Below are positions 1 through 64,000 of a stretch of DNA of 64,000 bases, in pieces. The stretch is from Burkholderiales bacterium (GTDB lineage Bacteria > Pseudomonadota > Gammaproteobacteria > Burkholderiales > Ga0077523), in contig JALHMS010000004.1 of the NCBI GenBank assembly GCA_022843925.1, positions 49,086 through 113,085 of the forward strand. Reading direction: 5' to 3'. How positions within the stretch are numbered: the first letter of the stretch is position 1; every line of letters starts with the position of its first letter. Made by a program: the position numbers and the translations under genes. The notes under the pieces are model-generated. The model saw nothing but the letters and a program-made list of their open reading frames with translations, was not told the origin of the DNA and did no database searches.

Positions 1-517
1 GCCAGCCATGGGGGGCTTTTGTAGGAGCGGGCCATGCCCGCGAAAGCGACTGTTCCGGTCGAGACGTTTTCTGGCATTCACCGCTTTCGCGGCCATGGGC
101 CGCTCCTACAGGTCGTGCATGACCACCGCCAAACATGGCGGGCGTTTGTAGGAGCGGGCCATGGCCGCGAAGGCGATCGTTCCGGGTGGGCGCTTTCTGG
201 CATCGACCGATTTTCGGGGCCATGGGCCCCTCCTACAGGTCGTGCACCACCACCGCCAGCCATGGGGGGCTTTTGTAGGAGCGGGCCATGCCCGCGAAAG
301 CGACTGTTCCGGTCGAGACGTTTTCTGGCATTCACCGCTTTCGCGGCCATGGGCCGCTCCTACAGGTCGTGCACCACTATCGCCAAACATGGCGGGCGTT
401 TGTAGGAGCGGCCCATGGCCGCGAAGGCGTCGGTTCGGGTCGAAGCGCTTCCACAGCATTCACTGCTTTCGGGGCCATGGGCCCCTCCTACAGGGGCCAT
501 GTGCCCCTCCTACAGGG
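1..517. repeat. Tandem array of GTAG-type REP hairpins (BIME-like)
   Basis: No gene is visible here. Four paired units lie at 20-110, 147-237, 274-364 and 401-492, with a partial half-unit at about 495-517. Each unit opens with TGTAGGAG plus a small hairpin (for example GCGGGC-CAT-GCCCGC) and closes with its mirror image ending CTCCTACA, so two REPs face each other around about 35 nt. Units alternate between two subtypes. Positions 1-254 and 255-508 are an imperfect tandem duplication with a 254-bp period. GTAG followed by a hairpin matches the layout of REP/SMAG elements mobilised by RAYT (Y1) transposases; no such transposase gene is in the window. The array lies just past the 3' end of the efflux operon and may act as a transcript end. 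Confidence 0.85.
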
Positions 518-538
518 GTTGCCTCCGCTGCGGTGGCC

Positions 539-1819
539 TCAATCGTCGTGCGGTTCCCGCTCTTCCTCCGGATCGTTCCACAGTATGTGCGCCTCGATGA
601 GCAGGCGGTACCGCGCCTCTTCCGCCTCCAACTGCGCGAGCGTCGCGGCGAGGGCCGATTCGATCGCGAGCCGGCGGGCCACCAGGACGTCGCCGAGAGA
701 TGCCTCGCGCAGTTGCCACGACCGGTGCATCGATTCCGCATTGCGCTTCATCCCCTCCGCGGCCGCGCGGGCGCGGGTCCACGAGGCGTAGGCGCCGTTC
801 GCCTGCCCCACCATGACGGCGACTTCGGCGGAGACGCGTTGCACCACCGCCGCTTCGTGGCTGGCCGCGACGGCGGCACCGGCCACGGCACCGTCGGACA
901 TCGCCTGTCGTGCGGCGCCCGGCAAGGGCACGACGAAGTAGAAGCCTGCGATGCTGTCCTGCTGGCTCCGATCCGTGGAAAGGCGTACGCCGATGGTCGG
1001 GTCCGGCAGGCGCTCCGTGGCGGCGCGGGTCGACAGCAGGCGACCGCGAAGCGCGGCTGCCCGGGCCACGCGCACCTCATCGTTGTGGCCGCGCACGCGT
1101 TCGACGAACCAGTCGAGATCGTGTTCCAGGGGGCGGGGTTCGCCGGGCGCTGCGCGGGGGGGTACGGTGATGGCCGGGAACGTCCGCACGAGCGCGGCGC
1201 GGGTGCCGTCCTCGCGTCCCCGATACCCCTCGAGCACCGACTCCGCCTGGGCAACGGCGGCCTCGGCGAGATTCATCTCCACGCGTGGTGCATCGCCGGC
1301 CTTGGCGCGGCGGGCAACCACCGACTGCTGTTCGCGCAGCGAGGCCACCTGCTGCTCCCAGAGCGCAAGCTGCATGTTCTCGCGGGCCCAGCCGAACCAG
1401 AGCTTGAGGACATGCCGCGCGCCATCGCACCAGGCGCTGTACGCGGTGCGGCGGGCCAGTTCGATGTTCTGTTCGCCGATCGCACGGTCGGCCACGGCCT
1501 TGCCGGGGAGGCGGATGGAGCGCTCGACACCGATGTCCCACTCCGGGAATCGGCCGTTCGGAATGTTGTGGCTCTGGTACCCGCCCCGGATGGCGTATTC
1601 GTAAGGACCGACCCGGAGCCGTCGTGCACCTGCCTCGTCGATGCCGATGGCCTGGCGGGCGGCGCGGACGGGCGGGTACTCGGTCAGCGCGCGCTCGACG
1701 GCGGGCAGCGGTGGCAGGCCCGGTGTGACGGGAGGAGCATCCGCTGCGAGGCAGGGCGAGGTGGCAGCGAGCATGAGCGCCGCGACGGGCGGACACAGAG
1801 CGGTCAGGCGGATGTTCAT
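539..1819 (-). CDS. czcC: TolC-family outer-membrane factor of heavy-metal RND efflux (CzcC-like)
   Basis: A 426-residue outer-membrane channel subunit that would connect the adaptor and pump encoded upstream to the outside. The first ~25 residues form a signal peptide ending near CLAADA. The rest is Ala/Glu/Arg-rich amphipathic helix in two related halves with short barrel strands (for example GGYQSHNIP and IGVRLSTD), the usual TolC/OEP pattern; length is normal for CzcC/CusC relatives. It is the last gene of the minus-strand operon; its ATG overlaps the pump stop in an ATGA, implying translational coupling. Its stop lies about 20 bp from the REP array. Family is clear from sequence and context; the metal exported cannot be read from this subunit. 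Confidence 0.85.
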   Translation of the reverse strand: MNIRLTALCPPVAALMLAATSPCLAADAPPVTPGLPPLPAVERALTEYPPVRAARQAIGIDEAGARRLRVGPYEYAIRGGYQSHNIPNGRFPEWDIGVERSIRLPGKAVADRAIGEQNIELARRTAYSAWCDGARHVLKLWFGWARENMQLALWEQQVASLREQQSVVARRAKAGDAPRVEMNLAEAAVAQAESVLEGYRGREDGTRAALVRTFPAITVPPRAAPGEPRPLEHDLDWFVERVRGHNDEVRVARAAALRGRLLSTRAATERLPDPTIGVRLSTDRSQQDSIAGFYFVVPLPGAARQAMSDGAVAGAAVAASHEAAVVQRVSAEVAVMVGQANGAYASWTRARAAAEGMKRNAESMHRSWQLREASLGDVLVARRLAIESALAATLAQLEAEEARYRLLIEAHILWNDPEEEREPHDD

Positions 1820-4800
1820 GGCGCGCCCTCATGGAGCAGATTCTCGGTCGGGGCGGCCGGTGCGTCGCCGAAGCGCCGGTACAGGATCGGCAGCAGCAGC
1901 AGCGTGAGCGTGGTCGACGTGACGAGCCCGCCGATCACGACGACGGCAAGCGGACGTTGGATCTCCGAGCCCGGACCGGTGGCGAACAGCAGCGGGACCA
2001 ACCCGAGCGCGGTGCTGCTCGCGGTCATCAACACGGGGCGCAGGCGCCGGCGCGCGCCGCAACGCACGACCTCGTCCGCCGCCAGCCCTTCGCCCCGCAG
2101 CTGGTTGAAGGTGCTCATGAGGACGACACCGTTCAGGACGGCAGTACCGAGCAGCGCGATGAAGCCCACCGACGCGGGTACCGACAGGTACTCGCCCGAC
2201 AGCCACAGCGCCACGATGCCGCCGACCAGGGCGAACGGGATGTTCGCGAAGACGAGCAGCGCCTGCCGCACCGAACGGAAGGTGCCGTAGAGCAGCGTGA
2301 AAATGAGGCCGAGCGCCATGGGCACCACGACTGCGAGGCGGGTGGCGGCGCGCTGCTGGTTCTCGAACTGGCCGCCCCACGTGAGGCGGTAGCCCTCCGG
2401 CAGCATGACCTTCTGCGCGACGGTCCGTCTGGCCTCCTCGACGAAACCCACGAGATCGCGCCCGCGAACACTGGACTGCACGACGGCGTAGCGCATGCTG
2501 TTCTCGCGGTCCACCTTCACGGGGCCGCCCACGCGGGCGAGCCGGGCCACCGTCGACAGCGGAACCGCGTGGCCATCCGGCATGAGCACGTTCTGCTGCT
2601 GGAAGAGCGTCGCCGAGGCCCGCAGGTCGCCGGTGCCACGCACCACCAGCGGCGTCCGGATCGGCCCCTCGATGACGGTGCCCACACGCTCGCCCTCGAG
2701 TTGCGTGCGCAGGTCGCGCTCGATCGCATCGACGGTCAGCTTCTGGTGTCCCGTGGCGAAGCGGTTGATGTCCACGCGCAGGTACTGCACACCCTCGTTG
2801 GTCGCCGTGAAGACGTCGCGGCTGCCGGGGATCGCGATCAGCACCTGCTCGATCTCGCGCGCGAGGCGGTTCATCACGGGGATCTCCGTTCCGAAGATCT
2901 TCACCGCGAGGTCGCCGCGCACGCCGGTCAGCATCTCGGCCACGCGCATCTCGATGGGTTGCGTGAACGTGTGGCTCACGCCCGGAAAGGACGCCATGAC
3001 CTGGCGCAGGGATTCGACGATCGCCTCCTTGTCCGGACGGCGCCATTCCTGCCGCGGCGCCAGCACCATGAAGACGTCGGTCTGGTTGAGGCCCATCGGA
3101 TCGAGACCCAGCTCGTCCGCGCCGGAGCGCGCGACGATGCGTCGCACCTCCGGCACATCCCTCAGGATCGCCTGCTGGATGCGCGAGTTCATGTCTGCGG
3201 TGGCTTCCATGCCGATGGAGGGGAGGGATTCCAGCTGCATGATGATGTCGCCCTCGTCCATGGTGGGCACGAAGGTCTTGCCGGTGGCGAGGTACGCGCC
3301 CACCGCCAACGCGATCAGCAGCCCGGATATCGCGACCACCACCCGAGGATGCGCCAGGCTTCGAGCGAGCAGCGGCTCGTAGACGGCCGCGGCCTTGCGG
3401 ACCAGCCACGGCTCGCGCTGGGGGGCGCCGCGCACGAAGTGGTACGAGAGCACCGGGATGACGGTGAGCGCGAGCAGCAGGGACCCGGAGAGCGCGAAGA
3501 CGATCGACCACGCCACGGGCTCGAAGAGTTTGCCCTCCAGGCCTTCGAGTGCGAGGAGCGGCAGGTACACGATGATGACGATGAGAGTCCCCGAGGCCAC
3601 CGGCAACGACACCTCGGCGACGGCACGATGAATCGTGCGCAGGCGCGACCCCTGGTCCCGGGCGAGATGGCCCACCACGTTCTCGACCACGACGACCGAC
3701 GCATCGACGAGCATGCCGATCGCGATGGCGAGCCCGCCCAGGCTCATGAGATTCGCGGTGATGTCGAACCGGTCCATGAGCACGAAGGTGCACAGTGCGG
3801 CGAGCGGCAGCGTGGCTGCCACGACGGTCGCGGCGCGTAGATCCCCGAGGAACAGAAGGATCACGATGAGGACCAGCACGATGGCGCCGAACAACGCGTT
3901 GGAGACGGTCGTGATCGCACGCTTCACGAGGTATCCGCGATCGTAGAAGACATCCGCGCGCACGCCCGCGGGCAGCAGCGGCGCGAGCTCGTCGAGCCGC
4001 GCGCGGACGCCGGCCACCACCTCCCGGGCGTTGGCGCCGCGAAGACTCAGCACCAGGCCCTGGACAGTCTCGCCGGCGCCGTCCTGCGTCACGAGCCCGT
4101 AGCGCGTGAGCGTGCCGATGCGGACCTCGGCCACCTCGGCCACGCGCACCGGGATCGCGCTGCGTTCTGCGACCACGATGTTGCGCACATCCTCCAATGT
4201 CCGCACGCTGCCTTCCACGCGCACCAGCAGCGATTCCTCGCCGTCGGCGAGGCGGCCGGCGCCGTCGTTCCGGTTGTTCGCGGCGAGGGCGTCCCGCAGG
4301 GCCCCCAGCGGAATGCCGCGGGCTGCCAGGGCGGCGGTGTTCGGCACCACCTCGAAGACGCGCACGTGGCCACCCAGCGAGTTCACGTCGGCCACGCCCG
4401 GCACGGTGCGCAGCCGTGGCCGGATCGTCCAGTCGAGCAGCGTGCGGCGCTCGGCGAGCGACAGATTGCCGCCCTCGATGGTGAACATGAACATTTCGCC
4501 CTGAGGTGTCGTGATGGGGGCGAGACCGCCGCTGGTGCCGGGGGGCAGATCCGGCAGCACGCCGTTCAGGCGCTCCGTCACCTGCTGGCGGGCCCAGTAG
4601 ATGTCGGTGCCGTCCTCGAAGTCGATGACGATGCTCGCGATCGCGTACTTGGAGATGGAGCGCATCACGCGCTGGCGCGGGATGCCCGGCATCTCGACCT
4701 CGATGGGCGCGACGATGCGCGTCTCGACCTCCTCCGGGGTCATGCCCGGCGCCTTCACGATGATCTCGACCTGCGTGCTCGACACGTCAGGGAAGGCATC

Positions 4801-4908
4801 GATGGGGAGTCCGACGAGCGCGATCGTGCCGCCGACCACGAGCAGCACGGTGAGCGCGAGGACCAGCAGGCGGTGCGTGAGGGCCGCGGCGACGAGGCGG
4901 GCGGGCAT
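1816..4908 (-). CDS. czcA: Heavy-metal efflux RND pump (CzcA/CusA family)
   Basis: A 1030-residue inner-membrane proton/cation antiporter that takes metal ions from the periplasm or cytoplasm and drives them through the adaptor and outer-membrane factor. It starts with a transmembrane helix and the family motif GLPIDAFPDVSSTQVEI. A second membrane block around residues 340-480 carries GMLVDASVVVVEN (near residue 400), the acidic proton-relay helix of heavy-metal RND pumps; a matching block is at the C-terminus (GFIALLGTAVLNGVVLMS). Length fits the family. The relay motif is not the CzcA-type DFG...DGA, so substrate (Zn/Co/Cd, Cu/Ag or Ni) is left open. The upstream adaptor gene stops 1 nt before this start. 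Confidence 0.92.
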   Translation of the reverse strand: MPARLVAAALTHRLLVLALTVLLVVGGTIALVGLPIDAFPDVSSTQVEIIVKAPGMTPEEVETRIVAPIEVEMPGIPRQRVMRSISKYAIASIVIDFEDGTDIYWARQQVTERLNGVLPDLPPGTSGGLAPITTPQGEMFMFTIEGGNLSLAERRTLLDWTIRPRLRTVPGVADVNSLGGHVRVFEVVPNTAALAARGIPLGALRDALAANNRNDGAGRLADGEESLLVRVEGSVRTLEDVRNIVVAERSAIPVRVAEVAEVRIGTLTRYGLVTQDGAGETVQGLVLSLRGANAREVVAGVRARLDELAPLLPAGVRADVFYDRGYLVKRAITTVSNALFGAIVLVLIVILLFLGDLRAATVVAATLPLAALCTFVLMDRFDITANLMSLGGLAIAIGMLVDASVVVVENVVGHLARDQGSRLRTIHRAVAEVSLPVASGTLIVIIVYLPLLALEGLEGKLFEPVAWSIVFALSGSLLLALTVIPVLSYHFVRGAPQREPWLVRKAAAVYEPLLARSLAHPRVVVAISGLLIALAVGAYLATGKTFVPTMDEGDIIMQLESLPSIGMEATADMNSRIQQAILRDVPEVRRIVARSGADELGLDPMGLNQTDVFMVLAPRQEWRRPDKEAIVESLRQVMASFPGVSHTFTQPIEMRVAEMLTGVRGDLAVKIFGTEIPVMNRLAREIEQVLIAIPGSRDVFTATNEGVQYLRVDINRFATGHQKLTVDAIERDLRTQLEGERVGTVIEGPIRTPLVVRGTGDLRASATLFQQQNVLMPDGHAVPLSTVARLARVGGPVKVDRENSMRYAVVQSSVRGRDLVGFVEEARRTVAQKVMLPEGYRLTWGGQFENQQRAATRLAVVVPMALGLIFTLLYGTFRSVRQALLVFANIPFALVGGIVALWLSGEYLSVPASVGFIALLGTAVLNGVVLMSTFNQLRGEGLAADEVVRCGARRRLRPVLMTASSTALGLVPLLFATGPGSEIQRPLAVVVIGGLVTSTTLTLLLLPILYRRFGDAPAAPTENLLHEGAP

Positions 4909-4909
4909 G

Positions 4910-6010
4910 TCAGCCTCCGATGCCGAGCAGTTGGCCCTTGAGCGCCGCCAGCCCGCCGAGCGCGATCTCCGGCACGTCCTGGAGCGCGCCGGAGACGACG
5001 GCCGATGTGGGGCCCTCGGTCAGGACCGTGACGGGCACCGCGCGGAAGCCCTTGGCCGTCCGCGCCAGCACCAGCACGCGGGTCTCGTGACGGAGCAGCG
5101 CGGCGTTCGGCACCCGCCACTGCTTCGCGGTGCCTTCCGCCGCAGCCACGGCCGCCTCCACGTACTGCCCGGGCCTCAGCTTCGTCGCGTTCGTCGTGAT
5201 GAGCGCGCGCAGCATCACCGTCTGGCTCTCGGGTGTGACGCTGCGGCCCACAGAGATGATGCGGCCGGTCGCGTCCACGGACGGTACGCGGACCGCCGCG
5301 CCTTCGCGGACGCCGGCGGCGCGGGCGAGCGGCACCTGGATCTCCAGCCAGAGGGGGTCGAGGCGCGCCACCGTGTAGACCGGCGTGAACGCCTCCAGCC
5401 GCTGGCCGGCCTGCGCCATCTGGGCGATCACGACGCCAGCCACGGGCGACTCGAGGTTCACCGCGCTGGTGATGGCCGATCCGGATTGCATGCCCGCGAT
5501 GGCGGCGTCGGACATTCCGGCGAGCTTCAGCGCGTGCCGACGCTCGGCGAGCAGTGCCGTCGCCTCCACGTGGCCGGCCTTCGTGGACAGCAGGCGGCTC
5601 TCGGCGATGAGGCCTTCCGCCGCGAGCTTCTCGTCCCGGTCGAGGTTCGCACGGGCCAGTTCTCGCTGCGTGGAGGCCTGGAGGTACGCTCGCTGGGCCT
5701 CGGCGAGAGCCGAACTCTGCAGGCGCGCGAGAATCTGGCCACGCTTCACCGGTTCGTTGACCGCGACGAGGACGGACTCGACCAGTCCGGCGAGCGGCGT
5801 GCTGACGACGTGCAGCTGATTGTTGGGGACCATCACCTCCGCCGCCAGCCCGAGGACCTCGCTCTTCGCCTCTGCTTCCGGACGGACGAGGGTGATGCCC
5901 AGGGCCTTGATCTGGGCCGCTGAGACGGCGACTTCCTGGGCTGCAACCGGGACGAACCCGGACAGGACGAACCAGACCGAGAGGGCCGGACCCCTGAATG
6001 ACTTCCGCAT
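4910..6010 (-). CDS. czcB: RND efflux periplasmic adaptor (CzcB/HlyD family)
   Basis: A 366-residue membrane-fusion subunit bridging pump and outer-membrane factor. I start it at 6010 rather than at codons further upstream: a GGAGAAG ribosome-binding site sits just before this ATG and the protein then opens with a clear signal peptide (LSVWFVLSGFVPVAAQ). It has the lipoyl-like halves around a helical hairpin (LVESVLVAVNEPVKRGQILARLQS, then Ala/Glu/Arg-rich helix) and the later beta-barrel segment (LWLEIQVPLARAAGVREGAAVRV). No His-rich metal-binding N-terminal extension, as found in some CzcB proteins, is present. Second gene of the efflux operon. Confidence 0.88.
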   Translation of the reverse strand: MRKSFRGPALSVWFVLSGFVPVAAQEVAVSAAQIKALGITLVRPEAEAKSEVLGLAAEVMVPNNQLHVVSTPLAGLVESVLVAVNEPVKRGQILARLQSSALAEAQRAYLQASTQRELARANLDRDEKLAAEGLIAESRLLSTKAGHVEATALLAERRHALKLAGMSDAAIAGMQSGSAITSAVNLESPVAGVVIAQMAQAGQRLEAFTPVYTVARLDPLWLEIQVPLARAAGVREGAAVRVPSVDATGRIISVGRSVTPESQTVMLRALITTNATKLRPGQYVEAAVAAAEGTAKQWRVPNAALLRHETRVLVLARTAKGFRAVPVTVLTEGPTSAVVSGALQDVPEIALGGLAALKGQLLGIGG

Positions 6011-6119
6011 GCGCTTCTCCGAGGCTGTCGCGCCATGGGGGCGCAGCGGCCGGACGACCGTGGAACCGTCGCGCGGGTCCGGGGCGAGCCGGCGCATCGC
6101 GCGAGGGTGGGAGGCAGGG

Positions 6120-6572
6120 TCAGGCGATGCGGGGTGGGGCGTGAGCCGGGGGGCGGAGTCGGTGGGTGTGGTCAGGCGGTGCCTGAGGCTTCGGTGCGAT
6201 CGCGGGTCGCCCGGCAGCGAGTGCGGCGACTCCCGGCAACGGGTGCATCGCGATCGTCGCTCCGAGGACAAGTGCCTCGTCGCGCTTCAGCTCGCTCGGC
6301 GACGTGATGACCGCCGAGTCGTCCATGTCGGCACACGGCGCGTGAAGACCCGGGGCGGCGTGGCCGGTGTGCGCCAGACTCACGGGAAGATGGACGCCAC
6401 GCTGCCTCTCGACCCCTGTCTCCTCGATGGACGGCGCGTCGAGATGCACATGCAGCAGCGGCGACAGGCCCTGGAGGACCGCGAGACAGACGAACAGCAA
6501 CCCGATGGCCGCGCGCCGCCATCCGGCCTCGGACGGCAGGGAGCGGAAATCGATGCGTGGGCGCGTCCTCAT
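6120..6572 (-). CDS. Small membrane-anchored His-rich protein heading the efflux operon
   Basis: A 150-residue protein of unknown function. One hydrophobic segment near residues 20-40 (AAIGLLFVCLAVLQGLSPLLHVHL) looks like a signal anchor. The remainder is exported, low-complexity and contains scattered His, Met, Cys and acidic residues (HTGHAAPGLHAPCADMDD), then a Pro/Ala/His-rich tail. It ends 109 bp before the adaptor gene on the same strand, so it is probably first in the efflux operon. Small exported proteins of this kind are common at the head of metal-efflux operons and may bind or sense metal, but that role is inferred. No strong ribosome-binding site is seen before this ATG. Confidence 0.6.
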   Translation of the reverse strand: MRTRPRIDFRSLPSEAGWRRAAIGLLFVCLAVLQGLSPLLHVHLDAPSIEETGVERQRGVHLPVSLAHTGHAAPGLHAPCADMDDSAVITSPSELKRDEALVLGATIAMHPLPGVAALAAGRPAIAPKPQAPPDHTHRLRPPAHAPPRIA

Positions 6573-6625
6573 GGGGTGATGATGCAGGTTTCCGCTCCTC
6601 CAGCATAGCCACGGGAGGGCATTGA

Positions 6626-6639
6626 TTGACCTGTGTCAA
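6626..6639. promoter_or_regulatory. FNR/ANR-like palindrome in a divergent promoter region
   Basis: TTGAC-CTGT-GTCAA is a perfect 5-4-5 inverted repeat with the half-site and spacing of Crp/Fnr-superfamily (FNR, ANR, DNR) boxes. It lies 54 bp from the start of the minus-strand efflux operon and 59 bp from queG, so it could act on either. No matching regulator gene is in the window. Confidence 0.5.
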
Positions 6640-6697
6640 CGGCCGCCGGCACCGTCCGCACGGGCGATGCGCCTCCCCGGGGCGGTACCATCCGCCC

Positions 6698-7768
6698 ATG
6701 GAGCCAGCCCCCAGCACCGATTCCGCGCTCGTCGATCGCATCCGCGTCTGGGGACGCGAAATCGGCTTCGACGCGGTCGGCATCGCGGGCGTGGACCTCG
6801 GCGATGCGGAGGCCGGACTCGCAGCCTGGCTGGCTGCGGGTTTCCACGGATCCATGGACTACATGGCGCGGCACGGTTCCAAGCGGACGCGACCGGCGGA
6901 GCTGGTGCCGGGCACCGTCTCGGTCATCACCGTCCGGATGAACTACCTGCCGGCCGCGGCGCGCGACGCGTGGTCCGTGCTGGGCGACGGCGAGCGGGCG
7001 TACGTGTCCCGCTATGCCCTGGGGCGCGATTATCACAAGGTGCTCCGGAACCGCTTGCAGGCGCTGACCGACCGGATCGCCGTCGAAATCGGTCCGTTCG
7101 GCTACCGTGTATTCACGGACAGCGCCCCCGTCCAGGAAGTGGAGCTTGCCCGTGCCGCCGGCCTGGGCTGGCGGGGCAAGCACACGCTGCTGCTGTCGCG
7201 CGACGCGGGCTCCTGGTACTTCCTGGGCGAGATCTACACCGATCTGCCCCTTCCGCCCGATGCTCCGGTGAGCGCCCACTGCGGCAGCTGCACCCGCTGC
7301 CTCGACGTGTGTCCGACGCAGGCCATCGTCGCACCGTACCGGCTCGACGCGCGGCGCTGCATCTCGTACCTGACCATCGAACACGCAGGGCCGATCCCGG
7401 AGGCGCTCCGACCTGCGCTGGGCAACCGCATCTACGGCTGCGACGACTGCCAGCTGGTCTGCCCGTGGAACCGGTACGCGCAGCCGTCGGGGCTGCCCGA
7501 CTTCGCCGTTCGGAACGGTTTGGACGACGCGACTCTGGTCGATCTCTTCGCCTGGACCGAGGCCGAGTTCGATCGCCGGATGGAGGGCAGTGCGATCCGC
7601 CGCATCGGTCACGAGCGCTGGCTGCGCAATCTGGCGGTGGGGCTGGGCAACGCGCCGACGACCCCGGCGGTGATAGAGGCGTTGCGGGCGAGGGCGGACG
7701 ATCCGTCGATGCTCGTGCGAGAGCACGTCAGGTGGGCGTTGGGGCGGCACGGGGCCACGGTCGTGTAG
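6698..7768 (+). CDS. queG: Epoxyqueuosine reductase QueG
   Basis: A 356-residue cobalamin- and iron-sulfur-dependent enzyme that makes the last reduction in queuosine synthesis on tRNA. Two 4Fe-4S ferredoxin motifs are present, CGSCTRCLDVCP near residue 194 and CDDCQLVCPWN near residue 248, after the family motifs FHGSMDYM and GWRGKHTLLLS. The ATG at 6698 gives the usual N-terminus; an in-frame ATG at 6626 would add 24 unrelated residues overlapping the FNR-like site. The last codons are followed by a TAG that belongs to a REP element, so the repeat supplies the stop. Confidence 0.93.
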   Translation: MEPAPSTDSALVDRIRVWGREIGFDAVGIAGVDLGDAEAGLAAWLAAGFHGSMDYMARHGSKRTRPAELVPGTVSVITVRMNYLPAAARDAWSVLGDGERAYVSRYALGRDYHKVLRNRLQALTDRIAVEIGPFGYRVFTDSAPVQEVELARAAGLGWRGKHTLLLSRDAGSWYFLGEIYTDLPLPPDAPVSAHCGSCTRCLDVCPTQAIVAPYRLDARRCISYLTIEHAGPIPEALRPALGNRIYGCDDCQLVCPWNRYAQPSGLPDFAVRNGLDDATLVDLFAWTEAEFDRRMEGSAIRRIGHERWLRNLAVGLGNAPTTPAVIEALRARADDPSMLVREHVRWALGRHGATVV

Positions 7769-7855
7769 GAGGGGCCCGTGGCCCCGAAAGCGGTCGATGC
7801 AAGGAAGCGCTTCGACCGGAACCGTCGCTTTCGCGGGCATGGCCCGCTCCCACGA
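7764..7855. repeat. Paired GTAG-type REP element fused to the queG stop codon
   Basis: The unit opens TGTAGGAGGGGCCCGTGGCC at 7764 and closes with TTTCGCGGGCATGGCCCGCTCC near 7850. It belongs to the same family as the array at 1-517, with the GTAG foot and hairpin. The TAG at 7766-7768 is read as the queG stop. Confidence 0.8.
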
Positions 7856-8267
7856 GAACATCGCCCACGCCACGTTGGGCGGCGCATCCTCCGGGGGATA
7901 TACAAGGGGCGCCCCCCTTGTTGGTACGCCCCGCGGCCAAGCCGCCGCGGGCCACCGGCCCGAGAAGCGGGCATGGCCCGCTCCCACGACAGCTTCGCTC
8001 GCTCCCACGACCGATGGCGCATCCACCGCCCTTGTAGGAGGGGCCCATGGCCCCGAAAGCGGTGAGCGCAAGGAATCGCTTCGACCGGAACCGTCGCTTT
8101 CGCGGGCATGGCCCGCTCCTACAAGGTCTGACAATGGCCATCGTGGCGCGTGGGCCACATGTAGGAGGTGGGGCCTGCCCCCGACCTGGTGCCGGGCGCC
8201 CCCACGGAAACCCCCGGCTTCCCCGGGAAAGCCGATAAAATCGCGGCTTTCCTGGCTCCTCCAATCC
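7856..8267. repeat. REP cluster and REP remnants between queG and ribF
   Basis: No credible gene is visible in this stretch. A complete facing pair lies at 8033-8123 (TGTAGGAGGGGCCCATGG to CGCTCCTACA). Remnants include GCGGGCATGGCCCGCTCCCACGA near 7968-7990 and a lone GTAGGAG half-site at 8160-8185. Around 7905-7955 are further GC-rich inverted repeats. The ribF promoter or leader must lie in the last ~80 bp; I see no clear -10/-35 pair and only a weak ribosome-binding site. Confidence 0.7.
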
Positions 8268-9233
8268 ATGCGGCTCTTCCGGGGCATTCCGGCGCAGGCG
8301 GACACGCCCATCGCGCTCACCATCGGCAACTTCGACGGCGTCCATGCCGGCCACCAGGCCATGGTCGCCCGGCTGACGGCCGCAGCGCGGTCGCTCGGGC
8401 TGCCGGCTGCGGTGATGACGTTCGAACCGCATCCCCGCGAGTTCTTCGCGCCGGCCGATGCGCCGGCCCGGCTCACGTCCCTGCGCGACAAGATCGCCCG
8501 CCTGACGGAGCTGGGTGTGGACCGGGTCTACGTGTGCCGTTTCGATCGGAACTTCGCCGCGCAGTCGCCCGAGATCTTCATCGAGCAGGGTCTTGTCCGC
8601 GGGCTCGGTGTGCGCTGGCTGCTCGTGGGCGACGACTTCCGGTTCGGTGCCGGTCGCGCCGGGGATGTCGCCCGGCTCCAGCGGGATGGTCCACCGCTCG
8701 GCATGACCGTCGAGGCCATGCACACCGTCGTGGTCGACGGCGTCCGCGCCTCCAGCACCGCGGTCCGGCAGGCGCTCCGGCAGGGCGATCTCGGCGCTGC
8801 GGCGGCCCTGCTCGGGCGGCCCTATTCGATCACCGGTCGCATCGTGGGGGGCGACCGCATCGGACGGGAGCTCGGTTTCCCCACCGCCAACGTGCGGATG
8901 CGCTTCGAGCGTCCACCGCTCGACGGCATCTTCGCCGTGCTCGTGCACGGTATCGGCACCACGCCTCTCGTCGGCGCGGCCAGCCTCGGCGTGCGACCCA
9001 CGGTCACCGACGCCGGCCGACCCACGCTCGAGGTCTTCCTCCTCGATTTCGACGGCGACGTCTACGGCCGTGCCGTCCGCGTGGACTTCCTGCATCGCTT
9101 GCGCGGGGAGGAGAAGTACGACACCTTGGCGGCCCTGCGCGCGCAGATCGCCCTCGACGTGCAGGCCACCCGCGCGTTCTTCGCCGCGCCGCCCGTGCAA
9201 CCCGCGAACCCATCCGTCTCACTGCCCTCCTGA
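8268..9233 (+). CDS. ribF: Bifunctional riboflavin kinase / FAD synthetase
   Basis: A 321-residue enzyme that phosphorylates riboflavin to FMN and adenylylates FMN to FAD. The N-terminal nucleotidyltransferase domain shows GNFDGVHAGHQ near residue 20 and the conserved TFEPHPREFF; the C-terminal flavokinase domain shows GRELGFPTANV and the closing LRGEEKYDTLAALRAQIALDV. The ATG at 8268 gives the canonical N-terminus; the frame stays open upstream only through REP sequence. It leads ribF-ileS-lspA-ispH, a common proteobacterial order, with 9 bp to ileS. Confidence 0.95.
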   Translation: MRLFRGIPAQADTPIALTIGNFDGVHAGHQAMVARLTAAARSLGLPAAVMTFEPHPREFFAPADAPARLTSLRDKIARLTELGVDRVYVCRFDRNFAAQSPEIFIEQGLVRGLGVRWLLVGDDFRFGAGRAGDVARLQRDGPPLGMTVEAMHTVVVDGVRASSTAVRQALRQGDLGAAAALLGRPYSITGRIVGGDRIGRELGFPTANVRMRFERPPLDGIFAVLVHGIGTTPLVGAASLGVRPTVTDAGRPTLEVFLLDFDGDVYGRAVRVDFLHRLRGEEKYDTLAALRAQIALDVQATRAFFAAPPVQPANPSVSLPS

Positions 9234-9242
9234 ACCTATTCC

Positions 9243-12009
<2,767 letters not shown>

Positions 12010-12023
<14 letters not shown>

Positions 12024-12531
12024 ATCCGCACGCTGGTTCGCGCTCGCGGTGGTGGTTGCGGTGCTGGACCAGTGGACGAAGCACGTCGTGCAGCAGCACC
12101 TCGTGTACGGCGACTCGATCCGCGTCACCGGATTCTTCGATCTGGTGCTCGTGTTCAATCCCGGGGCGGCGTTCAGTTTCCTGTCGTCGGCGTCGGGTTG
12201 GCAGCGCGAGCTGTTCATCGGTATCGCGCTCGCGGCATCGATCTTCATGGCGACGTTGATCGTGCGTCACCGGACGCGGCTGCTGTTCGGGTTCGCGTTG
12301 GGCATGATCCTCGGCGGCGCGATCGGCAACGTCATCGATCGCTGGATGCTGGGCGCCGTCGTCGACTTCCTGCACTTCCACGTGGCCGGGTACTACTGGC
12401 CGGCTTTCAACCTCGCGGACTCCGCCATCACCTGCGGCGCGGTCCTGCTCGTATGGGACAGCTTCCAGGATCAGCGCGCGCGTTCCGCGTCGCGGGAACC
12501 GGCAGCCCCCCCACCGGGAGAAGCTCCATGA
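12010..12531 (+). CDS. lspA: Lipoprotein signal peptidase
   Basis: A 173-residue inner-membrane aspartyl protease that cleaves signal peptides from diacylglyceryl-prolipoproteins. Four transmembrane helices are visible, and the conserved blocks are [29 protein letters not shown] and FNLADSAI; the Asp residues of the last two are the expected catalytic pair. The GTG at 12010 gives the usual N-terminus just before the first helix and overlaps ileS by 14 nt. Its stop overlaps the ispH ATG in an ATGA. There is no fkpB gene between lspA and ispH, unlike in several gammaproteobacteria. Confidence 0.93.
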
Positions 12532-13454
12532 AGGTACTGCTCGCCAACCCCCGCGGCTTCTGCGCCGGCGTCGATCGCGCGATCGAGATCGTCGAGAGGG
12601 CGATCCAGCGCCACGGCGCGCCGATCTACGTGCGGCACGAGGTCGTCCACAATCGTTTCGTCGTGGACGATCTCCGTGCGAAGGGTGCCGTCTTCGTGGA
12701 TCAGTTGTCGGAGGTGCCGACCGGCGCCACCGTCATCTTCAGCGCCCACGGCGTATCGCAGGAGGTGCGGCGCGACGCCGAGCAGCGTGGCCTGCGTGTC
12801 TTCGATGCCACGTGCCCGCTCGTGACCAAGGTCCACGTGGAAGTGACTCGCATGCGGGAGCAGGGGCGAGAGATCGTGATGATCGGCCATCGCGGGCATC
12901 CCGAGGTCGAGGGGACCATGGGCCAGTCCGACGGCGGCATCCATCTGGTGGAGACCCCCGGGGACGTCGACCATCTCGTGGTGAGCGATGCTTCGAAGCT
13001 GGCGTTCGTCACCCAGACGACGCTTTCGGTGGACGATGCGCGCGCCGTGATCGATGCGTTGCGCCAGCGGTTCCCGGACATCGTCGGGCCCCGCAAGGAC
13101 GACATCTGCTATGCGACGCAGAACCGGCAGGACGCCGTGAAGGTGCTGGCGGCCCAGGTGGAGGTCGTGATCGTCGTGGGTTCGCCGAACAGCTCGAACT
13201 CGAACCGGTTGCGCGAGGTGGCGGAACTCGCCGGCGTGCCCGCATACATGATCGACCGCGCCGAGGATCTCGATGCGGCTTGGGTCATCGGCAAGGCCAC
13301 TGTCGGTGTCACCGCCGGGGCTTCGGCTCCCGAAGTGCTGGTGAGGGCCGTGCTGTCTCGGCTCTCCGAACTCGGCGCGACATCGGTTTCCGACCTGCCG
13401 GGCGTCCCCGAGGACGTCACCTTCCCGCTCCCGAAGGCGCTCGCGACCACCTGA
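12528..13454 (+). CDS. ispH: 4-Hydroxy-3-methylbut-2-enyl diphosphate reductase
   Basis: A 308-residue iron-sulfur enzyme making IPP and DMAPP in the last step of the MEP isoprenoid pathway. The three cluster Cys are in [14 protein letters not shown] (residue ~12), DATCPLV (~96) and ICYATQNRQ (~197); the [18 protein letters not shown] and PNSSNSNRL motifs are intact. A GGGAGAAG ribosome-binding site precedes the ATG inside lspA. It is last in the ribF operon and converges on pilY1. Confidence 0.97.
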
Positions 13455-13484
13455 CGCCGGCTCCCCCGAGAGGGCGCCGGCGTC
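13453..13484. terminator. Candidate hairpin terminator between ispH and pilY1
   Basis: GACGCCGGC (13453-13461) pairs perfectly with GCCGGCGTC (13476-13484), with possible extra C/G pairs inside the loop. It begins at the ispH stop and lies 22 bp from the end of the convergent pilY1. No T-tract follows on either strand, so its action as a terminator is inferred from position. Confidence 0.5.
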
Positions 13485-13506
13485 ACGGCTCCGGAATGCG
13501 GCCGGC

Positions 13507-16500
13507 TCAGGGGTCGATGCTGTCCGGGATATCCCGCCACGACAGCCGGCGCCCGGTGGTCGTCGCGGTGTTCGCGGGCGGTGTGACCTTCACGGTGGTG
13601 GCGCTGGAACTGCGGACGAGTCCGACGATCTGGCCCGAGGTGAGGCGGATGAGCACCACGCGGCTCGACAGGAAGTTGCCCATCTTCGCGCCGCCGTTGG
13701 TCGCACCCGGCACCCTGCCGCCGTTCGCGAAATCGAGGTAGTAGATCCAGCTGCTGCCGCCGGGATTGCACGGGTCCGTGCCGTTCGGAACGTTCGTCGT
13801 GAAGGTGATGACGCCGCCCGACAGCACCGGATTCGTCGAGACGCGCTCCCCGGTTTCCGGGAGGTCCAGCACCCATCCGTACTTGTCGCGGAAATCGACG
13901 GGGCTCGACGTGATGGTGATCGCGTCCGCCGACTTGGTGGCCGTCTGGGTCACCAGCGCCGACCGCGACGTGATGAGCGGGGTGGTCGCGGAGGTGTGGG
14001 TCACTTCGTCCCGCAGGGCGTAGAAGCTCATGCGCCGGCGGGCGAGCGTGTTCTCGGGGGAGTTGCCGATGACGTCGGTGTCGCCCAGGTACTGACCCGT
14101 GCCGATGAAGATGACGCGCTTGCCCTGAACCTCACCCAACTCGGGCTCCACCGTGATGGGCTGGGCGTCCCCGGTGGCGGTCTTCAGCTCCGCGACCTTC
14201 GCGACGCGCCAGTTGGCCATGTCGGGGTCGGAGATGTCGAAGCGCCACATGTTCCCGAGCAGGTCACCGCCGTACAGCGCTTCGGTGGTCGCGTCGGTAT
14301 CGGGTCGACGGGCGAATGCCGACAGGTGGGCAAGTCCGCTCGGTGCCGCCGCCGTGCCGACGCCGGTGCTGAGCGTCCGGATGACGCGGCCGTCCGCGGG
14401 ATCGAGGATGAAGACGCGTCCGACGCCGTCGCCGCCGCTGGAGCCGGTGCCGGTCCCGTTGTTGTACCCCGAGGTGACCGCCACCACCCAGCCCGCCGCA
14501 CGCGTCTTCACGATGACGGGCTTGCCGAAGCTGTAGCCGACGTTCGGGCGCACCGTGGCGTCGTCGATGTCGGTCGCCGCACTCGGGAACTCCCACAGGA
14601 CCTTGGACGCGAGAGTCACCTCGGAGGTGATCGACGGGTTCGTGACGTCGAGCGCGTAGTAGCCGAAGCCGCCCTTGCGCAAGCCGCCGACGAGGATCGT
14701 CCGCCAGTCCGGCGACCCCGGCGTCGAGAGATCATTGCCGTACGTGTAGGTCATGTCGATGTCGCCCACCGTCGGTGTGCCGTCGACGTAGTACAGGTGC
14801 CGGAAGCTGAGCCGGTCGGAGAGATTGCGCAGGTTCGAGAACACGTGGCGCGGCACGTACCCCCAGAGTTCCTCGCCGGTGTTGACATCGAACGCGTGCA
14901 GCATGCCGTCGTTGGCGCCCTGGTAGACCACGCCGCGACGGGCACCGGCCCCCTCGGTCATGGATCGCCTGAACTCCAGATACCCCGGGTCGAAGTAGTT
15001 GAACTTGGGTGCGCGTACCACGACCGGTTCACCGTTCACGATGTCTCCGAGAATGGAGATGTCGTCCGGGATGCGGTTGTTGGGGAAAACGTACTTGCCG
15101 TTGCTCGTGACGTAGTTGCCGCTGCCGTCCAGGCTCGGACGCGGACCGCGTGAGCGGAACTTCTCGACCTCGCGCGAACGCTCGCCCCGGAGGAATTCCA
15201 GCACCTGGGAATCGACGGACGTCACGCCGCTCACTGTCGATGTCAGCATGGCCTGCATGCTCGACGGGAGGCTGGACCACTGCAGGGGAATGCCGCTGGC
15301 GCCGTCGTAGGTGGCGATGACCCGGTCGGCCTGCGGACGCACGGCAAGCTGCTTCTGCGGGGACGGGTTCCAGATCGCAGCCGTGCTGGGTGTCCCGGTG
15401 GTCGGATCGATCTCGTACTTGTTGATGTCGCCCGACCACGGACCGGAGTTGTAGCTGGAGGCGTACGAGTAGTTGTCGCCCGGCACGATGTTCGGGTTGG
15501 CCACCGCCACCGCCGCACCGGACCCGCCCTTCGCCCCGACGCTGTTCACGATGTCGATGACACCCACGCGGGTCTCCTCCGGCGAACTGGCCGAGAGCAT
15601 CAGGCCGCGTCCGTTGATCGTCGCGTGCCACAGTTCGTCGATGGCGGCGGGATGCCGCTGCTTGTAGCCGGTGCCCGACCTCACCGCCGGCCACGTGAAG
15701 GTGTTCAAGTACGGATTCGTGTTGTAGGCGACGAGGGTGGGGTCGTCCGTCCTGCCGAATATCTCGCCCTGAACGCCGAGGCCCAGCGCGTACGTGTTCA
15801 TGTGCAGGAAGTCGTTGCGGTCGGCGTCCGGTGCGGTGTCGTACTTGTTGAGGGGCACCTGGCGCGCGGTGAGGTCCGCCCGCAGGTTGGTGGAGTAGAA
15901 GTGCATCGCGATATCGGCCAGCGTGTTCGCCTCCGCGTCGACGAAAGGCGCCGCCGGTGTGACGGATACGGCGGGGAGCGGCGTCGACGGTGGCAGCGGG
16001 ATCGTGCCCGGCGGCGTCGCATCGGTGTAGTTCAGCAGCGTGTTCTCGGGGTCGTACGGGATCGTGAACCGGTTCGTCGCCGACGCGTCCGCGTTGGCGT
16101 AGTCGGAAGCGGGCCCTTCGGTGCTCGCGAAGCCGTCCGTGATCACGAACGCGGCGTTGAACTGGCAGGACGCGTTGATCGGCGCATCGGAGCCTGTCCG
16201 CCGGAACTGGTTGCCGGCGTACTCGAGCGCCCGGCGGGTAGGCGTCCCGCCCGAGCCCTTCACGCGATACAGGTCGTTCAGCAGACGCTTCGCATTCGAT
16301 GTGTCCGATCCGCTGTCGAAGTCGCGCATCGTGACGTTCGTGAGGTTGTTGAAGACGAACTGCCCTGCGCGCAGGCCGTTCAGCTGGTCGAACGCGAGAC
16401 CCAGAGCGCCATTCAGCATCATGTGGCGCTTGCGGTAGAACGCGAACCAGTTGGCGAAGTTGGTCATCTCCTCCTGGTAGGTGCAGGTCGTGCCCACGCA

Positions 16501-17676
16501 GTCGGTTCGGGTCGCGGACTTCGCGTAGCTCGTGACCGAGGGCCGGATCTCCACGCGGCGGAGGCGTTCCCTGCCGGCGGTCGCCGAGGGACCGTGGGCC
16601 TCGTCGGCGGCGAGTGCGCCGGTGTCGGAGGACGCAACCCAGTAGGTCGCCGGATGGTAGGCCAGTTGCGCGTCGATGCGCCTCGGCATTCCGCCGGACA
16701 CACCGACAGCGATGATGGCGCTCGCTGCGTTGCCGGTGATGCCGTAGCTGCCGGCCATGTGGCAGTACGAGGCATCCTGCGTCGCGGCGTCCGCGACGAT
16801 GCAGCGATCGGTCGTGACGGTGGGGTCGCTGGTCCACGCACCACAGCTGCCGCCCGACTCCGTGCAGATCCGGTATCGCGCACCGGCCGGAAGGATCATT
16901 CCGGAATAGAAGATGAAGGTCCGGTTGCCGGCAGCGGAATCGCCGGGCTGGGCCACGTCGGTGGTCAGATCGATCGTCGTCGGCGATCCGCTCGTGGGAT
17001 AGACGGGGTGACTGCGCACCGTGCTCCAGGAGCCACCGGTGTTGTCGTAGGCCACCGGTGTCGTGGTGGTCGTCCCGTTGTTGTAGGGACGCCAGGGGTC
17101 GTAGTTGATCCCGGGGTTGTAGTACTGCGCGTTGTACAGGTGGCTTCGGAAGTAGGCGAACTCCCGGGTGGGCGGGATCGCGAAGTGGTCGTGGGAGGAG
17201 TCTGCGTAGACGCGGCTGTCGCAGCTCGCGCCGCACTGGCCGTTCGGGAACAGGTACACGTACTTCTTCCAGAACGCGCTCGCGTTGCCGCCGAAGTTGA
17301 AATTCAGCGGGCCCCTGGGCGGCGTGGTGTTGAAGAAGCCGTTGGCGCCCAGGGCCGGTGCGGTGGGACCCCCGCCCTGCCAGACATCTGCCGTGCTGCT
17401 CGCACCGAAGCCGAAGAACGACCGCGAGAGGGTGTTCCACCAGGCGGCGCCGTCGTTCGACGAGAGGCCGCGCGTCGGCAGGAACTCCCCGTCCATGGAC
17501 CCCGAGTCGTCGACCACGATGATCATGTTCGGCTTGGCGCGACCCTTCGTTGCCATCGGGATGTCGCCGATGTCAGTGGTGGCCCAGGCGCTGGGGAGGC
17601 ACTCGACGAGCAGCAGGCACTGCACGACTGCGTAGGCAAGTGTCCGCTGCTTCCAGGAATGGTTTGACGCGCTCAT
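13507..17676 (-). CDS. pilY1: PilY1-type pilus-tip adhesin, downstream copy
   Basis: A 1389-residue secreted protein. The start at 17676 is chosen because it gives a signal peptide (LAYAVVQCLLLVECLPSAWA) behind an AGAGGACGG ribosome-binding site; the frame runs 42 codons further up without homology. A von Willebrand A region carries the MIDAS motif DDSGSM near residue 55, which binds a divalent ion. The C-terminal half is the PilY1 beta-propeller (YQGANDGMLHAFDVNTGEELWGYVP, GGDLLGNMWRFDI). PilY1 proteins cap type IV pili, promote extension and act in adhesion and surface sensing. This is the last gene of the minor pilin operon and a paralogue of the gene at 17883-22142, from which it is separated by 206 bp. 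Confidence 0.92.
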   Translation of the reverse strand: MSASNHSWKQRTLAYAVVQCLLLVECLPSAWATTDIGDIPMATKGRAKPNMIIVVDDSGSMDGEFLPTRGLSSNDGAAWWNTLSRSFFGFGASSTADVWQGGGPTAPALGANGFFNTTPPRGPLNFNFGGNASAFWKKYVYLFPNGQCGASCDSRVYADSSHDHFAIPPTREFAYFRSHLYNAQYYNPGINYDPWRPYNNGTTTTTPVAYDNTGGSWSTVRSHPVYPTSGSPTTIDLTTDVAQPGDSAAGNRTFIFYSGMILPAGARYRICTESGGSCGAWTSDPTVTTDRCIVADAATQDASYCHMAGSYGITGNAASAIIAVGVSGGMPRRIDAQLAYHPATYWVASSDTGALAADEAHGPSATAGRERLRRVEIRPSVTSYAKSATRTDCVGTTCTYQEEMTNFANWFAFYRKRHMMLNGALGLAFDQLNGLRAGQFVFNNLTNVTMRDFDSGSDTSNAKRLLNDLYRVKGSGGTPTRRALEYAGNQFRRTGSDAPINASCQFNAAFVITDGFASTEGPASDYANADASATNRFTIPYDPENTLLNYTDATPPGTIPLPPSTPLPAVSVTPAAPFVDAEANTLADIAMHFYSTNLRADLTARQVPLNKYDTAPDADRNDFLHMNTYALGLGVQGEIFGRTDDPTLVAYNTNPYLNTFTWPAVRSGTGYKQRHPAAIDELWHATINGRGLMLSASSPEETRVGVIDIVNSVGAKGGSGAAVAVANPNIVPGDNYSYASSYNSGPWSGDINKYEIDPTTGTPSTAAIWNPSPQKQLAVRPQADRVIATYDGASGIPLQWSSLPSSMQAMLTSTVSGVTSVDSQVLEFLRGERSREVEKFRSRGPRPSLDGSGNYVTSNGKYVFPNNRIPDDISILGDIVNGEPVVVRAPKFNYFDPGYLEFRRSMTEGAGARRGVVYQGANDGMLHAFDVNTGEELWGYVPRHVFSNLRNLSDRLSFRHLYYVDGTPTVGDIDMTYTYGNDLSTPGSPDWRTILVGGLRKGGFGYYALDVTNPSITSEVTLASKVLWEFPSAATDIDDATVRPNVGYSFGKPVIVKTRAAGWVVAVTSGYNNGTGTGSSGGDGVGRVFILDPADGRVIRTLSTGVGTAAAPSGLAHLSAFARRPDTDATTEALYGGDLLGNMWRFDISDPDMANWRVAKVAELKTATGDAQPITVEPELGEVQGKRVIFIGTGQYLGDTDVIGNSPENTLARRRMSFYALRDEVTHTSATTPLITSRSALVTQTATKSADAITITSSPVDFRDKYGWVLDLPETGERVSTNPVLSGGVITFTTNVPNGTDPCNPGGSSWIYYLDFANGGRVPGATNGGAKMGNFLSSRVVLIRLTSGQIVGLVRSSSATTVKVTPPANTATTTGRRLSWRDIPDSIDP

Positions 17677-17882
17677 CTTGTTCCGTCCTCTTAGATCATC
17701 CGGCGCGTGCTGCCGCCGACGGGCCTCTGCCCGCCGTGCTGCAGTCCTGCCGATGGGGCCGGGTCTGCCCGCCCGCTCATTCACTTCGCGGAGGCGCGGC
17801 AATCCCTCATGGCTTTATCGGTGCCTAAGTGGAGATCTTTATGGCTGGTCGATGAGTGTCTCGAAATTCCCTCCGATTCGGA
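17677..17882 (-). other. 206-bp spacer between the tandem pilY1 genes
   Basis: Most joints in this operon are tight, so this gap stands out. On the minus strand it holds an AT-richer stretch (CAGCCATAAAGATCTCC, then CACCGATAAAGCCATG) followed by a GC-rich 100 nt with several short inverted repeats. It could hold a second promoter or a leader RNA for the downstream pilY1. I could not match it to a known riboswitch class. Confidence 0.35.
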
Positions 17883-20800
17883 TCATCGCGGCGGATCGGT
17901 GTCGTCGGGGACTTCGCGCCAGGAGAGTCTGCGTCCCGTGCGCACGCCTTCGTTCACTGGGGGGGTCAGCTTGATCTGACCGGGATCGCCGGCGGCGCCG
18001 CCCCCCGAAGTTCTCACCAGACCCACGATGCCGTCGCGCACGCGAACCAGCACTGCACGACTGGAGAGAAAGGTCCCGAGCCTCGTGCCTGCATAGCTGG
18101 CGCCACGCACCAGGCCGCCCGTGGTGAAGTCGAGGAAATAGGCCCAACTGCTTCCGCCCGGGGCACAGGCATCGCTGGCATCGGGGATGTTGGTGATGAA
18201 GGTGATGACGCCGCCCGAGAGCACCGGGTTTGCGACGATGCGTTCCCCTGCCTCGGGCAGATCCACGAACCAGCCATCCTGGCTGCGGAAGTCGACCGGA
18301 CTGCTCGTGACCGTGACGCTGGTGCCCGACCGCTCTGCAGTCTGCTGCACGAGTTGCCTCCTGGTCGGAGCGGGGATGGCTGGCGTGGTAACGGAACCGG
18401 TGTCGCCCTTGTCGCGCAGCGCGTACATCGTCATCGTCCGCCGGATGACCTCCAACTGATCGCTGGTGCTCGCCGGCCCCGGGACATCGCTGTCCCCGAG
18501 ATACCGGCCCGTGCCGATGTAGACGACGCGGTTGCCGAGAATGGAGCCGAGCTCCGGCTCCGAGGTCACGGGCTGCACGGCACCGCCGGCAGTGCGAAGC
18601 TCGGCGAGCTTGGCCACCTTCCAGTCGGAAACCGCCGTGCCCGACAGGTCGAAGCGCCATACGTTGCCGAGCAGGTCGCCGCCATAGGCCGCCTCGATGG
18701 TCGCATCGATGTTCGGGCGTCTCGCAAATGCCGCGATGTGCGCGAGGCCCGCCGGGCGATCGGGCTCTCCGGCCTCGGTGTCCAACTGGGCGATCACCTG
18801 GCCGGTGGCCGCGTTCAGCACGAAAAGGCGACCGCGCCCGTCGCCGCCGGTCGAGCGGGTGCCGCGACCGTTGTTGTAACCCGACGTCACGAGGACCACC
18901 CAGCCGGCGGCCCGTGTCTTCACGATCAGCGGCTTGCCGTAGCTGTAACCGATGTTCCGGACATCCACGACCACGGGATCGCTGGGTGTGAAGCGGCTCG
19001 GGAACTCCCAGAGGACGCGTTCCGCCACCGCCGTTTCACTGGCACGGGTGCCCTCGGTCACGTTGAGCGCGAAGTAGCCGGTGCCGCCCTTGCCGAGTCC
19101 GCTCACGAGGAGCGTGTTCCAGTTCGGCTCGCCCGGGTTGTCGGCATCGAAGCTGCCGGTGCGGGCGAAGTCGACATCGCCCGTGGTCGGTGTGCCGTCG
19201 ACGTAGTACTGATGCCGGAAGGCCGATCGGTCCGAGAGGTTCTTCAGGCGGGGCATCACCAGGCTCGGCACGTAGGCCCACTGTTCCTGCCCTGTCACCA
19301 GGTCGAATGCGTGCAGCATGCCGTCGTTGGCGCCCTGATAGAGCACACCGGCGCGGGTGGCGACCCGGTCCCGGAACGCCTGGTAGCCGGGGTCGAAATA
19401 GTTGAAACGCGGGCTGCGCACGACGACGGGCTCCGCATTCACGATGTCGCCCAGGACTGCGATGTCCGCCGGCACCCGTCCTCTCGGGTACTGGTATCCC
19501 GAGCGGGTCACGATGAAGTTGCCGGAGGCGTCACGCAGAGGACGCGGACCGCGGGACCGGAACCGGCTCACCTCGAGGGCTCGATTGCCGCGCAGGAATT
19601 CGAGCACCTGGGGGTCCGTCGACGTCACCCCGTTGATCGTCGACGTCAGGTAGGACTGCTGCTCCGAGGACAGCGCATTCCACTGGAAGGGGACGCCGAA
19701 GGTGGAGCCACCGACGCCGCGCGCGCCCGCAGAGGCGTCGTTGTAGGTCACGATGACGCGTTGATCCGGCGGCGTGACGGCGAGGATCCTCTGTGGCGAA
19801 GGTGTCCAGAGCGCCGTGCTGGAGGGTTCCCCGGTGTTCGGGTCGATCTCGAACTTGTTGATGTCACCCGACCAGGCGCCGCTGTTGTACGACGACGCGT
19901 ACGAGAAGTTGTCGCCCGGCGTGACGTTGGGATTCGCGACAGAGACCGCCGCGCCGGCACCGCCTTTCGCCCCCACGTTGTTCACGATGTCGACGATGCC
20001 CTGCCGAGTTTCCTCGGGGGAATTGGCGAGGAGCATCCTGCCCCGGCCATTCACCGTGGCATGCCACAGTTCGTCGATGTTCCTTGGCGAGGTCACGTAG
20101 CCGGTGCCGTACCGGACGTTCGGCCACGCGGAGATGAGGTAGGGGTTGGCGTTCGCCGCGATCTGCGCGGCGGTGTCACTGCGGCCGAAGATCTCGCCCA
20201 GCACCCCGAGCGTGAGCGCGAAGGTGTTCATGTGCAGCTGGTCGTTCCGATCGGCGTCGGGGCCGTCGTCGTTGATGTTCACCGGAACCCGGCGGTTGTC
20301 GGGCGCGGTTGTGGGAAGGAGACGGTTGTAGAAATGCATGGCGATATCCGCCAGCGTGTCCGCCTCGTCATCGACGAACGGGGCAGAGGGCGCCACCGAC
20401 ACCGCAGGCAGCTCGCCAGGTGGCCGCGGCAGGACGCCATCGGGTTCGTAGTTGAGGTTCCGATCCGACGACAGATACGGGGTCGTGAAGCGGTTGGTGG
20501 ACTCGGCGTCGGCGTTGCCGACACTTCCCGGGATGAGGTCCGTCTTCGCGAAGCCGTCCGTGATGACGAGGGCTGCGTTGTACTGGCACTCGTACAGTAA
20601 AGGGTCGGTGGTACTGCCGCTGCGCCGGAACTGCAGGCCGGTCTTGTAGAGCGCCGGGCGCGTCGGAGTGCCGCCGGAGCCCTTGATCTGGTAGAGCGCA
20701 TGCAGGAGGCGCCGCTTGTTCGCGTTGTCGGCGTTCGCCTCGAAGTCGTACATCGTCACGTCCGTGATGGACGTGAAGGGATAGGCACCCGCCCGGAGGC

Positions 20801-22142
20801 CGGTCACTTGATCGAAGGCGATGCCCAGGGCGCCGTTCAGCATCATGTGACGCTTGCGGTGGTACGCGAACCAGTTGGCGAAGTTCGTCATCTCTTCGGT
20901 GGCCGAGCACACCGTGCCCACGCAATCCGTGCGATCGAAGGACTTGCCGAAACTTCCGGTACCGCCGATCTCGACCCGTCGGATTCGACGGCCGTCGGGG
21001 CCATAGGCCTCGTCGGCCCTCAGCGCGCCTGTGCCGTCGGATGGCGTCCAGTAGACCGCGGCGCGATATTCGATCTGCGCCTCGACACGATTCGGAGTGA
21101 AGGGTGTGCCGCCCGCCACGAGCGTGCGGGTGACCCCGTAGTGGCCCGCGTTGTGGCAGTAGCTGGCCGTCTGGGTGGCAAGGTTGACGATGCAGACATC
21201 CTCGGTGATGTCCTTCCAGTTCGTATCCGAGGGCGTGCCGCAAGCGACAATCTTGAGGGAGGGATCCTTGCAGCGGTAGCGCGCACCTGCCGGAAGGATC
21301 ATCCCGGGGAAGAGCGTGAAGATGCGGTCGGCCGACGCACTGTCGCCCGGTTTCGGGACGGGGCGCGTGAGGTCGATGGTCGTCGGTGATCCGGTCACCG
21401 GGTACACGGGGTGGCTGCGCACGCTCGTCCAGCTTCCTGCGCCGTTGTCGAACGCCGGTGGAATGACCGTCTGCGCGCCATCGTTGTAGGGGCGCCAGAT
21501 CTCGTAGCGCACGGCCGGGTTGTAGTACTGGGCGTTGTAGGTCGCGCTCCGCAACCAGCCGAACTCGCGCGTCGGCGGTACGGCGAACGTCCCATCGGCG
21601 CCATCGGCCGATGTGCGGGTCTCGCAGGAGTTGCCGCAGGACCCATTCGGGAACAGGTAGTTGTACTGCTTCCACGCGCCGCTGCCGGCCCCCGAGGCAT
21701 TGAAGTTCACCGGCGCAGCCGGAGGGTCCGTCCTGAAGATGCCGACGGCGCCCAACACGGGACTCGTATCGCTGCCGCGCCACCAGTCCATGCCACCGTT
21801 CAAGAAATCGGCAGTCGTCGGTTCCCTGGGCTCGTTGCCCGATCCGATCGCGGCGAATCCCCATCCGATGAACGATCGCGCAAACACGTGCCACCACACC
21901 ACACCCTCGTTCGTGGAGAACTGGGCCGCCATCGTGATCTCCGAATCCATCGAAGCCGAGTCGTCCACCGTGAAGATCATGCTGGGCTTGGCACGGCCGC
22001 GCGTCGCCAGAGGCACGTCTGCCAGATCGTTCTCACCGACCGGGTCCACTGCCATCGCCGCCGGGGCGAACTGTCCGGACACGAGGGCCCATGCGACGAG
22101 GTGAACGATGGCGCGCTGGCGCCAGCTATGACGCGTGATCAT
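17883..22142 (-). CDS. pilY1: PilY1-type pilus-tip adhesin, upstream copy
   Basis: A 1419-residue secreted protein with signal peptide (IVHLVAWALVSGQFAPAAMA) behind an AGGAGAC ribosome-binding site. The MIDAS motif is DDSASM near residue 59. Order of domains equals the neighbouring copy: vWA region with RKRHMMLNGALGIAFDQ and QFRRSG, a short linker with PDADRNDQLHMNTFALTLG, then the C-terminal beta-propeller (YQGANDGMLHAFDLVTGQEQWAYVP, GGDLLGNVWRFDL). The two copies share these blocks and the ending TGRRLSWR but differ in most loops, so the duplication is not recent. The copies may cap different pili or act together; this is inference. Confidence 0.92.
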   Translation of the reverse strand: MITRHSWRQRAIVHLVAWALVSGQFAPAAMAVDPVGENDLADVPLATRGRAKPSMIFTVDDSASMDSEITMAAQFSTNEGVVWWHVFARSFIGWGFAAIGSGNEPREPTTADFLNGGMDWWRGSDTSPVLGAVGIFRTDPPAAPVNFNASGAGSGAWKQYNYLFPNGSCGNSCETRTSADGADGTFAVPPTREFGWLRSATYNAQYYNPAVRYEIWRPYNDGAQTVIPPAFDNGAGSWTSVRSHPVYPVTGSPTTIDLTRPVPKPGDSASADRIFTLFPGMILPAGARYRCKDPSLKIVACGTPSDTNWKDITEDVCIVNLATQTASYCHNAGHYGVTRTLVAGGTPFTPNRVEAQIEYRAAVYWTPSDGTGALRADEAYGPDGRRIRRVEIGGTGSFGKSFDRTDCVGTVCSATEEMTNFANWFAYHRKRHMMLNGALGIAFDQVTGLRAGAYPFTSITDVTMYDFEANADNANKRRLLHALYQIKGSGGTPTRPALYKTGLQFRRSGSTTDPLLYECQYNAALVITDGFAKTDLIPGSVGNADAESTNRFTTPYLSSDRNLNYEPDGVLPRPPGELPAVSVAPSAPFVDDEADTLADIAMHFYNRLLPTTAPDNRRVPVNINDDGPDADRNDQLHMNTFALTLGVLGEIFGRSDTAAQIAANANPYLISAWPNVRYGTGYVTSPRNIDELWHATVNGRGRMLLANSPEETRQGIVDIVNNVGAKGGAGAAVSVANPNVTPGDNFSYASSYNSGAWSGDINKFEIDPNTGEPSSTALWTPSPQRILAVTPPDQRVIVTYNDASAGARGVGGSTFGVPFQWNALSSEQQSYLTSTINGVTSTDPQVLEFLRGNRALEVSRFRSRGPRPLRDASGNFIVTRSGYQYPRGRVPADIAVLGDIVNAEPVVVRSPRFNYFDPGYQAFRDRVATRAGVLYQGANDGMLHAFDLVTGQEQWAYVPSLVMPRLKNLSDRSAFRHQYYVDGTPTTGDVDFARTGSFDADNPGEPNWNTLLVSGLGKGGTGYFALNVTEGTRASETAVAERVLWEFPSRFTPSDPVVVDVRNIGYSYGKPLIVKTRAAGWVVLVTSGYNNGRGTRSTGGDGRGRLFVLNAATGQVIAQLDTEAGEPDRPAGLAHIAAFARRPNIDATIEAAYGGDLLGNVWRFDLSGTAVSDWKVAKLAELRTAGGAVQPVTSEPELGSILGNRVVYIGTGRYLGDSDVPGPASTSDQLEVIRRTMTMYALRDKGDTGSVTTPAIPAPTRRQLVQQTAERSGTSVTVTSSPVDFRSQDGWFVDLPEAGERIVANPVLSGGVITFITNIPDASDACAPGGSSWAYFLDFTTGGLVRGASYAGTRLGTFLSSRAVLVRVRDGIVGLVRTSGGGAAGDPGQIKLTPPVNEGVRTGRRLSWREVPDDTDPPR

Positions 22143-22202
22143 GGGATGTCTCCTGATGTCTTTGTCCGAAGTCCGGCTTCGTGGTGACCGGATCGATGCG
22201 TG

Positions 22203-22796
22203 CTAGATGGCGATGACGGACTGCACGGTCACCACCGTGTTCCTGGGCCCTTCCACTCGTATGGTCACGCGGTAGGCAGTGCTGAACGTGTCGTTGTTCG
22301 GGGTGGGCTCGCCGGCCTTCATGCTGAAGTTCGGGGCCCCCGGTACGACCGAGCACTTCGCCTGGATATCGACGGGCGTCGCCGCGTTGTCGGCGCACAT
22401 GCGCTCGACCACCCACTTCACGGTGTTTCCCGCCACCGCGGTTCCCGTGATGGTCGACCAGTCGACGTCCGGCAGACCGTCGGCCGGAGTCGTGTCGGCG
22501 AGCAGGATGGGCGAGTAGTTCCCAGCGGTCGTGGTCGACGCGACGGTGGGCGAGGCGGCGAATCCACCCGCCGCCGTGACCGCAGTGAAGGCGGCCTCGA
22601 CGCCGGTGTCGACGGAGTGCAGCGCCGACATCCGGAAGGCGAAGTTTCCGGAGATGACGTTGCCGGTGTCGGTCGACCGCACCAGCGCGATGCCGGCGAG
22701 CGTCAGAGCGACGAGCACGATGAGCGAGATCACGAGTACCACACCCGACTGGCGTCGCCTCGGCCGGGTGGGGTGGCGGAGCGGGAAGGCTTTCAT
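22203..22796 (-). CDS. pilX: Type IV minor pilin PilX-like
   Basis: A 197-residue prepilin-like protein. The ATG at 22796 follows a GGAGACC ribosome-binding site. A basic leader (HPTRPRRRQSG) precedes the hydrophobic helix VVLVISLIVLVALTLAGIALV, and GNVISGNFAFRMSALHSVDTGVEAA matches the PilX N-terminal helix. As in PilX proteins the leader cleavage site is less canonical than in major pilins and the +5 Glu is absent. The C-terminal globular part has Cys residues likely forming a disulfide. It lies 17 bp after pilW. Confidence 0.82.
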   Translation of the reverse strand: MKAFPLRHPTRPRRRQSGVVLVISLIVLVALTLAGIALVRSTDTGNVISGNFAFRMSALHSVDTGVEAAFTAVTAAGGFAASPTVASTTTAGNYSPILLADTTPADGLPDVDWSTITGTAVAGNTVKWVVERMCADNAATPVDIQAKCSVVPGAPNFSMKAGEPTPNNDTFSTAYRVTIRVEGPRNTVVTVQSVIAI

Positions 22797-22812
22797 GGTC
22801 GAGGTCTCCACG

Positions 22813-24006
22813 CTAGAAGCTCTGCCACATGACGTTGCGCAGCGGCACGATCGTCTCGTACACGCGATACCGGTAGCGTTGCCAGTCGGGGTCCGCCGAC
22901 AGGTCGATGATCGGGGCCGGACTCGCCGCGGTGTCGCGCCACGCGCATGGACCGTTCGCATTGCTGCCCGACGTGTTGTTGCACGACATATCCACGCCGG
23001 TGACGACGTCCTTCTCCTTCAGCTGACTGCGGGCCACGACGGCCACGCGCAACGCCTTGATGCGGCCCATGTCGGCGGCCGACGGTGCGGCCCAGGCGCC
23101 GGTGGCGTTGACCCAGCTGGAGACTTCGCGGGTCTGGGGGGTGGTCGAGATGCCGTACTGCAACTGCATGTTGACGATGCCATCCGCGATCGCGACCGGA
23201 TCGGTGCCCGCCGTGACGTCGCGGGACTGCAGGGTTCCGTTCCTCGCGGCGTCCAACAGCACGGAGTACGTCACGCGTCGCATGGTGGCCATGTTGGATA
23301 CGACCGACGCCTTGGAGACGTCGGGGTCATTGGAGTAGCCGCCGGCCGGCAGCAGCACCTTCAGCTTGTCGAGAGGCGGGTTCGCAGGCGCCGTGCTGCC
23401 CGATTCGATCCGCAAGGCGAGCATCTTGGGGTTGTAGGGGTCCTGCCGGACGCCGCTCACCTGCAGGCGAACGCAGGGCCGGGCCGGGTCGGAAGGCTTG
23501 CCGACCATGAGGTAGTCGCCCAGCTTGAACACCTTGTTGTTCACGGTGTTGTCGACCACGATCTCTGGGATCCCACCGTTGAAATCGACCTGGATCTGCG
23601 AGGGGGTTGCACCGAACGCCGAAGTGCTGAACGTGAGTGTGAGCGCGTCCGGCGCATTCGACGCGCCTTCGGTGACCGCCACCGGCAGCAGGTTCGGGAT
23701 CGTCTCGACATCGGTGTTGGCCCACTGGCGCATCGAGCTGCAGATCGCCTGGTTGGCGTAGTACATCCCGTACCCGGCGAGCCGCATCTCGCGCTCGATC
23801 GTCGTGAGCGCCATCAGACCGGACTCCTGGGCGTCGGTCGAGACCGTGGTCGTGCGCTTCTGGGCTTCGAATGTGGTGAAGGATTGCAGGACGACGACCA
23901 TGCCGATGAGGCCTATCACCATCCCCACCAGGACATCGATCAGGCTCATGCCACGCTGACGCGGGGTTGCTGGCGGAGTCGGGCGCACGGTTCGGTCTCC
24001 GTTCAT
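22813..24006 (-). CDS. pilW: Type IV minor pilin PilW-like
   Basis: A 397-residue prepilin-like protein with leader RQRG followed by MSLIDVLVGMVIGLIGMVVVLQSF; Asp takes the place of the usual +5 Glu (S-L-I-D). The large C-terminal part fits PilW, the biggest minor pilin, which primes pilus assembly with PilV, PilX and FimU/FimT. The start at 24006 overlaps the pilV stop in an ATGA. Two Cys-containing segments near the C-terminus (VDMSCNNTS and NGPCAW) may pair. Confidence 0.82.
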   Translation of the reverse strand: MNGDRTVRPTPPATPRQRGMSLIDVLVGMVIGLIGMVVVLQSFTTFEAQKRTTTVSTDAQESGLMALTTIEREMRLAGYGMYYANQAICSSMRQWANTDVETIPNLLPVAVTEGASNAPDALTLTFSTSAFGATPSQIQVDFNGGIPEIVVDNTVNNKVFKLGDYLMVGKPSDPARPCVRLQVSGVRQDPYNPKMLALRIESGSTAPANPPLDKLKVLLPAGGYSNDPDVSKASVVSNMATMRRVTYSVLLDAARNGTLQSRDVTAGTDPVAIADGIVNMQLQYGISTTPQTREVSSWVNATGAWAAPSAADMGRIKALRVAVVARSQLKEKDVVTGVDMSCNNTSGSNANGPCAWRDTAASPAPIIDLSADPDWQRYRYRVYETIVPLRNVMWQSF

Positions 24007-24467
24007 GTGCTGAGCCGCGTGGTCACAACCATGTTGTGATTGCCCGTCCGCGACTGCCAGCAGATCCGGACGGTGACCTCGCGCGTCAGGGCGTTGACGT
24101 TGATCGACTGGAGACTGCCTGGGGCGCCGGGCAGGAGTGCCGCCACGTTCGCGAGCCAGGCGCTCACGTTCGCATTGCCCGAGTCGGATCCGGACGGTGC
24201 ACACACCGCTCCGCTCGGCCTGTGCGCATAGGAAGCGAAGTTGGCGGGGTCGGACCACATGTAGCCGATGATCTGATTGGCAAGGAAGCTCGCGTCGGCG
24301 CGGTATTTCGCCTCCGAACTGTTGCGGATCGACTGGGCCTGCAGCCCGATCAGCGCGAGGATTCCCAGGGAGAAGATCAGGATGGCGATCAGCGCTTCCA
24401 GCAGCATGATCCCGCGTTGCGAGCGGCGTCGCGGCGGCGTTCGGCGAGGAGCAAGGTTCGCTAGCAT
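24003..24467 (-). CDS. pilV: Type IV minor pilin PilV-like
   Basis: A 154-residue protein with prepilin leader ending SQRG, then IMLLEALIAILIFSLGILALIGLQ, including the conserved Glu at +5. The remainder is a short globular domain with Cys near residues 95 and 140. The start at 24467 lies 7 nt inside fimT, and the stop overlaps pilW, so all three are translated as a coupled unit. Codons upstream of this ATG in the same frame have no pilin character. Confidence 0.82.
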   Translation of the reverse strand: MLANLAPRRTPPRRRSQRGIMLLEALIAILIFSLGILALIGLQAQSIRNSSEAKYRADASFLANQIIGYMWSDPANFASYAHRPSGAVCAPSGSDSGNANVSAWLANVAALLPGAPGSLQSINVNALTREVTVRICWQSRTGNHNMVVTTRLST

Positions 24468-24997
24468 GCGGCAGCATTCCCGGCGGCGAGGGCCGGATCG
24501 CACATGCGGACCTGGCCACCGGCGCTCACGGTGACCCGCAGACAGCGGATCGACCCCGAGCCGGCGGAGGTCACGCATTCGCCTCCGGACGGATTGGTCA
24601 TATTGATCTGGATCGGGACAGGGGGCGTCGGTGACACGCCGCCCGTCCCGAGGAAGACGATGGTCGACTGGGTGGCATCCACCGACACGATCGACGTGCC
24701 TTCATCGGCCGAGCGCTGCTGCACCTGAGTCCAGTTCGAACTGTTCCGATCGAACGATTCGATCACCCACCCGGAGGCCGTCGCATCCGGGAGCCGGAAG
24801 CGCACCGGGTTGTTGCGCCGTACGGCCTCGGCCCGGGCGAGCTGAAGCCCGTCGGCGATGGCATCGGTGGCGGTCCTGACCCGGGCGTTCTGGATCCAGT
24901 CGCGGAAAGACGGAACGGCCAGCGCCACCAGGATCCCGATGAGGGCGAAGGTCAACATGAACTCGATCAGGGTTGCACCCTTCTGTGGCTTGGCCAT
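24461..24997 (-). CDS. fimT: Type IV minor pilin of the FimT/FimU (GspH) family
   Basis: A 178-residue prepilin-like protein: short leader KPQKG, then ATLIEFMLTFALIGILVALAVPSFRDWIQNARVRTATDAIADGLQLARAEAVRRN, which is the GspH/FimT signature including the +5 Glu. The C-terminal domain holds Cys residues near 140, 151, 166 and 178. The gene begins 1 nt after the pilE stop. FimT and FimU cannot be told apart by sequence alone here. Confidence 0.85.
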   Translation of the reverse strand: MAKPQKGATLIEFMLTFALIGILVALAVPSFRDWIQNARVRTATDAIADGLQLARAEAVRRNNPVRFRLPDATASGWVIESFDRNSSNWTQVQQRSADEGTSIVSVDATQSTIVFLGTGGVSPTPPVPIQINMTNPSGGECVTSAGSGSIRCLRVTVSAGGQVRMCDPALAAGNAAAC

Positions 24998-24998
24998 G

Positions 24999-25451
24999 TC
25001 AGCAGATGTTGGGTTTCTTGGTGATCCAGCATCCTGCCTTCGTGGACCATCCGCCGTCGGAGGGTACGGCCGTGGTGTTGCGGTCGCCCTGTTCGTTCAC
25101 GGTGAATACGAAGCCGCCGGTGCCGGCCCCGACGATCCCGGTCGCCGTGAGAACGAACGTCTGTCCGGCCGCGGCCCCAGCCGCGCACGCGTAGGTGAAG
25201 TAATCGCTGGTGGGGATGGTGAATGCCGGCAATCCCGCTGCCGTGCCGCCACATTCGGCGGGATAGCTGCGGTTGTCCTGGTAGTACTGCTCGAGACGGG
25301 TCCGGGTCGCCCCGAGCGAGGCCTGGGAGTCCGTGAGCTTGCCGCGGATCACGTAGTCGCGGTACGCCGGGAGCGCGATCGAAGAAATGATCCCGATGAT
25401 CGCGATGACAACCAGAAGCTCGATCAGCGTAACGCCTGCTTGTCGTTTCAT
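24999..25451 (-). CDS. pilE: Type IV pilin PilE
   Basis: A 150-residue pilin: leader MKRQAG, then VTLIELLVVIAIIGIISSIALPAYRDYVIRGKL with the +5 Glu. Cys pairs near residues 67/89 and 142/150 fit the pilin disulfide loop. A GGGGGAAGGG ribosome-binding site precedes the ATG. Here pilE heads the minor pilin operon instead of following pilY1 as in Pseudomonas aeruginosa. It could be a minor pilin or a second structural pilin; no pilA elsewhere is available for comparison. Confidence 0.88.
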   Translation of the reverse strand: MKRQAGVTLIELLVVIAIIGIISSIALPAYRDYVIRGKLTDSQASLGATRTRLEQYYQDNRSYPAECGGTAAGLPAFTIPTSDYFTYACAAGAAAGQTFVLTATGIVGAGTGGFVFTVNEQGDRNTTAVPSDGGWSTKAGCWITKKPNIC

Positions 25452-25617
25452 GCCCTTCCCCCTTCGGTGACAGGTGGGATGCTAGGGGGCGGCCGGGGAG
25501 CATCGCAACCGAACCTGACAAAAGGTCGGATTTCCGGAATGACCGGCGGTCGGGTTGCCGGTGCGCGAGACGGATCCGCTGACAGGGCGACACGGCAGGT
25601 CGAGGGCTCAGGCGAAA

Positions 25618-25646
25618 TTAGACAGAGTCCAATTCTTATCTTAGAC
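25618..25646. promoter_or_regulatory. AT-rich repeats before the Fur-family gene (candidate operator)
   Basis: TTAGAC-AGA-GTCCAA (25618-25632) is a near-palindrome with one mismatch, and TTAGAC recurs at 25641-25646, 8 bp before the ATG. A -10-like TTATCT/TATCTT lies between. This AT-rich patch in GC-rich DNA could be an autoregulatory site for the Fur-family product, and could also affect the divergent pilE. Confidence 0.4.
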
Positions 25647-25653
25647 TCCAGCC

Positions 25654-26097
25654 ATGAATGCCGTATCCACTTCAGCGAGCGTGCGGCCCGAAGACGAGAG
25701 AGCGAGTCTCTCCGAGGTTCTTCGGGCCCACGGGGTTGGGCCGACCCACCAGCGCATCGAGATCGCGCGGGCGCTTTTCTCCCGCATGACGCATCTCTCC
25801 GCCGACCAGGTGCTAGCCGCCGTCAATCAGCGGCACGCCGAGACCTCGAAGGCGACGGTCTACAACACGCTGAAATTGTTCGTGGAGAAAGGCCTCGTCA
25901 GGGAAGTGATCGTCGATCCGACGAAGGTCTTCTACGATCCGAATACATCACCGCATCACCACTTCTACGACGTCGAAACCGGCGAGATCACCGATATCGA
26001 CGGCGACCGCATCTCGATTCTCGGTCTGCCCGCCCTGCCGGAAGGGAAGATGGCGGCTGGAGTGGATCTGATCATCCGGGTCCGCAGCAGCGCCTGA
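25654..26097 (+). CDS. Cysteine-free Fur-family regulator (Irr/PerR-like)
   Basis: A 147-residue DNA-binding repressor. The winged helix spans residues ~15-90 (VGPTHQRIEIARALF, ADQVLAAVNQRHAETSKATVYNTLKLFVEKGLV). The dimer/metal part has FYDPNTSPHHHFYDVETGEITDID, the His/Asp metal-sensing site. The protein has no cysteine at all, so it lacks the CxxC zinc pair of classical Fur and most PerR/Zur; this resembles Irr-type regulators, which sense iron or heme status. The regulated genes are unknown; the AT-rich site before it suggests autoregulation. Confidence 0.8.
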   Translation: MNAVSTSASVRPEDERASLSEVLRAHGVGPTHQRIEIARALFSRMTHLSADQVLAAVNQRHAETSKATVYNTLKLFVEKGLVREVIVDPTKVFYDPNTSPHHHFYDVETGEITDIDGDRISILGLPALPEGKMAAGVDLIIRVRSSA

Positions 26098-26131
26098 TCG
26101 CCGCACGGGTGGCGCTGCCGCAGCCCGGCGT

Positions 26132-26920
26132 TCAGGCGCCCGTGAACCGCGCAGGCCTTTTCTCCAGAAACGCGGAAACACCCTCCTTGAAGTCCGGCCC
26201 GTCGCTGGCTTCCCGCTGCAGGTCCGCTTCCAGCGCGAGCTGCGTACCGAAATCGTTGTCGACCGAAGCCCGCAATGCGCGGCGCGTGAGGGTGTAGGCC
26301 CGCGTGGGACCGTCCGCGAGTTTCCGCGCGATGGCCTTCACCTCTTCCGCGAACCGGTCGTCGTCCACGCACTTCCATATCAGCCCCCATTGCTCGGCCT
26401 TTTCAGCGCTGAGGGGCTCGGCGAGCATCGCGAGACCCATCGCGCGCTGCAGCCCGACGAGTCGTGGCAGCGTGTAAGTGCCCCCCGCGTCGGGGATCAG
26501 TCCGATTCTGGCGAAGGCCTGCAGGAAGCTCGCGGATCGCGTCGCGATCACGAGATCGCAGGCGAGCGCCAGGTTCGCCGCGGCGCCTGCGGCAATCCCG
26601 TTCACGGCCGCGATGACCGGCATGGGCAGCGCATGCAGGCGGTGCAGCAACGGGTTGTAGTTCCGCTCGAGTGTCGAGCCGACGTCCATGTCGCGTCCTC
26701 CGGACATCACCGGATCGGCGAGATCCTGACCCGCAGAGAACCCTCGGCCCGATCCCGTGAGGACCAGCACGCGCGCGGCAGCCGGCTTCTCGATCAGGTC
26801 CATGGCGGTGCGGATCTCCGCGTGCATGGCCTCGGTGAAGGCGTTCAGGCGCTCCGGCCGATGCAGGGTGAGCGTGGCGACGCCCTCGGTGATATCCAAT
26901 AGAATCGATTCGAACTTCAT
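26132..26920 (-). CDS. paaG: Crotonase-family isomerase, PaaG-like
   Basis: A 262-residue member of the enoyl-CoA hydratase/isomerase superfamily. Blocks [56 protein letters not shown] and [14 protein letters not shown] match PaaG, the ring-opening epoxyphenylacetyl-CoA isomerase. The oxyanion-hole Gly residues are present, and the PaaG-type Asp replaces one of the two Glu of hydratases (IPDAGG). The start at 26920 follows AGAGGAACG. No other paa genes are nearby, so it may act on another acyl-CoA. Confidence 0.78.
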
Positions 26921-27051
26921 GGGGCCGTTCCTCTCCGGGGCTGTCTCTTGGGCACGGGGCGGCAGGGCAGTACCCGAGCTGCCGCGACCCCATGGCCGCC
27001 CGACGCGGCGGCACCGGATTATCACACCACCTCTCCAGGAAACCCGACACG

Positions 27052-27834
27052 ATGACCTTCGAAAACATCCTCACCGAGACGCGCGGCAAGGTGGGTCTCA
27101 TCACCCTGAATCGCCCGAAGGCGCTCAACGCGTTGTCGCCGGCGCTCATGCGCGAACTGGCGGCGGCCATCGATGGATACGAAGCCGACGACGGCATCGG
27201 CGCGATCGTCATCACCGGCAGCGAGAAGGCCTTCGCTGCAGGCGCCGACATCAAGGAGATGCAGACCAAGACCTACATGGATGTCTTCAAGGCGGACTTC
27301 ATCACCGCCGAGTGGGAGCGCGTCTCGCGATGCCGCAAGCCGGTGATCGCGGCCGTGGCCGGCTTCGCCCTCGGCGGTGGTTGCGAACTGGCGATGATGT
27401 GCGACTTCATCATCGCCGCGGACAACGCGAAGTTCGGGCAGCCCGAGATCAACCTCGGGATCATCCCGGGGGCTGGCGGCACGCAGCGTCTGCCCCGGTT
27501 CGTCGGCAAGTCGAAGGCGATGGAAATGGTGCTGCTCGGCCAGGCGCGAATGATGGACGCCGCCGAGGCTGACCGCGTAGGCCTTGTCAGTCGGGTCGTC
27601 CCGCTTGCCAACTTGATCGACGACGCGATGGCCACCGCCGCGAAGATCGCGGAGTTGTCGATGCCCGTGGTGATGATGGCGAAGGAGTCCGTGAACCGCG
27701 CCTTCGAGTCGACCCTCTCGGAGGGCGTGCGTTTCGAGCGCCGGCTGTTCCATTCGGGCTTCGCAGTCGAGGACCAGAAGGAGGGGATGGCCGCCTTCGT
27801 CGAGAAGCGCAAGCCGGTCTTCAAGCACCGCTGA
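27052..27834 (+). CDS. Short-chain enoyl-CoA hydratase
   Basis: A 260-residue crotonase that hydrates trans-2-enoyl-CoA in beta-oxidation. Both catalytic Glu are present in the expected places: [15 protein letters not shown] and [22 protein letters not shown]; the oxyanion-hole blocks [11 protein letters not shown] and [11 protein letters not shown] are intact. The start at 27052 follows CCAGGAAAC. It is divergent from the PaaG-like gene across 131 bp, and such pairs often share acyl-CoA catabolism. It could also be named paaF or echA. Confidence 0.88.
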
Positions 27835-27888
27835 CGCCTCGTCTCAAGGACCTCCTTCACCCCCTTTCGCTATCGAGAAGTTCGCGGC

Positions 27889-27894
27889 TATACT
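27889..27894 (+). promoter_or_regulatory. -10 element of the tRNA-Thr promoter
   Basis: TATACT lies 14 bp before the tRNA, with a weak -35 (TTCGCT, 17 bp spacing) at about 27866-27871. The GC-rich block after the -10 (TCGCGCCC) resembles the discriminator of stable-RNA promoters. Confidence 0.55.
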
Positions 27895-27908
27895 TCGCGC
27901 CCTTTCGT

Positions 27909-27984
27909 GCCGCTGTAGCTCAGTTGGTAGAGCAGCGCATTCGTAATGCGAAGGTCGCCAGTTCGATTCCGGCCAGCGGCACCA
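27909..27984 (+). tRNA. thrW: tRNA-Thr (anticodon CGT)
   Basis: A 76-nt cloverleaf: acceptor GCCGCTG/CAGCGGC, D-arm GCTCAGTTGGTAGAGC, anticodon loop TTCGTAA with CGT at 27942-27944, T-arm GCCAGTTCGATTCCGGC, discriminator A and an encoded CCA at 27982-27984. It reads ACG threonine codons. Confidence 0.97.
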
Positions 27985-28097
27985 CGGAACATGTTGAGGT
28001 CAACAGGGGTCGGCGTCATGCCGGCCCCTGTTGCTTTCGGGGAGGCGGCGCACGTGCGTCGGGGGGCCCCGCGCACATCTCCCTGGAGGTCGTTGCC

Positions 28098-28424
28098 GTG
28101 AAGACATCTTTCCGCCTTGCCACGCTTTTCCTGCTGCCCTTCCTGGCGTTGCCCTTCGCGCATGCAGAGGACGACGGCGGTGACTTCCTCGAGTTGCTTC
28201 GCCGTACCAACGCCAAGGCCGTCGAGGTGTCCCAGCGGCACATCGACAACGCGGCCGATAAATGGGACGGCAGCGTGTTCTGCACGCCCGTCGAGGATCG
28301 TCAGGCGGCCCGGCGCAAGGCCGTCCTCGACTACCTCGAATCGCACCCGACCGAACTCTGGCGCCCGCAGCGCTACCTGATCATCCAGGGGCTGCGCGCC
28401 GCCTTCCCCTGTCCGAAGTCCTGA
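28098..28424 (+). CDS. Small secreted Rap1a/Tai-like protein
   Basis: A 108-residue protein with a cleavable signal peptide (KTSFRLATLFLLPFLALPFAHA) starting at GTG behind a good GGAGGT site. The mature part, about 88 residues, has two Cys (SVFCTP and FPCPKS) and the pattern FC-P...DYLESHPTELWRPQRYLIIQGLRAAFPCP. This resembles the Rap1a/Tai immunity-protein fold, whose members neutralise periplasmic type VI amidases, but homologues also occur without effectors, and none is seen here. It lies 113 bp after the tRNA and 19 bp before the next gene. Confidence 0.6.
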   Translation: MKTSFRLATLFLLPFLALPFAHAEDDGGDFLELLRRTNAKAVEVSQRHIDNAADKWDGSVFCTPVEDRQAARRKAVLDYLESHPTELWRPQRYLIIQGLRAAFPCPKS

Positions 28425-28443
28425 CCCCGGGAGTGCCCGCGCC

Positions 28444-29592
28444 GTGAAGATCACCGACATCCGCATCCATCCGCTGCGCACCCCTCTCGAGACACCTTTC
28501 GCATTCTCCCAGGGCTGGGTGCGGCACCGCTCGTCGACGATCGTCGAGGTGATCACGGACGACGGCATCACCGGCTGGGGCGAGGCGTTCGCCCAGGGCC
28601 TCGAGCCGCCGCAGATCGCCGCCGCCGTCATCGATTCGGCGCTGAAGCCGCTCGTCATCGGCGCCGACCCTCTCGATACGGAGGTGCTTTGGCACCGCAT
28701 GTACCACGCGACCCGTGACTACGGTCGCAAGGGCTCGGTGACCGCTGCCATCAGTGCGATCGATCTTGCACTCTGGGACATCGCCGGCAAGGCGCACGGC
28801 GTTCCGGTGCACAAGCTCCTGGGTGGCGCCTTCCGCACGAAGGTGCAGGCGTACGCGACCGGCTTCTACCGGATCTCCGGGCAGGGCGAGGCTGCACGCC
28901 TCGCCGATGAGGCGCTGGCGCACCACGCTGCCGGTTTCCGCGCGATGAAGGTGAAGCTGGGCTACGGTCTGCGCGACGACATCGCCGTGATGGCTGCCAT
29001 CGGTCGCGCGATCGAGGGCAAGGGCATCACGCTCATGGTCGATACCAACCACGCGTACGGTGTCGGAGATGCGATCCGCCTCGGTCACGCGCTCGCGGAG
29101 TACAACCTCCGGTGGTACGAGGAACCCGTGGCGCCGGAGCACATCGCCGGCTATCGGGAAGTGCGCAGCCGCGTGACGATGCCCGTGGCAGGCGGGGAGA
29201 ACGAGCATACGCTCTACGGCTTCCGCGATTTTCTCGGGGCCGGTGCCGTCGACATCGCGCAGCCGGATCTCTGTTCCGTCGGCGGGTTCACGGCGTGTCG
29301 GCATGTCATGGCCCTCACGCAGGCCCATGGTGTGCAGGTGAACCCGCATGTGTGGGGCTCGGCCATCGCCCAGGCCGCGTCGCTCCAGCTCATCGCCGCG
29401 GTGCCCGTCGCGCATCACTCGGTCTTCGCCGAGGAGCCGATCTTCGAGTACGACCGTTCCTCGCATCCCTTCCGTCAGCATCTCGTGCGTGAGCCGGCTG
29501 CGCAGGTGGAAGGGTGGATCGACATTCCCACGCGGCCCGGTCTCGGCGTCGAGGTCGATCGCGCGGTGCTCAATCGCTACCGGGTGTCGTGA
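28444..29592 (+). CDS. Mandelate racemase / muconate lactonizing enzyme-type enolase
   Basis: A 382-residue member of the enolase superfamily with GTG start after CGGGAG. The barrel carries the KVK base motif (MKVKLG, near residue 167), metal ligands in VDTNHAY, EEPVAP and GGENEH, and a catalytic His in QVNPHVWGS. The mandelate racemase subgroup removes a proton alpha to a carboxylate and most members dehydrate acid sugars or racemise. Substrate cannot be told. Probably co-transcribed with the preceding small gene. Confidence 0.82.
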   Translation: MKITDIRIHPLRTPLETPFAFSQGWVRHRSSTIVEVITDDGITGWGEAFAQGLEPPQIAAAVIDSALKPLVIGADPLDTEVLWHRMYHATRDYGRKGSVTAAISAIDLALWDIAGKAHGVPVHKLLGGAFRTKVQAYATGFYRISGQGEAARLADEALAHHAAGFRAMKVKLGYGLRDDIAVMAAIGRAIEGKGITLMVDTNHAYGVGDAIRLGHALAEYNLRWYEEPVAPEHIAGYREVRSRVTMPVAGGENEHTLYGFRDFLGAGAVDIAQPDLCSVGGFTACRHVMALTQAHGVQVNPHVWGSAIAQAASLQLIAAVPVAHHSVFAEEPIFEYDRSSHPFRQHLVREPAAQVEGWIDIPTRPGLGVEVDRAVLNRYRVS

Positions 29593-29694
29593 ACGGCCTG
29601 CTTTTGGTGCGATTGCCTGGGAAGCGCACAGCAGCGGGGCCGCTGAGATGGGTCGGGTGATGTCCAGCCCTTTGATTCGAAAAGGATGATTTGA

Positions 29695-29710
29695 TGGCAC
29701 GCGCGTTGCA
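29695..29710 (+). promoter_or_regulatory. Consensus sigma54 (-24/-12) promoter
   Basis: TGGCAC-GCGCG-TTGCA matches the RpoN consensus TGGCAC-N5-TTGCW at every defined position, with the -24 GG (29696-29697) and -12 GC (29708-29709) 10 bp apart. The start point would be near 29720. Upstream, GTGCG (29607-29611) and CGCAC (29625-29629) form an inverted repeat at about -112 to -90, a suitable distance for an enhancer-binding protein. The next coding gene lies beyond a strong terminator. Confidence 0.72.
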
Positions 29711-29719
29711 ATAACTGCT

Positions 29720-29810
29720 CTCGGTGACTGACGGTGCTCCTTGTGGAAGCCGCTGGTCCACCGAGATCCTCCGTGACTTTCGGCCCGCCGTTCGGCGGGC
29801 CGTTTTTTTT
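29720..29810 (+). ncRNA. Candidate sigma54-dependent small RNA, about 90 nt
   Basis: Between the sigma54 promoter and the terminator there is no plausible open reading frame. The predicted 5' end forms a stem, CTCGGTG (29720-29726) with CACCGAG (29759-29765). A single-stranded stretch ATCCTCCGTGACTTT follows; its CCTCC could pair with Shine-Dalgarno sequences. The terminator hairpin and eight T close the RNA, the layout of Hfq-type sRNAs. I do not recognise it as CrcZ, NrsZ or another named sRNA. The existence of the transcript is inference. Confidence 0.5.
29781..29810 (+). terminator. Strong intrinsic terminator
   Basis: CGGCCCGC (29781-29788) pairs with GCGGGCCG (29795-29802) around a 6-nt loop, followed directly by eight T (29803-29810). 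It would end any transcript from the sigma54 promoter and from the enolase-family gene. Confidence 0.92.
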
Positions 29811-29861
29811 CGGTTGCCGACGGTCCTCTCGTGATCGCTCGGACGCGGCAGGTCAGTCGCC

Positions 29862-29867
29862 TATAAT
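29862..29867 (+). promoter_or_regulatory. -10 element before the YqhA-like gene
   Basis: A perfect TATAAT lies 36 bp before the ATG at 29904. The -35 region (TCGGAC at 29839-29844, 17-bp spacing) is weak. This gives the membrane protein its own promoter downstream of the terminator. Confidence 0.6.
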
Positions 29868-29903
29868 CCGGCCGCCCCTCTCAAGGATCTCCACGCCGAC
29901 AGC

Positions 29904-30473
29904 ATGATCGAACGCCTATTCGAACGCGTCCTCTGGAACAGCAGATTCGTCGTCGTGGTCGCCGTCGTGGCGAGCATGGCCGCGGCGATCGCCGTCTTCT
30001 ACATCACGACGGTGGATGTCTGGTACGCCATCGCGCACATCATCCACTACGCCGATCCGTCGCTCGAGGCCGAGGCCCGCAAGGCGTTGCACGACGACAC
30101 GGTCACGCACATCGTCGAGGTCGTCGACGGCTACCTCCTGGCAACCGTGATGCTCATCTTCGCCCTCGGTCTCTACGAGCTGTTCGTGAGCGACATCGAC
30201 GACGCCCATGGCTCGCGGGCCTCGAGCAAGATTCTCGTGATCGAGACGCTTGACGATCTGAAGACGCGGCTCGCCAAGGTGATCCTGATGATCCTGATCG
30301 TGAAGCTGTTCGAGCATGCCGTGAAGCTGAAGCTCACGAGTGTCCTCGACCTGCTGTATCTGGGCGGCTCGATCGCACTCGTCGGTCTGGCCTTGTACCT
30401 GACGCACGCATCCGAGGCCCACGGCGAGTCGCCGTCCGGAAGCGCCGACGGCGGTGGGCCGAAGTCTCACTAG
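29904..30473 (+). CDS. YqhA / UPF0114 family membrane protein
   Basis: A 189-residue inner-membrane protein. Four hydrophobic segments are seen: VVVVAVVASMAAAIAVFYI, YLLATVMLIFALGLYELFV, VILMILIVKLFEHAVKL and LLYLGGSIALVGLALYLTH. The block GLYELFVSDID...ILVIETLDDLKTRLAKVILMILIV is the UPF0114 signature. Function of the family is unknown. It has its own promoter and is convergent with the next small gene. Confidence 0.85.
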   Translation: MIERLFERVLWNSRFVVVVAVVASMAAAIAVFYITTVDVWYAIAHIIHYADPSLEAEARKALHDDTVTHIVEVVDGYLLATVMLIFALGLYELFVSDIDDAHGSRASSKILVIETLDDLKTRLAKVILMILIVKLFEHAVKLKLTSVLDLLYLGGSIALVGLALYLTHASEAHGESPSGSADGGGPKSH

Positions 30474-30491
30474 AATCTCGGGCGTCGATCC

Positions 30492-30740
30492 TCAGCGTGG
30501 GGGTGTTCTGGGTGCGTCGGCAGGTGTGGTGTCGGCGGGCTGCGGCGGTGCAGGGGCAGCCGGTTTGCGCGCCGACTCGCGGCGTTCCCGCTCGTAGTAT
30601 TCGATCCAGTTCTTGACGTTGCCCTCCTGGACGGCCTCCGCGGCGTCCTTCGGCCGGATGGCGGGTTCGGCGGCCAGCGCGATCGATCCGGTCGCGAGGG
30701 CGGTCGAGAAAACGAGTTGTGCGATTGTGGGCGTCTTCAT
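30492..30740 (-). CDS. Small secreted hypothetical protein
   Basis: An 82-residue protein with a signal peptide (IAQLVFSTALATGSIALAAEPA), a short charged region (VKNWIEYYERERRESARK) and a Pro/Ala/Thr-rich tail. I recognise no family. Start could be 30740 or an in-frame ATG 9 nt upstream. It is divergent from the cupin gene with 60 bp between and convergent with the YqhA-like gene. Confidence 0.5.
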   Translation of the reverse strand: MKTPTIAQLVFSTALATGSIALAAEPAIRPKDAAEAVQEGNVKNWIEYYERERRESARKPAAPAPPQPADTTPADAPRTPPR

Positions 30741-30800
30741 GGACCGCATTGTAGCCGCGGCCATCGTGGAGGACCTGATGTCCAACGGGAGGGGCAGGCG

Positions 30801-31166
30801 ATGATCCTGAGTGTGCGAGGGGCCGTGCAGCCCTATGTGACCCGCGACGGGTCCGTGATCCGCGAACTGATGCATCCGACCGTCCAGGGCAACCGCGCGC
30901 AGAGCCTGGCCGAGGCCACGGTGGCGCCCGGACAGGTGACGGTCATGCACCGCCATGCCGTCACCGAAGAGCTCTACCACTTCACCGCCGGCAGCGGCGT
31001 GATGATCCTGGGCGGCGAGCGGTTCGCCGTGCACTCCGGCGACACGATCTGCATCCCTCCCGGCACGCCGCATTGCGTCGAGAACACCGGTGCCGAACCC
31101 CTCGTGATCCTGTGCGCCTGCAGCCCCCCGTACGCCCACGAGGACACCGAACTGCTCGGCGACTGA
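30801..31166 (+). CDS. Single-domain cupin
   Basis: A 121-residue cupin (mannose-6-phosphate isomerase-like). Motif 1, MHRHAVTEELYHFTAGSG, supplies the HxH and Glu metal ligands; motif 2, GDTICIPPGTPHCVENTG, supplies the last His. Such small cupins bind Fe, Mn or Zn and can be dioxygenases, isomerases or sensors; no substrate can be assigned. The ATG follows GGGAGGGGCAGG. It precedes the amidohydrolase gene by 73 bp on the same strand. Confidence 0.75.
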   Translation: MILSVRGAVQPYVTRDGSVIRELMHPTVQGNRAQSLAEATVAPGQVTVMHRHAVTEELYHFTAGSGVMILGGERFAVHSGDTICIPPGTPHCVENTGAEPLVILCACSPPYAHEDTELLGD

Positions 31167-31239
31167 CAGACCGCGCCCGGGCGCCCATCGCATCGGTGCC
31201 CCGAGGCGCCGTACCGACGACCCATCCAGGACCACACCC

Positions 31240-32922
31240 ATGCATGATCTCCTCATCGCGAACGCCCTCATCATCGATGGCACCGGAGCCGCGGCTTACC
31301 ATGGTGATCTCGCCGTCACCGGCGGCCGCATCACCGGCATAGGCCGGGAACTCGGCGCCGCGAAGACGCGCATCGATGCCGACGGCCTCGCCCTCGCGCC
31401 CGGCATCATCGACACGCATACGCACTACGACGCCCAGATCACGTGGGATCCGTTCGCGTCGCCATCACCCGCGCTCGGCGTGACGACGGTGATCGTCGGC
31501 AACTGCGGGTTCACGATCGCGCCGTGCCGTCCCGAGGACCGCGACATCACGATCCGCAATCTGACCCACGTCGAGGGGATGTCGCTCGCGGCGCTGGAGC
31601 AGGGCATCCGGTGGGAGTTCGAGACCTTTCCCGAGTACATGGCCTTCCTCGAGCGCCGCGGCGTCGGCCCCAACGTGGCGGCATTCGTCGGCCACTCGTC
31701 GTTGCGCACCTGGGCGTTGAAGGGGGACGCTGCGAAGCGTGCAGCGACGCCCGACGAGGTCGAGCGCATGCGTGCCGCCGTCGTCGAGGCGATGGAGGCC
31801 GGTGCCATCGGTTTCTCCACGAGCACCTCCGGTCAGCACAACGGCGAGGGCGGCAAGCCGATGCCGTCGCGCCTCGCCGACGAAGCCGAGATGCTCGCGC
31901 TCACGGGCGCGCTGCGCGAGTCCGGGCGCGGCGTGCTGATGATCACGAAGGACGCCACGCAGGCCGTCCCCCGCTTCGAGACGTGGTCTGCCGCGGCTGG
32001 CCGCCCGTTCATCATCGCTGCGCTCCTGCACAGCAACGTCACGCCCGAGGCGGTGTTCGAGGATCTCGATGCGATGCGGGCGGCGCAGGCGCGCGGCGTC
32101 CACCTCCGCGGTGCCGTGTCGCCGTGCCCGCTCACCATGGAGTTCACGCTCCACTCGCCCTACGTGTTCGAAGGCCTGAAGGCGTGGCAGCCGGCGATGG
32201 CGCTCCCCCACGACGGGCCCGAGTACCGCGCCCTGCTCGCGAGCCCGGCCTTCCGCGAATCGCTCCGCGAGGAGCTGTCCCGGCCGGTTCGCCGTCTCTT
32301 CAACGGCCAGTGGGACCGCGTTGTCGTGCTGAAGGTCCGAGATGCTGCCAACGCGCATCTCGAGGGCATGACGATCGCTGCGGCTGCGGCCCGCGACGGC
32401 AAGCCGCCCTTCGACTGGTTGCTCGACCTCGGACTCTCCGAAGACCTCGACACCTACTTCATCGCGACGCTCCTCAACAACGACGAGGAGGCCGTGGGCC
32501 GCATGCTCTGCGATCCCGTGTCGCTCGTCACGCTTTCCGACGCGGGCGCCCACCTCGAGTTCTTCTGCGACGCCGGCTTCGGTCTGCACATGTTGGGTCA
32601 CTGGGTCCGCGAGCGAGGCGTGATGTCCATCGAGCGTGCCGTGCACCGCATGACGGGCGAAGCGGCCGATCTCTACGGCATCCCCGACCGTGGCCGGCTC
32701 GCGCCGGGCGCGTGGGCGGATCTTCTCCTGTTCGACCCCGCGACGGTGGGGCGGCTACCCGCGCAGCGCGTGCACGATCTTCCCTCCGGCGCGGCGCGCC
32801 TGGTGACGCCGGGCATCGGCGTCCACGGCGTCTGGGTGAATGGCGTACGGATCGCCGACGCCGACGGCATCGTGCCCTCTCCGCCCACCCCAGGCCGCGT
32901 CCTGCGCGAGTTCCACGCGTGA
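31240..32922 (+). CDS. N-acyl-D-amino-acid deacylase family amidohydrolase
   Basis: A 560-residue metal-dependent amidohydrolase (family 3). The metal motif DTHTHYDAQ is near residue 59, with VIVGNCGFTIAPC (the conserved Cys/Gly block), GHSSLR, SDAGAHLEFFCDAGFG and the C-terminal RGRLAPGAWADLLLFDP. The family removes N-acyl groups from D-amino acids or opens related amides. Its stop overlaps the start of the CoA-transferase gene, so the three genes 31240-35482 are one translationally coupled unit. The exact substrate is open. Confidence 0.82.
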   Translation: MHDLLIANALIIDGTGAAAYHGDLAVTGGRITGIGRELGAAKTRIDADGLALAPGIIDTHTHYDAQITWDPFASPSPALGVTTVIVGNCGFTIAPCRPEDRDITIRNLTHVEGMSLAALEQGIRWEFETFPEYMAFLERRGVGPNVAAFVGHSSLRTWALKGDAAKRAATPDEVERMRAAVVEAMEAGAIGFSTSTSGQHNGEGGKPMPSRLADEAEMLALTGALRESGRGVLMITKDATQAVPRFETWSAAAGRPFIIAALLHSNVTPEAVFEDLDAMRAAQARGVHLRGAVSPCPLTMEFTLHSPYVFEGLKAWQPAMALPHDGPEYRALLASPAFRESLREELSRPVRRLFNGQWDRVVVLKVRDAANAHLEGMTIAAAAARDGKPPFDWLLDLGLSEDLDTYFIATLLNNDEEAVGRMLCDPVSLVTLSDAGAHLEFFCDAGFGLHMLGHWVRERGVMSIERAVHRMTGEAADLYGIPDRGRLAPGAWADLLLFDPATVGRLPAQRVHDLPSGAARLVTPGIGVHGVWVNGVRIADADGIVPSPPTPGRVLREFHA

Positions 32923-34184
32923 CGGCTGCGCCGGCCCCGGACGCTGAACAGCCCGCCGCGGGGCCGCTCGCCGGGGTCCGTGTCCTCGAGACGGGCACGC
33001 TCATCGCCGGGCCGTTCTGCGCGCGGATCCTCGCGGAGTTCGGCGCCGAGGTCGTCAAGATCGAATCGCCCGCCGGCGGGGATCCGCTGCGCACGTGGCG
33101 CAAGCTGCACCAGGGCACGTCGCTCTGGTGGCTCGCGCAGGCACGCAACAAGAAGTCGGTCGCCGTGGATCTCAAGACGTCCGAGGGACAGGAGATCGTC
33201 CGCCGCCTCGCCGTCGACACCGACATCGTCGTGGAGAACTTCCGCCCCGGCACCCTCGAGGGCTGGGGCATCGGATGGCCGCAGCTCTCGGCGATCAACC
33301 CGGGGCTGGTGATGGTCCGGTTGTCAGGCTACGGACAGACCGGGCCCTACAGCGACCGGCCGGGCTTCGGCGCGATCGGCGAGGCCATGGGCGGCCTTCG
33401 GCACCTCACCGGGCATCCCGACCGGCCACCGGTCCGCACCGGCGTCTCCATCGGGGATTCCATCGCGGCGCTCTACGGCGCGCTCGGTGGATTGATGGCG
33501 CTGCGGCATCGCGAGGTCCATGGCGGTCGGGGGCAGGTCGTCGACGTCGCGCTCTACGAGGCGGTTTTCGCGCTCATGGAAAGCCTGCTCCCGGAGTACG
33601 ACGTCTTCGGCGAGATCCGCGGGCGCACGGGCACGGCGCTGCAGGGCATCGTCCCGTCCAACACCTACGCCACCCGCGATGGTGCCTACCTCGTGATCGG
33701 GGCCAACAACGACAGCATCTTCCGGCGGATGATGCGGGCGATCGGTCGTCCGGACCTCGCGGACGATCCGGCGCTCGCGAGCAACGCCGGACGCGTTCCG
33801 CGCACCGAGGAGATCGACGGCGTCATCGGCCGATGGGCGGCCGGGCTCGATCTGCCCGCCGCGCTTGCCGTCCTGGAGCAGGCCGCGGTGCCGGCCGGGA
33901 AGATCTACGACATCGCGGACATCGCGCGCGATCCGCAATACCTGGCCCGGGGCATGATCCAGGGCTTTGCGCTGCCCGGCGGCGGCACCGTGCGCCTGCC
34001 GGGGATCGTCCCGAAACTGGTCGACACGCCCGGTGACACCGCGTGGCTCGGGCCGGCCCTGGGCGAACACACCCGCGAAGTCCTGTCGGCGCTCGGCTAC
34101 GAGAGCGCCACGATCGATGCACTGGCCGCCCGCGCCATCGTGAGGTGCGCGCCCCCCCTAGACGGAGCCGACCCCCGACCATGA
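32919..34184 (+). CDS. CaiB/BaiF (class III) CoA-transferase
   Basis: A 421-residue transferase moving CoA between carboxylic acids. N-terminal blocks LAGVRVLETGTLIAGPFCARILAEFGAEVVKIE and NKKSVAVDLKTSEGQEIVRRL are typical; the catalytic Asp is in GVSIGDSIAALYG, near residue 181. The GTG start at 32919 overlaps the amidohydrolase stop in a GTGA, and its own stop overlaps the transporter ATG in an ATGA. Together the genes suggest deacylation, CoA activation and transport of one organic acid or amide. Confidence 0.88.
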   Translation: MTAAPAPDAEQPAAGPLAGVRVLETGTLIAGPFCARILAEFGAEVVKIESPAGGDPLRTWRKLHQGTSLWWLAQARNKKSVAVDLKTSEGQEIVRRLAVDTDIVVENFRPGTLEGWGIGWPQLSAINPGLVMVRLSGYGQTGPYSDRPGFGAIGEAMGGLRHLTGHPDRPPVRTGVSIGDSIAALYGALGGLMALRHREVHGGRGQVVDVALYEAVFALMESLLPEYDVFGEIRGRTGTALQGIVPSNTYATRDGAYLVIGANNDSIFRRMMRAIGRPDLADDPALASNAGRVPRTEEIDGVIGRWAAGLDLPAALAVLEQAAVPAGKIYDIADIARDPQYLARGMIQGFALPGGGTVRLPGIVPKLVDTPGDTAWLGPALGEHTREVLSALGYESATIDALAARAIVRCAPPLDGADPRP

Positions 34185-35482
34185 GCCGCGTGAGCCTCCA
34201 CCTGAACGATGGCGTCCGGCCCCGCGAGGTATGGGCCTGGGCCTCGTACGACTTCGCGAACTCCGGCTACACGACCGTCGTGATCACCGCGATCTTCAAC
34301 GCCTACTTCGTGAGCGTCGTCGCGGGGCGCGCGGCCTGGGCGACCTTCGCCTGGACCCTCGTCCTGTCGGTCTCCTACGCGCTGATCGTCGTCACCGCGC
34401 CGTTGATCGGCGCCTGGGCCGACACCCACGCTGCCAAGAAGAAGGTGCTGGTGGTGAGCACCCTGGGCTGCGTGCTCGGCACCGCCGCGCTCTCCTTTGC
34501 CGGTCCCGGGGACATCGCCATCGCCGTGATCGCGCTGGTCATCTCCAACTTCTTCTTCGGCACGGGCGAGAACGTAATCGCCGCCTTCCTCCCCGAGCTG
34601 GGGAAGAGCGAGTCCCTGGGCAAGATTTCGGGCTGGGGATGGGCTTTCGGCTACATCGGGGGGCTGGTGTCGCTGGGCGCGTGCCTGGCCTATGTGACGT
34701 GGGCGCAGGGCCGGGGTGACGCTGCCGAGCAGTTCGTGCCCGTGACGATGCTGATCACCAGCGGCCTCTTCGTCCTGGCGAGCCTCCCGACCTTCCTCCT
34801 GCTGAAGGAACGCGCGGTGCCGCAGATGCGGGCCTCCGGTGCCGGCTACGAAGGTGCGTTCGCCCGGCTCCAGTCCACCGTCCGCCATGCGGCGCGCTTT
34901 CGCGACCTCGCGTGGTTCCTGGTGTGCATCCTGCTCTACCAGGCGGGCGTGCAGACCGTCATCTCCATCGCGGCGATCTACGCGCAGGAAGCGATGGGCT
35001 TCGGGACCACCCAGACGTTGGTGATGGTGCTGGTGGTCAACGTGACCGCGAGCGTCGGCGCCTTCGCCTTCGGTTACCTGCAGGACAGGCTGGGGCACGT
35101 GAAGAGCGTCGCGCTGACCCTGGTGGGCTGGTGCGTCACGACGCTCGTGGCGTGGCAGGCCCGGGACGCCTCGGTGTTCTGGGTGGCCGCGAACCTGGCG
35201 GGGCTCTGCATGGGGGCAAGCCAGTCGGCGGGCAGGGCGCTGGTGGGATACCTGAGCCCGGAGGCACGGCGGGCCGAGTTCTTCGGGTTGTGGGGGCTGG
35301 CGGTCAAGCTCTCGTCGATCCTCGGGCCGCTCACCTATGGCGCGATCAGCTGGATGTCCGGCGGGGACCATCGTCAGGCCATGCTGTTCACCGGTGCGTT
35401 CTTCGTGGCCGGGCTGACGGTGCTGACGGCGGTGAACGTCGAGCGCGGGCGGCGTGCGGCGCTGGCTGCCGACCGGGGTTGA
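34181..35482 (+). CDS. UMF1-family MFS transporter
   Basis: A 433-residue membrane protein with about 12 hydrophobic helices. The N-terminus EVWAWASYDFANSGYTTVVITAIFNAYF is the UMF1 (Atg22-like) signature, and APLIGAWADTHAAKKKVL is the MFS loop 2-3 motif. Relatives are proposed amino-acid exporters or importers. It is the last gene of the amidohydrolase/CoA-transferase unit, suggesting it moves the substrate or product. Confidence 0.82.
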   Translation: MSRVSLHLNDGVRPREVWAWASYDFANSGYTTVVITAIFNAYFVSVVAGRAAWATFAWTLVLSVSYALIVVTAPLIGAWADTHAAKKKVLVVSTLGCVLGTAALSFAGPGDIAIAVIALVISNFFFGTGENVIAAFLPELGKSESLGKISGWGWAFGYIGGLVSLGACLAYVTWAQGRGDAAEQFVPVTMLITSGLFVLASLPTFLLLKERAVPQMRASGAGYEGAFARLQSTVRHAARFRDLAWFLVCILLYQAGVQTVISIAAIYAQEAMGFGTTQTLVMVLVVNVTASVGAFAFGYLQDRLGHVKSVALTLVGWCVTTLVAWQARDASVFWVAANLAGLCMGASQSAGRALVGYLSPEARRAEFFGLWGLAVKLSSILGPLTYGAISWMSGGDHRQAMLFTGAFFVAGLTVLTAVNVERGRRAALAADRG

Positions 35483-35545
35483 TGTCCGGTCCGTGACGGA
35501 TTTCATGAATGCGGGGGCGCCGATGCGGCGCGTCCGACGGCGGCC

Positions 35546-37132
35546 ATGCGCGCCGTTTGCAAGGGTGACGACGAAATGCTCGCTTGGTTGAGATCCTCGG
35601 AAGATGCAGTGCATCCCCTGGCGGACCCGAAGACGGCCCGCGGGGTGCTCGATGCCGCGACGTCCCAGCAGCCCGTCCTCGCCCTGGAACTGCTCACCGG
35701 GCACCTCGACTCCGTCCGGGAAACGGCGGGCCTGACGGCGAGTCGCCTCCTCGAGATCGTCGATCTGATCGACGCCGCCGCCAAACCGATCACCCGCCAC
35801 CTCGGCACCGAGTTTCTGCGGCCCACCAGCGAAGCGCGCGGCAGCGCCGCCCGGATCGGCCATGTGGTCGGCGCGTTCTGGAACGCCCTGGCCACGGCCT
35901 ATCGGATGCTTCTCGAGATGCACGAGACAGGCGATCCCAGCGCGGCACCGCTGCGGCCGCGGCTCGCGCTCATCGCAGCACGGGCGATCCGAGCGTTCAA
36001 CCTGCACCTTCACTGGCGCCTGTTGCGCTACGCCCCCGTCGAACTCCGGCTATGGGGCAGCCTTGCCAGAGTCTGGGCCGTCGGCGAGCAGCGCGGCATC
36101 TCGCGGCAGAAGGTGGTCATCTATCCGGGCGCCTGGGGGGAGTCTTCGGTCGAGCGCGAGTTCCTCAAGGTGCTGATGCTGGCGGTGTCGTCCACCGACA
36201 GCCTGCCCAAGGCGCAGATCGCGATCGTCGAACGCATCTGTGCGCAGTTCTCGGAGTTCTTCGCCATGCAGTCGGCGCCGTCGACCGGCGTTCACTTCCA
36301 GTTCGACACCGAGTCCGATATCGCGCCCGCGCGACACGCGGGCGACGGCGGGCCCGGCATGCGTTACTTCGGGCCCAGTGCGGCTTCAACGCACCTGAAG
36401 AAGCTGGCCGACGACGTGCGGGTCGCGGGGATGGTCCCGGCCACGGTGAATCTGGGCAGCGATTACCCGGCCCACGACGTCATCGAGGTGCTGGAGCATC
36501 TGGCGCGCTACTGGTCGCCCGTGCCGCCTTCGCGGCGGGAGGTCCGGCGCACCTCCGAGGAACGGGTGCAGGTGGTGCACGGATTCGATGCCATCCTGGC
36601 CGCCGTCGATGCCGACGAGTTCGGGTGGGACTTCGACGACCGCGTCGTCGAGGACTGGAGCGCGGCCAACGAGAGCGCTGCCGGTTTCGGCATGTACGTG
36701 CCTCCGGGGCACAGCGAATGGGTTGCGCTCGGTGAACTGATCGGAGTGAAGTACGAGGAGGAGGGGGCTGCCTGGGGCGTCGGTGTCATCCGGCGCCTGA
36801 CGCAGACCGGCGGTGGGCAGCGCTACGTGGGGATAGAACTCCACTCGAGAGGCGCCATGCGCGTGCTGCTGCACGCCCTGCGCGCCGATGGCAGCCACCA
36901 TTCCGGCCCCGATCTATCGGTGAACGCGCTGCTGCTGCCGTCCTCGTCCGACAACAGCCTGGGGCGGCTCACCGTGAACCTCCTGCTGCGTCACGGTTCG
37001 TTCGTGATGCGCGATTCGTACGGCCTCACGCTCTACGGGATGGACTACCTGCTCGTTCCGAAGAACACCATCGATGCCGGCGACGACTACGTCATCATGT
37101 CCTACCGTCTGTTGCAGCGGGCGGCGGACTGA
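35546..37132 (+). CDS. PilZ-like domain protein, possible c-di-GMP effector
   Basis: A 528-residue cytoplasmic protein. The first ~320 residues are mostly helical and match nothing I know. The C-terminal part has the two c-di-GMP-binding marks of PilZ domains: RREVRR (residues 330-335, RxxxR) and NESAAG (375-380, [D/N]xSxxG), followed by beta strands GELIGVKY, WGVGVIRRL and RYVGIEL as in PilZ barrels. The gap between the motifs is longer than usual. Start is uncertain: ATG at 35546 or 35576, neither with a strong ribosome-binding site. It is followed by an inverted-repeat element. Confidence 0.6.
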   Translation: MRAVCKGDDEMLAWLRSSEDAVHPLADPKTARGVLDAATSQQPVLALELLTGHLDSVRETAGLTASRLLEIVDLIDAAAKPITRHLGTEFLRPTSEARGSAARIGHVVGAFWNALATAYRMLLEMHETGDPSAAPLRPRLALIAARAIRAFNLHLHWRLLRYAPVELRLWGSLARVWAVGEQRGISRQKVVIYPGAWGESSVEREFLKVLMLAVSSTDSLPKAQIAIVERICAQFSEFFAMQSAPSTGVHFQFDTESDIAPARHAGDGGPGMRYFGPSAASTHLKKLADDVRVAGMVPATVNLGSDYPAHDVIEVLEHLARYWSPVPPSRREVRRTSEERVQVVHGFDAILAAVDADEFGWDFDDRVVEDWSAANESAAGFGMYVPPGHSEWVALGELIGVKYEEEGAAWGVGVIRRLTQTGGGQRYVGIELHSRGAMRVLLHALRADGSHHSGPDLSVNALLLPSSSDNSLGRLTVNLLLRHGSFVMRDSYGLTLYGMDYLLVPKNTIDAGDDYVIMSYRLLQRAAD

Positions 37133-37139
37133 GGTCGCC

Positions 37140-37304
37140 TAGGAGCCTGTCGGACTCGGGATGATTCGGCTGCAACGGTGGGAGAGCGGTCCATATTCCG
37201 CCGCTTTCTCCTCACGTGTTGCCGATACGTTCGTCGAAATCGCCAGAATATGGACCGCTCTCCCGACGTTTCGCTATCGACCACCCAAGTCCGACAGGCT
37301 CCTA
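37140..37304. repeat. 165-bp palindromic element (MITE-like)
   Basis: The ends TAGGAGCCTGTCGGACT (37140-37156) and AGTCCGACAGGCTCCTA (37288-37304) are perfect 17-bp inverted repeats. A second perfect inverted pair, GGGAGAGCGGTCCATATTC (37180-37198) and GAATATGGACCGCTCTCCC (37246-37264), lies inside. It has no coding capacity. The terminal TAG, read on the minus strand at 37304-37302, is the stop codon of mogA. Structure fits a non-autonomous mobile or REP-like element; no flanking target duplication is obvious. Confidence 0.82.
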
Positions 37305-37892
37305 GCCCGGCTTACGGAGGGCCGACTTCGGCCGGAACACCTTGCACACCTCCGGGCGGCTCTCGAGGTAGGGGCCGCCGATGAGGTCGATGCAGTAGGG
37401 CACGGCGGCGAAGATGCCCGGCACGATCTGCGCGCCATCTTCGCCCTTCAGTCCCTCGAGGGTCTCCCGGATCGACTTCGGCTGCCCCGGCAGATTGATG
37501 ATGAGTGCCCCGCCCCGGATCACCGCCACCTGGCGCGAGAGAATCGCGGTGGGCACGAAGCGCAGGCTGATCTGGCGCATCTGCTCGCCGAAGCCCGGCA
37601 TCACCTTGTCGGCCACGGCGAGCGTGGCCTCGGGCGTCACGTCCCGCTTCGCCGGGCCGGTGCCGCCGGTGGTCAGGACGAGATGGCACCCGGCCTCATC
37701 GACAAGCGCCCGCAGCGTGGCCTCGATCACGGGCTGCTCGTCCGGGATGAGACGTTCCTCGTAGGTCACCGGGTTCACGAGTGCGGCGCCCAGCCACTCC
37801 TTGAGGGCCGGCAGCCCGGCGTCCTGGTACACGCCGGTGGAGGCGCGATCGCTGATGGAGACCAGACCGATCCTGGCGGCATCTGCACTCAT
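37302..37892 (-). CDS. mogA: Molybdopterin adenylyltransferase MogA
   Basis: A 196-residue enzyme that adenylylates molybdopterin before molybdenum insertion. It has IGLVSISDRASTGVYQDAG at the N-terminus, the MoCF signature VLTTGGTGPAKRDVTPEA near residues 72-90, and INLPGQPKSIRETLEGL. Full length, with the last codons running into the palindromic element that provides the TAG stop. It overlaps the darP stop in an ATGA; the two are co-transcribed. Confidence 0.92.
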   Translation of the reverse strand: MSADAARIGLVSISDRASTGVYQDAGLPALKEWLGAALVNPVTYEERLIPDEQPVIEATLRALVDEAGCHLVLTTGGTGPAKRDVTPEATLAVADKVMPGFGEQMRQISLRFVPTAILSRQVAVIRGGALIINLPGQPKSIRETLEGLKGEDGAQIVPGIFAAVPYCIDLIGGPYLESRPEVCKVFRPKSALRKPG

Positions 37893-38494
37893 GGGTTCTC
37901 TTCGTCTTCTTCGGTGAGGGATTCGTCTGCCCGACGCGCATCGGTCGCACCGACACCGGGCTGCGGAATGAGTTTGCGCAGGACCTGGAAGATCTCGCGG
38001 TACGCGCGTGGTATCCGGCCCAGCGCCTTCTCGCGCTGCGAGGTCTCGATGAGCGTGCGGAGTTGTGGATGACTGGCGTCCGGATACTCCGCCACCAGGG
38101 CATTCAGCGCGGTGTCCTCGGAGAGCAGTCGATGGCGCCAGTGCTCGATCTTGTGGGTCCAGGCCGTCTGCGCGCGGGACGTCCCTTCCAGCGCGTCGAG
38201 CTGGGCCCGGATCGGCGCCGGATCGAGCTGCCGCATCACCTTCCCGATGTACTTCAGCTGCCGGCGCCGGGCACCGAAGCTCTTGATGCGCTTCGCTTCG
38301 AGCACGGCGGCGCGGAGGTCCTCGGGGAGGTCCATGCGCTTGATGCGATCTTCGGAGAGGCCCGTGAGGGCCTCGCCCATGTCCTCGAGTTCGGCCATGT
38401 CGCGCTTGCGCTGCGACTTGCTCGGTGTCCCGGGGGTGTCGTCGATTTCATCCGACGGGGAAATGGAGGGTTCGCTCATATCGGTTGCTATCAT
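37889..38494 (-). CDS. darP: Ribosome-associated protein DarP (YjgA family)
   Basis: A 201-residue basic/acidic helical protein with SKSQRKRDMAELEDMGEALTGLSEDRIKRMDLPEDL and RIKSFGARRRQLKYIGKVMRQLD, the YjgA/DarP signature; DarP aids late 50S subunit assembly. The acidic tail is longer than in Escherichia coli. The start could be 38494 or the internal ATG at 38479; neither has a clear ribosome-binding site. It is divergent from pmbA, and that darP-pmbA pairing is common in proteobacteria. Confidence 0.9.
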   Translation of the reverse strand: MIATDMSEPSISPSDEIDDTPGTPSKSQRKRDMAELEDMGEALTGLSEDRIKRMDLPEDLRAAVLEAKRIKSFGARRRQLKYIGKVMRQLDPAPIRAQLDALEGTSRAQTAWTHKIEHWRHRLLSEDTALNALVAEYPDASHPQLRTLIETSQREKALGRIPRAYREIFQVLRKLIPQPGVGATDARRADESLTEEDEENP

Positions 38495-38590
38495 AAGGAA
38501 GCCGTCCCGATACCGCGACCCGCGCGTGCATCGGATGCATCACACCCGCCCCGGCCCTCCATCGAGCCCACCCACCGAGCCCACCCCGAC

Positions 38591-39934
38591 GTGAATACGA
38601 ACGACCGCTTCTCGAACGACCTTGGCCACCTCAAGTCCATCGCCTCCAACCTCCTCGACATCGCCGCCCGGTCCGGTGCGACCGCCGCGGAAGTGGATCT
38701 CAGCGAGGGATTCGGCCAGTCCGTGACCGTCCGCCGCGGGGAGGTCGAGACCATCGAGTACAACCGCGACAAGGCGCTCGGCATCACCGTCTACATCGGC
38801 CATCGCCGCGGCCACGCGTCGAGCGCAGACTTCTCCCGCAAGGCCCTCGAAGACACGGTACGCGCCGCACTGTCCATCGCGAGCCACACCGCCGACGACG
38901 AATACTCGGGCCTCGCCGACGCCGATCTCCTGGCGCGCGACATCCCCGATCTCGATCTGTACCACCCCTGGGACCTCCCGGTCGAACAGGCGATCGAGCT
39001 GGCGCGGGCATGCGAAGCGGCAGCCCTCGCAGTGGACCCCCGCATAGGCAACACCGAGGGCGCGTCGGTCTACACGCAGGAATCGCAGTTCATCTACGCC
39101 AACTCGCTCGGCTTCCTGGCGGGGTTCCCCGCCTCGCGGCACAGCCTGTCGTGCTCCGTGATCGCGGGGCAGGGCGACGACATGCAGCGCGACGACTGGT
39201 ATTCCGTGGCCCGCGCGGCCGTTGACCTCGATGACCCGGTGGCGGTGGGCGAGCGCGCGGGCCAGCGCAGCATTGCCCGCCTCGGCAGCCGCAAGCTCGC
39301 AACGACGAAGGTCCCGGTGCTCTACGAAGCCCCGGTCGCCGCGTCGCTGCTCGGCCACTTCGCGGCGGCGGCGAGCGGCGGCAGCCTGTACCGCAAGTCG
39401 TCGTTCCTGCTGGACGCGCTGGGCCAGACCGTGTTCTCGCCCATCGTGCAGATCCGCGACGCGGCGCGCGTCCCCCGCGGGCTCGCGAGCAGTCCGTTCG
39501 ACGACGAGGGCGTCGCCACGCAGGATCGCGACATCGTCGTGGACGGCGTCCTCAACGGCTATTTCCTCGGCAGCTACTCGGCGCGCAAGCTCGGGATGAA
39601 GTCCACCGGCAACGCTGGCGGCACGCACAACCTCACGCTGGCTTCCACGGGCCAGGATTTCGAGACGCTCCTGCGCGAGATGGGCACGGGGCTGCTCGTG
39701 ACCGAACTGCTGGGCCAGGGCGTGAACATGGTGACGGGCGACTACTCGCGCGGCGCGGCCGGCTTCTGGGTCGAGAACGGCGCGATCGCCTATCCGGTGG
39801 AAGAGATCACCGTCGCCGGCAACCTGAAGGACATGTTCCGCGGCATCGTGGCCGTGGGCAGCGACGTCTTGTATCGCGGCTCCCGCCAGTGCGGATCGAT
39901 CCTCGTCGACCGGATGGCCGTCGCCGGCGAGTGA
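38591..39934 (+). CDS. pmbA: Metalloprotease subunit PmbA (TldE)
   Basis: A 447-residue TldD/TldE family protein. The N-terminal block GQSVTVRRGEVETIEYNRDKALGITVYIGHRRGHASSADFS and the C-terminal GMKSTGNAGGTHNLTL and MGTGLLVTELLGQGVNMVTGDYSRGAAGFWVENG are diagnostic. PmbA works with TldD, which carries the zinc site, in degrading or maturing peptides. It starts at GTG 38591; earlier in-frame codons lie in the darP region. Confidence 0.93.
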   Translation: MNTNDRFSNDLGHLKSIASNLLDIAARSGATAAEVDLSEGFGQSVTVRRGEVETIEYNRDKALGITVYIGHRRGHASSADFSRKALEDTVRAALSIASHTADDEYSGLADADLLARDIPDLDLYHPWDLPVEQAIELARACEAAALAVDPRIGNTEGASVYTQESQFIYANSLGFLAGFPASRHSLSCSVIAGQGDDMQRDDWYSVARAAVDLDDPVAVGERAGQRSIARLGSRKLATTKVPVLYEAPVAASLLGHFAAAASGGSLYRKSSFLLDALGQTVFSPIVQIRDAARVPRGLASSPFDDEGVATQDRDIVVDGVLNGYFLGSYSARKLGMKSTGNAGGTHNLTLASTGQDFETLLREMGTGLLVTELLGQGVNMVTGDYSRGAAGFWVENGAIAYPVEEITVAGNLKDMFRGIVAVGSDVLYRGSRQCGSILVDRMAVAGE

Positions 39935-39962
39935 CCATCAGGCCCTCCCGGAGAGCGTGCGC

Positions 39963-40829
39963 ATGAGGCGGCCGGAACTCGTGTGGTTCGGTATCGGGGG
40001 TGTGCCGCCGAACGATTCACCCGAGGCCTACGTCTGGGAGCAGCGCCTGCACTGGGTCATGATGGGCGTGGCCCTGATGTCCATCCCGGCGCTCTACCTC
40101 GAGGAGCTGTCCGATGCGCGTCCGGCGCGCATGCTCGGGGCGGCGGTGGAGGTGTTCATCCTGCTCGCCTTCACGGCCGAGCTCGTCTGGATGCTGCGCC
40201 TCACGCAGCAGCGCGTCGCCTATCTGATGCGCAACTGGCTCGACCTGCTGGTGATCGTGTTCACCATCGCCGGGCTTGCAGGCTTCGGCTCCGAGTGGGT
40301 GGCCCTCGTACGTCTGACGCGCGCCATGGTCGTCGGTCTGCTGCTCGTCCGCGCGATGGCGGCCAGTCGGCGCCTCTTCCGCCGGGGCGGACTCCCCTAC
40401 GTGCTGGTCTTCGCCTTCGTTGCCATGCTGCTCGCCGGATTCGGATTCTTCTGGCTGGAGCCCACGGTCCGAAGCTACGGCGAAGGGCTCTGGCTCGCGA
40501 TCGTCACGGGCACCACGATCGGCTACGGGGACTTCGTGCCGACGACCACGGCCGCGCGCACGTTCGCCGTCTTCATCGCCGTGCTGGGTGTGGCGACCAT
40601 GTCGATGGTGACGGCCAGCATCGCGGCGCTCATGGTGGGCGAGGACGAGAGCCGCATGCGACACGAGATGCACGAGGACATCCGCCAGATGCGGCTGGAG
40701 ATCAGCCAGCTCATCGACGAGGAGGAGCGCAGCGTCATCCGTGAACTGCACCTCGACGTACGCGAACTTCGCGAGGACATCGCGAAGCTGCGGGAGGATG
40801 TCAGGAAGGCGTTGGCGGCTCGGGAGTGA
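39963..40829 (+). CDS. Voltage-gated-type K+ channel with C-terminal coiled coil
   Basis: A 288-residue membrane protein. Six hydrophobic segments are seen; the fourth region LVRLTRAMVVGLLLVRAMAASRRLFRR carries spaced Arg like an S4 voltage sensor. The pore loop has the K+ selectivity filter TTIGYGD near residue 186. The last 60 residues (EDESRMRHEMHEDIRQMRLEISQL...) form a charged coiled coil, likely for tetramer assembly. The ATG at 39963 is preferred over GTG 39957 because GGAG lies 9 nt before it. Confidence 0.85.
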   Translation: MRRPELVWFGIGGVPPNDSPEAYVWEQRLHWVMMGVALMSIPALYLEELSDARPARMLGAAVEVFILLAFTAELVWMLRLTQQRVAYLMRNWLDLLVIVFTIAGLAGFGSEWVALVRLTRAMVVGLLLVRAMAASRRLFRRGGLPYVLVFAFVAMLLAGFGFFWLEPTVRSYGEGLWLAIVTGTTIGYGDFVPTTTAARTFAVFIAVLGVATMSMVTASIAALMVGEDESRMRHEMHEDIRQMRLEISQLIDEEERSVIRELHLDVRELREDIAKLREDVRKALAARE

Positions 40830-40847
40830 CGATGGGCCGTTTGCAGA

Positions 40848-41027
40848 TCAGCAGCAGCGGTTGATGCCGCTCCACTTCCTGTCCTGCTCGGAGGCGAAGA
40901 ATTCCTTCTCCGTGAGCGGCGGGACTTCGGGATGCGTTTCCCGATGCCGGGTGAGATATCGCTCGTAGGCGTCGTCGCCCGTGACCTCGCGCATGAAGTC
41001 CCAGAGTTTCTTGAGGTCGTCGCGCAT
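40848..41027 (-). CDS. ybdD: YbdD/YjiX-family small protein, partner of CstA
   Basis: A 59-residue protein reading MRDDLKKLWDFMREVTGDDAYERY and ending DRKWSGINRCC, the DUF466 (YbdD/YjiX) signature with the CC tail. In Escherichia coli YbdD and YjiX are needed for pyruvate uptake by CstA and BtsT. It lies downstream of cstA on the same strand, as expected, but 257 bp away with a cluster of hairpins between. Confidence 0.88.
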   Translation of the reverse strand: MRDDLKKLWDFMREVTGDDAYERYLTRHRETHPEVPPLTEKEFFASEQDRKWSGINRCC

Positions 41028-41090
41028 GTGGGAGTCGGGGGCCGGGGATTAGGGGCTCGGGGCTAGAGGAAGCCAGGAGGCGCACCCTCC

Positions 41091-41278
41091 GTTCGCGCGG
41101 GCGAACGAAGCCGTGATGCCACCCATCGTTGCCTTTGAATCACACCGAGCGCCGGGCCGCCCCAAGCTCGGTGTGCAAGCTGGCAGTTCAAGCGGAAAGC
41201 CTCGTCGCATCGCGACGAGGCTTTCCGCCTCTCGTCGTCGCGCACGTGCATCGCAACGCGATGCGTACGCGACGACGA
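41091..41278. repeat. Cluster of four hairpins between cstA and ybdD
   Basis: Four inverted repeats follow one another: GTTCGC/GCGAAC (41091-41106), CACACCGAGC/GCTCGGTGTG (41141-41150 and 41166-41175), a perfect 17-bp stem GCGGAAAGCCTCGTCGC with a 3-nt loop (41192-41228), and TCGTCGTCGCG/CGCGACGACGA (41232-41242 and 41268-41278) enclosing GCATCGC/GCGATGC. The last begins 6 bp past the cstA stop. No T-tract follows on the minus strand. They could stop, process or stabilise the cstA-ybdD transcript. Confidence 0.8.
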
Positions 41279-41284
41279 AACCAT

Positions 41285-43336
41285 CTACGCCAATTGCGTC
41301 GCCACGTGCGGCGATTCCGACAGCGGCTGCACGCTCTGGCCCTTGAGGTAGCGTCGGGCCATCCGCAGCATGTCGGCGATGACGATCCAGAGGATCGCCG
41401 CGAACAGCAGGGCCAGCGCTGCATCGATGCGCTGGGCCAGGATCAGCGACGGCGCCCCCGCCGCCTTCGCCGGGGCCAGGGTGCCGGCGGCGAGATCCGC
41501 GGCCAGCTTGTTCGCGCCCGCGAGGAAGCCCACGGCCGGATTGCTGCTGAAGACCTTCTCGATCGCTGCGCTCGTACACACGATAGCGAGCCACGTCAGC
41601 GGCAGACCCGTGACCCACGCGTACCGGACCTTGCCCATCTTGATGATGATGCCGGTGGCGACGGTCAGCGCGATGCCCGCGAGGAGCTGGTTGGAGATGC
41701 CGAAGAGCGGCCAGAGGATGTTCACCCCGCCCAACGGATCCTTCACGCCCTGCACGAGGAAGTAGCCCCAAGCACCCACGAAAATCGCGCTCGAGATCAC
41801 CGTCGCAGGATAGGAGGAGACGTTGCCCAGCGCCGGGGACACGTGCTTGATGAGGTCCTGCAGCATGAACCGGCCGACGCGGGTGCCCGCGTCGAGCGTC
41901 GTCAGGATGAATAGCACCTCGAACATGATCGCGAAGTGGTACCACATGTCGAGGAGCTGGCCGCCGAACGTGTTGCTGAAGATCGTGGCCATGCCCACGG
42001 CCAGCGACGGCGCACCGCCGACGCGACCGAAGAGGGTGTCCTCACCCATGCCCTTCGCGAGCGCCGCCATCTGATCGACCGTCACCGGAAAGCCCCAGGA
42101 GGTGATCATCGCGACGGCGTCGGCGGCTTCCTTGCCGACCACGCCGGGCGGGCTGTTGATCGCGAAGTAGATGCCTGGCTCCATCACCGTCGCGGCGATC
42201 ACGGCCATGATGGCCACGAACGACTCGAGGGCCATGCTGCCGTAGCCGATCATGCGGATCTCCTTCTCGTTCGCCAGCAGCTTCGGCGTGGTGCCGGACG
42301 AGACGAGCGAGTGGAAGCCGGAGATCGCGCCGCAGGCGATGGTGATGAAGACGAACGGGAAGAGGGTGCCCTTGAAGATCGGGCCGGTGCCGTCGACGAA
42401 CTGGGTCAGCGCCGGCATCTTCACCATGGGCGCCCAGATCAGGATGGCCGCGGCGAGCATGAAGACCACGCCCAGCTTCAGGAACGTCGAAAGGTAGTCG
42501 CGCGGCGCGAGAAGCAGCCAGACCGGCAGTGCGGCGGCGGCGAAGCCGTAGATCATCACGAACCAGGCGCAGGTCATGTCGTCCCAGTCGAACATGCCGC
42601 GGAGCGACTCGGACCCGTTGATGTAGCCGCCGCCCCACACGCACACGAGCAGCAGCGAGATGCCGATGAGCGAGCCTTCGAGCACGCGTCCGGGGCGGAT
42701 GCCGCGCATGTAGATGCCGATCAGCATCGCCACGGGGATCGTGCCCAGCACGGTCGCCGTGGCCCACGGGCTGTGCTTCATCGCCTTCACGATCACGAGG
42801 CCCAGCACGGCGATCAGGATCACGATGATCATCAGCGAGCCGATCAGCGCGGCCCAGCCGCCGACCGGTCCGAGTTCGTCGCGTGCCATCTGGCCGAGCG
42901 AGCGGCCGTCGCGGCGCACCGAGCAGAACATCGTCACCATGTCCTGCACGCAACCGCCCAGCACCGAGCCGGCGAGAATCCAGAGCGTGCCCGGCAGGTA
43001 GCCGAACTGCATCGCGAGCGTCGGTCCGATCAGCGGTCCGGGGCCGGCGATGGCGGCGAAGTGGTGACCGAAGGCCACCCACTTGTTCGTCGGGATGAAG
43101 TCGCGGCCGTTGTTGAAGCGTTCGGCCGGCGTGGCGCGGGTCTCGTCGAGGACCAGGACCTTTGCGCAGATCCACGCGCTGTAGAAGCGGTAGCCGATCA
43201 GGTAGGTGCAGACCGCCGCTGCGATGAACCAGAGGGCGTTGATCTGCTCTCCGCGGTGCAGGGCGATGCCGCCGATGGCCGAGGCGCCGACCAGTGCGAT
43301 GACGACCCAGACCAGTTTGGACAGGATGTTGGGCAT
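41285..43336 (-). CDS. cstA: Carbon starvation protein CstA, pyruvate/peptide transporter
   Basis: A 683-residue inner-membrane transporter with about 16-18 helices. It begins NILSKLVWVVIALVGASAIGGIALHRGE and contains YSAWICAKVLVLDETRATPAERFNNGRDFIPTNKWVAFGHHFAAIAGPGPLIGP, the CstA/BtsT hallmark, and SGFHSLVSSGTTPKLL. The family imports pyruvate and possibly peptides when carbon runs low. A GAGGAACC ribosome-binding site precedes the ATG. It is divergent from glyA across 261 bp. Confidence 0.95.
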   Translation of the reverse strand: MPNILSKLVWVVIALVGASAIGGIALHRGEQINALWFIAAAVCTYLIGYRFYSAWICAKVLVLDETRATPAERFNNGRDFIPTNKWVAFGHHFAAIAGPGPLIGPTLAMQFGYLPGTLWILAGSVLGGCVQDMVTMFCSVRRDGRSLGQMARDELGPVGGWAALIGSLMIIVILIAVLGLVIVKAMKHSPWATATVLGTIPVAMLIGIYMRGIRPGRVLEGSLIGISLLLVCVWGGGYINGSESLRGMFDWDDMTCAWFVMIYGFAAAALPVWLLLAPRDYLSTFLKLGVVFMLAAAILIWAPMVKMPALTQFVDGTGPIFKGTLFPFVFITIACGAISGFHSLVSSGTTPKLLANEKEIRMIGYGSMALESFVAIMAVIAATVMEPGIYFAINSPPGVVGKEAADAVAMITSWGFPVTVDQMAALAKGMGEDTLFGRVGGAPSLAVGMATIFSNTFGGQLLDMWYHFAIMFEVLFILTTLDAGTRVGRFMLQDLIKHVSPALGNVSSYPATVISSAIFVGAWGYFLVQGVKDPLGGVNILWPLFGISNQLLAGIALTVATGIIIKMGKVRYAWVTGLPLTWLAIVCTSAAIEKVFSSNPAVGFLAGANKLAADLAAGTLAPAKAAGAPSLILAQRIDAALALLFAAILWIVIADMLRMARRYLKGQSVQPLSESPHVATQLA

Positions 43337-43597
43337 TGCGATGGTTCCTCGTGTTGTATTCGTCGCCCGGCAGCCGCCGCCCCGCAGGGTGACGTCTCCT
43401 CCGAACGGTCTCCGGGGGGGTGAACCCCTGGAGCCGCCGCCGGGTGGTGGCGCAAGCGCGGCCGATCATACGTCAAGCCCCCCCGGCGGGCGAAGCACGC
43501 AGCGCCAAGCGCCTCTGGGCAAAGGCCTTTTGCAGGCGTCCCGGGGCGCCCGGATGGTAGACTCCGCGTCCCCCGCACTCCCCTCTGTCGCCCCGCC
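43337..43597. other. Divergent cstA/glyA regulatory region
   Basis: 261 bp without a gene. GC-rich with runs of G (GGGGGGGTG near 43413) and the AT-richer CAAAGGCCTTTTGCAG (43520-43535) nearest glyA; a -10-like TAGACT is at 43558-43563, 35 bp before the glyA ATG. I see no riboswitch or clear operator. Confidence 0.4.
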
Positions 43598-44845
43598 ATG
43601 TTCAGCACCCAAGACACCATCGCCTCGTTCGATCCGGAACTCGCCGCCGCCATGGGCGCCGAGCGCACCCGCCAGGAAGACCACATCGAGCTGATCGCCT
43701 CCGAGAACTACGCGAGCCCGCGCGTGCTCGAGGCCCAGGGGTCCGTGCTGACCAACAAGTACGCCGAGGGCTACCCCGGCAAGCGCTATTACGGCGGCTG
43801 CGAACACGTCGATGTCGCCGAGCAGCTCGCCATCGACCGTGCGAAACAGCTCTTCGGCGCCGAGTACGCCAACGTCCAGCCCCACTCCGGATCCCAGGCC
43901 AACCAGGCGGTCTACACCGCGATCCTCAAGGCGGGCGACACGCTCCTCGGGATGTCGCTCGCGCACGGGGGGCACCTGACCCACGGCTCCCCGGTCAACC
44001 TGTCGGGCAAGCTGTACCACGCGGTCTCGTACGGGCTCGACGCCGACGAGGTCATCGACTACGCCGCCCTCGAGCGCATCGCCCACGAGCATCGCCCGAA
44101 GGTCATCGTGGCCGGCGCTTCGGCGTACTCCCTGCGCATCGATTTTCAGCGCTTCCGCGAAGTGGCCGACGCCGTCGGGGCGCATCTGCTCGTCGACATG
44201 GCCCACTACGCCGGCCTCGTGGCTGCCGGGCTGTATCCCTCGCCCGTCGGCATCGCCGATTTCGTGACGAGCACCACCCACAAGACGCTGCGCGGTCCGC
44301 GCGGCGGCATCATCCTGTCGCAGTCCGGGCACGAGAAGATCCTGAACTCGGCGATCTTCCCCGGCATCCAGGGCGGCCCGCTGATGCACGTGATCGCTGC
44401 CAAGGCGGTTGCCTTCAAGGAAGCGATGACCCCCGAGTTCCGGGCCTACCAGGCGCAGGTCCTCACGAACGCATCGACCATGGCCCGCGTGCTGACGGAG
44501 CGCGGCCTGCGCATCGTCTCCGGGCGCACCGAATCGCACGTCTTCCTGCTCGATCTCCGCGCGAAGCGCATCACCGGCAAGGATGCCGAGATCGCCCTCG
44601 GCAAGGCGCACATCACGGTCAACAAGAACGCCATCCCGAACGATCCCGAGAAGCCGTTCGTGACGAGCGGCATCCGCATCGGATCGCCCGCCATGACCAC
44701 GCGCGGCTTCGGCGACGCCGAGGCGGTGCAACTCGCGCATCTCATCGCCGACGTGCTGGAGGCGCCGCAGGACGACAAGGTGCTCGCCCGCGTGGCGGAC
44801 GACGTGACGGCCATGTGCGCGCGCTTCCCGGTGTACGGCGCCTGA
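43598..44845 (+). CDS. glyA: Serine hydroxymethyltransferase
   Basis: A 415-residue PLP enzyme converting serine and tetrahydrofolate to glycine and methylene-THF. The N-terminus [28 protein letters not shown] and the PLP-lysine motif [14 protein letters not shown] (Lys near residue 229) are diagnostic. Full length. It leads glyA-nrdR-ribD-ribE-ribB-ribH-nusB, a standard beta/gammaproteobacterial order, with 37 bp to nrdR. Confidence 0.97.
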
Positions 44846-44882
44846 GCGTCGCCGTCACCTCGATCCATCCCCCCCGCCGACG

Positions 44883-45365
44883 ATGAAGTGTCCCTTCTGC
44901 GGTCACGCCGACACCCAGGTGGTGGACTCCCGCGTGGGCGAGGAGGGCGACACCGTGCGCCGGCGGCGTCGCTGCCTCGCGTGCGACAAGCGCTTCACCA
45001 CCTACGAGACGGTGGAGCTGCGCATGCCGCAGATCGTGAAGACGAGCGGCAGTCGTGCGGAGTTCGACGAGGCCAAGCTGCGGATCAGCTTCACCCGGGC
45101 CCTGCACAAGCGTCCGGTTCCCACGGAACTGGTCGATGCCGCGATCCAGCGCATCACGCAGCGCCTGCTCGCGCTGGGCGAGCGCGAGGTGGCGTCCCGC
45201 GCGCTCGGGCAGATGGTGATGAAGGAGCTGTACAAGCTCGACAAGGTCGCCTACATCCGCTTCGCATCGGTGTACCGCGACTTCAAGGATGTCGACGATT
45301 TCCGCGACGTGATCGACGAGGTCGCCAAGCCGGCACCCCGCCGCGGACGCACGGCGGCGCGCTGA
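44883..45365 (+). CDS. nrdR: Transcriptional repressor NrdR
   Basis: A 160-residue regulator of ribonucleotide reductase genes. The zinc ribbon [15 protein letters not shown]...[17 protein letters not shown] is intact, followed by the ATP-cone domain ([28 protein letters not shown]) that binds ATP/dATP. Its stop shares one base with the ribD ATG (TGATG), so it is coupled with riboflavin synthesis genes, as in many proteobacteria. Confidence 0.97.
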
Positions 45366-46468
45366 TGACCTTCGACGCCGATGACCACCGCTGGATGGCG
45401 CGGGCGCTTCGGCTTGCCGCGCGGGGCCTCACCACCACGACGCCCAATCCGCGCGTCGGCTGCCTGCTGGTGCGCGAGGGCAAGGTGGTCGGCGAGGGCT
45501 GGCACGAGCGCGCCGGCGAACCCCACGCCGAGGTGCACGCCCTGCGCGCCGCCGGCGATGCCGCCGCCGGCGCCACCGCCTACGTCACGCTCGAACCCTG
45601 CAACCATCACGGTCGGACGCCCCCCTGCGTCGACGCGCTCCTCGCTGCCCGGGTGGGCCGCGTCGTCGCGGCGATGGAGGACCCCGATCCCCGCACTGCC
45701 GGGCAGGGCGCATCGCGACTTCGGGCGGCCGGCGTCCCGGTGGACACGGGGCTCATGGAAGCCCAGGCCCGCGAACTCAACACCGGTTTCGTATCGCGAC
45801 TCACGCGCGGTCGACCGTGGCTCCGCGTGAAGATCGCTGCGACGCTGGACGGCAGGACCGGCCTGCCCAACGGGGCGAGCCAATGGATCACCGGGCCCGA
45901 CGCCCGCCGCGACGGTCATCGCTGGCGCGCGCGGTCGTGCGTCGTGATGACCGGCATCGGCACGCTGAAGGACGACGATCCGCGCCTCACCGTGCGCGAC
46001 ATACCATCGGAACGCCAGCCCGTGCGCGTCGTGGTGGACAGCCGGTTGCGCATCCCCGTGGATGCACGCATCCTCGACGGCGGCCGGGTGATCGTGGCTT
46101 CAGCCCGAGAAGACGCCGCGAAGACCGCCGCGCTCGCCGACCGTGGTGCGGAGGTCTGGCACCTGCCCGACGCCGAGGGCAAGGTGGACCTCCCGGCGCT
46201 GGCGCGGCAGCTCGCCGCCCATCAGTTCAACGAAGTCCTGGCCGAGGCCGGGATCAACCTGCACAGCGCGCTGCTCGCGGCCGGCGTCGTGGACGAACTG
46301 CTCGTCTATCTCGCGCCGAAGCTCCTCGGGGCGTCGTCGCGCGGCATGCTGCAACTGCCCGGCTTCGAGAAGGTCGACGAAGCGGTGCAGCTCGAAATCA
46401 CCGATCTGCGCCGGTTCGGTCCGGACCTGCGGATCCTCGCGCGGCCCGTGCCGCGCCAGACTGTCTGA
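45365..46468 (+). CDS. ribD: Bifunctional riboflavin deaminase/reductase RibD
   Basis: A 367-residue enzyme performing the second and third steps of riboflavin synthesis. The deaminase domain has zinc ligands in HAEVHAL and EPCNHHGRTPPC; the reductase domain starts near residue 150 (PWLRVKIAATLDGRTGLPNGASQWITG) with VVVDSRLRIP and AEAGINLHSALL. Full length. A 36-bp spacer precedes ribE. Confidence 0.95.
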   Translation: MTFDADDHRWMARALRLAARGLTTTTPNPRVGCLLVREGKVVGEGWHERAGEPHAEVHALRAAGDAAAGATAYVTLEPCNHHGRTPPCVDALLAARVGRVVAAMEDPDPRTAGQGASRLRAAGVPVDTGLMEAQARELNTGFVSRLTRGRPWLRVKIAATLDGRTGLPNGASQWITGPDARRDGHRWRARSCVVMTGIGTLKDDDPRLTVRDIPSERQPVRVVVDSRLRIPVDARILDGGRVIVASAREDAAKTAALADRGAEVWHLPDAEGKVDLPALARQLAAHQFNEVLAEAGINLHSALLAAGVVDELLVYLAPKLLGASSRGMLQLPGFEKVDEAVQLEITDLRRFGPDLRILARPVPRQTV

Positions 46469-46504
46469 GGCGCACGGCGCCTCATCCCCTTTTCGGAGAA
46501 GCGA

Positions 46505-47110
46505 ATGTTCACCGGAATCGTTCAGGCGCTGGGACGCGTCGCCGCCCTCGACGGCAACGCTCTCGGCGCGCGCCTGCGCATCGACGCGGGGGGCCTCGAC
46601 ATGGGCGATGTCGCCCTCGGCGACAGCATCGCCGTCGACGGCTGCTGCCTCACGGTCGTCGCGTTCGACGCCGCGGGGTTCGCGGCCGACGTGTCGCGCG
46701 AGACGTTCGATTGCACCGCCGGCTTCACGGCCGGTGCCCGCGTCAATCTCGAGAAGGCGTTGCGGGCCGGAGACCGGCTCGGCGGGCATCTCGTCACGGG
46801 GCACGTCGACGGGGTCGGCGATGTCGTGTCGATCACGCAGGACGGCGACAGCCGGCGGTTCGAGTTCCGGATGCCGGCCGACCTGGCGAAGTACGTCGCG
46901 CGGAAGGGATCCGTCACCGTGAACGGCGTGAGCCTCACAGTGAATGCGAGCGGGCCCGACCGCTTCCAGGTGAACCTGATCCCGCACACGCTCTCCGTCA
47001 CGAATCTCGGCGCCCTGCGCGCCGGCGATCGCGTCAACCTGGAGGTCGATCTGATCGCCCGCTACGTGGAGCGCATGCTGACCGGCGACCCGCAGGAGCT
47101 GCCGCGATGA
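46505..47110 (+). CDS. ribE: Riboflavin synthase alpha subunit
   Basis: A 201-residue enzyme that dismutates two lumazines into riboflavin. It opens [12 protein letters not shown] and contains two lumazine-binding repeats, the first ending near residue 95 ([36 protein letters not shown]) and the second with VNGVSLTVN and [16 protein letters not shown]. The ATG follows TTCGGAGAAGCG. The stop overlaps the next ATG in an ATGA. Confidence 0.95.
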
Positions 47111-48222
47111 CCATCAGCACCACACCGAAGATCGTCGACGAGATCCGCGCCGGCCGGATGGTCGTGCTGGTGGACGAGGAGGACCGCGAGAACGAGGGCG
47201 ATCTCGTGATGGCGGCCGAGTTCGTCACGCCCGAGGCCATCAACTTCATGGCGCGTTTCGGGCGCGGGCTCATCTGTCTCACGCTCACCGAGGCCCGCTG
47301 CCGGCAGCTCAATCTCGGGCCGATGGTCACCGCGAACCGTTCTTCCATGGGCACCAACTTCACGGTCTCGATCGAAGCGGCGCAGGGCGTCACCACCGGC
47401 ATCTCGGCAGCCGACCGGGCGCGTACCGTGCAGGCCGCGGTCCGTCGCGACGCGCGCCCCGCGGACATCGTGCAGCCCGGCCACATCTTCCCGCTGATGG
47501 CGCAGGCGGGTGGCGTCCTGGTGCGTGCCGGTCACACCGAGGCCGGTTGCGATCTCGCGAAGCTCGCCGGGCTGGAGCCCGCCGCCGTGATCTGCGAGAT
47601 CCTGAAGGACGACGGCGAGATGGCACGCCTGCCCGACCTCGAGATCTTCGCGAAGGAGCATGGCCTCGCCATCGGCACCATCGCCGATCTCATCCATCAC
47701 CGCAGCCGGACCGAGTCGCTGGTCCGCCGCGCCCACGAGCGCGAGATCACGACCGCCCACGGCGTCTTCCGCCTCGTCGCCTACATCGACGACACGAACC
47801 ACGAGACCCACCTTGCGCTGGTGCGCGGCGACGTCTCCGGTGATGCGCCGGTCCTGGTCCGGGTGCACGAGCCGCTGTCGGTGCTCGACATGCTCGATGC
47901 CGGCGATCGCAGCCATTCCTGGAATCTGCACGATGCCCTGGAGACGATCGCGCAGGCGGGGCGCGGGGTGGTAGTGCTGCTGCATCGGACGGAGACCGGC
48001 GCCGATCTCCTTGCGCGGCTCGGTGCGCCGGACGCCGCGACGTCGCGGCGGAAATGGGATTTGCGGACCTACGGCATCGGTGCCCAGATCCTGCGCGACC
48101 TCGGCGTCGCGCGGATGCTGCTGATGGCACTGCCGCTGCGTCTGCCGAGCATGGCCGGCTTCGACCTCGAGGTCGCGGGCCATCTGGAGCCGGGCCAGGT
48201 GCCCGGCGTCACGATTCGATGA
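47107..48222 (+). CDS. ribB: DHBP synthase fused to a degenerate cyclohydrolase II domain
   Basis: A 371-residue protein. Residues ~1-205 are an intact 3,4-dihydroxy-2-butanone-4-phosphate synthase ([34 protein letters not shown]), making the four-carbon riboflavin precursor. The C-terminal domain has the GTP cyclohydrolase II fold ([41 protein letters not shown]) but lacks the zinc Cys cluster and the catalytic segment after the HR. It is therefore a RibBX-type protein with one active half; a separate ribA should exist elsewhere. Confidence 0.92.
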
Positions 48223-48230
48223 GGGTGCCC

Positions 48231-48713
48231 ATGGCGCACGTGGATGACATTTACGAGATCGAGCCCGACCTGTCGGGGGAGGGCCTGACCGTGGGCGTGG
48301 TGGTGAGCCGGTTCAACCAGCCGGTGTGCGAGGCACTGCTCGCGGCCTGCCTGGCGGAGCTGGAGCGCCTGGGCGTCTCGCGGGACGACATGTCGGTCGT
48401 GAGCGTGCCGGGTGCTCTGGAGATACCGCCCGCGCTGCGCAAGCTCGCCGGCACCGGACAGTTCCGCGCGCTCGTCGCGCTGGGTGCGGTGATCCGGGGC
48501 GAGACGTATCACTTCGAGGTCGTGTCCGACCAGTCGGCCCAGGGCATCATGCGCGTGCAGTTGGATAGCGGCGTGCCCATCGCGAATGGCGTGCTCACCA
48601 CCGAGAACGACGAGCAGGCCGAGGCCCGCATGCACGTGAAGGGCGCCGAGGCCGCGCGCGTTGCCGTCGAGATGGCCAACCTCTTCCAGGCGATCGAAGA
48701 TGAGCGAGACTGA
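48231..48713 (+). CDS. ribH: 6,7-Dimethyl-8-ribityllumazine synthase
   Basis: A 160-residue enzyme joining the ribB and ribD products. [27 protein letters not shown] and [44 protein letters not shown] are diagnostic. I use ATG 48231 because GAGGGTG lies 6 nt before it; ATG 48219, overlapping the ribB stop, would add four residues. The last 14 nt overlap nusB. Confidence 0.94.
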
Positions 48714-49167
48714 AGCACCGCCGCCGGCAGAGACGCCACGGCCCAAGAATGCCCGGCGCCTCACGCGGGAGCGCGCGGTGCAGACGATCTACAGCTGGTT
48801 GCTGAATCCGGGCGAAGCCCGCGACATCAAGCGCGATGCCCGCCTGGAGGAGGATTTCCCCAGGCTCGACGCGAAGCTCTTCGACCGGCTGGTGGACGGT
48901 GTCACCGCCGGGGCCACCGGGCTGCGCGCGCGCATCGCGCCGCTCATCGATCGCAAGGTCGAGGAGCTGTCCCCGGTGGAGCACGCGATCCTGCTGATGG
49001 GTGCGCTCGAACTCACCGCCCACGTCGAGACGCCCTATCGCGTGATCATCAACGAGGCGGTGGAGATCGCGAAGGTGTTCGGCGGCACCGACGGGCATCG
49101 CTACATAAACGGCGTGCTGGATCGTCTGGCCCAGCAGGTGCGTCCCGACGAGGCCGTCAGGCGCTGA
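48700..49167 (+). CDS. nusB: Transcription antitermination factor NusB
   Basis: A 155-residue helical RNA-binding protein of the rRNA antitermination complex. [39 protein letters not shown] and [32 protein letters not shown] are the family blocks. It ends the glyA-rib operon. Its last 11 bp overlap the tail of the convergent GGDEF-EAL gene. Confidence 0.95.
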
Positions 49168-51559
49168 GGCGGGTCCGCGGCGACGAGAGGTCGGGCAGGG
49201 CGGGTGACAGCGTCGCGGTCGCAGTGCGCTCGAGCATCCAGGCCTCGAATCGGTCCGCCGGCATCGGCTTCGCAATCAGGTAGCCCTGCACCTGGTCGCA
49301 ACCGAAGGCCTTCAGCAGCGCGAGGGAGGGCTCGTCCTCGATACCCTCTGCCACCACCTCCAGCCCCAGGTTGTGCCCGAGTTCGATGGTGGTGCGCACG
49401 AGTGTGGCGTCGTTCGCGTCGTCCGCCATGTGCATCACGAATGAACGATCGATCTTCAGTTCCTGGACCGGGAGCTTCTTGAGGTACGCGAGGGAGGAGT
49501 AGCCGGTGCCGAAGTCGTCCACCGAGAGCCGGATGCCGAGGGCGTGGATGCGATCGAGCGTCGCGAGTGCCCGCGCGGGGTCCTCCATCACGCCGCTCTC
49601 CGTGACTTCGAAGCAGAGCAGTCCCGGCGGCGTCCCCCCGCGGGCCATCGCCCGCTCGACCTCGGGGACCAGGTCGTCGCTCATCAGATCGCGCGTGGAG
49701 ATGTTCACCGACACCCGGACCTCGAGGCCGCGCGCGCGCCACTCGTCGACCTGGCGGATCACCCGCGCCACGACCCAGCGCGTGAGCTCGCGGATGTAGC
49801 CGGTCTGCTCGGCGAAGGGGATGAACTCTCCCGGGGACACGAATCCGCGTTCCGGGTGGATCCATCGCACGAGGGCCTCGGCGTGGTGGATGCCGCCGGT
49901 CCGCAGGTCCAGCTTGGGCTGGTAGTGGACCGACAGCTCGTCGCGCTCCACCGCGCGGCGCAGTTCGCCGAGCAGGGAGAGGTGATGGCGCCGGCCGTCC
50001 TCGTTGCGGACGTCGTAGGTGGCGCAGCCGGCGTGCCCGCGCTTGGCGTCGTACATCGCGACATCCGCGCGCAGCATCAGGAGATCGGGATCGTCCCCGT
50101 GCGTCGGGTGGTAGGCGATGCCGATGCTGGCGCCCACGTCCACCGGCTGTCCGTCGAGGTCGATGGGTTCCCGCAGCCGCGCGAAGATGCGCTCGGTGAC
50201 CTCCTTCACGTGCTCTCCGACGCCCCCGTGCAGCAGGATCGCGAACTCGTCGCCGCCGAGGCGGGCCACCATGTCGTCCTCCGCGATGGTCTCGCGCAGC
50301 CGGCACGCCACGATGCGCAGCACCTCGTCACCGGCGGGATGGCCGAGCGAATCGTTGATCGCCTTGAAGCGGTCGAGGTCGAGGATCAGGACGCTCAGCG
50401 CCCCACTGGTCCGCCGCGCGGTGACCAGCCCGTCGCGCACGGCCTCGCGGAAGCGGGCGCGGTTCGGCAGACCGGTCAGGGAATCCTCGTAGGCGAGGCG
50501 CAGGATCTTGCTCTCGCGTCCGACGATGCCGTCCAGCATGTGGTTGAAGCTGTCGGCGAGGCCGCCGATCTCGTCCTGGGTCTCGACCTTCACCTTCTGG
50601 GTGTAGTCGCCGTCGCGGATTCCGCGGGCGGCTTCGGCGAGCCGGCTCACCGGCCGGCTGATGCCGCGGGCGATGATCACGCTCCCCAGCACGGTGAACA
50701 CCAGGCTCGCGAGACCCAGCCCCGAGAGGATCGCGCGCACGCGGTCGAACGGCTCCAGCGCCTCGCGCTTCGAGCGCTGCAAGAGCGCGACGACGCGACC
50801 CTCCGGGCTCTCGCCGAGCACGGGGACCAGCGTCTGGTACTCCTCGTCGACCAGCGTCATCGACGAGAGCCGCGACATCCCCTCCAGCTCCCCGCGCCGG
50901 GAGGCGAGGCGACCACGGATCTGCGGCGGAAGCGTCGACGCGTGCAGCGTCCAGCGGCCGTCGGCAGTGCGCGACAGGAACGAGACCTCGAGCGCGGCCA
51001 CCGACTGCAGGTCCGCGGCGGTGCGGTCGTCGATCGCGAACCCCATCGCGACCCAGGCGATCGGCGTCGGCGCGAGCACCGGCACGACGACGACCTGATA
51101 CGGGCGCCCGTCCAGCAGCACGATGCCCGATGCGCGGCCGCTGGCGCGGGCCGTGTCGAGCATCGACGGCAGCGGGAAGACGGGATCACGCGTCGTGCTG
51201 CCCCAGAGCGTGTCGGCAATGAGACCGCCATCGAGGGACGCAAGCATCACGACACTGGCATCGATCCGCCGCCCGTGATTCGCGAGCGCGGAGGCGATGG
51301 TGGCCACGTCGTGCGTCGCCACGGCGGTACGGAAACCGAAGTCGGAGGCCAGGAGCCGGGCCGCGTCGGCGAGCCGGTTCGTGCTCTGGACCACCAGCCG
51401 CTCGAAGATCCGTTCGCCGGTGACCAGCTCGTCGCCGATCACCTGCTCGGCGACGCGGCGACCGCTCACGCTGACGAGCACGAACAGGACCGCCTGCACG
51501 GTCACCAGCAGCATCACGAAGAAGACGATGATCCGCGCGCGGAGGCTGTGGATCTTCAT
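49157..51559 (-). CDS. Membrane GGDEF-EAL protein with periplasmic sensor and HAMP
   Basis: An 800-residue inner-membrane c-di-GMP enzyme. One N-terminal helix (IIVFFVMLLVTVQAVLFVLVSV), a periplasmic domain of about 240 residues, a second helix near 280 (GLGLASLVFTVLGSVIIARGI), then HAMP. The GGDEF site is intact (RLGGDEFAILL, near 436); so is the EAL site (HAEALVRW near 560, FEVTESGVMEDP, SVDDFGTGYSSLAYLKKLP). Either activity may dominate. It is the third gene of the globin-cupredoxin operon; its end overlaps nusB tail to tail. Confidence 0.93.
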   Translation of the reverse strand: MKIHSLRARIIVFFVMLLVTVQAVLFVLVSVSGRRVAEQVIGDELVTGERIFERLVVQSTNRLADAARLLASDFGFRTAVATHDVATIASALANHGRRIDASVVMLASLDGGLIADTLWGSTTRDPVFPLPSMLDTARASGRASGIVLLDGRPYQVVVVPVLAPTPIAWVAMGFAIDDRTAADLQSVAALEVSFLSRTADGRWTLHASTLPPQIRGRLASRRGELEGMSRLSSMTLVDEEYQTLVPVLGESPEGRVVALLQRSKREALEPFDRVRAILSGLGLASLVFTVLGSVIIARGISRPVSRLAEAARGIRDGDYTQKVKVETQDEIGGLADSFNHMLDGIVGRESKILRLAYEDSLTGLPNRARFREAVRDGLVTARRTSGALSVLILDLDRFKAINDSLGHPAGDEVLRIVACRLRETIAEDDMVARLGGDEFAILLHGGVGEHVKEVTERIFARLREPIDLDGQPVDVGASIGIAYHPTHGDDPDLLMLRADVAMYDAKRGHAGCATYDVRNEDGRRHHLSLLGELRRAVERDELSVHYQPKLDLRTGGIHHAEALVRWIHPERGFVSPGEFIPFAEQTGYIRELTRWVVARVIRQVDEWRARGLEVRVSVNISTRDLMSDDLVPEVERAMARGGTPPGLLCFEVTESGVMEDPARALATLDRIHALGIRLSVDDFGTGYSSLAYLKKLPVQELKIDRSFVMHMADDANDATLVRTTIELGHNLGLEVVAEGIEDEPSLALLKAFGCDQVQGYLIAKPMPADRFEAWMLERTATATLSPALPDLSSPRTRLSA

Positions 51560-51628
51560 GGGCGCCCCCGCTGTGGGTGCGTACGTTCCGGTGCGGCGAT
51601 GCGATCGTGGAGGGACACTGGCGTGCGG

Positions 51629-52285
51629 TCAGCGCTTGTCGTGGGTGATGGCGGGCGGCGGTGTCAGCGCAATGCGGAACGCGGTCGCGAGGTCGCCCGC
51701 AGCCTCTGCCTTGATCCGGACCGGCGCCGGCTCGTCCTTCATCCAGGGATGCCAGACCTTCACGAGGTACTCGCCCGCCGGCAGGTCGATGCCGCCCTTG
51801 CCGTCCTTGCCGGTCTTCGTGAACCAGGGGCCCTCGACGACGTAGAGATGGCCCACCATCCAGTCGTGGATGTTGCAGCCGAGCGTCACCGGGCCGGGCT
51901 TGTCGAACACGACGGGCTTCGCCGAAGTCCCGGAGTAGAGCTTCAGCTCGAACGTCTTCGCCGGCGAGAAGGAGTAGACGTGGTGCCGGATGTTGTCCTT
52001 GTTCGGGAACGTGACGGCTGCTCCCATCTGCACGGGCTGCACGAACGGCACGAACTCCTTGTCCACCTGATCCATCTGCGCTGCCTTCGGCGGCGTCGCC
52101 GGCAGTTTGCCGCTCACCGGCATGGCGTGGATGACGACCTGCGGAACGGGCGTCCCGTCGGCTGCCGTCACCGTTGCAACGAGCGTGGCTGCCAGCGGGC
52201 AGCCGCTGCCCGTGAGCACCGCGCACAGCGCTACGGTCCAGCAGAGCAGGCGCCGCCGGGCGGTTGGCCCGTGCCGTCGGGTCAT
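51629..52285 (-). CDS. Exported cupredoxin-like protein ('methylamine utilization' type)
   Basis: A 218-residue periplasmic protein with signal peptide LLCWTVALCAVLTGSGCPLAATL. It resembles blue-copper domains: a His in DNIRHHVYSFSPAKTF and the downstream ligand set GCNIHDWMVGH (Cys-x2-His-x2-Met). Proteins of this type are often named methylamine utilization proteins, but no mau genes are near. It may pass electrons or bind copper next to the exported globin. Its start overlaps the globin stop in an ATGA. Confidence 0.78.
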   Translation of the reverse strand: MTRRHGPTARRRLLCWTVALCAVLTGSGCPLAATLVATVTAADGTPVPQVVIHAMPVSGKLPATPPKAAQMDQVDKEFVPFVQPVQMGAAVTFPNKDNIRHHVYSFSPAKTFELKLYSGTSAKPVVFDKPGPVTLGCNIHDWMVGHLYVVEGPWFTKTGKDGKGGIDLPAGEYLVKVWHPWMKDEPAPVRIKAEAAGDLATAFRIALTPPPAITHDKR

Positions 52286-52734
52286 CGCGTCACCACATCG
52301 CGCTTGAACGGCGCGAGGATCGCGAGCAGTTCGTTCTTCTCGCGGACGGCGACGCCGTTCCGATCGAGGATGACCACCAGGTGCTCGACGAGGCGATGGA
52401 AGTCCGTCTCCGTGATCGGGATGCCCGCATGCGTCGTCTTCATGTCGTCGCCGTCGAACGCGCAGGGCCCGCCGGTGAGCATGCAGATCTGTTCGGCGAT
52501 CTTCATCTTCAGGCGCTTGTGGTTCACCTTCCGGAAGATGTGGCCCGACACGGGGTCGGTGCGCATGATCTCCACGAGCTCCGATACGACCGCGACGACT
52601 CCGGGCTCCCCTCCGAGCCGGTCGTAGAGGCTGGATCCGGCGTGCACCGGCAGGCACCACATCCCCAGTGCCATGCCGACGGCGATGAGGTGTTGCGAGC
52701 ATCGGTGACGGGTGTGTGTGCGTGGGTTCGACAT
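52282..52734 (-). CDS. Exported group 1 truncated hemoglobin
   Basis: A 150-residue heme protein with a signal peptide (LIAVGMALGMWCLPVHAGS), so the globin should work in the periplasm, unusual because most truncated globins are cytoplasmic. SLYDRLGGEPGVVAVVSELVEIM is the family N-terminus, FRKVNHKRLKMKIAEQICMLTGGP the E-helix area and MKTTHAGIPITETDFHRLVEHL holds the proximal His. Such proteins bind O2, NO or sulfide. It heads an operon with the cupredoxin-like and GGDEF-EAL genes. Confidence 0.88.
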   Translation of the reverse strand: MSNPRTHTRHRCSQHLIAVGMALGMWCLPVHAGSSLYDRLGGEPGVVAVVSELVEIMRTDPVSGHIFRKVNHKRLKMKIAEQICMLTGGPCAFDGDDMKTTHAGIPITETDFHRLVEHLVVILDRNGVAVREKNELLAILAPFKRDVVTR

Positions 52735-52787
52735 CGGGCGCGGACGGTGGACCGGGGTCCGGAGGCTAACGACCTCGACCCCGGCAA

Positions 52788-52829
52788 CTTGACCCTATCA
52801 AGGGGCCGTCCCGGGCGTCGATACGCCCG
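52788..52829. promoter_or_regulatory. Two palindromes in the globin/DUF3034 divergent promoter
   Basis: CTTGA-CCCTA-TCAAG (52788-52802) resembles an FNR-type box but the spacing is one base short of TTGA-N6-TCAA. CGGGCGT-CGAT-ACGCCCG (52812-52829) is a perfect 7-bp hairpin ending 3 bp before the DUF3034 ATG, so it covers the place of the ribosome-binding site. Either could be an operator; the second could control translation. Confidence 0.45.
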
Positions 52830-52832
52830 TTC

Positions 52833-53693
52833 ATGAAGATCGCCTCCCTCACCCTCCTCGTCGCGCTCGGCGGCACTGTCTCCGCTGCCGGGCTGCCGGA
52901 GCCCGGTTCCCGCCTTCCTGCCACCGGCGGGGTGTCCCAGATCGAAGGCGCTGCCGGCGGCGGACTCACCCCGTGGGCGCTCATCACCGGCTACGGCAGT
53001 CGCGACCAGGTGGGCTTCACCGCCTTCCACACGCGCGCCGATCCGACCGACTTCAGCCTGAGCGCGACCGGTGTGGCCGTGGGCATCCGGGATCGGGTCG
53101 AGTTGTCGTACGCGCATCAGCGGCTGGGGCTCGGCAGCACGGTGCCCGGCCAGTCGATCTCGCAGGACATCCTCGGACTCAAGGTGAAGCTCACCGGGGA
53201 CGCCGTCTTCGACCAGGACCGATGGATGCCGCAACTCGCCTTCGGCCTCCAGTACAAACGCAACGCCGACATGACCGTGCCCAGGGCCCTCGGGGCACGG
53301 CACGACGACGGAGTCGACTTCTACCTCGCGGCCACCAAGGTCTGGCTGGCCGCCGTGTTCGGCCGCAACCTGTTGCTGAACGGCACGGTGCGGGCCACGA
53401 AGGCGAACCAGATGGGGTTGCTCGGCTTCGGTGGCGATCGCCGCGACGCGTATCGCTACCTGCCGGAGGTTTCCGTGGGCGTCTTCCTAACCGACCGAAT
53501 CGTGCTGGGCGCGGAGGCGCGTCGGAAGCCGGACAACCTCTCGGTGTTCCGCGAAGAGACGTTCAAGGATGTCTTCGTGGCGTGGTTCCCGTCGAAGCGC
53601 ATATCGGTCACCGCCGCATGGCTCGACCTCGGCCAGATCGCCGATCGGCGGGAGCAGCGCGCCTTCTACCTGTCGGGCCAGCTCGCTTTTTGA
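52833..53693 (+). CDS. DUF3034-family outer-membrane beta-barrel-like protein
   Basis: A 286-residue exported protein. After a signal peptide (SLTLLVALGGTVSAAGLPEP) the sequence is beta-rich with a Gly-rich entry GVSQIEGAAGGGLTPWALITGYGSRDQ, alternating strands such as VELSYAHQRLGL and LSGQLAF at the C-terminus with a terminal Phe, as in outer-membrane barrels. DUF3034 has no known function. It is divergent from the globin operon, sharing its promoter region. No ribosome-binding site is visible. Confidence 0.78.
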   Translation: MKIASLTLLVALGGTVSAAGLPEPGSRLPATGGVSQIEGAAGGGLTPWALITGYGSRDQVGFTAFHTRADPTDFSLSATGVAVGIRDRVELSYAHQRLGLGSTVPGQSISQDILGLKVKLTGDAVFDQDRWMPQLAFGLQYKRNADMTVPRALGARHDDGVDFYLAATKVWLAAVFGRNLLLNGTVRATKANQMGLLGFGGDRRDAYRYLPEVSVGVFLTDRIVLGAEARRKPDNLSVFREETFKDVFVAWFPSKRISVTAAWLDLGQIADRREQRAFYLSGQLAF

Positions 53694-53728
53694 TCCGGCC
53701 GAGGGTCCGTCGGGGACCCCGGGCCGGA
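53694..53728 (+). terminator. Hairpin after the DUF3034 gene
   Basis: TCCGGCC (53694-53700) pairs with GGCCGGA (53722-53728), and inside it GGGTCC (53703-53708) pairs with GGACCC (53714-53719). It starts one base after the stop codon. No T-tract follows; the thiL promoter element is adjacent. Confidence 0.6.
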
Positions 53729-53734
53729 TAGAAT
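53729..53734 (+). promoter_or_regulatory. -10 element directly before thiL (possible leaderless start)
   Basis: TAGAAT ends 6 bp before the thiL ATG, so transcription would begin at or within a few bases of the start codon. The -35 region overlaps the hairpin and is weak. Confidence 0.45.
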
Positions 53735-53740
53735 CGGGCG

Positions 53741-54697
53741 ATGCCTTCAGAGTTCGATCTCATCCGGCGTCATTTTTCGCCCCCCGCGACGCACACGCTG
53801 CTCGCCGGCGGGGACGACGCCGCGCTCCTAGTCCCCACGCCGGGCCATGTGGTCGCCGTCTCCACCGACATGCTCGTCGAGGGCACCCACTTCCTGCCGG
53901 GTACCGACCCGCGCCGCCTCGGACACAAGACGCTCGCCGTGAACCTCTCGGATCTCGCCGCGATGGGCGCACGGCCGCGCTGGGCCTTTCTCGCGATGGC
54001 GCTGCCGCGGGTGGACGAGGCCTGGTTGGCGGCCTTCTCGGCGGGCTTCCTCGCGCTGGCGGCGGTCCATCGTGTCGATCTGGCGGGCGGCGATACCACC
54101 CGCGGCCCGCTCAGTCTTTGCGTCACCGTGATCGGCGAAGTGATGGCCGGGCACGCACTGCGTCGCGACGGTGCGGGGCCGGGCGACGACGTGTGGTTGT
54201 CCGGTTGCACCGGCGAGGCGGCGATCGGACTCGCCGCCCTTCGTGGAACCGCCGCGTTCGACGGGATCGACGAAGCCCGTTGCCGCGAGCGTCTCGAACA
54301 GCCGCAACCGCGCGTCGGTCTCGGCTTGGCACTCGCCGGTCTCGCGTCGGCTGCGATCGACGTGTCGGATGGTCTCGCGGCCGACCTCGGGCACCTCGCC
54401 AACCGGTCCGCGTGCGGCATCGACGTGCACTGGGAGCGGTTGCCGCAGTCGTCGGCGCTCGCGGGCGTCGACCGGAAGCGCCGTGCCGCGGCGATCCTCG
54501 CAGGGGGCGACGACTACGAGCTGGCGTTCACCGCATCACCGACGAACCGCGACGCGGTGCTGGCCGCGGCGCGGGAGGCCGGCGTCGCCGTGACACGCAT
54601 CGGGGCGACGGTGGCCGGGCCGCCGGGCGTCCGCGTCCTCGATCAGCGTGGGTTCGACATGACGCCGGCTCGCGGAGGATTCGATCATTTCGGCTGA
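53741..54697 (+). CDS. thiL: Thiamine-monophosphate kinase
   Basis: A 318-residue kinase making thiamine diphosphate. The N-terminal GGDDAALL, STDMLVEGTHF, HKTLAVNLSDLAAMGARP, LAGGDTTRGPL and the later DVSDGLAADLGHLAN and LAGGDDYELAFTA are all present, matching the ATP- and Mg-binding sites. In many proteobacteria thiL follows nusB directly; here 4.5 kb intervene and it seems to have its own promoter. Confidence 0.95.
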   Translation: MPSEFDLIRRHFSPPATHTLLAGGDDAALLVPTPGHVVAVSTDMLVEGTHFLPGTDPRRLGHKTLAVNLSDLAAMGARPRWAFLAMALPRVDEAWLAAFSAGFLALAAVHRVDLAGGDTTRGPLSLCVTVIGEVMAGHALRRDGAGPGDDVWLSGCTGEAAIGLAALRGTAAFDGIDEARCRERLEQPQPRVGLGLALAGLASAAIDVSDGLAADLGHLANRSACGIDVHWERLPQSSALAGVDRKRRAAAILAGGDDYELAFTASPTNRDAVLAAAREAGVAVTRIGATVAGPPGVRVLDQRGFDMTPARGGFDHFG

Positions 54698-55184
54698 ACC
54701 ACTGCCCCGGCGCCCGGATCTGCGCTTTCTCGTCGCGCATCCGGCCCACTTCCTCGCGCTCGGATTCGGCTCCGGGTTGTCCCGCGTGGCGCCAGGCACC
54801 ATGGGCACGCTCGTGGCCCTGCCGCTCTTCGCGTATCTGCATCCGCGCCTGTCTGACGGCTGGTTCGCGCTGCTGCTCGTCGCGCTCTACCTCGTCGGAA
54901 TCATCACGGCCGAGCGCACGAGCCGCGCGCTCGGCGTGCACGACCACGGCGGCATCGTCATCGACGAGATCGTCGCGTTCATGATCGTGCTCTTCGTGAT
55001 CCCGCGCGAGCCCGTGTGGCAGGGCTTCGGCTTCCTGCTGTTCCGTCTCTTCGACATCCTGAAGCCGCTCCACATCCGCATCCTCGACCGGACGGTCAAG
55101 GGCGGCTTCGGCATCATGCTCGACGATCTGGTGGCGGCGTTCTACACGCTGCTCGTGCTGGCAACCTGGAAGGCGATCTTCTGA
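54687..55184 (+). CDS. pgpA: Phosphatidylglycerophosphatase A, likely AUU start
   Basis: A 165-residue membrane phosphatase producing phosphatidylglycerol. HFLALGFGSGLSRVAPGTMGTL, LGVHDHGGIVIDEIVAF and GFGIMLDDLVAAFY are the conserved blocks. The frame has no ATG or GTG before these and the only TTG (54777) would cut off the conserved GFGSG segment. An ATT at 54687 lies 8 nt after GGAGG (54674-54678) and gives an N-terminus of normal length. AUU starts are known for infC and pcnB. The start overlaps thiL by 11 nt. A TTG 54777 start is the alternative. Confidence 0.85.
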   Translation: MSAEPLPRRPDLRFLVAHPAHFLALGFGSGLSRVAPGTMGTLVALPLFAYLHPRLSDGWFALLLVALYLVGIITAERTSRALGVHDHGGIVIDEIVAFMIVLFVIPREPVWQGFGFLLFRLFDILKPLHIRILDRTVKGGFGIMLDDLVAAFYTLLVLATWKAIF

Positions 55185-55185
55185 C

Positions 55186-55686
55186 ATGGACGAGGAACTG
55201 CACGAACTTTCCCTGCGCACCGGCGAGGCCCTCGCCCAGTCGGGTCGGATGCTCGTCACGGCGGAGTCCTGCACGGGGGGCGGCATCGGCGCGACGGTGA
55301 CGATGGTCGCCGGCAGTTCCCGCTGGTACGAAGGCGGTTTCGTGACCTACAGCAACGCGGCGAAGCAGGCCCTGCTGGGTGTCCCGCCCGAGACGCTGTT
55401 GCGGCACGGCGCCGTGTCCGAGGCGACGGTCGTCGCCATGGTGGACGGCGCGCTCCTGCGCACGGAGGCAGGCATGGCCGTCGCGGTGAGTGGTGTCGCA
55501 GGCCCAGGCGGCGGGACGCTGACGAAGCCGGTGGGCATGGTGTGCATCGCCTGGGGGCTTGCGGACGGATTCCGCGAGGCGCGCACGTATCGATTCCCGG
55601 GCGATCGCGAGGCGGTGCGACGACAGACGATTCTGGAGGCCCTCGCCGGTGTCATCCGATTGAGCGAGGGGCCGGTGCCGGCGTGA
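55186..55686 (+). CDS. pncC: Nicotinamide-nucleotide amidase (CinA C-terminal family)
   Basis: A 166-residue single-domain enzyme that deamidates nicotinamide mononucleotide in NAD recycling. LVTAESCTGGGIGATVTMVAGSSRWYEGGFVTYSNAAKQALLGV and AVSGVAGPGGGTLTKPVGMVCIAW are typical. It lacks the N-terminal MoaB-like half of long CinA proteins. It starts 1 nt after the pgpA stop, so thiL-pgpA-pncC form an operon. Confidence 0.93.
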   Translation: MDEELHELSLRTGEALAQSGRMLVTAESCTGGGIGATVTMVAGSSRWYEGGFVTYSNAAKQALLGVPPETLLRHGAVSEATVVAMVDGALLRTEAGMAVAVSGVAGPGGGTLTKPVGMVCIAWGLADGFREARTYRFPGDREAVRRQTILEALAGVIRLSEGPVPA

Positions 55687-55707
55687 TCGCAACGGAGCGC
55701 TGCGGGT

Positions 55708-55935
55708 TCAGCGCTCGAAGCAGCGGCCGCAGGCGGTGTGGCGGCTCCACTTCCGGTCGAGTTCCCGGTCATAGATCGCGCGCCGCGCCCGCCGTGAGCG
55801 GGCGGGCGAATCGGTCGCGGACGGCGGCTCCAGGGTCATGTGCCGCTCGAAGGCGTCGTCGCCACTCATCACCCGCAGCGCGCGCCAGGCGTGGGCCCCG
55901 CACCACCACAGGAAGTCCCTCAGCAGCGTCAGCAT
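55708..55935 (-). CDS. Second YbdD/YjiX-like small protein
   Basis: A 75-residue protein, MLTLLRDFLWWCGAHAWRALRVMSGDDAFERHM, with C-terminal YDRELDRKWSRHTACGRCFER. It shares the GDDAxER and DRKW blocks with the ybdD product at 40848-41027, but is longer and ends in CGRC instead of CC. No CstA/BtsT-type transporter is next to it. A GGGAGATC ribosome-binding site precedes the ATG. It may serve a transporter elsewhere. Confidence 0.78.
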   Translation of the reverse strand: MLTLLRDFLWWCGAHAWRALRVMSGDDAFERHMTLEPPSATDSPARSRRARRAIYDRELDRKWSRHTACGRCFER

Positions 55936-55956
55936 GGTGATCTCCCGCGAAAGGGG

Positions 55957-56898
55957 TCAGCCGGTCCGGCTCGACGTCGTGACGGTATACCGCATCTCGA
56001 TCGCGCCTTCCATGTCGGGGCGGTCGCCGAACGTGAGCGTCCCGGTGCCGGTGAGGGTCGCCTCCTCGCCGCAGAGCCGCGTGAAGGTGTCCGATCCGTT
56101 CTGGATGTAGGTGCCGTTCGCGCTGAGGTCGCAGAGCACGAAGCGGCCATCGCGGGATTCGATCCGCGCATGGCTGCGGGACGCACGCTTGGTGGCGAGG
56201 ACCACCTGGTTGGCGGCGTCCCGACCGATCGTGATCGCCCCGCGTTCCACGCGCCACGACAGCGTGCCCATGCGCAGCTCGAGCACGGGCGAGGCGGGCA
56301 TCGATTTCAGTGCGACCGTGCCTCCGACGACGGTGAGGTCCGCGGCGAGGTCCCAGACGATCTCGTGCAGGCGCACTTCCGTGGCGCGCCCCCGCACGGC
56401 GGCATGACCGAGGGTCCGCAGCCCGAACCGGAGGTAGGAGGGCAGGGATTCGCTCGCCGTGTCGCCGAGCAGGATCTGTCCCGAGGAGGCCATGCCGACG
56501 ATCCGCGCAGCGACGTTCACCGTGTCGCCGAAGACGTCGCCGTCCCGTCGCAGCACGGGGCCGGACTGGTATCCGATCCGGAGCGCCATGGGCGCGTCGC
56601 CCGCCTGCGGCAACCCGTGTACCCCCGACTGCATGGCGCACGCCGCGAGGGTGGCCGCCCCGCTGTTCGGGAACAGGCACATCAACTCGTCGCCGATGGT
56701 CTTGATCACTTCGCCGTCGTTCGCGAGGACGGCCTCCTTCGCGACGGCGAGGCACTCGCCCACGCGACGCAAAGCTTCCTTGTCGCCGCAGCGCTCGTAC
56801 AGGCGAGTGCTGCCGGCCACGTCGGCGAACAGGACAGTCAGGTTCGTCGCTTCGTTCATGGCGTTCGTGTGGTCGGGGCGGACTTCCGAGTCATGCAT
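55957..56898 (-). CDS. Class III adenylate/guanylate cyclase with C-terminal FHA domain
   Basis: A 313-residue cytoplasmic protein. Residues ~20-190 form a nucleotide cyclase domain: LTVLFADVAGSTRLYE (metal-binding Asp), GEVIKTIGDELMCLFPN and GDTVNVAARIVGMASSGQIL. Residues ~210-300 form an FHA domain (ITIGRDAANQVVL, SRSHARIE, LSANGTYIQNG), which binds phosphothreonine. It overlaps the end of the kinase gene by 8 nt, so kinase output is probably read by this FHA. Start at 56898; an internal ATG at 56859 is an alternative. Confidence 0.9.
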   Translation of the reverse strand: MHDSEVRPDHTNAMNEATNLTVLFADVAGSTRLYERCGDKEALRRVGECLAVAKEAVLANDGEVIKTIGDELMCLFPNSGAATLAACAMQSGVHGLPQAGDAPMALRIGYQSGPVLRRDGDVFGDTVNVAARIVGMASSGQILLGDTASESLPSYLRFGLRTLGHAAVRGRATEVRLHEIVWDLAADLTVVGGTVALKSMPASPVLELRMGTLSWRVERGAITIGRDAANQVVLATKRASRSHARIESRDGRFVLCDLSANGTYIQNGSDTFTRLCGEEATLTGTGTLTFGDRPDMEGAIEMRYTVTTSSRTG

Positions 56899-59284
56899 TC
56901 TGGGAGCGGATCGCGAGCACGGCCTGGTTGCGCAGGGTCTTCAGCATCGACAGTTCCTCGGAGGTGAACCGCAGACCGCGGGCGTCCGAGCTGTCGCCGT
57001 AGAAGAGGGCGACGGGTTTCTTGTTCAGCATCACCGGGAACAACGCCAGCGATCTCGAAGGCAGCGCCTTGCGGTACCAGTCGGGGATCGTGTTGCGGAT
57101 GTTCTCGCCATCGACGTTCTCGATATGGATGTCGACGCCCTGCGAGAGCGCCGCGTGGAATACGTCCTTCGCGGGTGTCATGCTGATCGAGAAGCCGCGC
57201 CGCAGAAGATCGTCCACGCCCTTGCCGAACCCCAGGCGCGCCTTCAGCGCGTTGTTCGCGGGGTCGCGCACGAACAGCAGGACCCGGCCGAAGCCGATGC
57301 CGCGATACATGGCCTCGACGATCATGCGCAGGACGTCGTTCAGCTGGAAGGTGGTCACGAGGGCATTCGTGATGTCCTGGATGCCGGCCGTCAGCACGGC
57401 TTTGCGCTCGTCCGTGGTCGGACCCCCGCTGGCGCTGCTTTCGGTCTTCACCGTCGGGACGCTCGTACCCGCCAGCGTCTCGTGCAGCGCATCGGTGATC
57501 TTCTCGCCGGAGAACTCCTCGGACCACGAGACGGCCCGGGCGAAGAACGGGCTGGTCGCCGTGCTGAGACCCAGTGCTTCCGCGTCGGAAGCGAGGTTGG
57601 TCACGGCCTTGTTGACCGCCGCCAGGATCTGGCCTTGCGAGATGGCGAGGGGCTCGCCGAAGCGCTTCTCGATCTTGAGCAGGCGAGGCGCGCGCTCCTC
57701 GTCGCTCGCATAGCGGATCACGTCGGTCACCCCCCGCGCGAGGGTCGCGACGAGTCGCATGCTGTCGGTGTCGGAGGTCGGCGGCATGGGCTGGAGTTCG
57801 AGCACGGGCCGCATGGTCGCCACGATCCGGTCGGGGAACTTCCAAGTTTTGGCGATCCCCATCCCGAGTTCGTCCATCGGCGCCCCGAGGGTCGATGCCG
57901 CCACCTTGCGCTCGTCCTGCCCGGTGCGCACTAGCTTCTGGATCTCGGCGTACTCCTCGTGGAAGTAGAACGCCGTCAGCAGCCGCCCGAGGTTGTGGAA
58001 CATCGCGCAGACGAAGGCTTCCTCGGCGTCGCGCAGTCCGCTGGCGGCGAGCATCGATCGGGCGAGCAGCCCGTTGAAGTAGGTGGCGATGATCTCTTCG
58101 CGCAGGGCGAGAGCCTGGGACTTGTTCTGGAGGTGCTCGAACAGCAGCAGGCCCACGGCGATGGACCGGACCTGATCGAAGCCGATGACCATGATGGCCC
58201 GCGAGACCGTCGTCACACCGCGTCCCACCGAGCCGTAGTGCGCGGAGTTCACGAGCTTCATGAGCTTGTTGGTGACGGCGAAGTCCTTGAGGATCGCGGC
58301 CGCCAGCGTCGCCACGCCCTGCTTGTCGGATCCCATGGCCTTCGTGACCGTGGTGATCGTGTCGGTGAGCGCGGGGAAGTCGCTGCGCAGACGGATCCGC
58401 CGGAGCAGGAACTCCATGGTCGCGTCGCTGACTGGCTCGATCGCCTCGCCGGAATCGTCCGGGCGAAGGTATCGCTCGAGCGCCTCGGCCATCTCGGCGG
58501 CGGAGGCATAGCGGTTCTCGGGTTCCTTCGTGAGCGCGCGCATCACGATGCCGTCCAGCGCCTCGTCGATCCCCTGGGCGAGTTTCGAGGCCGGCTGGAA
58601 CGGCACGTTCGCGATCTTGTGGAGCACTTCGAACACGGTGCTGCCGGTGACGGCCGGTTCGCCGGTGAGCATCTCGTAGAGCACCATCCCGACGGAGAAG
58701 ACGTCCGACCGTGGCGAGAACTCGCGGTTGGTCACGTACTCGGGGGCGGTGTACGCCGGGGTGCCGTGGAATCCGGTGTCGGACGGGTCCGCACCCGACA
58801 TGAGCGAGGCGATCCCGAAATCCATGACCCGCGCCATGCCGTCGGTCGTGATCATGATGTTCCCGGGTTTGATGTCCCGGTGGACGACACCCTTCTGGTG
58901 GGCGAAGTCGATGCCCTTCAGCATCTGGAGCGTGTACTCGACCGCCTGGATCGGCGCCATCGCCCCGTTCTCCCGGAGGGCTGCTGCCAGGGTCGTGCCG
59001 GGAACGAACTCGAAGACCAGATAGGGGCGATCCTGATCCCGTCCGGCGTCGAATAGGGTCACGACATTCGGGTGGACCAGGCGGCTCGCCATCACGGCTT
59101 CGTCGAGCAGGGTGCGGACGGCGGCGGGGTTCGACCGGGCATCGACGTCGATGGTCTTGATCGCGACGTCGCGTTGAAGGTCCGGATCGTGGGCGAGCCA
59201 TACGCTGCCCTGGGTGCCCTTGCCGAGGGGTTTCACGACCTCGAATCGGCCGATGCGCTGTGCGGTCTGGGGAAGGGATGCCAT
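56891..59284 (-). CDS. Ser/Thr protein kinase with HDOD and GAF domains
   Basis: A 797-residue soluble signalling protein. Start at 59284 follows TAGGAGCAGCC. Kinase domain at residues ~10-275: GKGTQGSVWLAHD, VAIKTI, HRDIKPGNIMI (near 135), MDFGIAS and GTPAYTAPE, all catalytic residues intact. An HDOD domain follows at ~305-500 (LTDTITTVTKAMGSDKQGVATLAAAILKDFAVTNKLMKLVNSAHYG) and a GAF domain near the C-terminus (~630-790). There is no transmembrane segment or PASTA repeat. Coupled to the cyclase-FHA gene; divergent from recA. Confidence 0.93.
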   Translation of the reverse strand: MASLPQTAQRIGRFEVVKPLGKGTQGSVWLAHDPDLQRDVAIKTIDVDARSNPAAVRTLLDEAVMASRLVHPNVVTLFDAGRDQDRPYLVFEFVPGTTLAAALRENGAMAPIQAVEYTLQMLKGIDFAHQKGVVHRDIKPGNIMITTDGMARVMDFGIASLMSGADPSDTGFHGTPAYTAPEYVTNREFSPRSDVFSVGMVLYEMLTGEPAVTGSTVFEVLHKIANVPFQPASKLAQGIDEALDGIVMRALTKEPENRYASAAEMAEALERYLRPDDSGEAIEPVSDATMEFLLRRIRLRSDFPALTDTITTVTKAMGSDKQGVATLAAAILKDFAVTNKLMKLVNSAHYGSVGRGVTTVSRAIMVIGFDQVRSIAVGLLLFEHLQNKSQALALREEIIATYFNGLLARSMLAASGLRDAEEAFVCAMFHNLGRLLTAFYFHEEYAEIQKLVRTGQDERKVAASTLGAPMDELGMGIAKTWKFPDRIVATMRPVLELQPMPPTSDTDSMRLVATLARGVTDVIRYASDEERAPRLLKIEKRFGEPLAISQGQILAAVNKAVTNLASDAEALGLSTATSPFFARAVSWSEEFSGEKITDALHETLAGTSVPTVKTESSASGGPTTDERKAVLTAGIQDITNALVTTFQLNDVLRMIVEAMYRGIGFGRVLLFVRDPANNALKARLGFGKGVDDLLRRGFSISMTPAKDVFHAALSQGVDIHIENVDGENIRNTIPDWYRKALPSRSLALFPVMLNKKPVALFYGDSSDARGLRFTSEELSMLKTLRNQAVLAIRSQNA

Positions 59285-59412
59285 GGCTGCTCCTACGGCA
59301 AACGGCGGCGCTTCTTTATCCTTTGGCAGGCCGCCTGGCAAGCCTGGCGGGTGGGTCCAGGTGCTTGAAAAAAAGGGGAATTGCGTAGGCATGGCGGGAG
59401 AGGTGCGTATGC

Positions 59413-59418
59413 CATAAT
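59413..59418 (+). promoter_or_regulatory. Extended -10 promoter of recA
   Basis: TGC-CATAAT (TG at 59410-59411, hexamer 59413-59418) is an extended -10 element, 38 bp before the ATG. The -35 region is weak. I see no CTGT-N8-ACAG LexA site between here and the kinase gene. Confidence 0.5.
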
Positions 59419-59456
59419 CCAGGCCTTCCGAGACGCGGATTCCCACATAGAGCACC

Positions 59457-60476
59457 ATGGACGACAACAAGACGAAGGCACTGGCGGCGGCCCTATCCCA
59501 GATCGAGAAGCAGTTCGGCAAGGGTTCGATCATGCGGCTCGGCGAGAACGACGTGAGCCAGGACATCCAGGTGGTTTCCACCGGTTCCCTCGGCCTCGAT
59601 CTCGCCCTCGGCATCGGTGGCCTCCCCCGCGGCCGGATCGTCGAGATCTACGGTCCGGAATCGTCCGGCAAGACGACGCTCACGCTGCAGGTCATCGCAG
59701 AAGCCCAGGCCCTCGGCGGCATCGCGGCCTTCATCGACGCGGAACACGCGCTCGATCCGCAGTACGCCAGGAAGCTCGGTGTGCGTACCGAGGACCTCCT
59801 GATCTCCCAGCCCGACAACGGTGAGCAGGCCCTCGAGATCGCCGACATGCTCGTGCGGTCCGGTTCGGTCGACGTCGTGGTGGTCGACTCCGTGGCGGCG
59901 CTCACGCCCAAGGCCGAGATCGAGGGCGAGATGGGCGACCAGCTCCCCGGACTGCAGGCCCGGCTCATGAGCCAGGCGCTGCGCAAGCTGACGGCGAACA
60001 TCAAGCGCTCCAACACGCTGGTCATCTTCATCAACCAGATCCGCATGAAGATCGGCGTGATGTTCGGCAACCCGGAAACCACCACGGGCGGCAACGCGCT
60101 GAAGTTCTACGCCTCCGTCCGCATCGACATCCGTCGGATCGGTTCCATCAAGAAAGGCGAAGAGGTCATCGGCAGCGAGACCCGCGTCAAGGTGGTCAAG
60201 AACAAGACCGCGCCGCCCTTCCGCAACGCGGAGTTCGACATCCTCTACGGCGAAGGCATCTCCCGCGAGGGCGAGGTCATCGAACTGGGTGTGGCCAACA
60301 ACATCGTCGACAAGTCCGGCGCCTGGTATGCGTACAACGGCGAGAAGATCGGCCAGGGCAAGGACAACGCCCGGGAGTTCCTCAAGGAGCATCCCGAGAT
60401 GGCCCGCGAGATCGAGCAGAAGATCCGGGCGGCCGTCGGCGTCACGCCGCTGCCCGAGGTGGCCGAGGAAGATTGA
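59457..60476 (+). CDS. recA: Recombinase RecA
   Basis: A 339-residue DNA strand-exchange protein and SOS co-protease. It opens [25 protein letters not shown]; the Walker A is [10 protein letters not shown] near residue 66; Walker [23 protein letters not shown]; loop 2 and [31 protein letters not shown] are intact. Full length. It is followed 30 bp later by recX. Confidence 0.99.
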
Positions 60477-60506
60477 CCGCCGGATTCCTTTCCCGGAGGG
60501 CCGCTC

Positions 60507-60959
60507 TTGGCTGAAGGCCCGTCGCTCCGGGCCCGCGCCTTCGCCATCCTGGCCCGGCGGGACCACGGACGGGTGGAACTGGGGCGCAAGCTCGCCCGCC
60601 ATGCCGACGAGGCGGACGACATCCCGGCGCTGCTCGACGACCTCGAACGATCGGGTTACCTGTCCGACGAGCGTGTCGCCGAGCAGATCGCGCGTCGGCA
60701 TGCCGGTCGGCATGGTCCGCTCCGGGTCGCCCGGGATCTCGAAGCGCGCGGGGTCCGCGCGGCAGACATCGAAACCGTGGTGTCGGCGGCGCGCGAAGCC
60801 GAACCGGCACAGGCGCTCCAGGTCCTGCGCCGGAGATTCCCCGAGCCCCCCGAAGACGCGACCAGCTATGCCCGTCAGGGGCGCTATCTCGCCAACCGCG
60901 GCTTCTCTCCCGAGGTCATTCGACGCGTGCTGCGGGTCGGCTCCGAACCTGAGGACTGA
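60507..60959 (+). CDS. recX: Regulatory protein RecX
   Basis: A 150-residue helical regulator that limits RecA filaments. RARAFAILARRDHGRVELGRKL, LDDLERSGYLSDERVAEQIARRHAGRHGPLRVARDLEARGV and YLANRGFSPEVIRRVL are the three helical repeats. It starts with TTG at 60507, 6 nt after GGAGGG; no ATG or GTG fits better. Co-transcribed with recA. Confidence 0.93.
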   Translation: MAEGPSLRARAFAILARRDHGRVELGRKLARHADEADDIPALLDDLERSGYLSDERVAEQIARRHAGRHGPLRVARDLEARGVRAADIETVVSAAREAEPAQALQVLRRRFPEPPEDATSYARQGRYLANRGFSPEVIRRVLRVGSEPED

Positions 60960-61005
60960 CCGCCCGGCCCGTCCGCACAGGACGCCCGCCTTCCGGAGCA
61001 ACCGG

Positions 61006-61052
61006 TTGCCGAAAATCCCCTCCCAGGCGCTATGCTTCGGGCTCCCTAGAAT
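61006..61052 (+). promoter_or_regulatory. Promoter region of alaS
   Basis: TTGCCG (61006-61011) with TATGCT (61031-61036, 19-bp spacing) is one option; TAGAAT at 61047-61052, 21 bp before the ATG, is another -10. Both are upstream of alaS and separate it from recX. Confidence 0.4.
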
Positions 61053-61073
61053 GTCCCGCCTCCCAGACCGACC

Positions 61074-63668
<2,595 letters not shown>

Positions 63669-63674
63669 ACCGGT

Positions 63675-63705
63675 CGGCCCCTGGGCACCGGAGCCCCGGG
63701 GGCCG
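63675..63705 (+). terminator. Hairpin after alaS
   Basis: CGGCCCC (63675-63681) pairs with GGGGCCG (63699-63705), and GGGC (63683-63686) with GCCC (63693-63696) inside. It starts 7 bp after the alaS stop. No T-tract follows. Confidence 0.55.
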
Positions 63706-63757
63706 GCTCCATCATCGGCGTGCCGGAGACCGGTCGCCGGGACACGAGGAGAAGGCG

Positions 63758-64000
63758 ATGCAACGCACGACGATGTGGCTGGCCGGGATGGTGATGGCGG
63801 CGATGCCGGCCCTGGGCTTCGCGCAGGCGAAGGAAGTGACGACGACGCAGTCGATCCGCATCAAGGGGTCCGCCGAGGAAGTCTGGACCTACGTGGGCGA
63901 TTTCGGCGGGCTCGCGAAGTGGTTCCCGTCGGCGGAATCGAGCCGGCTCGTGCTGAAGTCGCGGAGCGAGGAAGGCGCGATCCGCGAACTGCTGCGCCGG
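63758..64000 (+). CDS. Exported SRPBCC-family protein, truncated by the window end
   Basis: The first 81 codons of a gene that runs past the window. The ATG follows GAGGAGAAGG. A signal peptide (TMWLAGMVMAAMPALGFAQA) precedes VTTTQSIRIKGSAEEVWTYVGDFGGLAKWFP, the N-terminal strand-helix of SRPBCC/polyketide-cyclase-like lipid-binding folds. The family binds hydrophobic ligands; an exported copy has no assigned role. No other gene is seen downstream within the window. Confidence 0.75.
   Translation, partial: MQRTTMWLAGMVMAAMPALGFAQAKEVTTTQSIRIKGSAEEVWTYVGDFGGLAKWFPSAESSRLVLKSRSEEGAIRELLRR

Follow-up and report, generated by a model that had tools for sequence, protein, structure and literature searches.

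The 64,000-nucleotide stretch of DNA analysed here (the window) carries, between an enolase-superfamily gene and a yqhA gene, what looks from its letters like a gene for a trans-acting regulatory RNA of about 90 nt with a nitrogen-type promoter (Table 1).

Table 1. Genes and predicted elements around the small RNA locus, numbered from the first letter of the window.
Feature	Position	Strand	Remarks
Mandelate racemase/muconate lactonizing enzyme (enolase superfamily) gene	28444-29592		Upstream of the sRNA
Upstream NtrC-type site GCCTGCTTTTGGTGC	29596-29610	+	Right half GGTGC perfect, left half weak; 7/10 by hand count
Downstream NtrC-type site GCACAGCAGCGGGGC	29626-29640	+	8/10 to GCACC-N5-GGTGC; centre about -88
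Sigma54 (RpoN) -24/-12 promoter TGGCACGCGCGTTGCA	29695-29710	+	Sole match in the window; GG-N10-GC kept in 8/8 homologues
Predicted small RNA, about 90 nt	29720-29810	+	Fold z = -5.0; covariance-model match in 9/12 genus genomes, one a relic
5' hairpin, 46 nt	29720-29765	+	CUCGGUG/CACCGAG outer stem largely conserved; variation in inner stem and loop
Conserved pairing core GAGAUCCUCCGUGACUUU	29763-29780	+	Unpaired over 29766-29780; GAG forms the stem's 3' foot
Intrinsic terminator, 9-bp stem, 4-nt loop, then T8	29781-29810	+	Stem in 8/8 homologues
UPF0114 (YqhA) gene	29904-30473		Downstream of the sRNA

The promoter is a full match to the sigma54 consensus TGGCAC-N5-TTGCA, exactly where the earlier note on this DNA had placed it. 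TGGCAC-N5-TTGCW occurs once in the 64 kb with both strands searched, and none of 100 shuffled sequences contained any match. The stricter pattern TGGCACR-N4-TTGCW is found at two sites in the organism's own 5.57-Mb assembly against five for the pattern read backwards, and at 26 sites across 12 genomes of the genus against 26 for the reversed control. Since the strict string is no more frequent than its reversed control, it provides by itself no proof of a promoter on the scale of the genome; what supports the case is conservation at the locus. GG-N10-GC is located 63-70 nt before the core in all eight homologous loci of the genus, and the terminated non-coding unit follows the -24/-12 element at a fitting distance, as is characteristic of the sigma54-dependent sRNA class. 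Transcription of the predicted RNA would depend on rpoN.

Both ends of the RNA are predicted, with +1 placed at 29720 or 29721 from its usual distance to the -12 element. The sequence between 29720 and 29810 folds at -46.2 kcal/mol, compared with -30.3 kcal/mol (s.d. 3.2) for its shuffled versions. The 7-bp stem that had been described from the letters (29720-29726 with 29759-29765) is present and constitutes the foot of the longer 46-nt hairpin. It is followed by the CCTCC-bearing stretch, which is unpaired as had been suggested and reads AUCCUCCGUGACUUU, and then by the anticipated hairpin and eight T residues, the stem of which comprises nine pairs, all GC (29781-29802). This is the sole terminator found within 29000-30500, where shuffled sequences average 0.6.

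The entire block of enhancer, -24/-12 element, 46-nt hairpin, single-stranded core and terminator recurs in eight of the 12 genus genomes, in each case after the same gene. Conservation of the -24/-12 element and the stem in close relatives, on which the earlier note had staked its reading, is therefore found. A DNA search of the organism's own genome (G000) and 40 relatives (E ≤ 0.001) matched nine of the 41, namely the own genome, seven of the 11 other genomes of the genus and one relative from the order with a match to the terminator only. Throughout the genus copies the core GAG(A/G)UCCUCCGUGACUU is near-invariant; written as GAG(A/G)TCCTCCGTGACTT, it shows one substitution, in one of the eight genomes. 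The enolase-superfamily gene lies upstream at all eight loci. The synteny with yqhA that the earlier note had proposed to look for holds downstream at six of the eight (G000, G003, G005, G006, G007 and G008, for the last on the named contig L047, taken to be that of G008, with yqhA about 5 kb from the sRNA), and yqhA was not found downstream at G001, where the contig ends, or at G002.

A covariance model built from the eight loci matches nine of the 12 genus genomes. The ninth, G010 (L018, also L044), contains a decayed copy, again directly after the enolase-superfamily gene and with yqhA downstream, in which the core has two changes and the terminator is kept, while promoter, enhancer and 5' hairpin are gone. 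The model did not find the sRNA in G004 (79% complete), G009 (92%) or G011 (64%), and second weak matches within the genus (L019-L021, 22.6-33.4 bits) were dropped as unrelated. Among 399 genomes of the order (E ≤ 0.01), 30 gave matches, comprising the nine of the genus and 21 others with weak scores (25-33 bits at 22 places); the core is present in none of the 21 loci L022-L042. In 369 genomes of the class, at the stricter E ≤ 5e-4, only the own genome matched. Nothing convincing appears outside the genus in these sequence searches. An exact scan of named genomes for the core returned seven contigs, all metagenome-assembled and labelled Betaproteobacteria, Burkholderiales, Rhodocyclaceae or Pseudomonadota, six of which are intact and one the G010 relic.

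This pattern of conservation bears on the simplest alternative, in which a chance sigma54 match happens to precede the terminator of the enolase-superfamily gene and no separate RNA exists. The terminator starts 188 nt after the stop codon of that gene and could serve it, the G010 relic may serve as just such a terminator, and the lack of enrichment of strict sigma54 sites over the reversed pattern would fit a chance occurrence. However, eight genomes retain the promoter, the upstream element and the core at near-fixed spacing with variable sequence in between, which renders this alternative extremely improbable.

The alignment of the eight loci indicates that the stems are kept by paired substitutions. 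Paired cells make up 90.8% of the total, whereas slid structures reach no more than 46%; the former percentage leans towards the structure, which was derived from the same sequences. Double-changed cells number 25, compared with 10.5 in shuffles (none of 500 as high) and at most five in slid versions. Two other measures lie near the shuffled values: 11 pairs carry a double change, compared with 8.0 in shuffles (20 of 500 as high), and further pair types number 22, compared with 21.7 (278 of 500 as high). In the terminator stem, four of the nine pairs have changes on both sides.

The observation that no reading frame lies between promoter and terminator holds in substance, as there is no ATG, but GTG and TTG frames do cross the unit. 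They cross the core in seven of the eight homologues and in the same frame, as might be expected if the transcript were short and coded for a small peptide. Yet the starts of this main frame differ and are not common to the eight homologues, G001 has no in-frame start, and the frames that start upstream and cross the core span anything from 13 to at least 100 codons. Such frames, which lack an ATG and a common start and are of unequal length, do not account for the conservation of stems and core. With stems that vary by paired changes also set against it, a peptide is the least probable of the readings considered.

Sponges that bind protein are known among the relatives of the sigma54 sRNA promoter type, and a GGA towards the apex of the own hairpin would suit an RNA of the CrcZ or RsmZ type that sequesters a protein rather than base-pairing. 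Against this, the apical sequence is not conserved, G007 and G008 have no GGA, and the part that is conserved is the unpaired anti-Shine-Dalgarno (anti-SD) core. A sponge function is consequently considered highly improbable, and a base-pairing RNA is favoured.

The earlier note had also pointed to an inverted repeat, GTGCG-N13-CGCAC at 29607-29629, as the binding site of an enhancer-binding protein. Sequence and position are right, and the repeat does mark a conserved upstream element, but its reading as one operator gives way to two facing NtrC-type half-sites. The inner spacing is 13 nt in some species and 14 nt in others, so facing halves of two sites fit better than a single palindrome, which was rejected. 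The consensus for NtrC is GCACC-N5-GGTGC. TTNTGGTGCG of the upstream site, the centre of which is at about -118 from +1, is kept in all eight homologous loci, and GCAC of the downstream site is invariant in the same eight, with the G001 homologue a perfect GCACC-N5-GGTGC. No other upstream elements are conserved as well as TTNTGGTGCG and the GCAC that follows it by 13-14 nt. The two sites, the facing halves of which are the strong ones, are 30 bp apart, the same layout as in the glnA promoter of the own genome, which carries TGGCATGGAATCTGCA and precedes a gene whose product has a glutamine synthetase domain. NtrC is the predicted occupant of 29596-29640.

The required proteins are widely present. 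NtrC scores over the TIGR01818 cut-off in all 12 genus genomes, and RpoN and Hfq are each over their cut-offs in 10 of the 12. RpoN was not found in G008 (91% complete) despite the sRNA and five strict sigma54 sites there, and this absence is probably an assembly gap. The view that the RNA "looks different" from nitrogen-responsive sigma54 sRNAs is not borne out, given NtrC-type sites arranged as at glnA, NtrC in every genus genome and, as set out below, an ammonium transporter as the most recurrent candidate target. On a broader scale, sigma54 sites with upstream NtrC-type sites are not enriched, with 10 found in 0.92 Mb against 24 in the reversed control.

Besides the sRNA promoter, the own genome has a single strict sigma54 consensus (G000:C3:310815-310830, L057), which lies just before a conserved gene and has equivalents at L050, L052, L064, L066 and L075, with NtrC-type elements upstream. 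We take this gene to belong to the circularly permuted ATP-grasp family of nitrogen-type operons; 70 residues of its product gave no match in Pfam. Another strict sigma54 site of the genus precedes a gene with a Glycos_trans_3N domain, and the sites of both genes have GGTGC/GCACC elements at similar distances.

Comparison with known RNAs places the unit outside described families. At gathering scores, Rfam finds only a tRNA in the whole window (27909-27981, +) and no family for the sRNA unit. Sub-threshold matches to suhB and anti-hemB cover the 3' part or most of it. The best of these is MmgR/suhB of Sinorhizobium (RF00519), at 27.5, 28.0 and 28.2 bits for L001, L003 and L002 respectively against a gathering score of 41, and the other five of the eight sRNA loci gave no RF00519 match at E ≤ 0.5. 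MmgR is reported to be positively controlled by NtrC, according to a title cited in PMC9170634. The toxic sRNA of Betaproteobacteria, RF02278, scores 18.6 bits against a threshold of 50. A separate terminator-bearing hairpin from another family of the order (L022, G148:C2:114499-114576) has a UCUCCUCC loop and scores 30.4 bits to RF02278 (threshold 50); it may be a divergent anti-SD sRNA.

Functional analogies are closer. NrsZ of Pseudomonas aeruginosa is an RpoN-dependent and nitrogen-dependent sRNA that is processed and lies downstream of ntrBC (as cited in PMC9731577), whereas the sRNA here is on contig C4 of G000 and ntrC on C5. Gene position sets the two apart, and NrsZ is absent among the Rfam matches listed. 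GlnZ of Enterobacteriaceae represses sucA and the nitrogen transporter gene glnP by Hfq-dependent base pairing, with the repression of glnP proposed as negative feedback (PMC9731577). GlnZ is cut from the glnA 3' UTR and pairs upstream of the start region, whereas the sRNA here has its own sigma54-type promoter, with glnA on C5, and would pair with the Shine-Dalgarno (SD) sequence. NfeR1/alpha-r14 of Sinorhizobium (PMC10746234) shares an exposed CCUCC-type anti-SD motif and the proposed wiring to NtrC. It differs in that it lacks a sigma54 signature, bears CCUCCUCCC in each of three hairpins and is itself repressed by NtrC. S17/bdhR1, of the RF02278 family, is likewise a short betaproteobacterial RNA of the anti-SD type with sites complementary to ribosome sites, many of them of transporter genes, but it has a sigmaA promoter and is processed by RNase E (PMC11722255). 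The sRNA is thus distinct from NrsZ and GlnZ by gene position and from RF00519 and RF02278 by covariance score. By analogy, it would act like GlnZ or NrsZ in the NtrC/RpoN arm, with an anti-SD core like those of NfeR1 and S17.

Targets were sought through complementarity to the core. Across 12 genomes, TCACGGAGG-N(3-11)-ATG yielded 81 sites against 18 for the reversed control, and GGAGGATCT-N(2-10)-ATG yielded 62 against one, a weak control in both cases because the reversed pattern does not imitate true ribosome sites. Sites were then compared if the frame that they start extended past the edge of the locus or reached a minimum length, set at 60 codons in the first search (58 of 81) and 80 in the second (23 of 62). 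The only close orthologue group (76% identity or more) in more than two genomes in the first search is the ammonium transporter (G005, G007, G008 and G009; Pfam PF00909). The only one in three genomes in the second is again amtB (G000, G001 and G006), in genomes outside the discovery set, the leaders of which carry GGAGGATCT(C) and pair with the other side of the core. The suggestion that an exposed CCUCC in a sigma54-type unit could pair with SD sites is in part supported, the core being complementary to the amtB leader in most of the genomes. The amtB tree has two clades, one per pairing register, and the seven leaders thus represent about two independent cases rather than seven.

amtB is present in all eight sRNA genomes and in G009, where the site occurs although the sRNA was not found. 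It is absent from G010, which has the relic, and from G004 and G011, which are incomplete. Perfect NtrC-type sites (GCACC-N5-GGTGC) precede amtB in G000, G001 and G006 and near matches in G003 and G005; none were found before amtB in G002, G007, G008 or G009. No sigma54 site was found ahead of any of the nine amtB genes when the 400 bp preceding each start were scanned with a relaxed pattern.

As background for ranking the strength of pairing, 0.87 Mb of the own sequence supplied 583 crudely called gene starts. These own starts also served as background for G001, G002, G003 and G006-G009, G005 was ranked against 325 starts of its own, the own amtB leader was scored directly, the crude gene caller having picked other frames at that locus, and an assumed consensus core was used for G009. 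With the 18-nt core, the number of the 583 starts scoring at least as well as amtB is two for each of G000, G006, G001 and G008, nine for G007, none for G009, 13 for G002 and 212 for G003. The G005 amtB is the best of its 325 starts, both with this core and with the unpaired 15 nt alone. Contiguous pairs number 12 in G005, 10 in G000 and G006, nine in G001, G007, G008 and G009, and five in G002 and G003, such that 9-12 are formed in seven of the nine leaders (six of the eight sRNA-bearing genomes).

Restricting the core to its unpaired 15 nt changes this ranking. Starts scoring at least as well as amtB then number 80 for G000 and for G006, 25 for G001, 15 for G007, two for G008 and for G009, 124 for G002 and 410 for G003, with 9-11 contiguous pairs in four of the nine leaders, seven in three and five in two. 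The own amtB, with seven, pairs strongly only if three stem-foot bases open. The clade of G005 and G007-G009 pairs well unaided, while for strong pairing in G000, G006 and G001 the stem foot has to open and free its GAG. The leaders of G002 and G003 pair poorly with either 18 or 15 nt; in these two genomes, where complementarity is weakest, the sRNA gene lies about 6 kb from amtB (L319 on C14 and L320 on C26, respectively). G005 carries matched changes, A to G in the core and U to C in the amtB leader, which yield its 12 contiguous pairs. Exchanging the core for the other version shortens this to 10 nt and weakens the energy from -25.6 to -18.9 kcal/mol. The own amtB paired with the G005 core drops from 10 to six contiguous nt, with the energy going from -21.5 to only -21.3 kcal/mol through other pairs.

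These data can also be read as a sigma54-driven anti-SD sRNA that answers to an enhancer-binding protein other than NtrC, or that has broad targets of which amtB is one, perhaps incidental. In most species the upstream site has a poor left half, and the NtrC model gives 63-65 matches, many of them other response regulators, in nine of the 12 genomes. Scored with only the unpaired 15 nt, the own amtB does not stand out. Although pairing within each amtB clade relies chiefly on one side of the core, the core is invariant throughout, which makes further targets likely. Matches confined to single genomes include Peripla_BP_6 genes (G000 and G005, with a distant relative in G011), DUF1989 (G000) and sucA (G002). 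The two-site layout shared with the own glnA promoter argues against a different activator, and the emergence of amtB from both searches as the sole close orthologue group in at least three genomes argues against an incidental target. We regard this reading as unlikely, although it carries appreciable weight.

Of the individual matches, the starts of three substrate-binding-protein genes, L140 (G000), L094 (G005) and L086 (G011), carry TCACGGAGG, with Peripla_BP_6 in the first two. They are possible further targets; at 24-40% identity the proteins form a loose family and not an orthologue group. The ribosome site of sucA in G002 (G002:C38; L116, L322) is complementary to the core over TCACGGAGGAT. 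As a conserved target, considered by analogy with GlnZ, sucA was rejected since it stands out only in G002 among the 10 genomes with the gene, the G001 entry being uninformative as it did not start at the gene start. A PHB-depolymerase-like pair (G004 and G005) is also among the target-search matches, as are pairs of closely related genomes or genes.

The reading that we prefer, with a probability of roughly 0.6, is a gene for a trans-acting sRNA of nitrogen limitation that is made under NtrC and sigma54 and uses its core to block the SD sequence of mRNAs, the best supported being amtB. When nitrogen is short, phosphorylated NtrC on the two upstream sites would activate sigma54-RNA polymerase at 29695-29710 to produce the RNA of about 90 nt ending at 29810. 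Its 5' hairpin and terminator would leave AUCCUCCGUGACUUU exposed to pair with the SD region of selected mRNAs, such as the leader for the Amt/AmtB ammonium transporter, and so block translation, probably with Hfq. In species that need GAG for pairing, the stem foot would open. Promoter, structure, conservation, complementarity and the presence of NtrC, RpoN and Hfq are established by computation. From these we infer transcription, NtrC binding, repression, a role for Hfq and, where needed, opening of the stem foot. That an RNA of nitrogen limitation should lower an ammonium transporter is not the simplest expectation.

Searches of the literature, mostly outside subscription journals and in part through excerpts, found no bacterial link between an sRNA and amtB under NtrC. 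Closest among the cases found is an RNA of the archaeon Haloferax that is antisense to amt1 (PMC5852579), and the passages of PMC13362535, on a cyanobacterium, contain no sRNA-amtB case of this kind.

The best reading is of a new family within the known class of NtrC/sigma54 sRNAs, with no Rfam 15 match at threshold, in a group of betaproteobacteria known in named records only as metagenome assemblies. GlnK gates AmtB at the protein level of control. More tentatively, and with the balance somewhat against it, NtrC may act twice on amtB in this genus-specific family, through sites before the gene and through an sRNA that blocks its translation. If true, this would constitute a feed-forward loop in which RNA limits the ammonium transporter or sets its timing, adding an RNA layer beside GlnK gating, and in G010 the RNA function and the amtB transporter would have been lost together. 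The prediction is precise: an sRNA of nitrogen limitation would control amtB mRNA via its ribosome site, and the differences between species already include a natural compensatory change.
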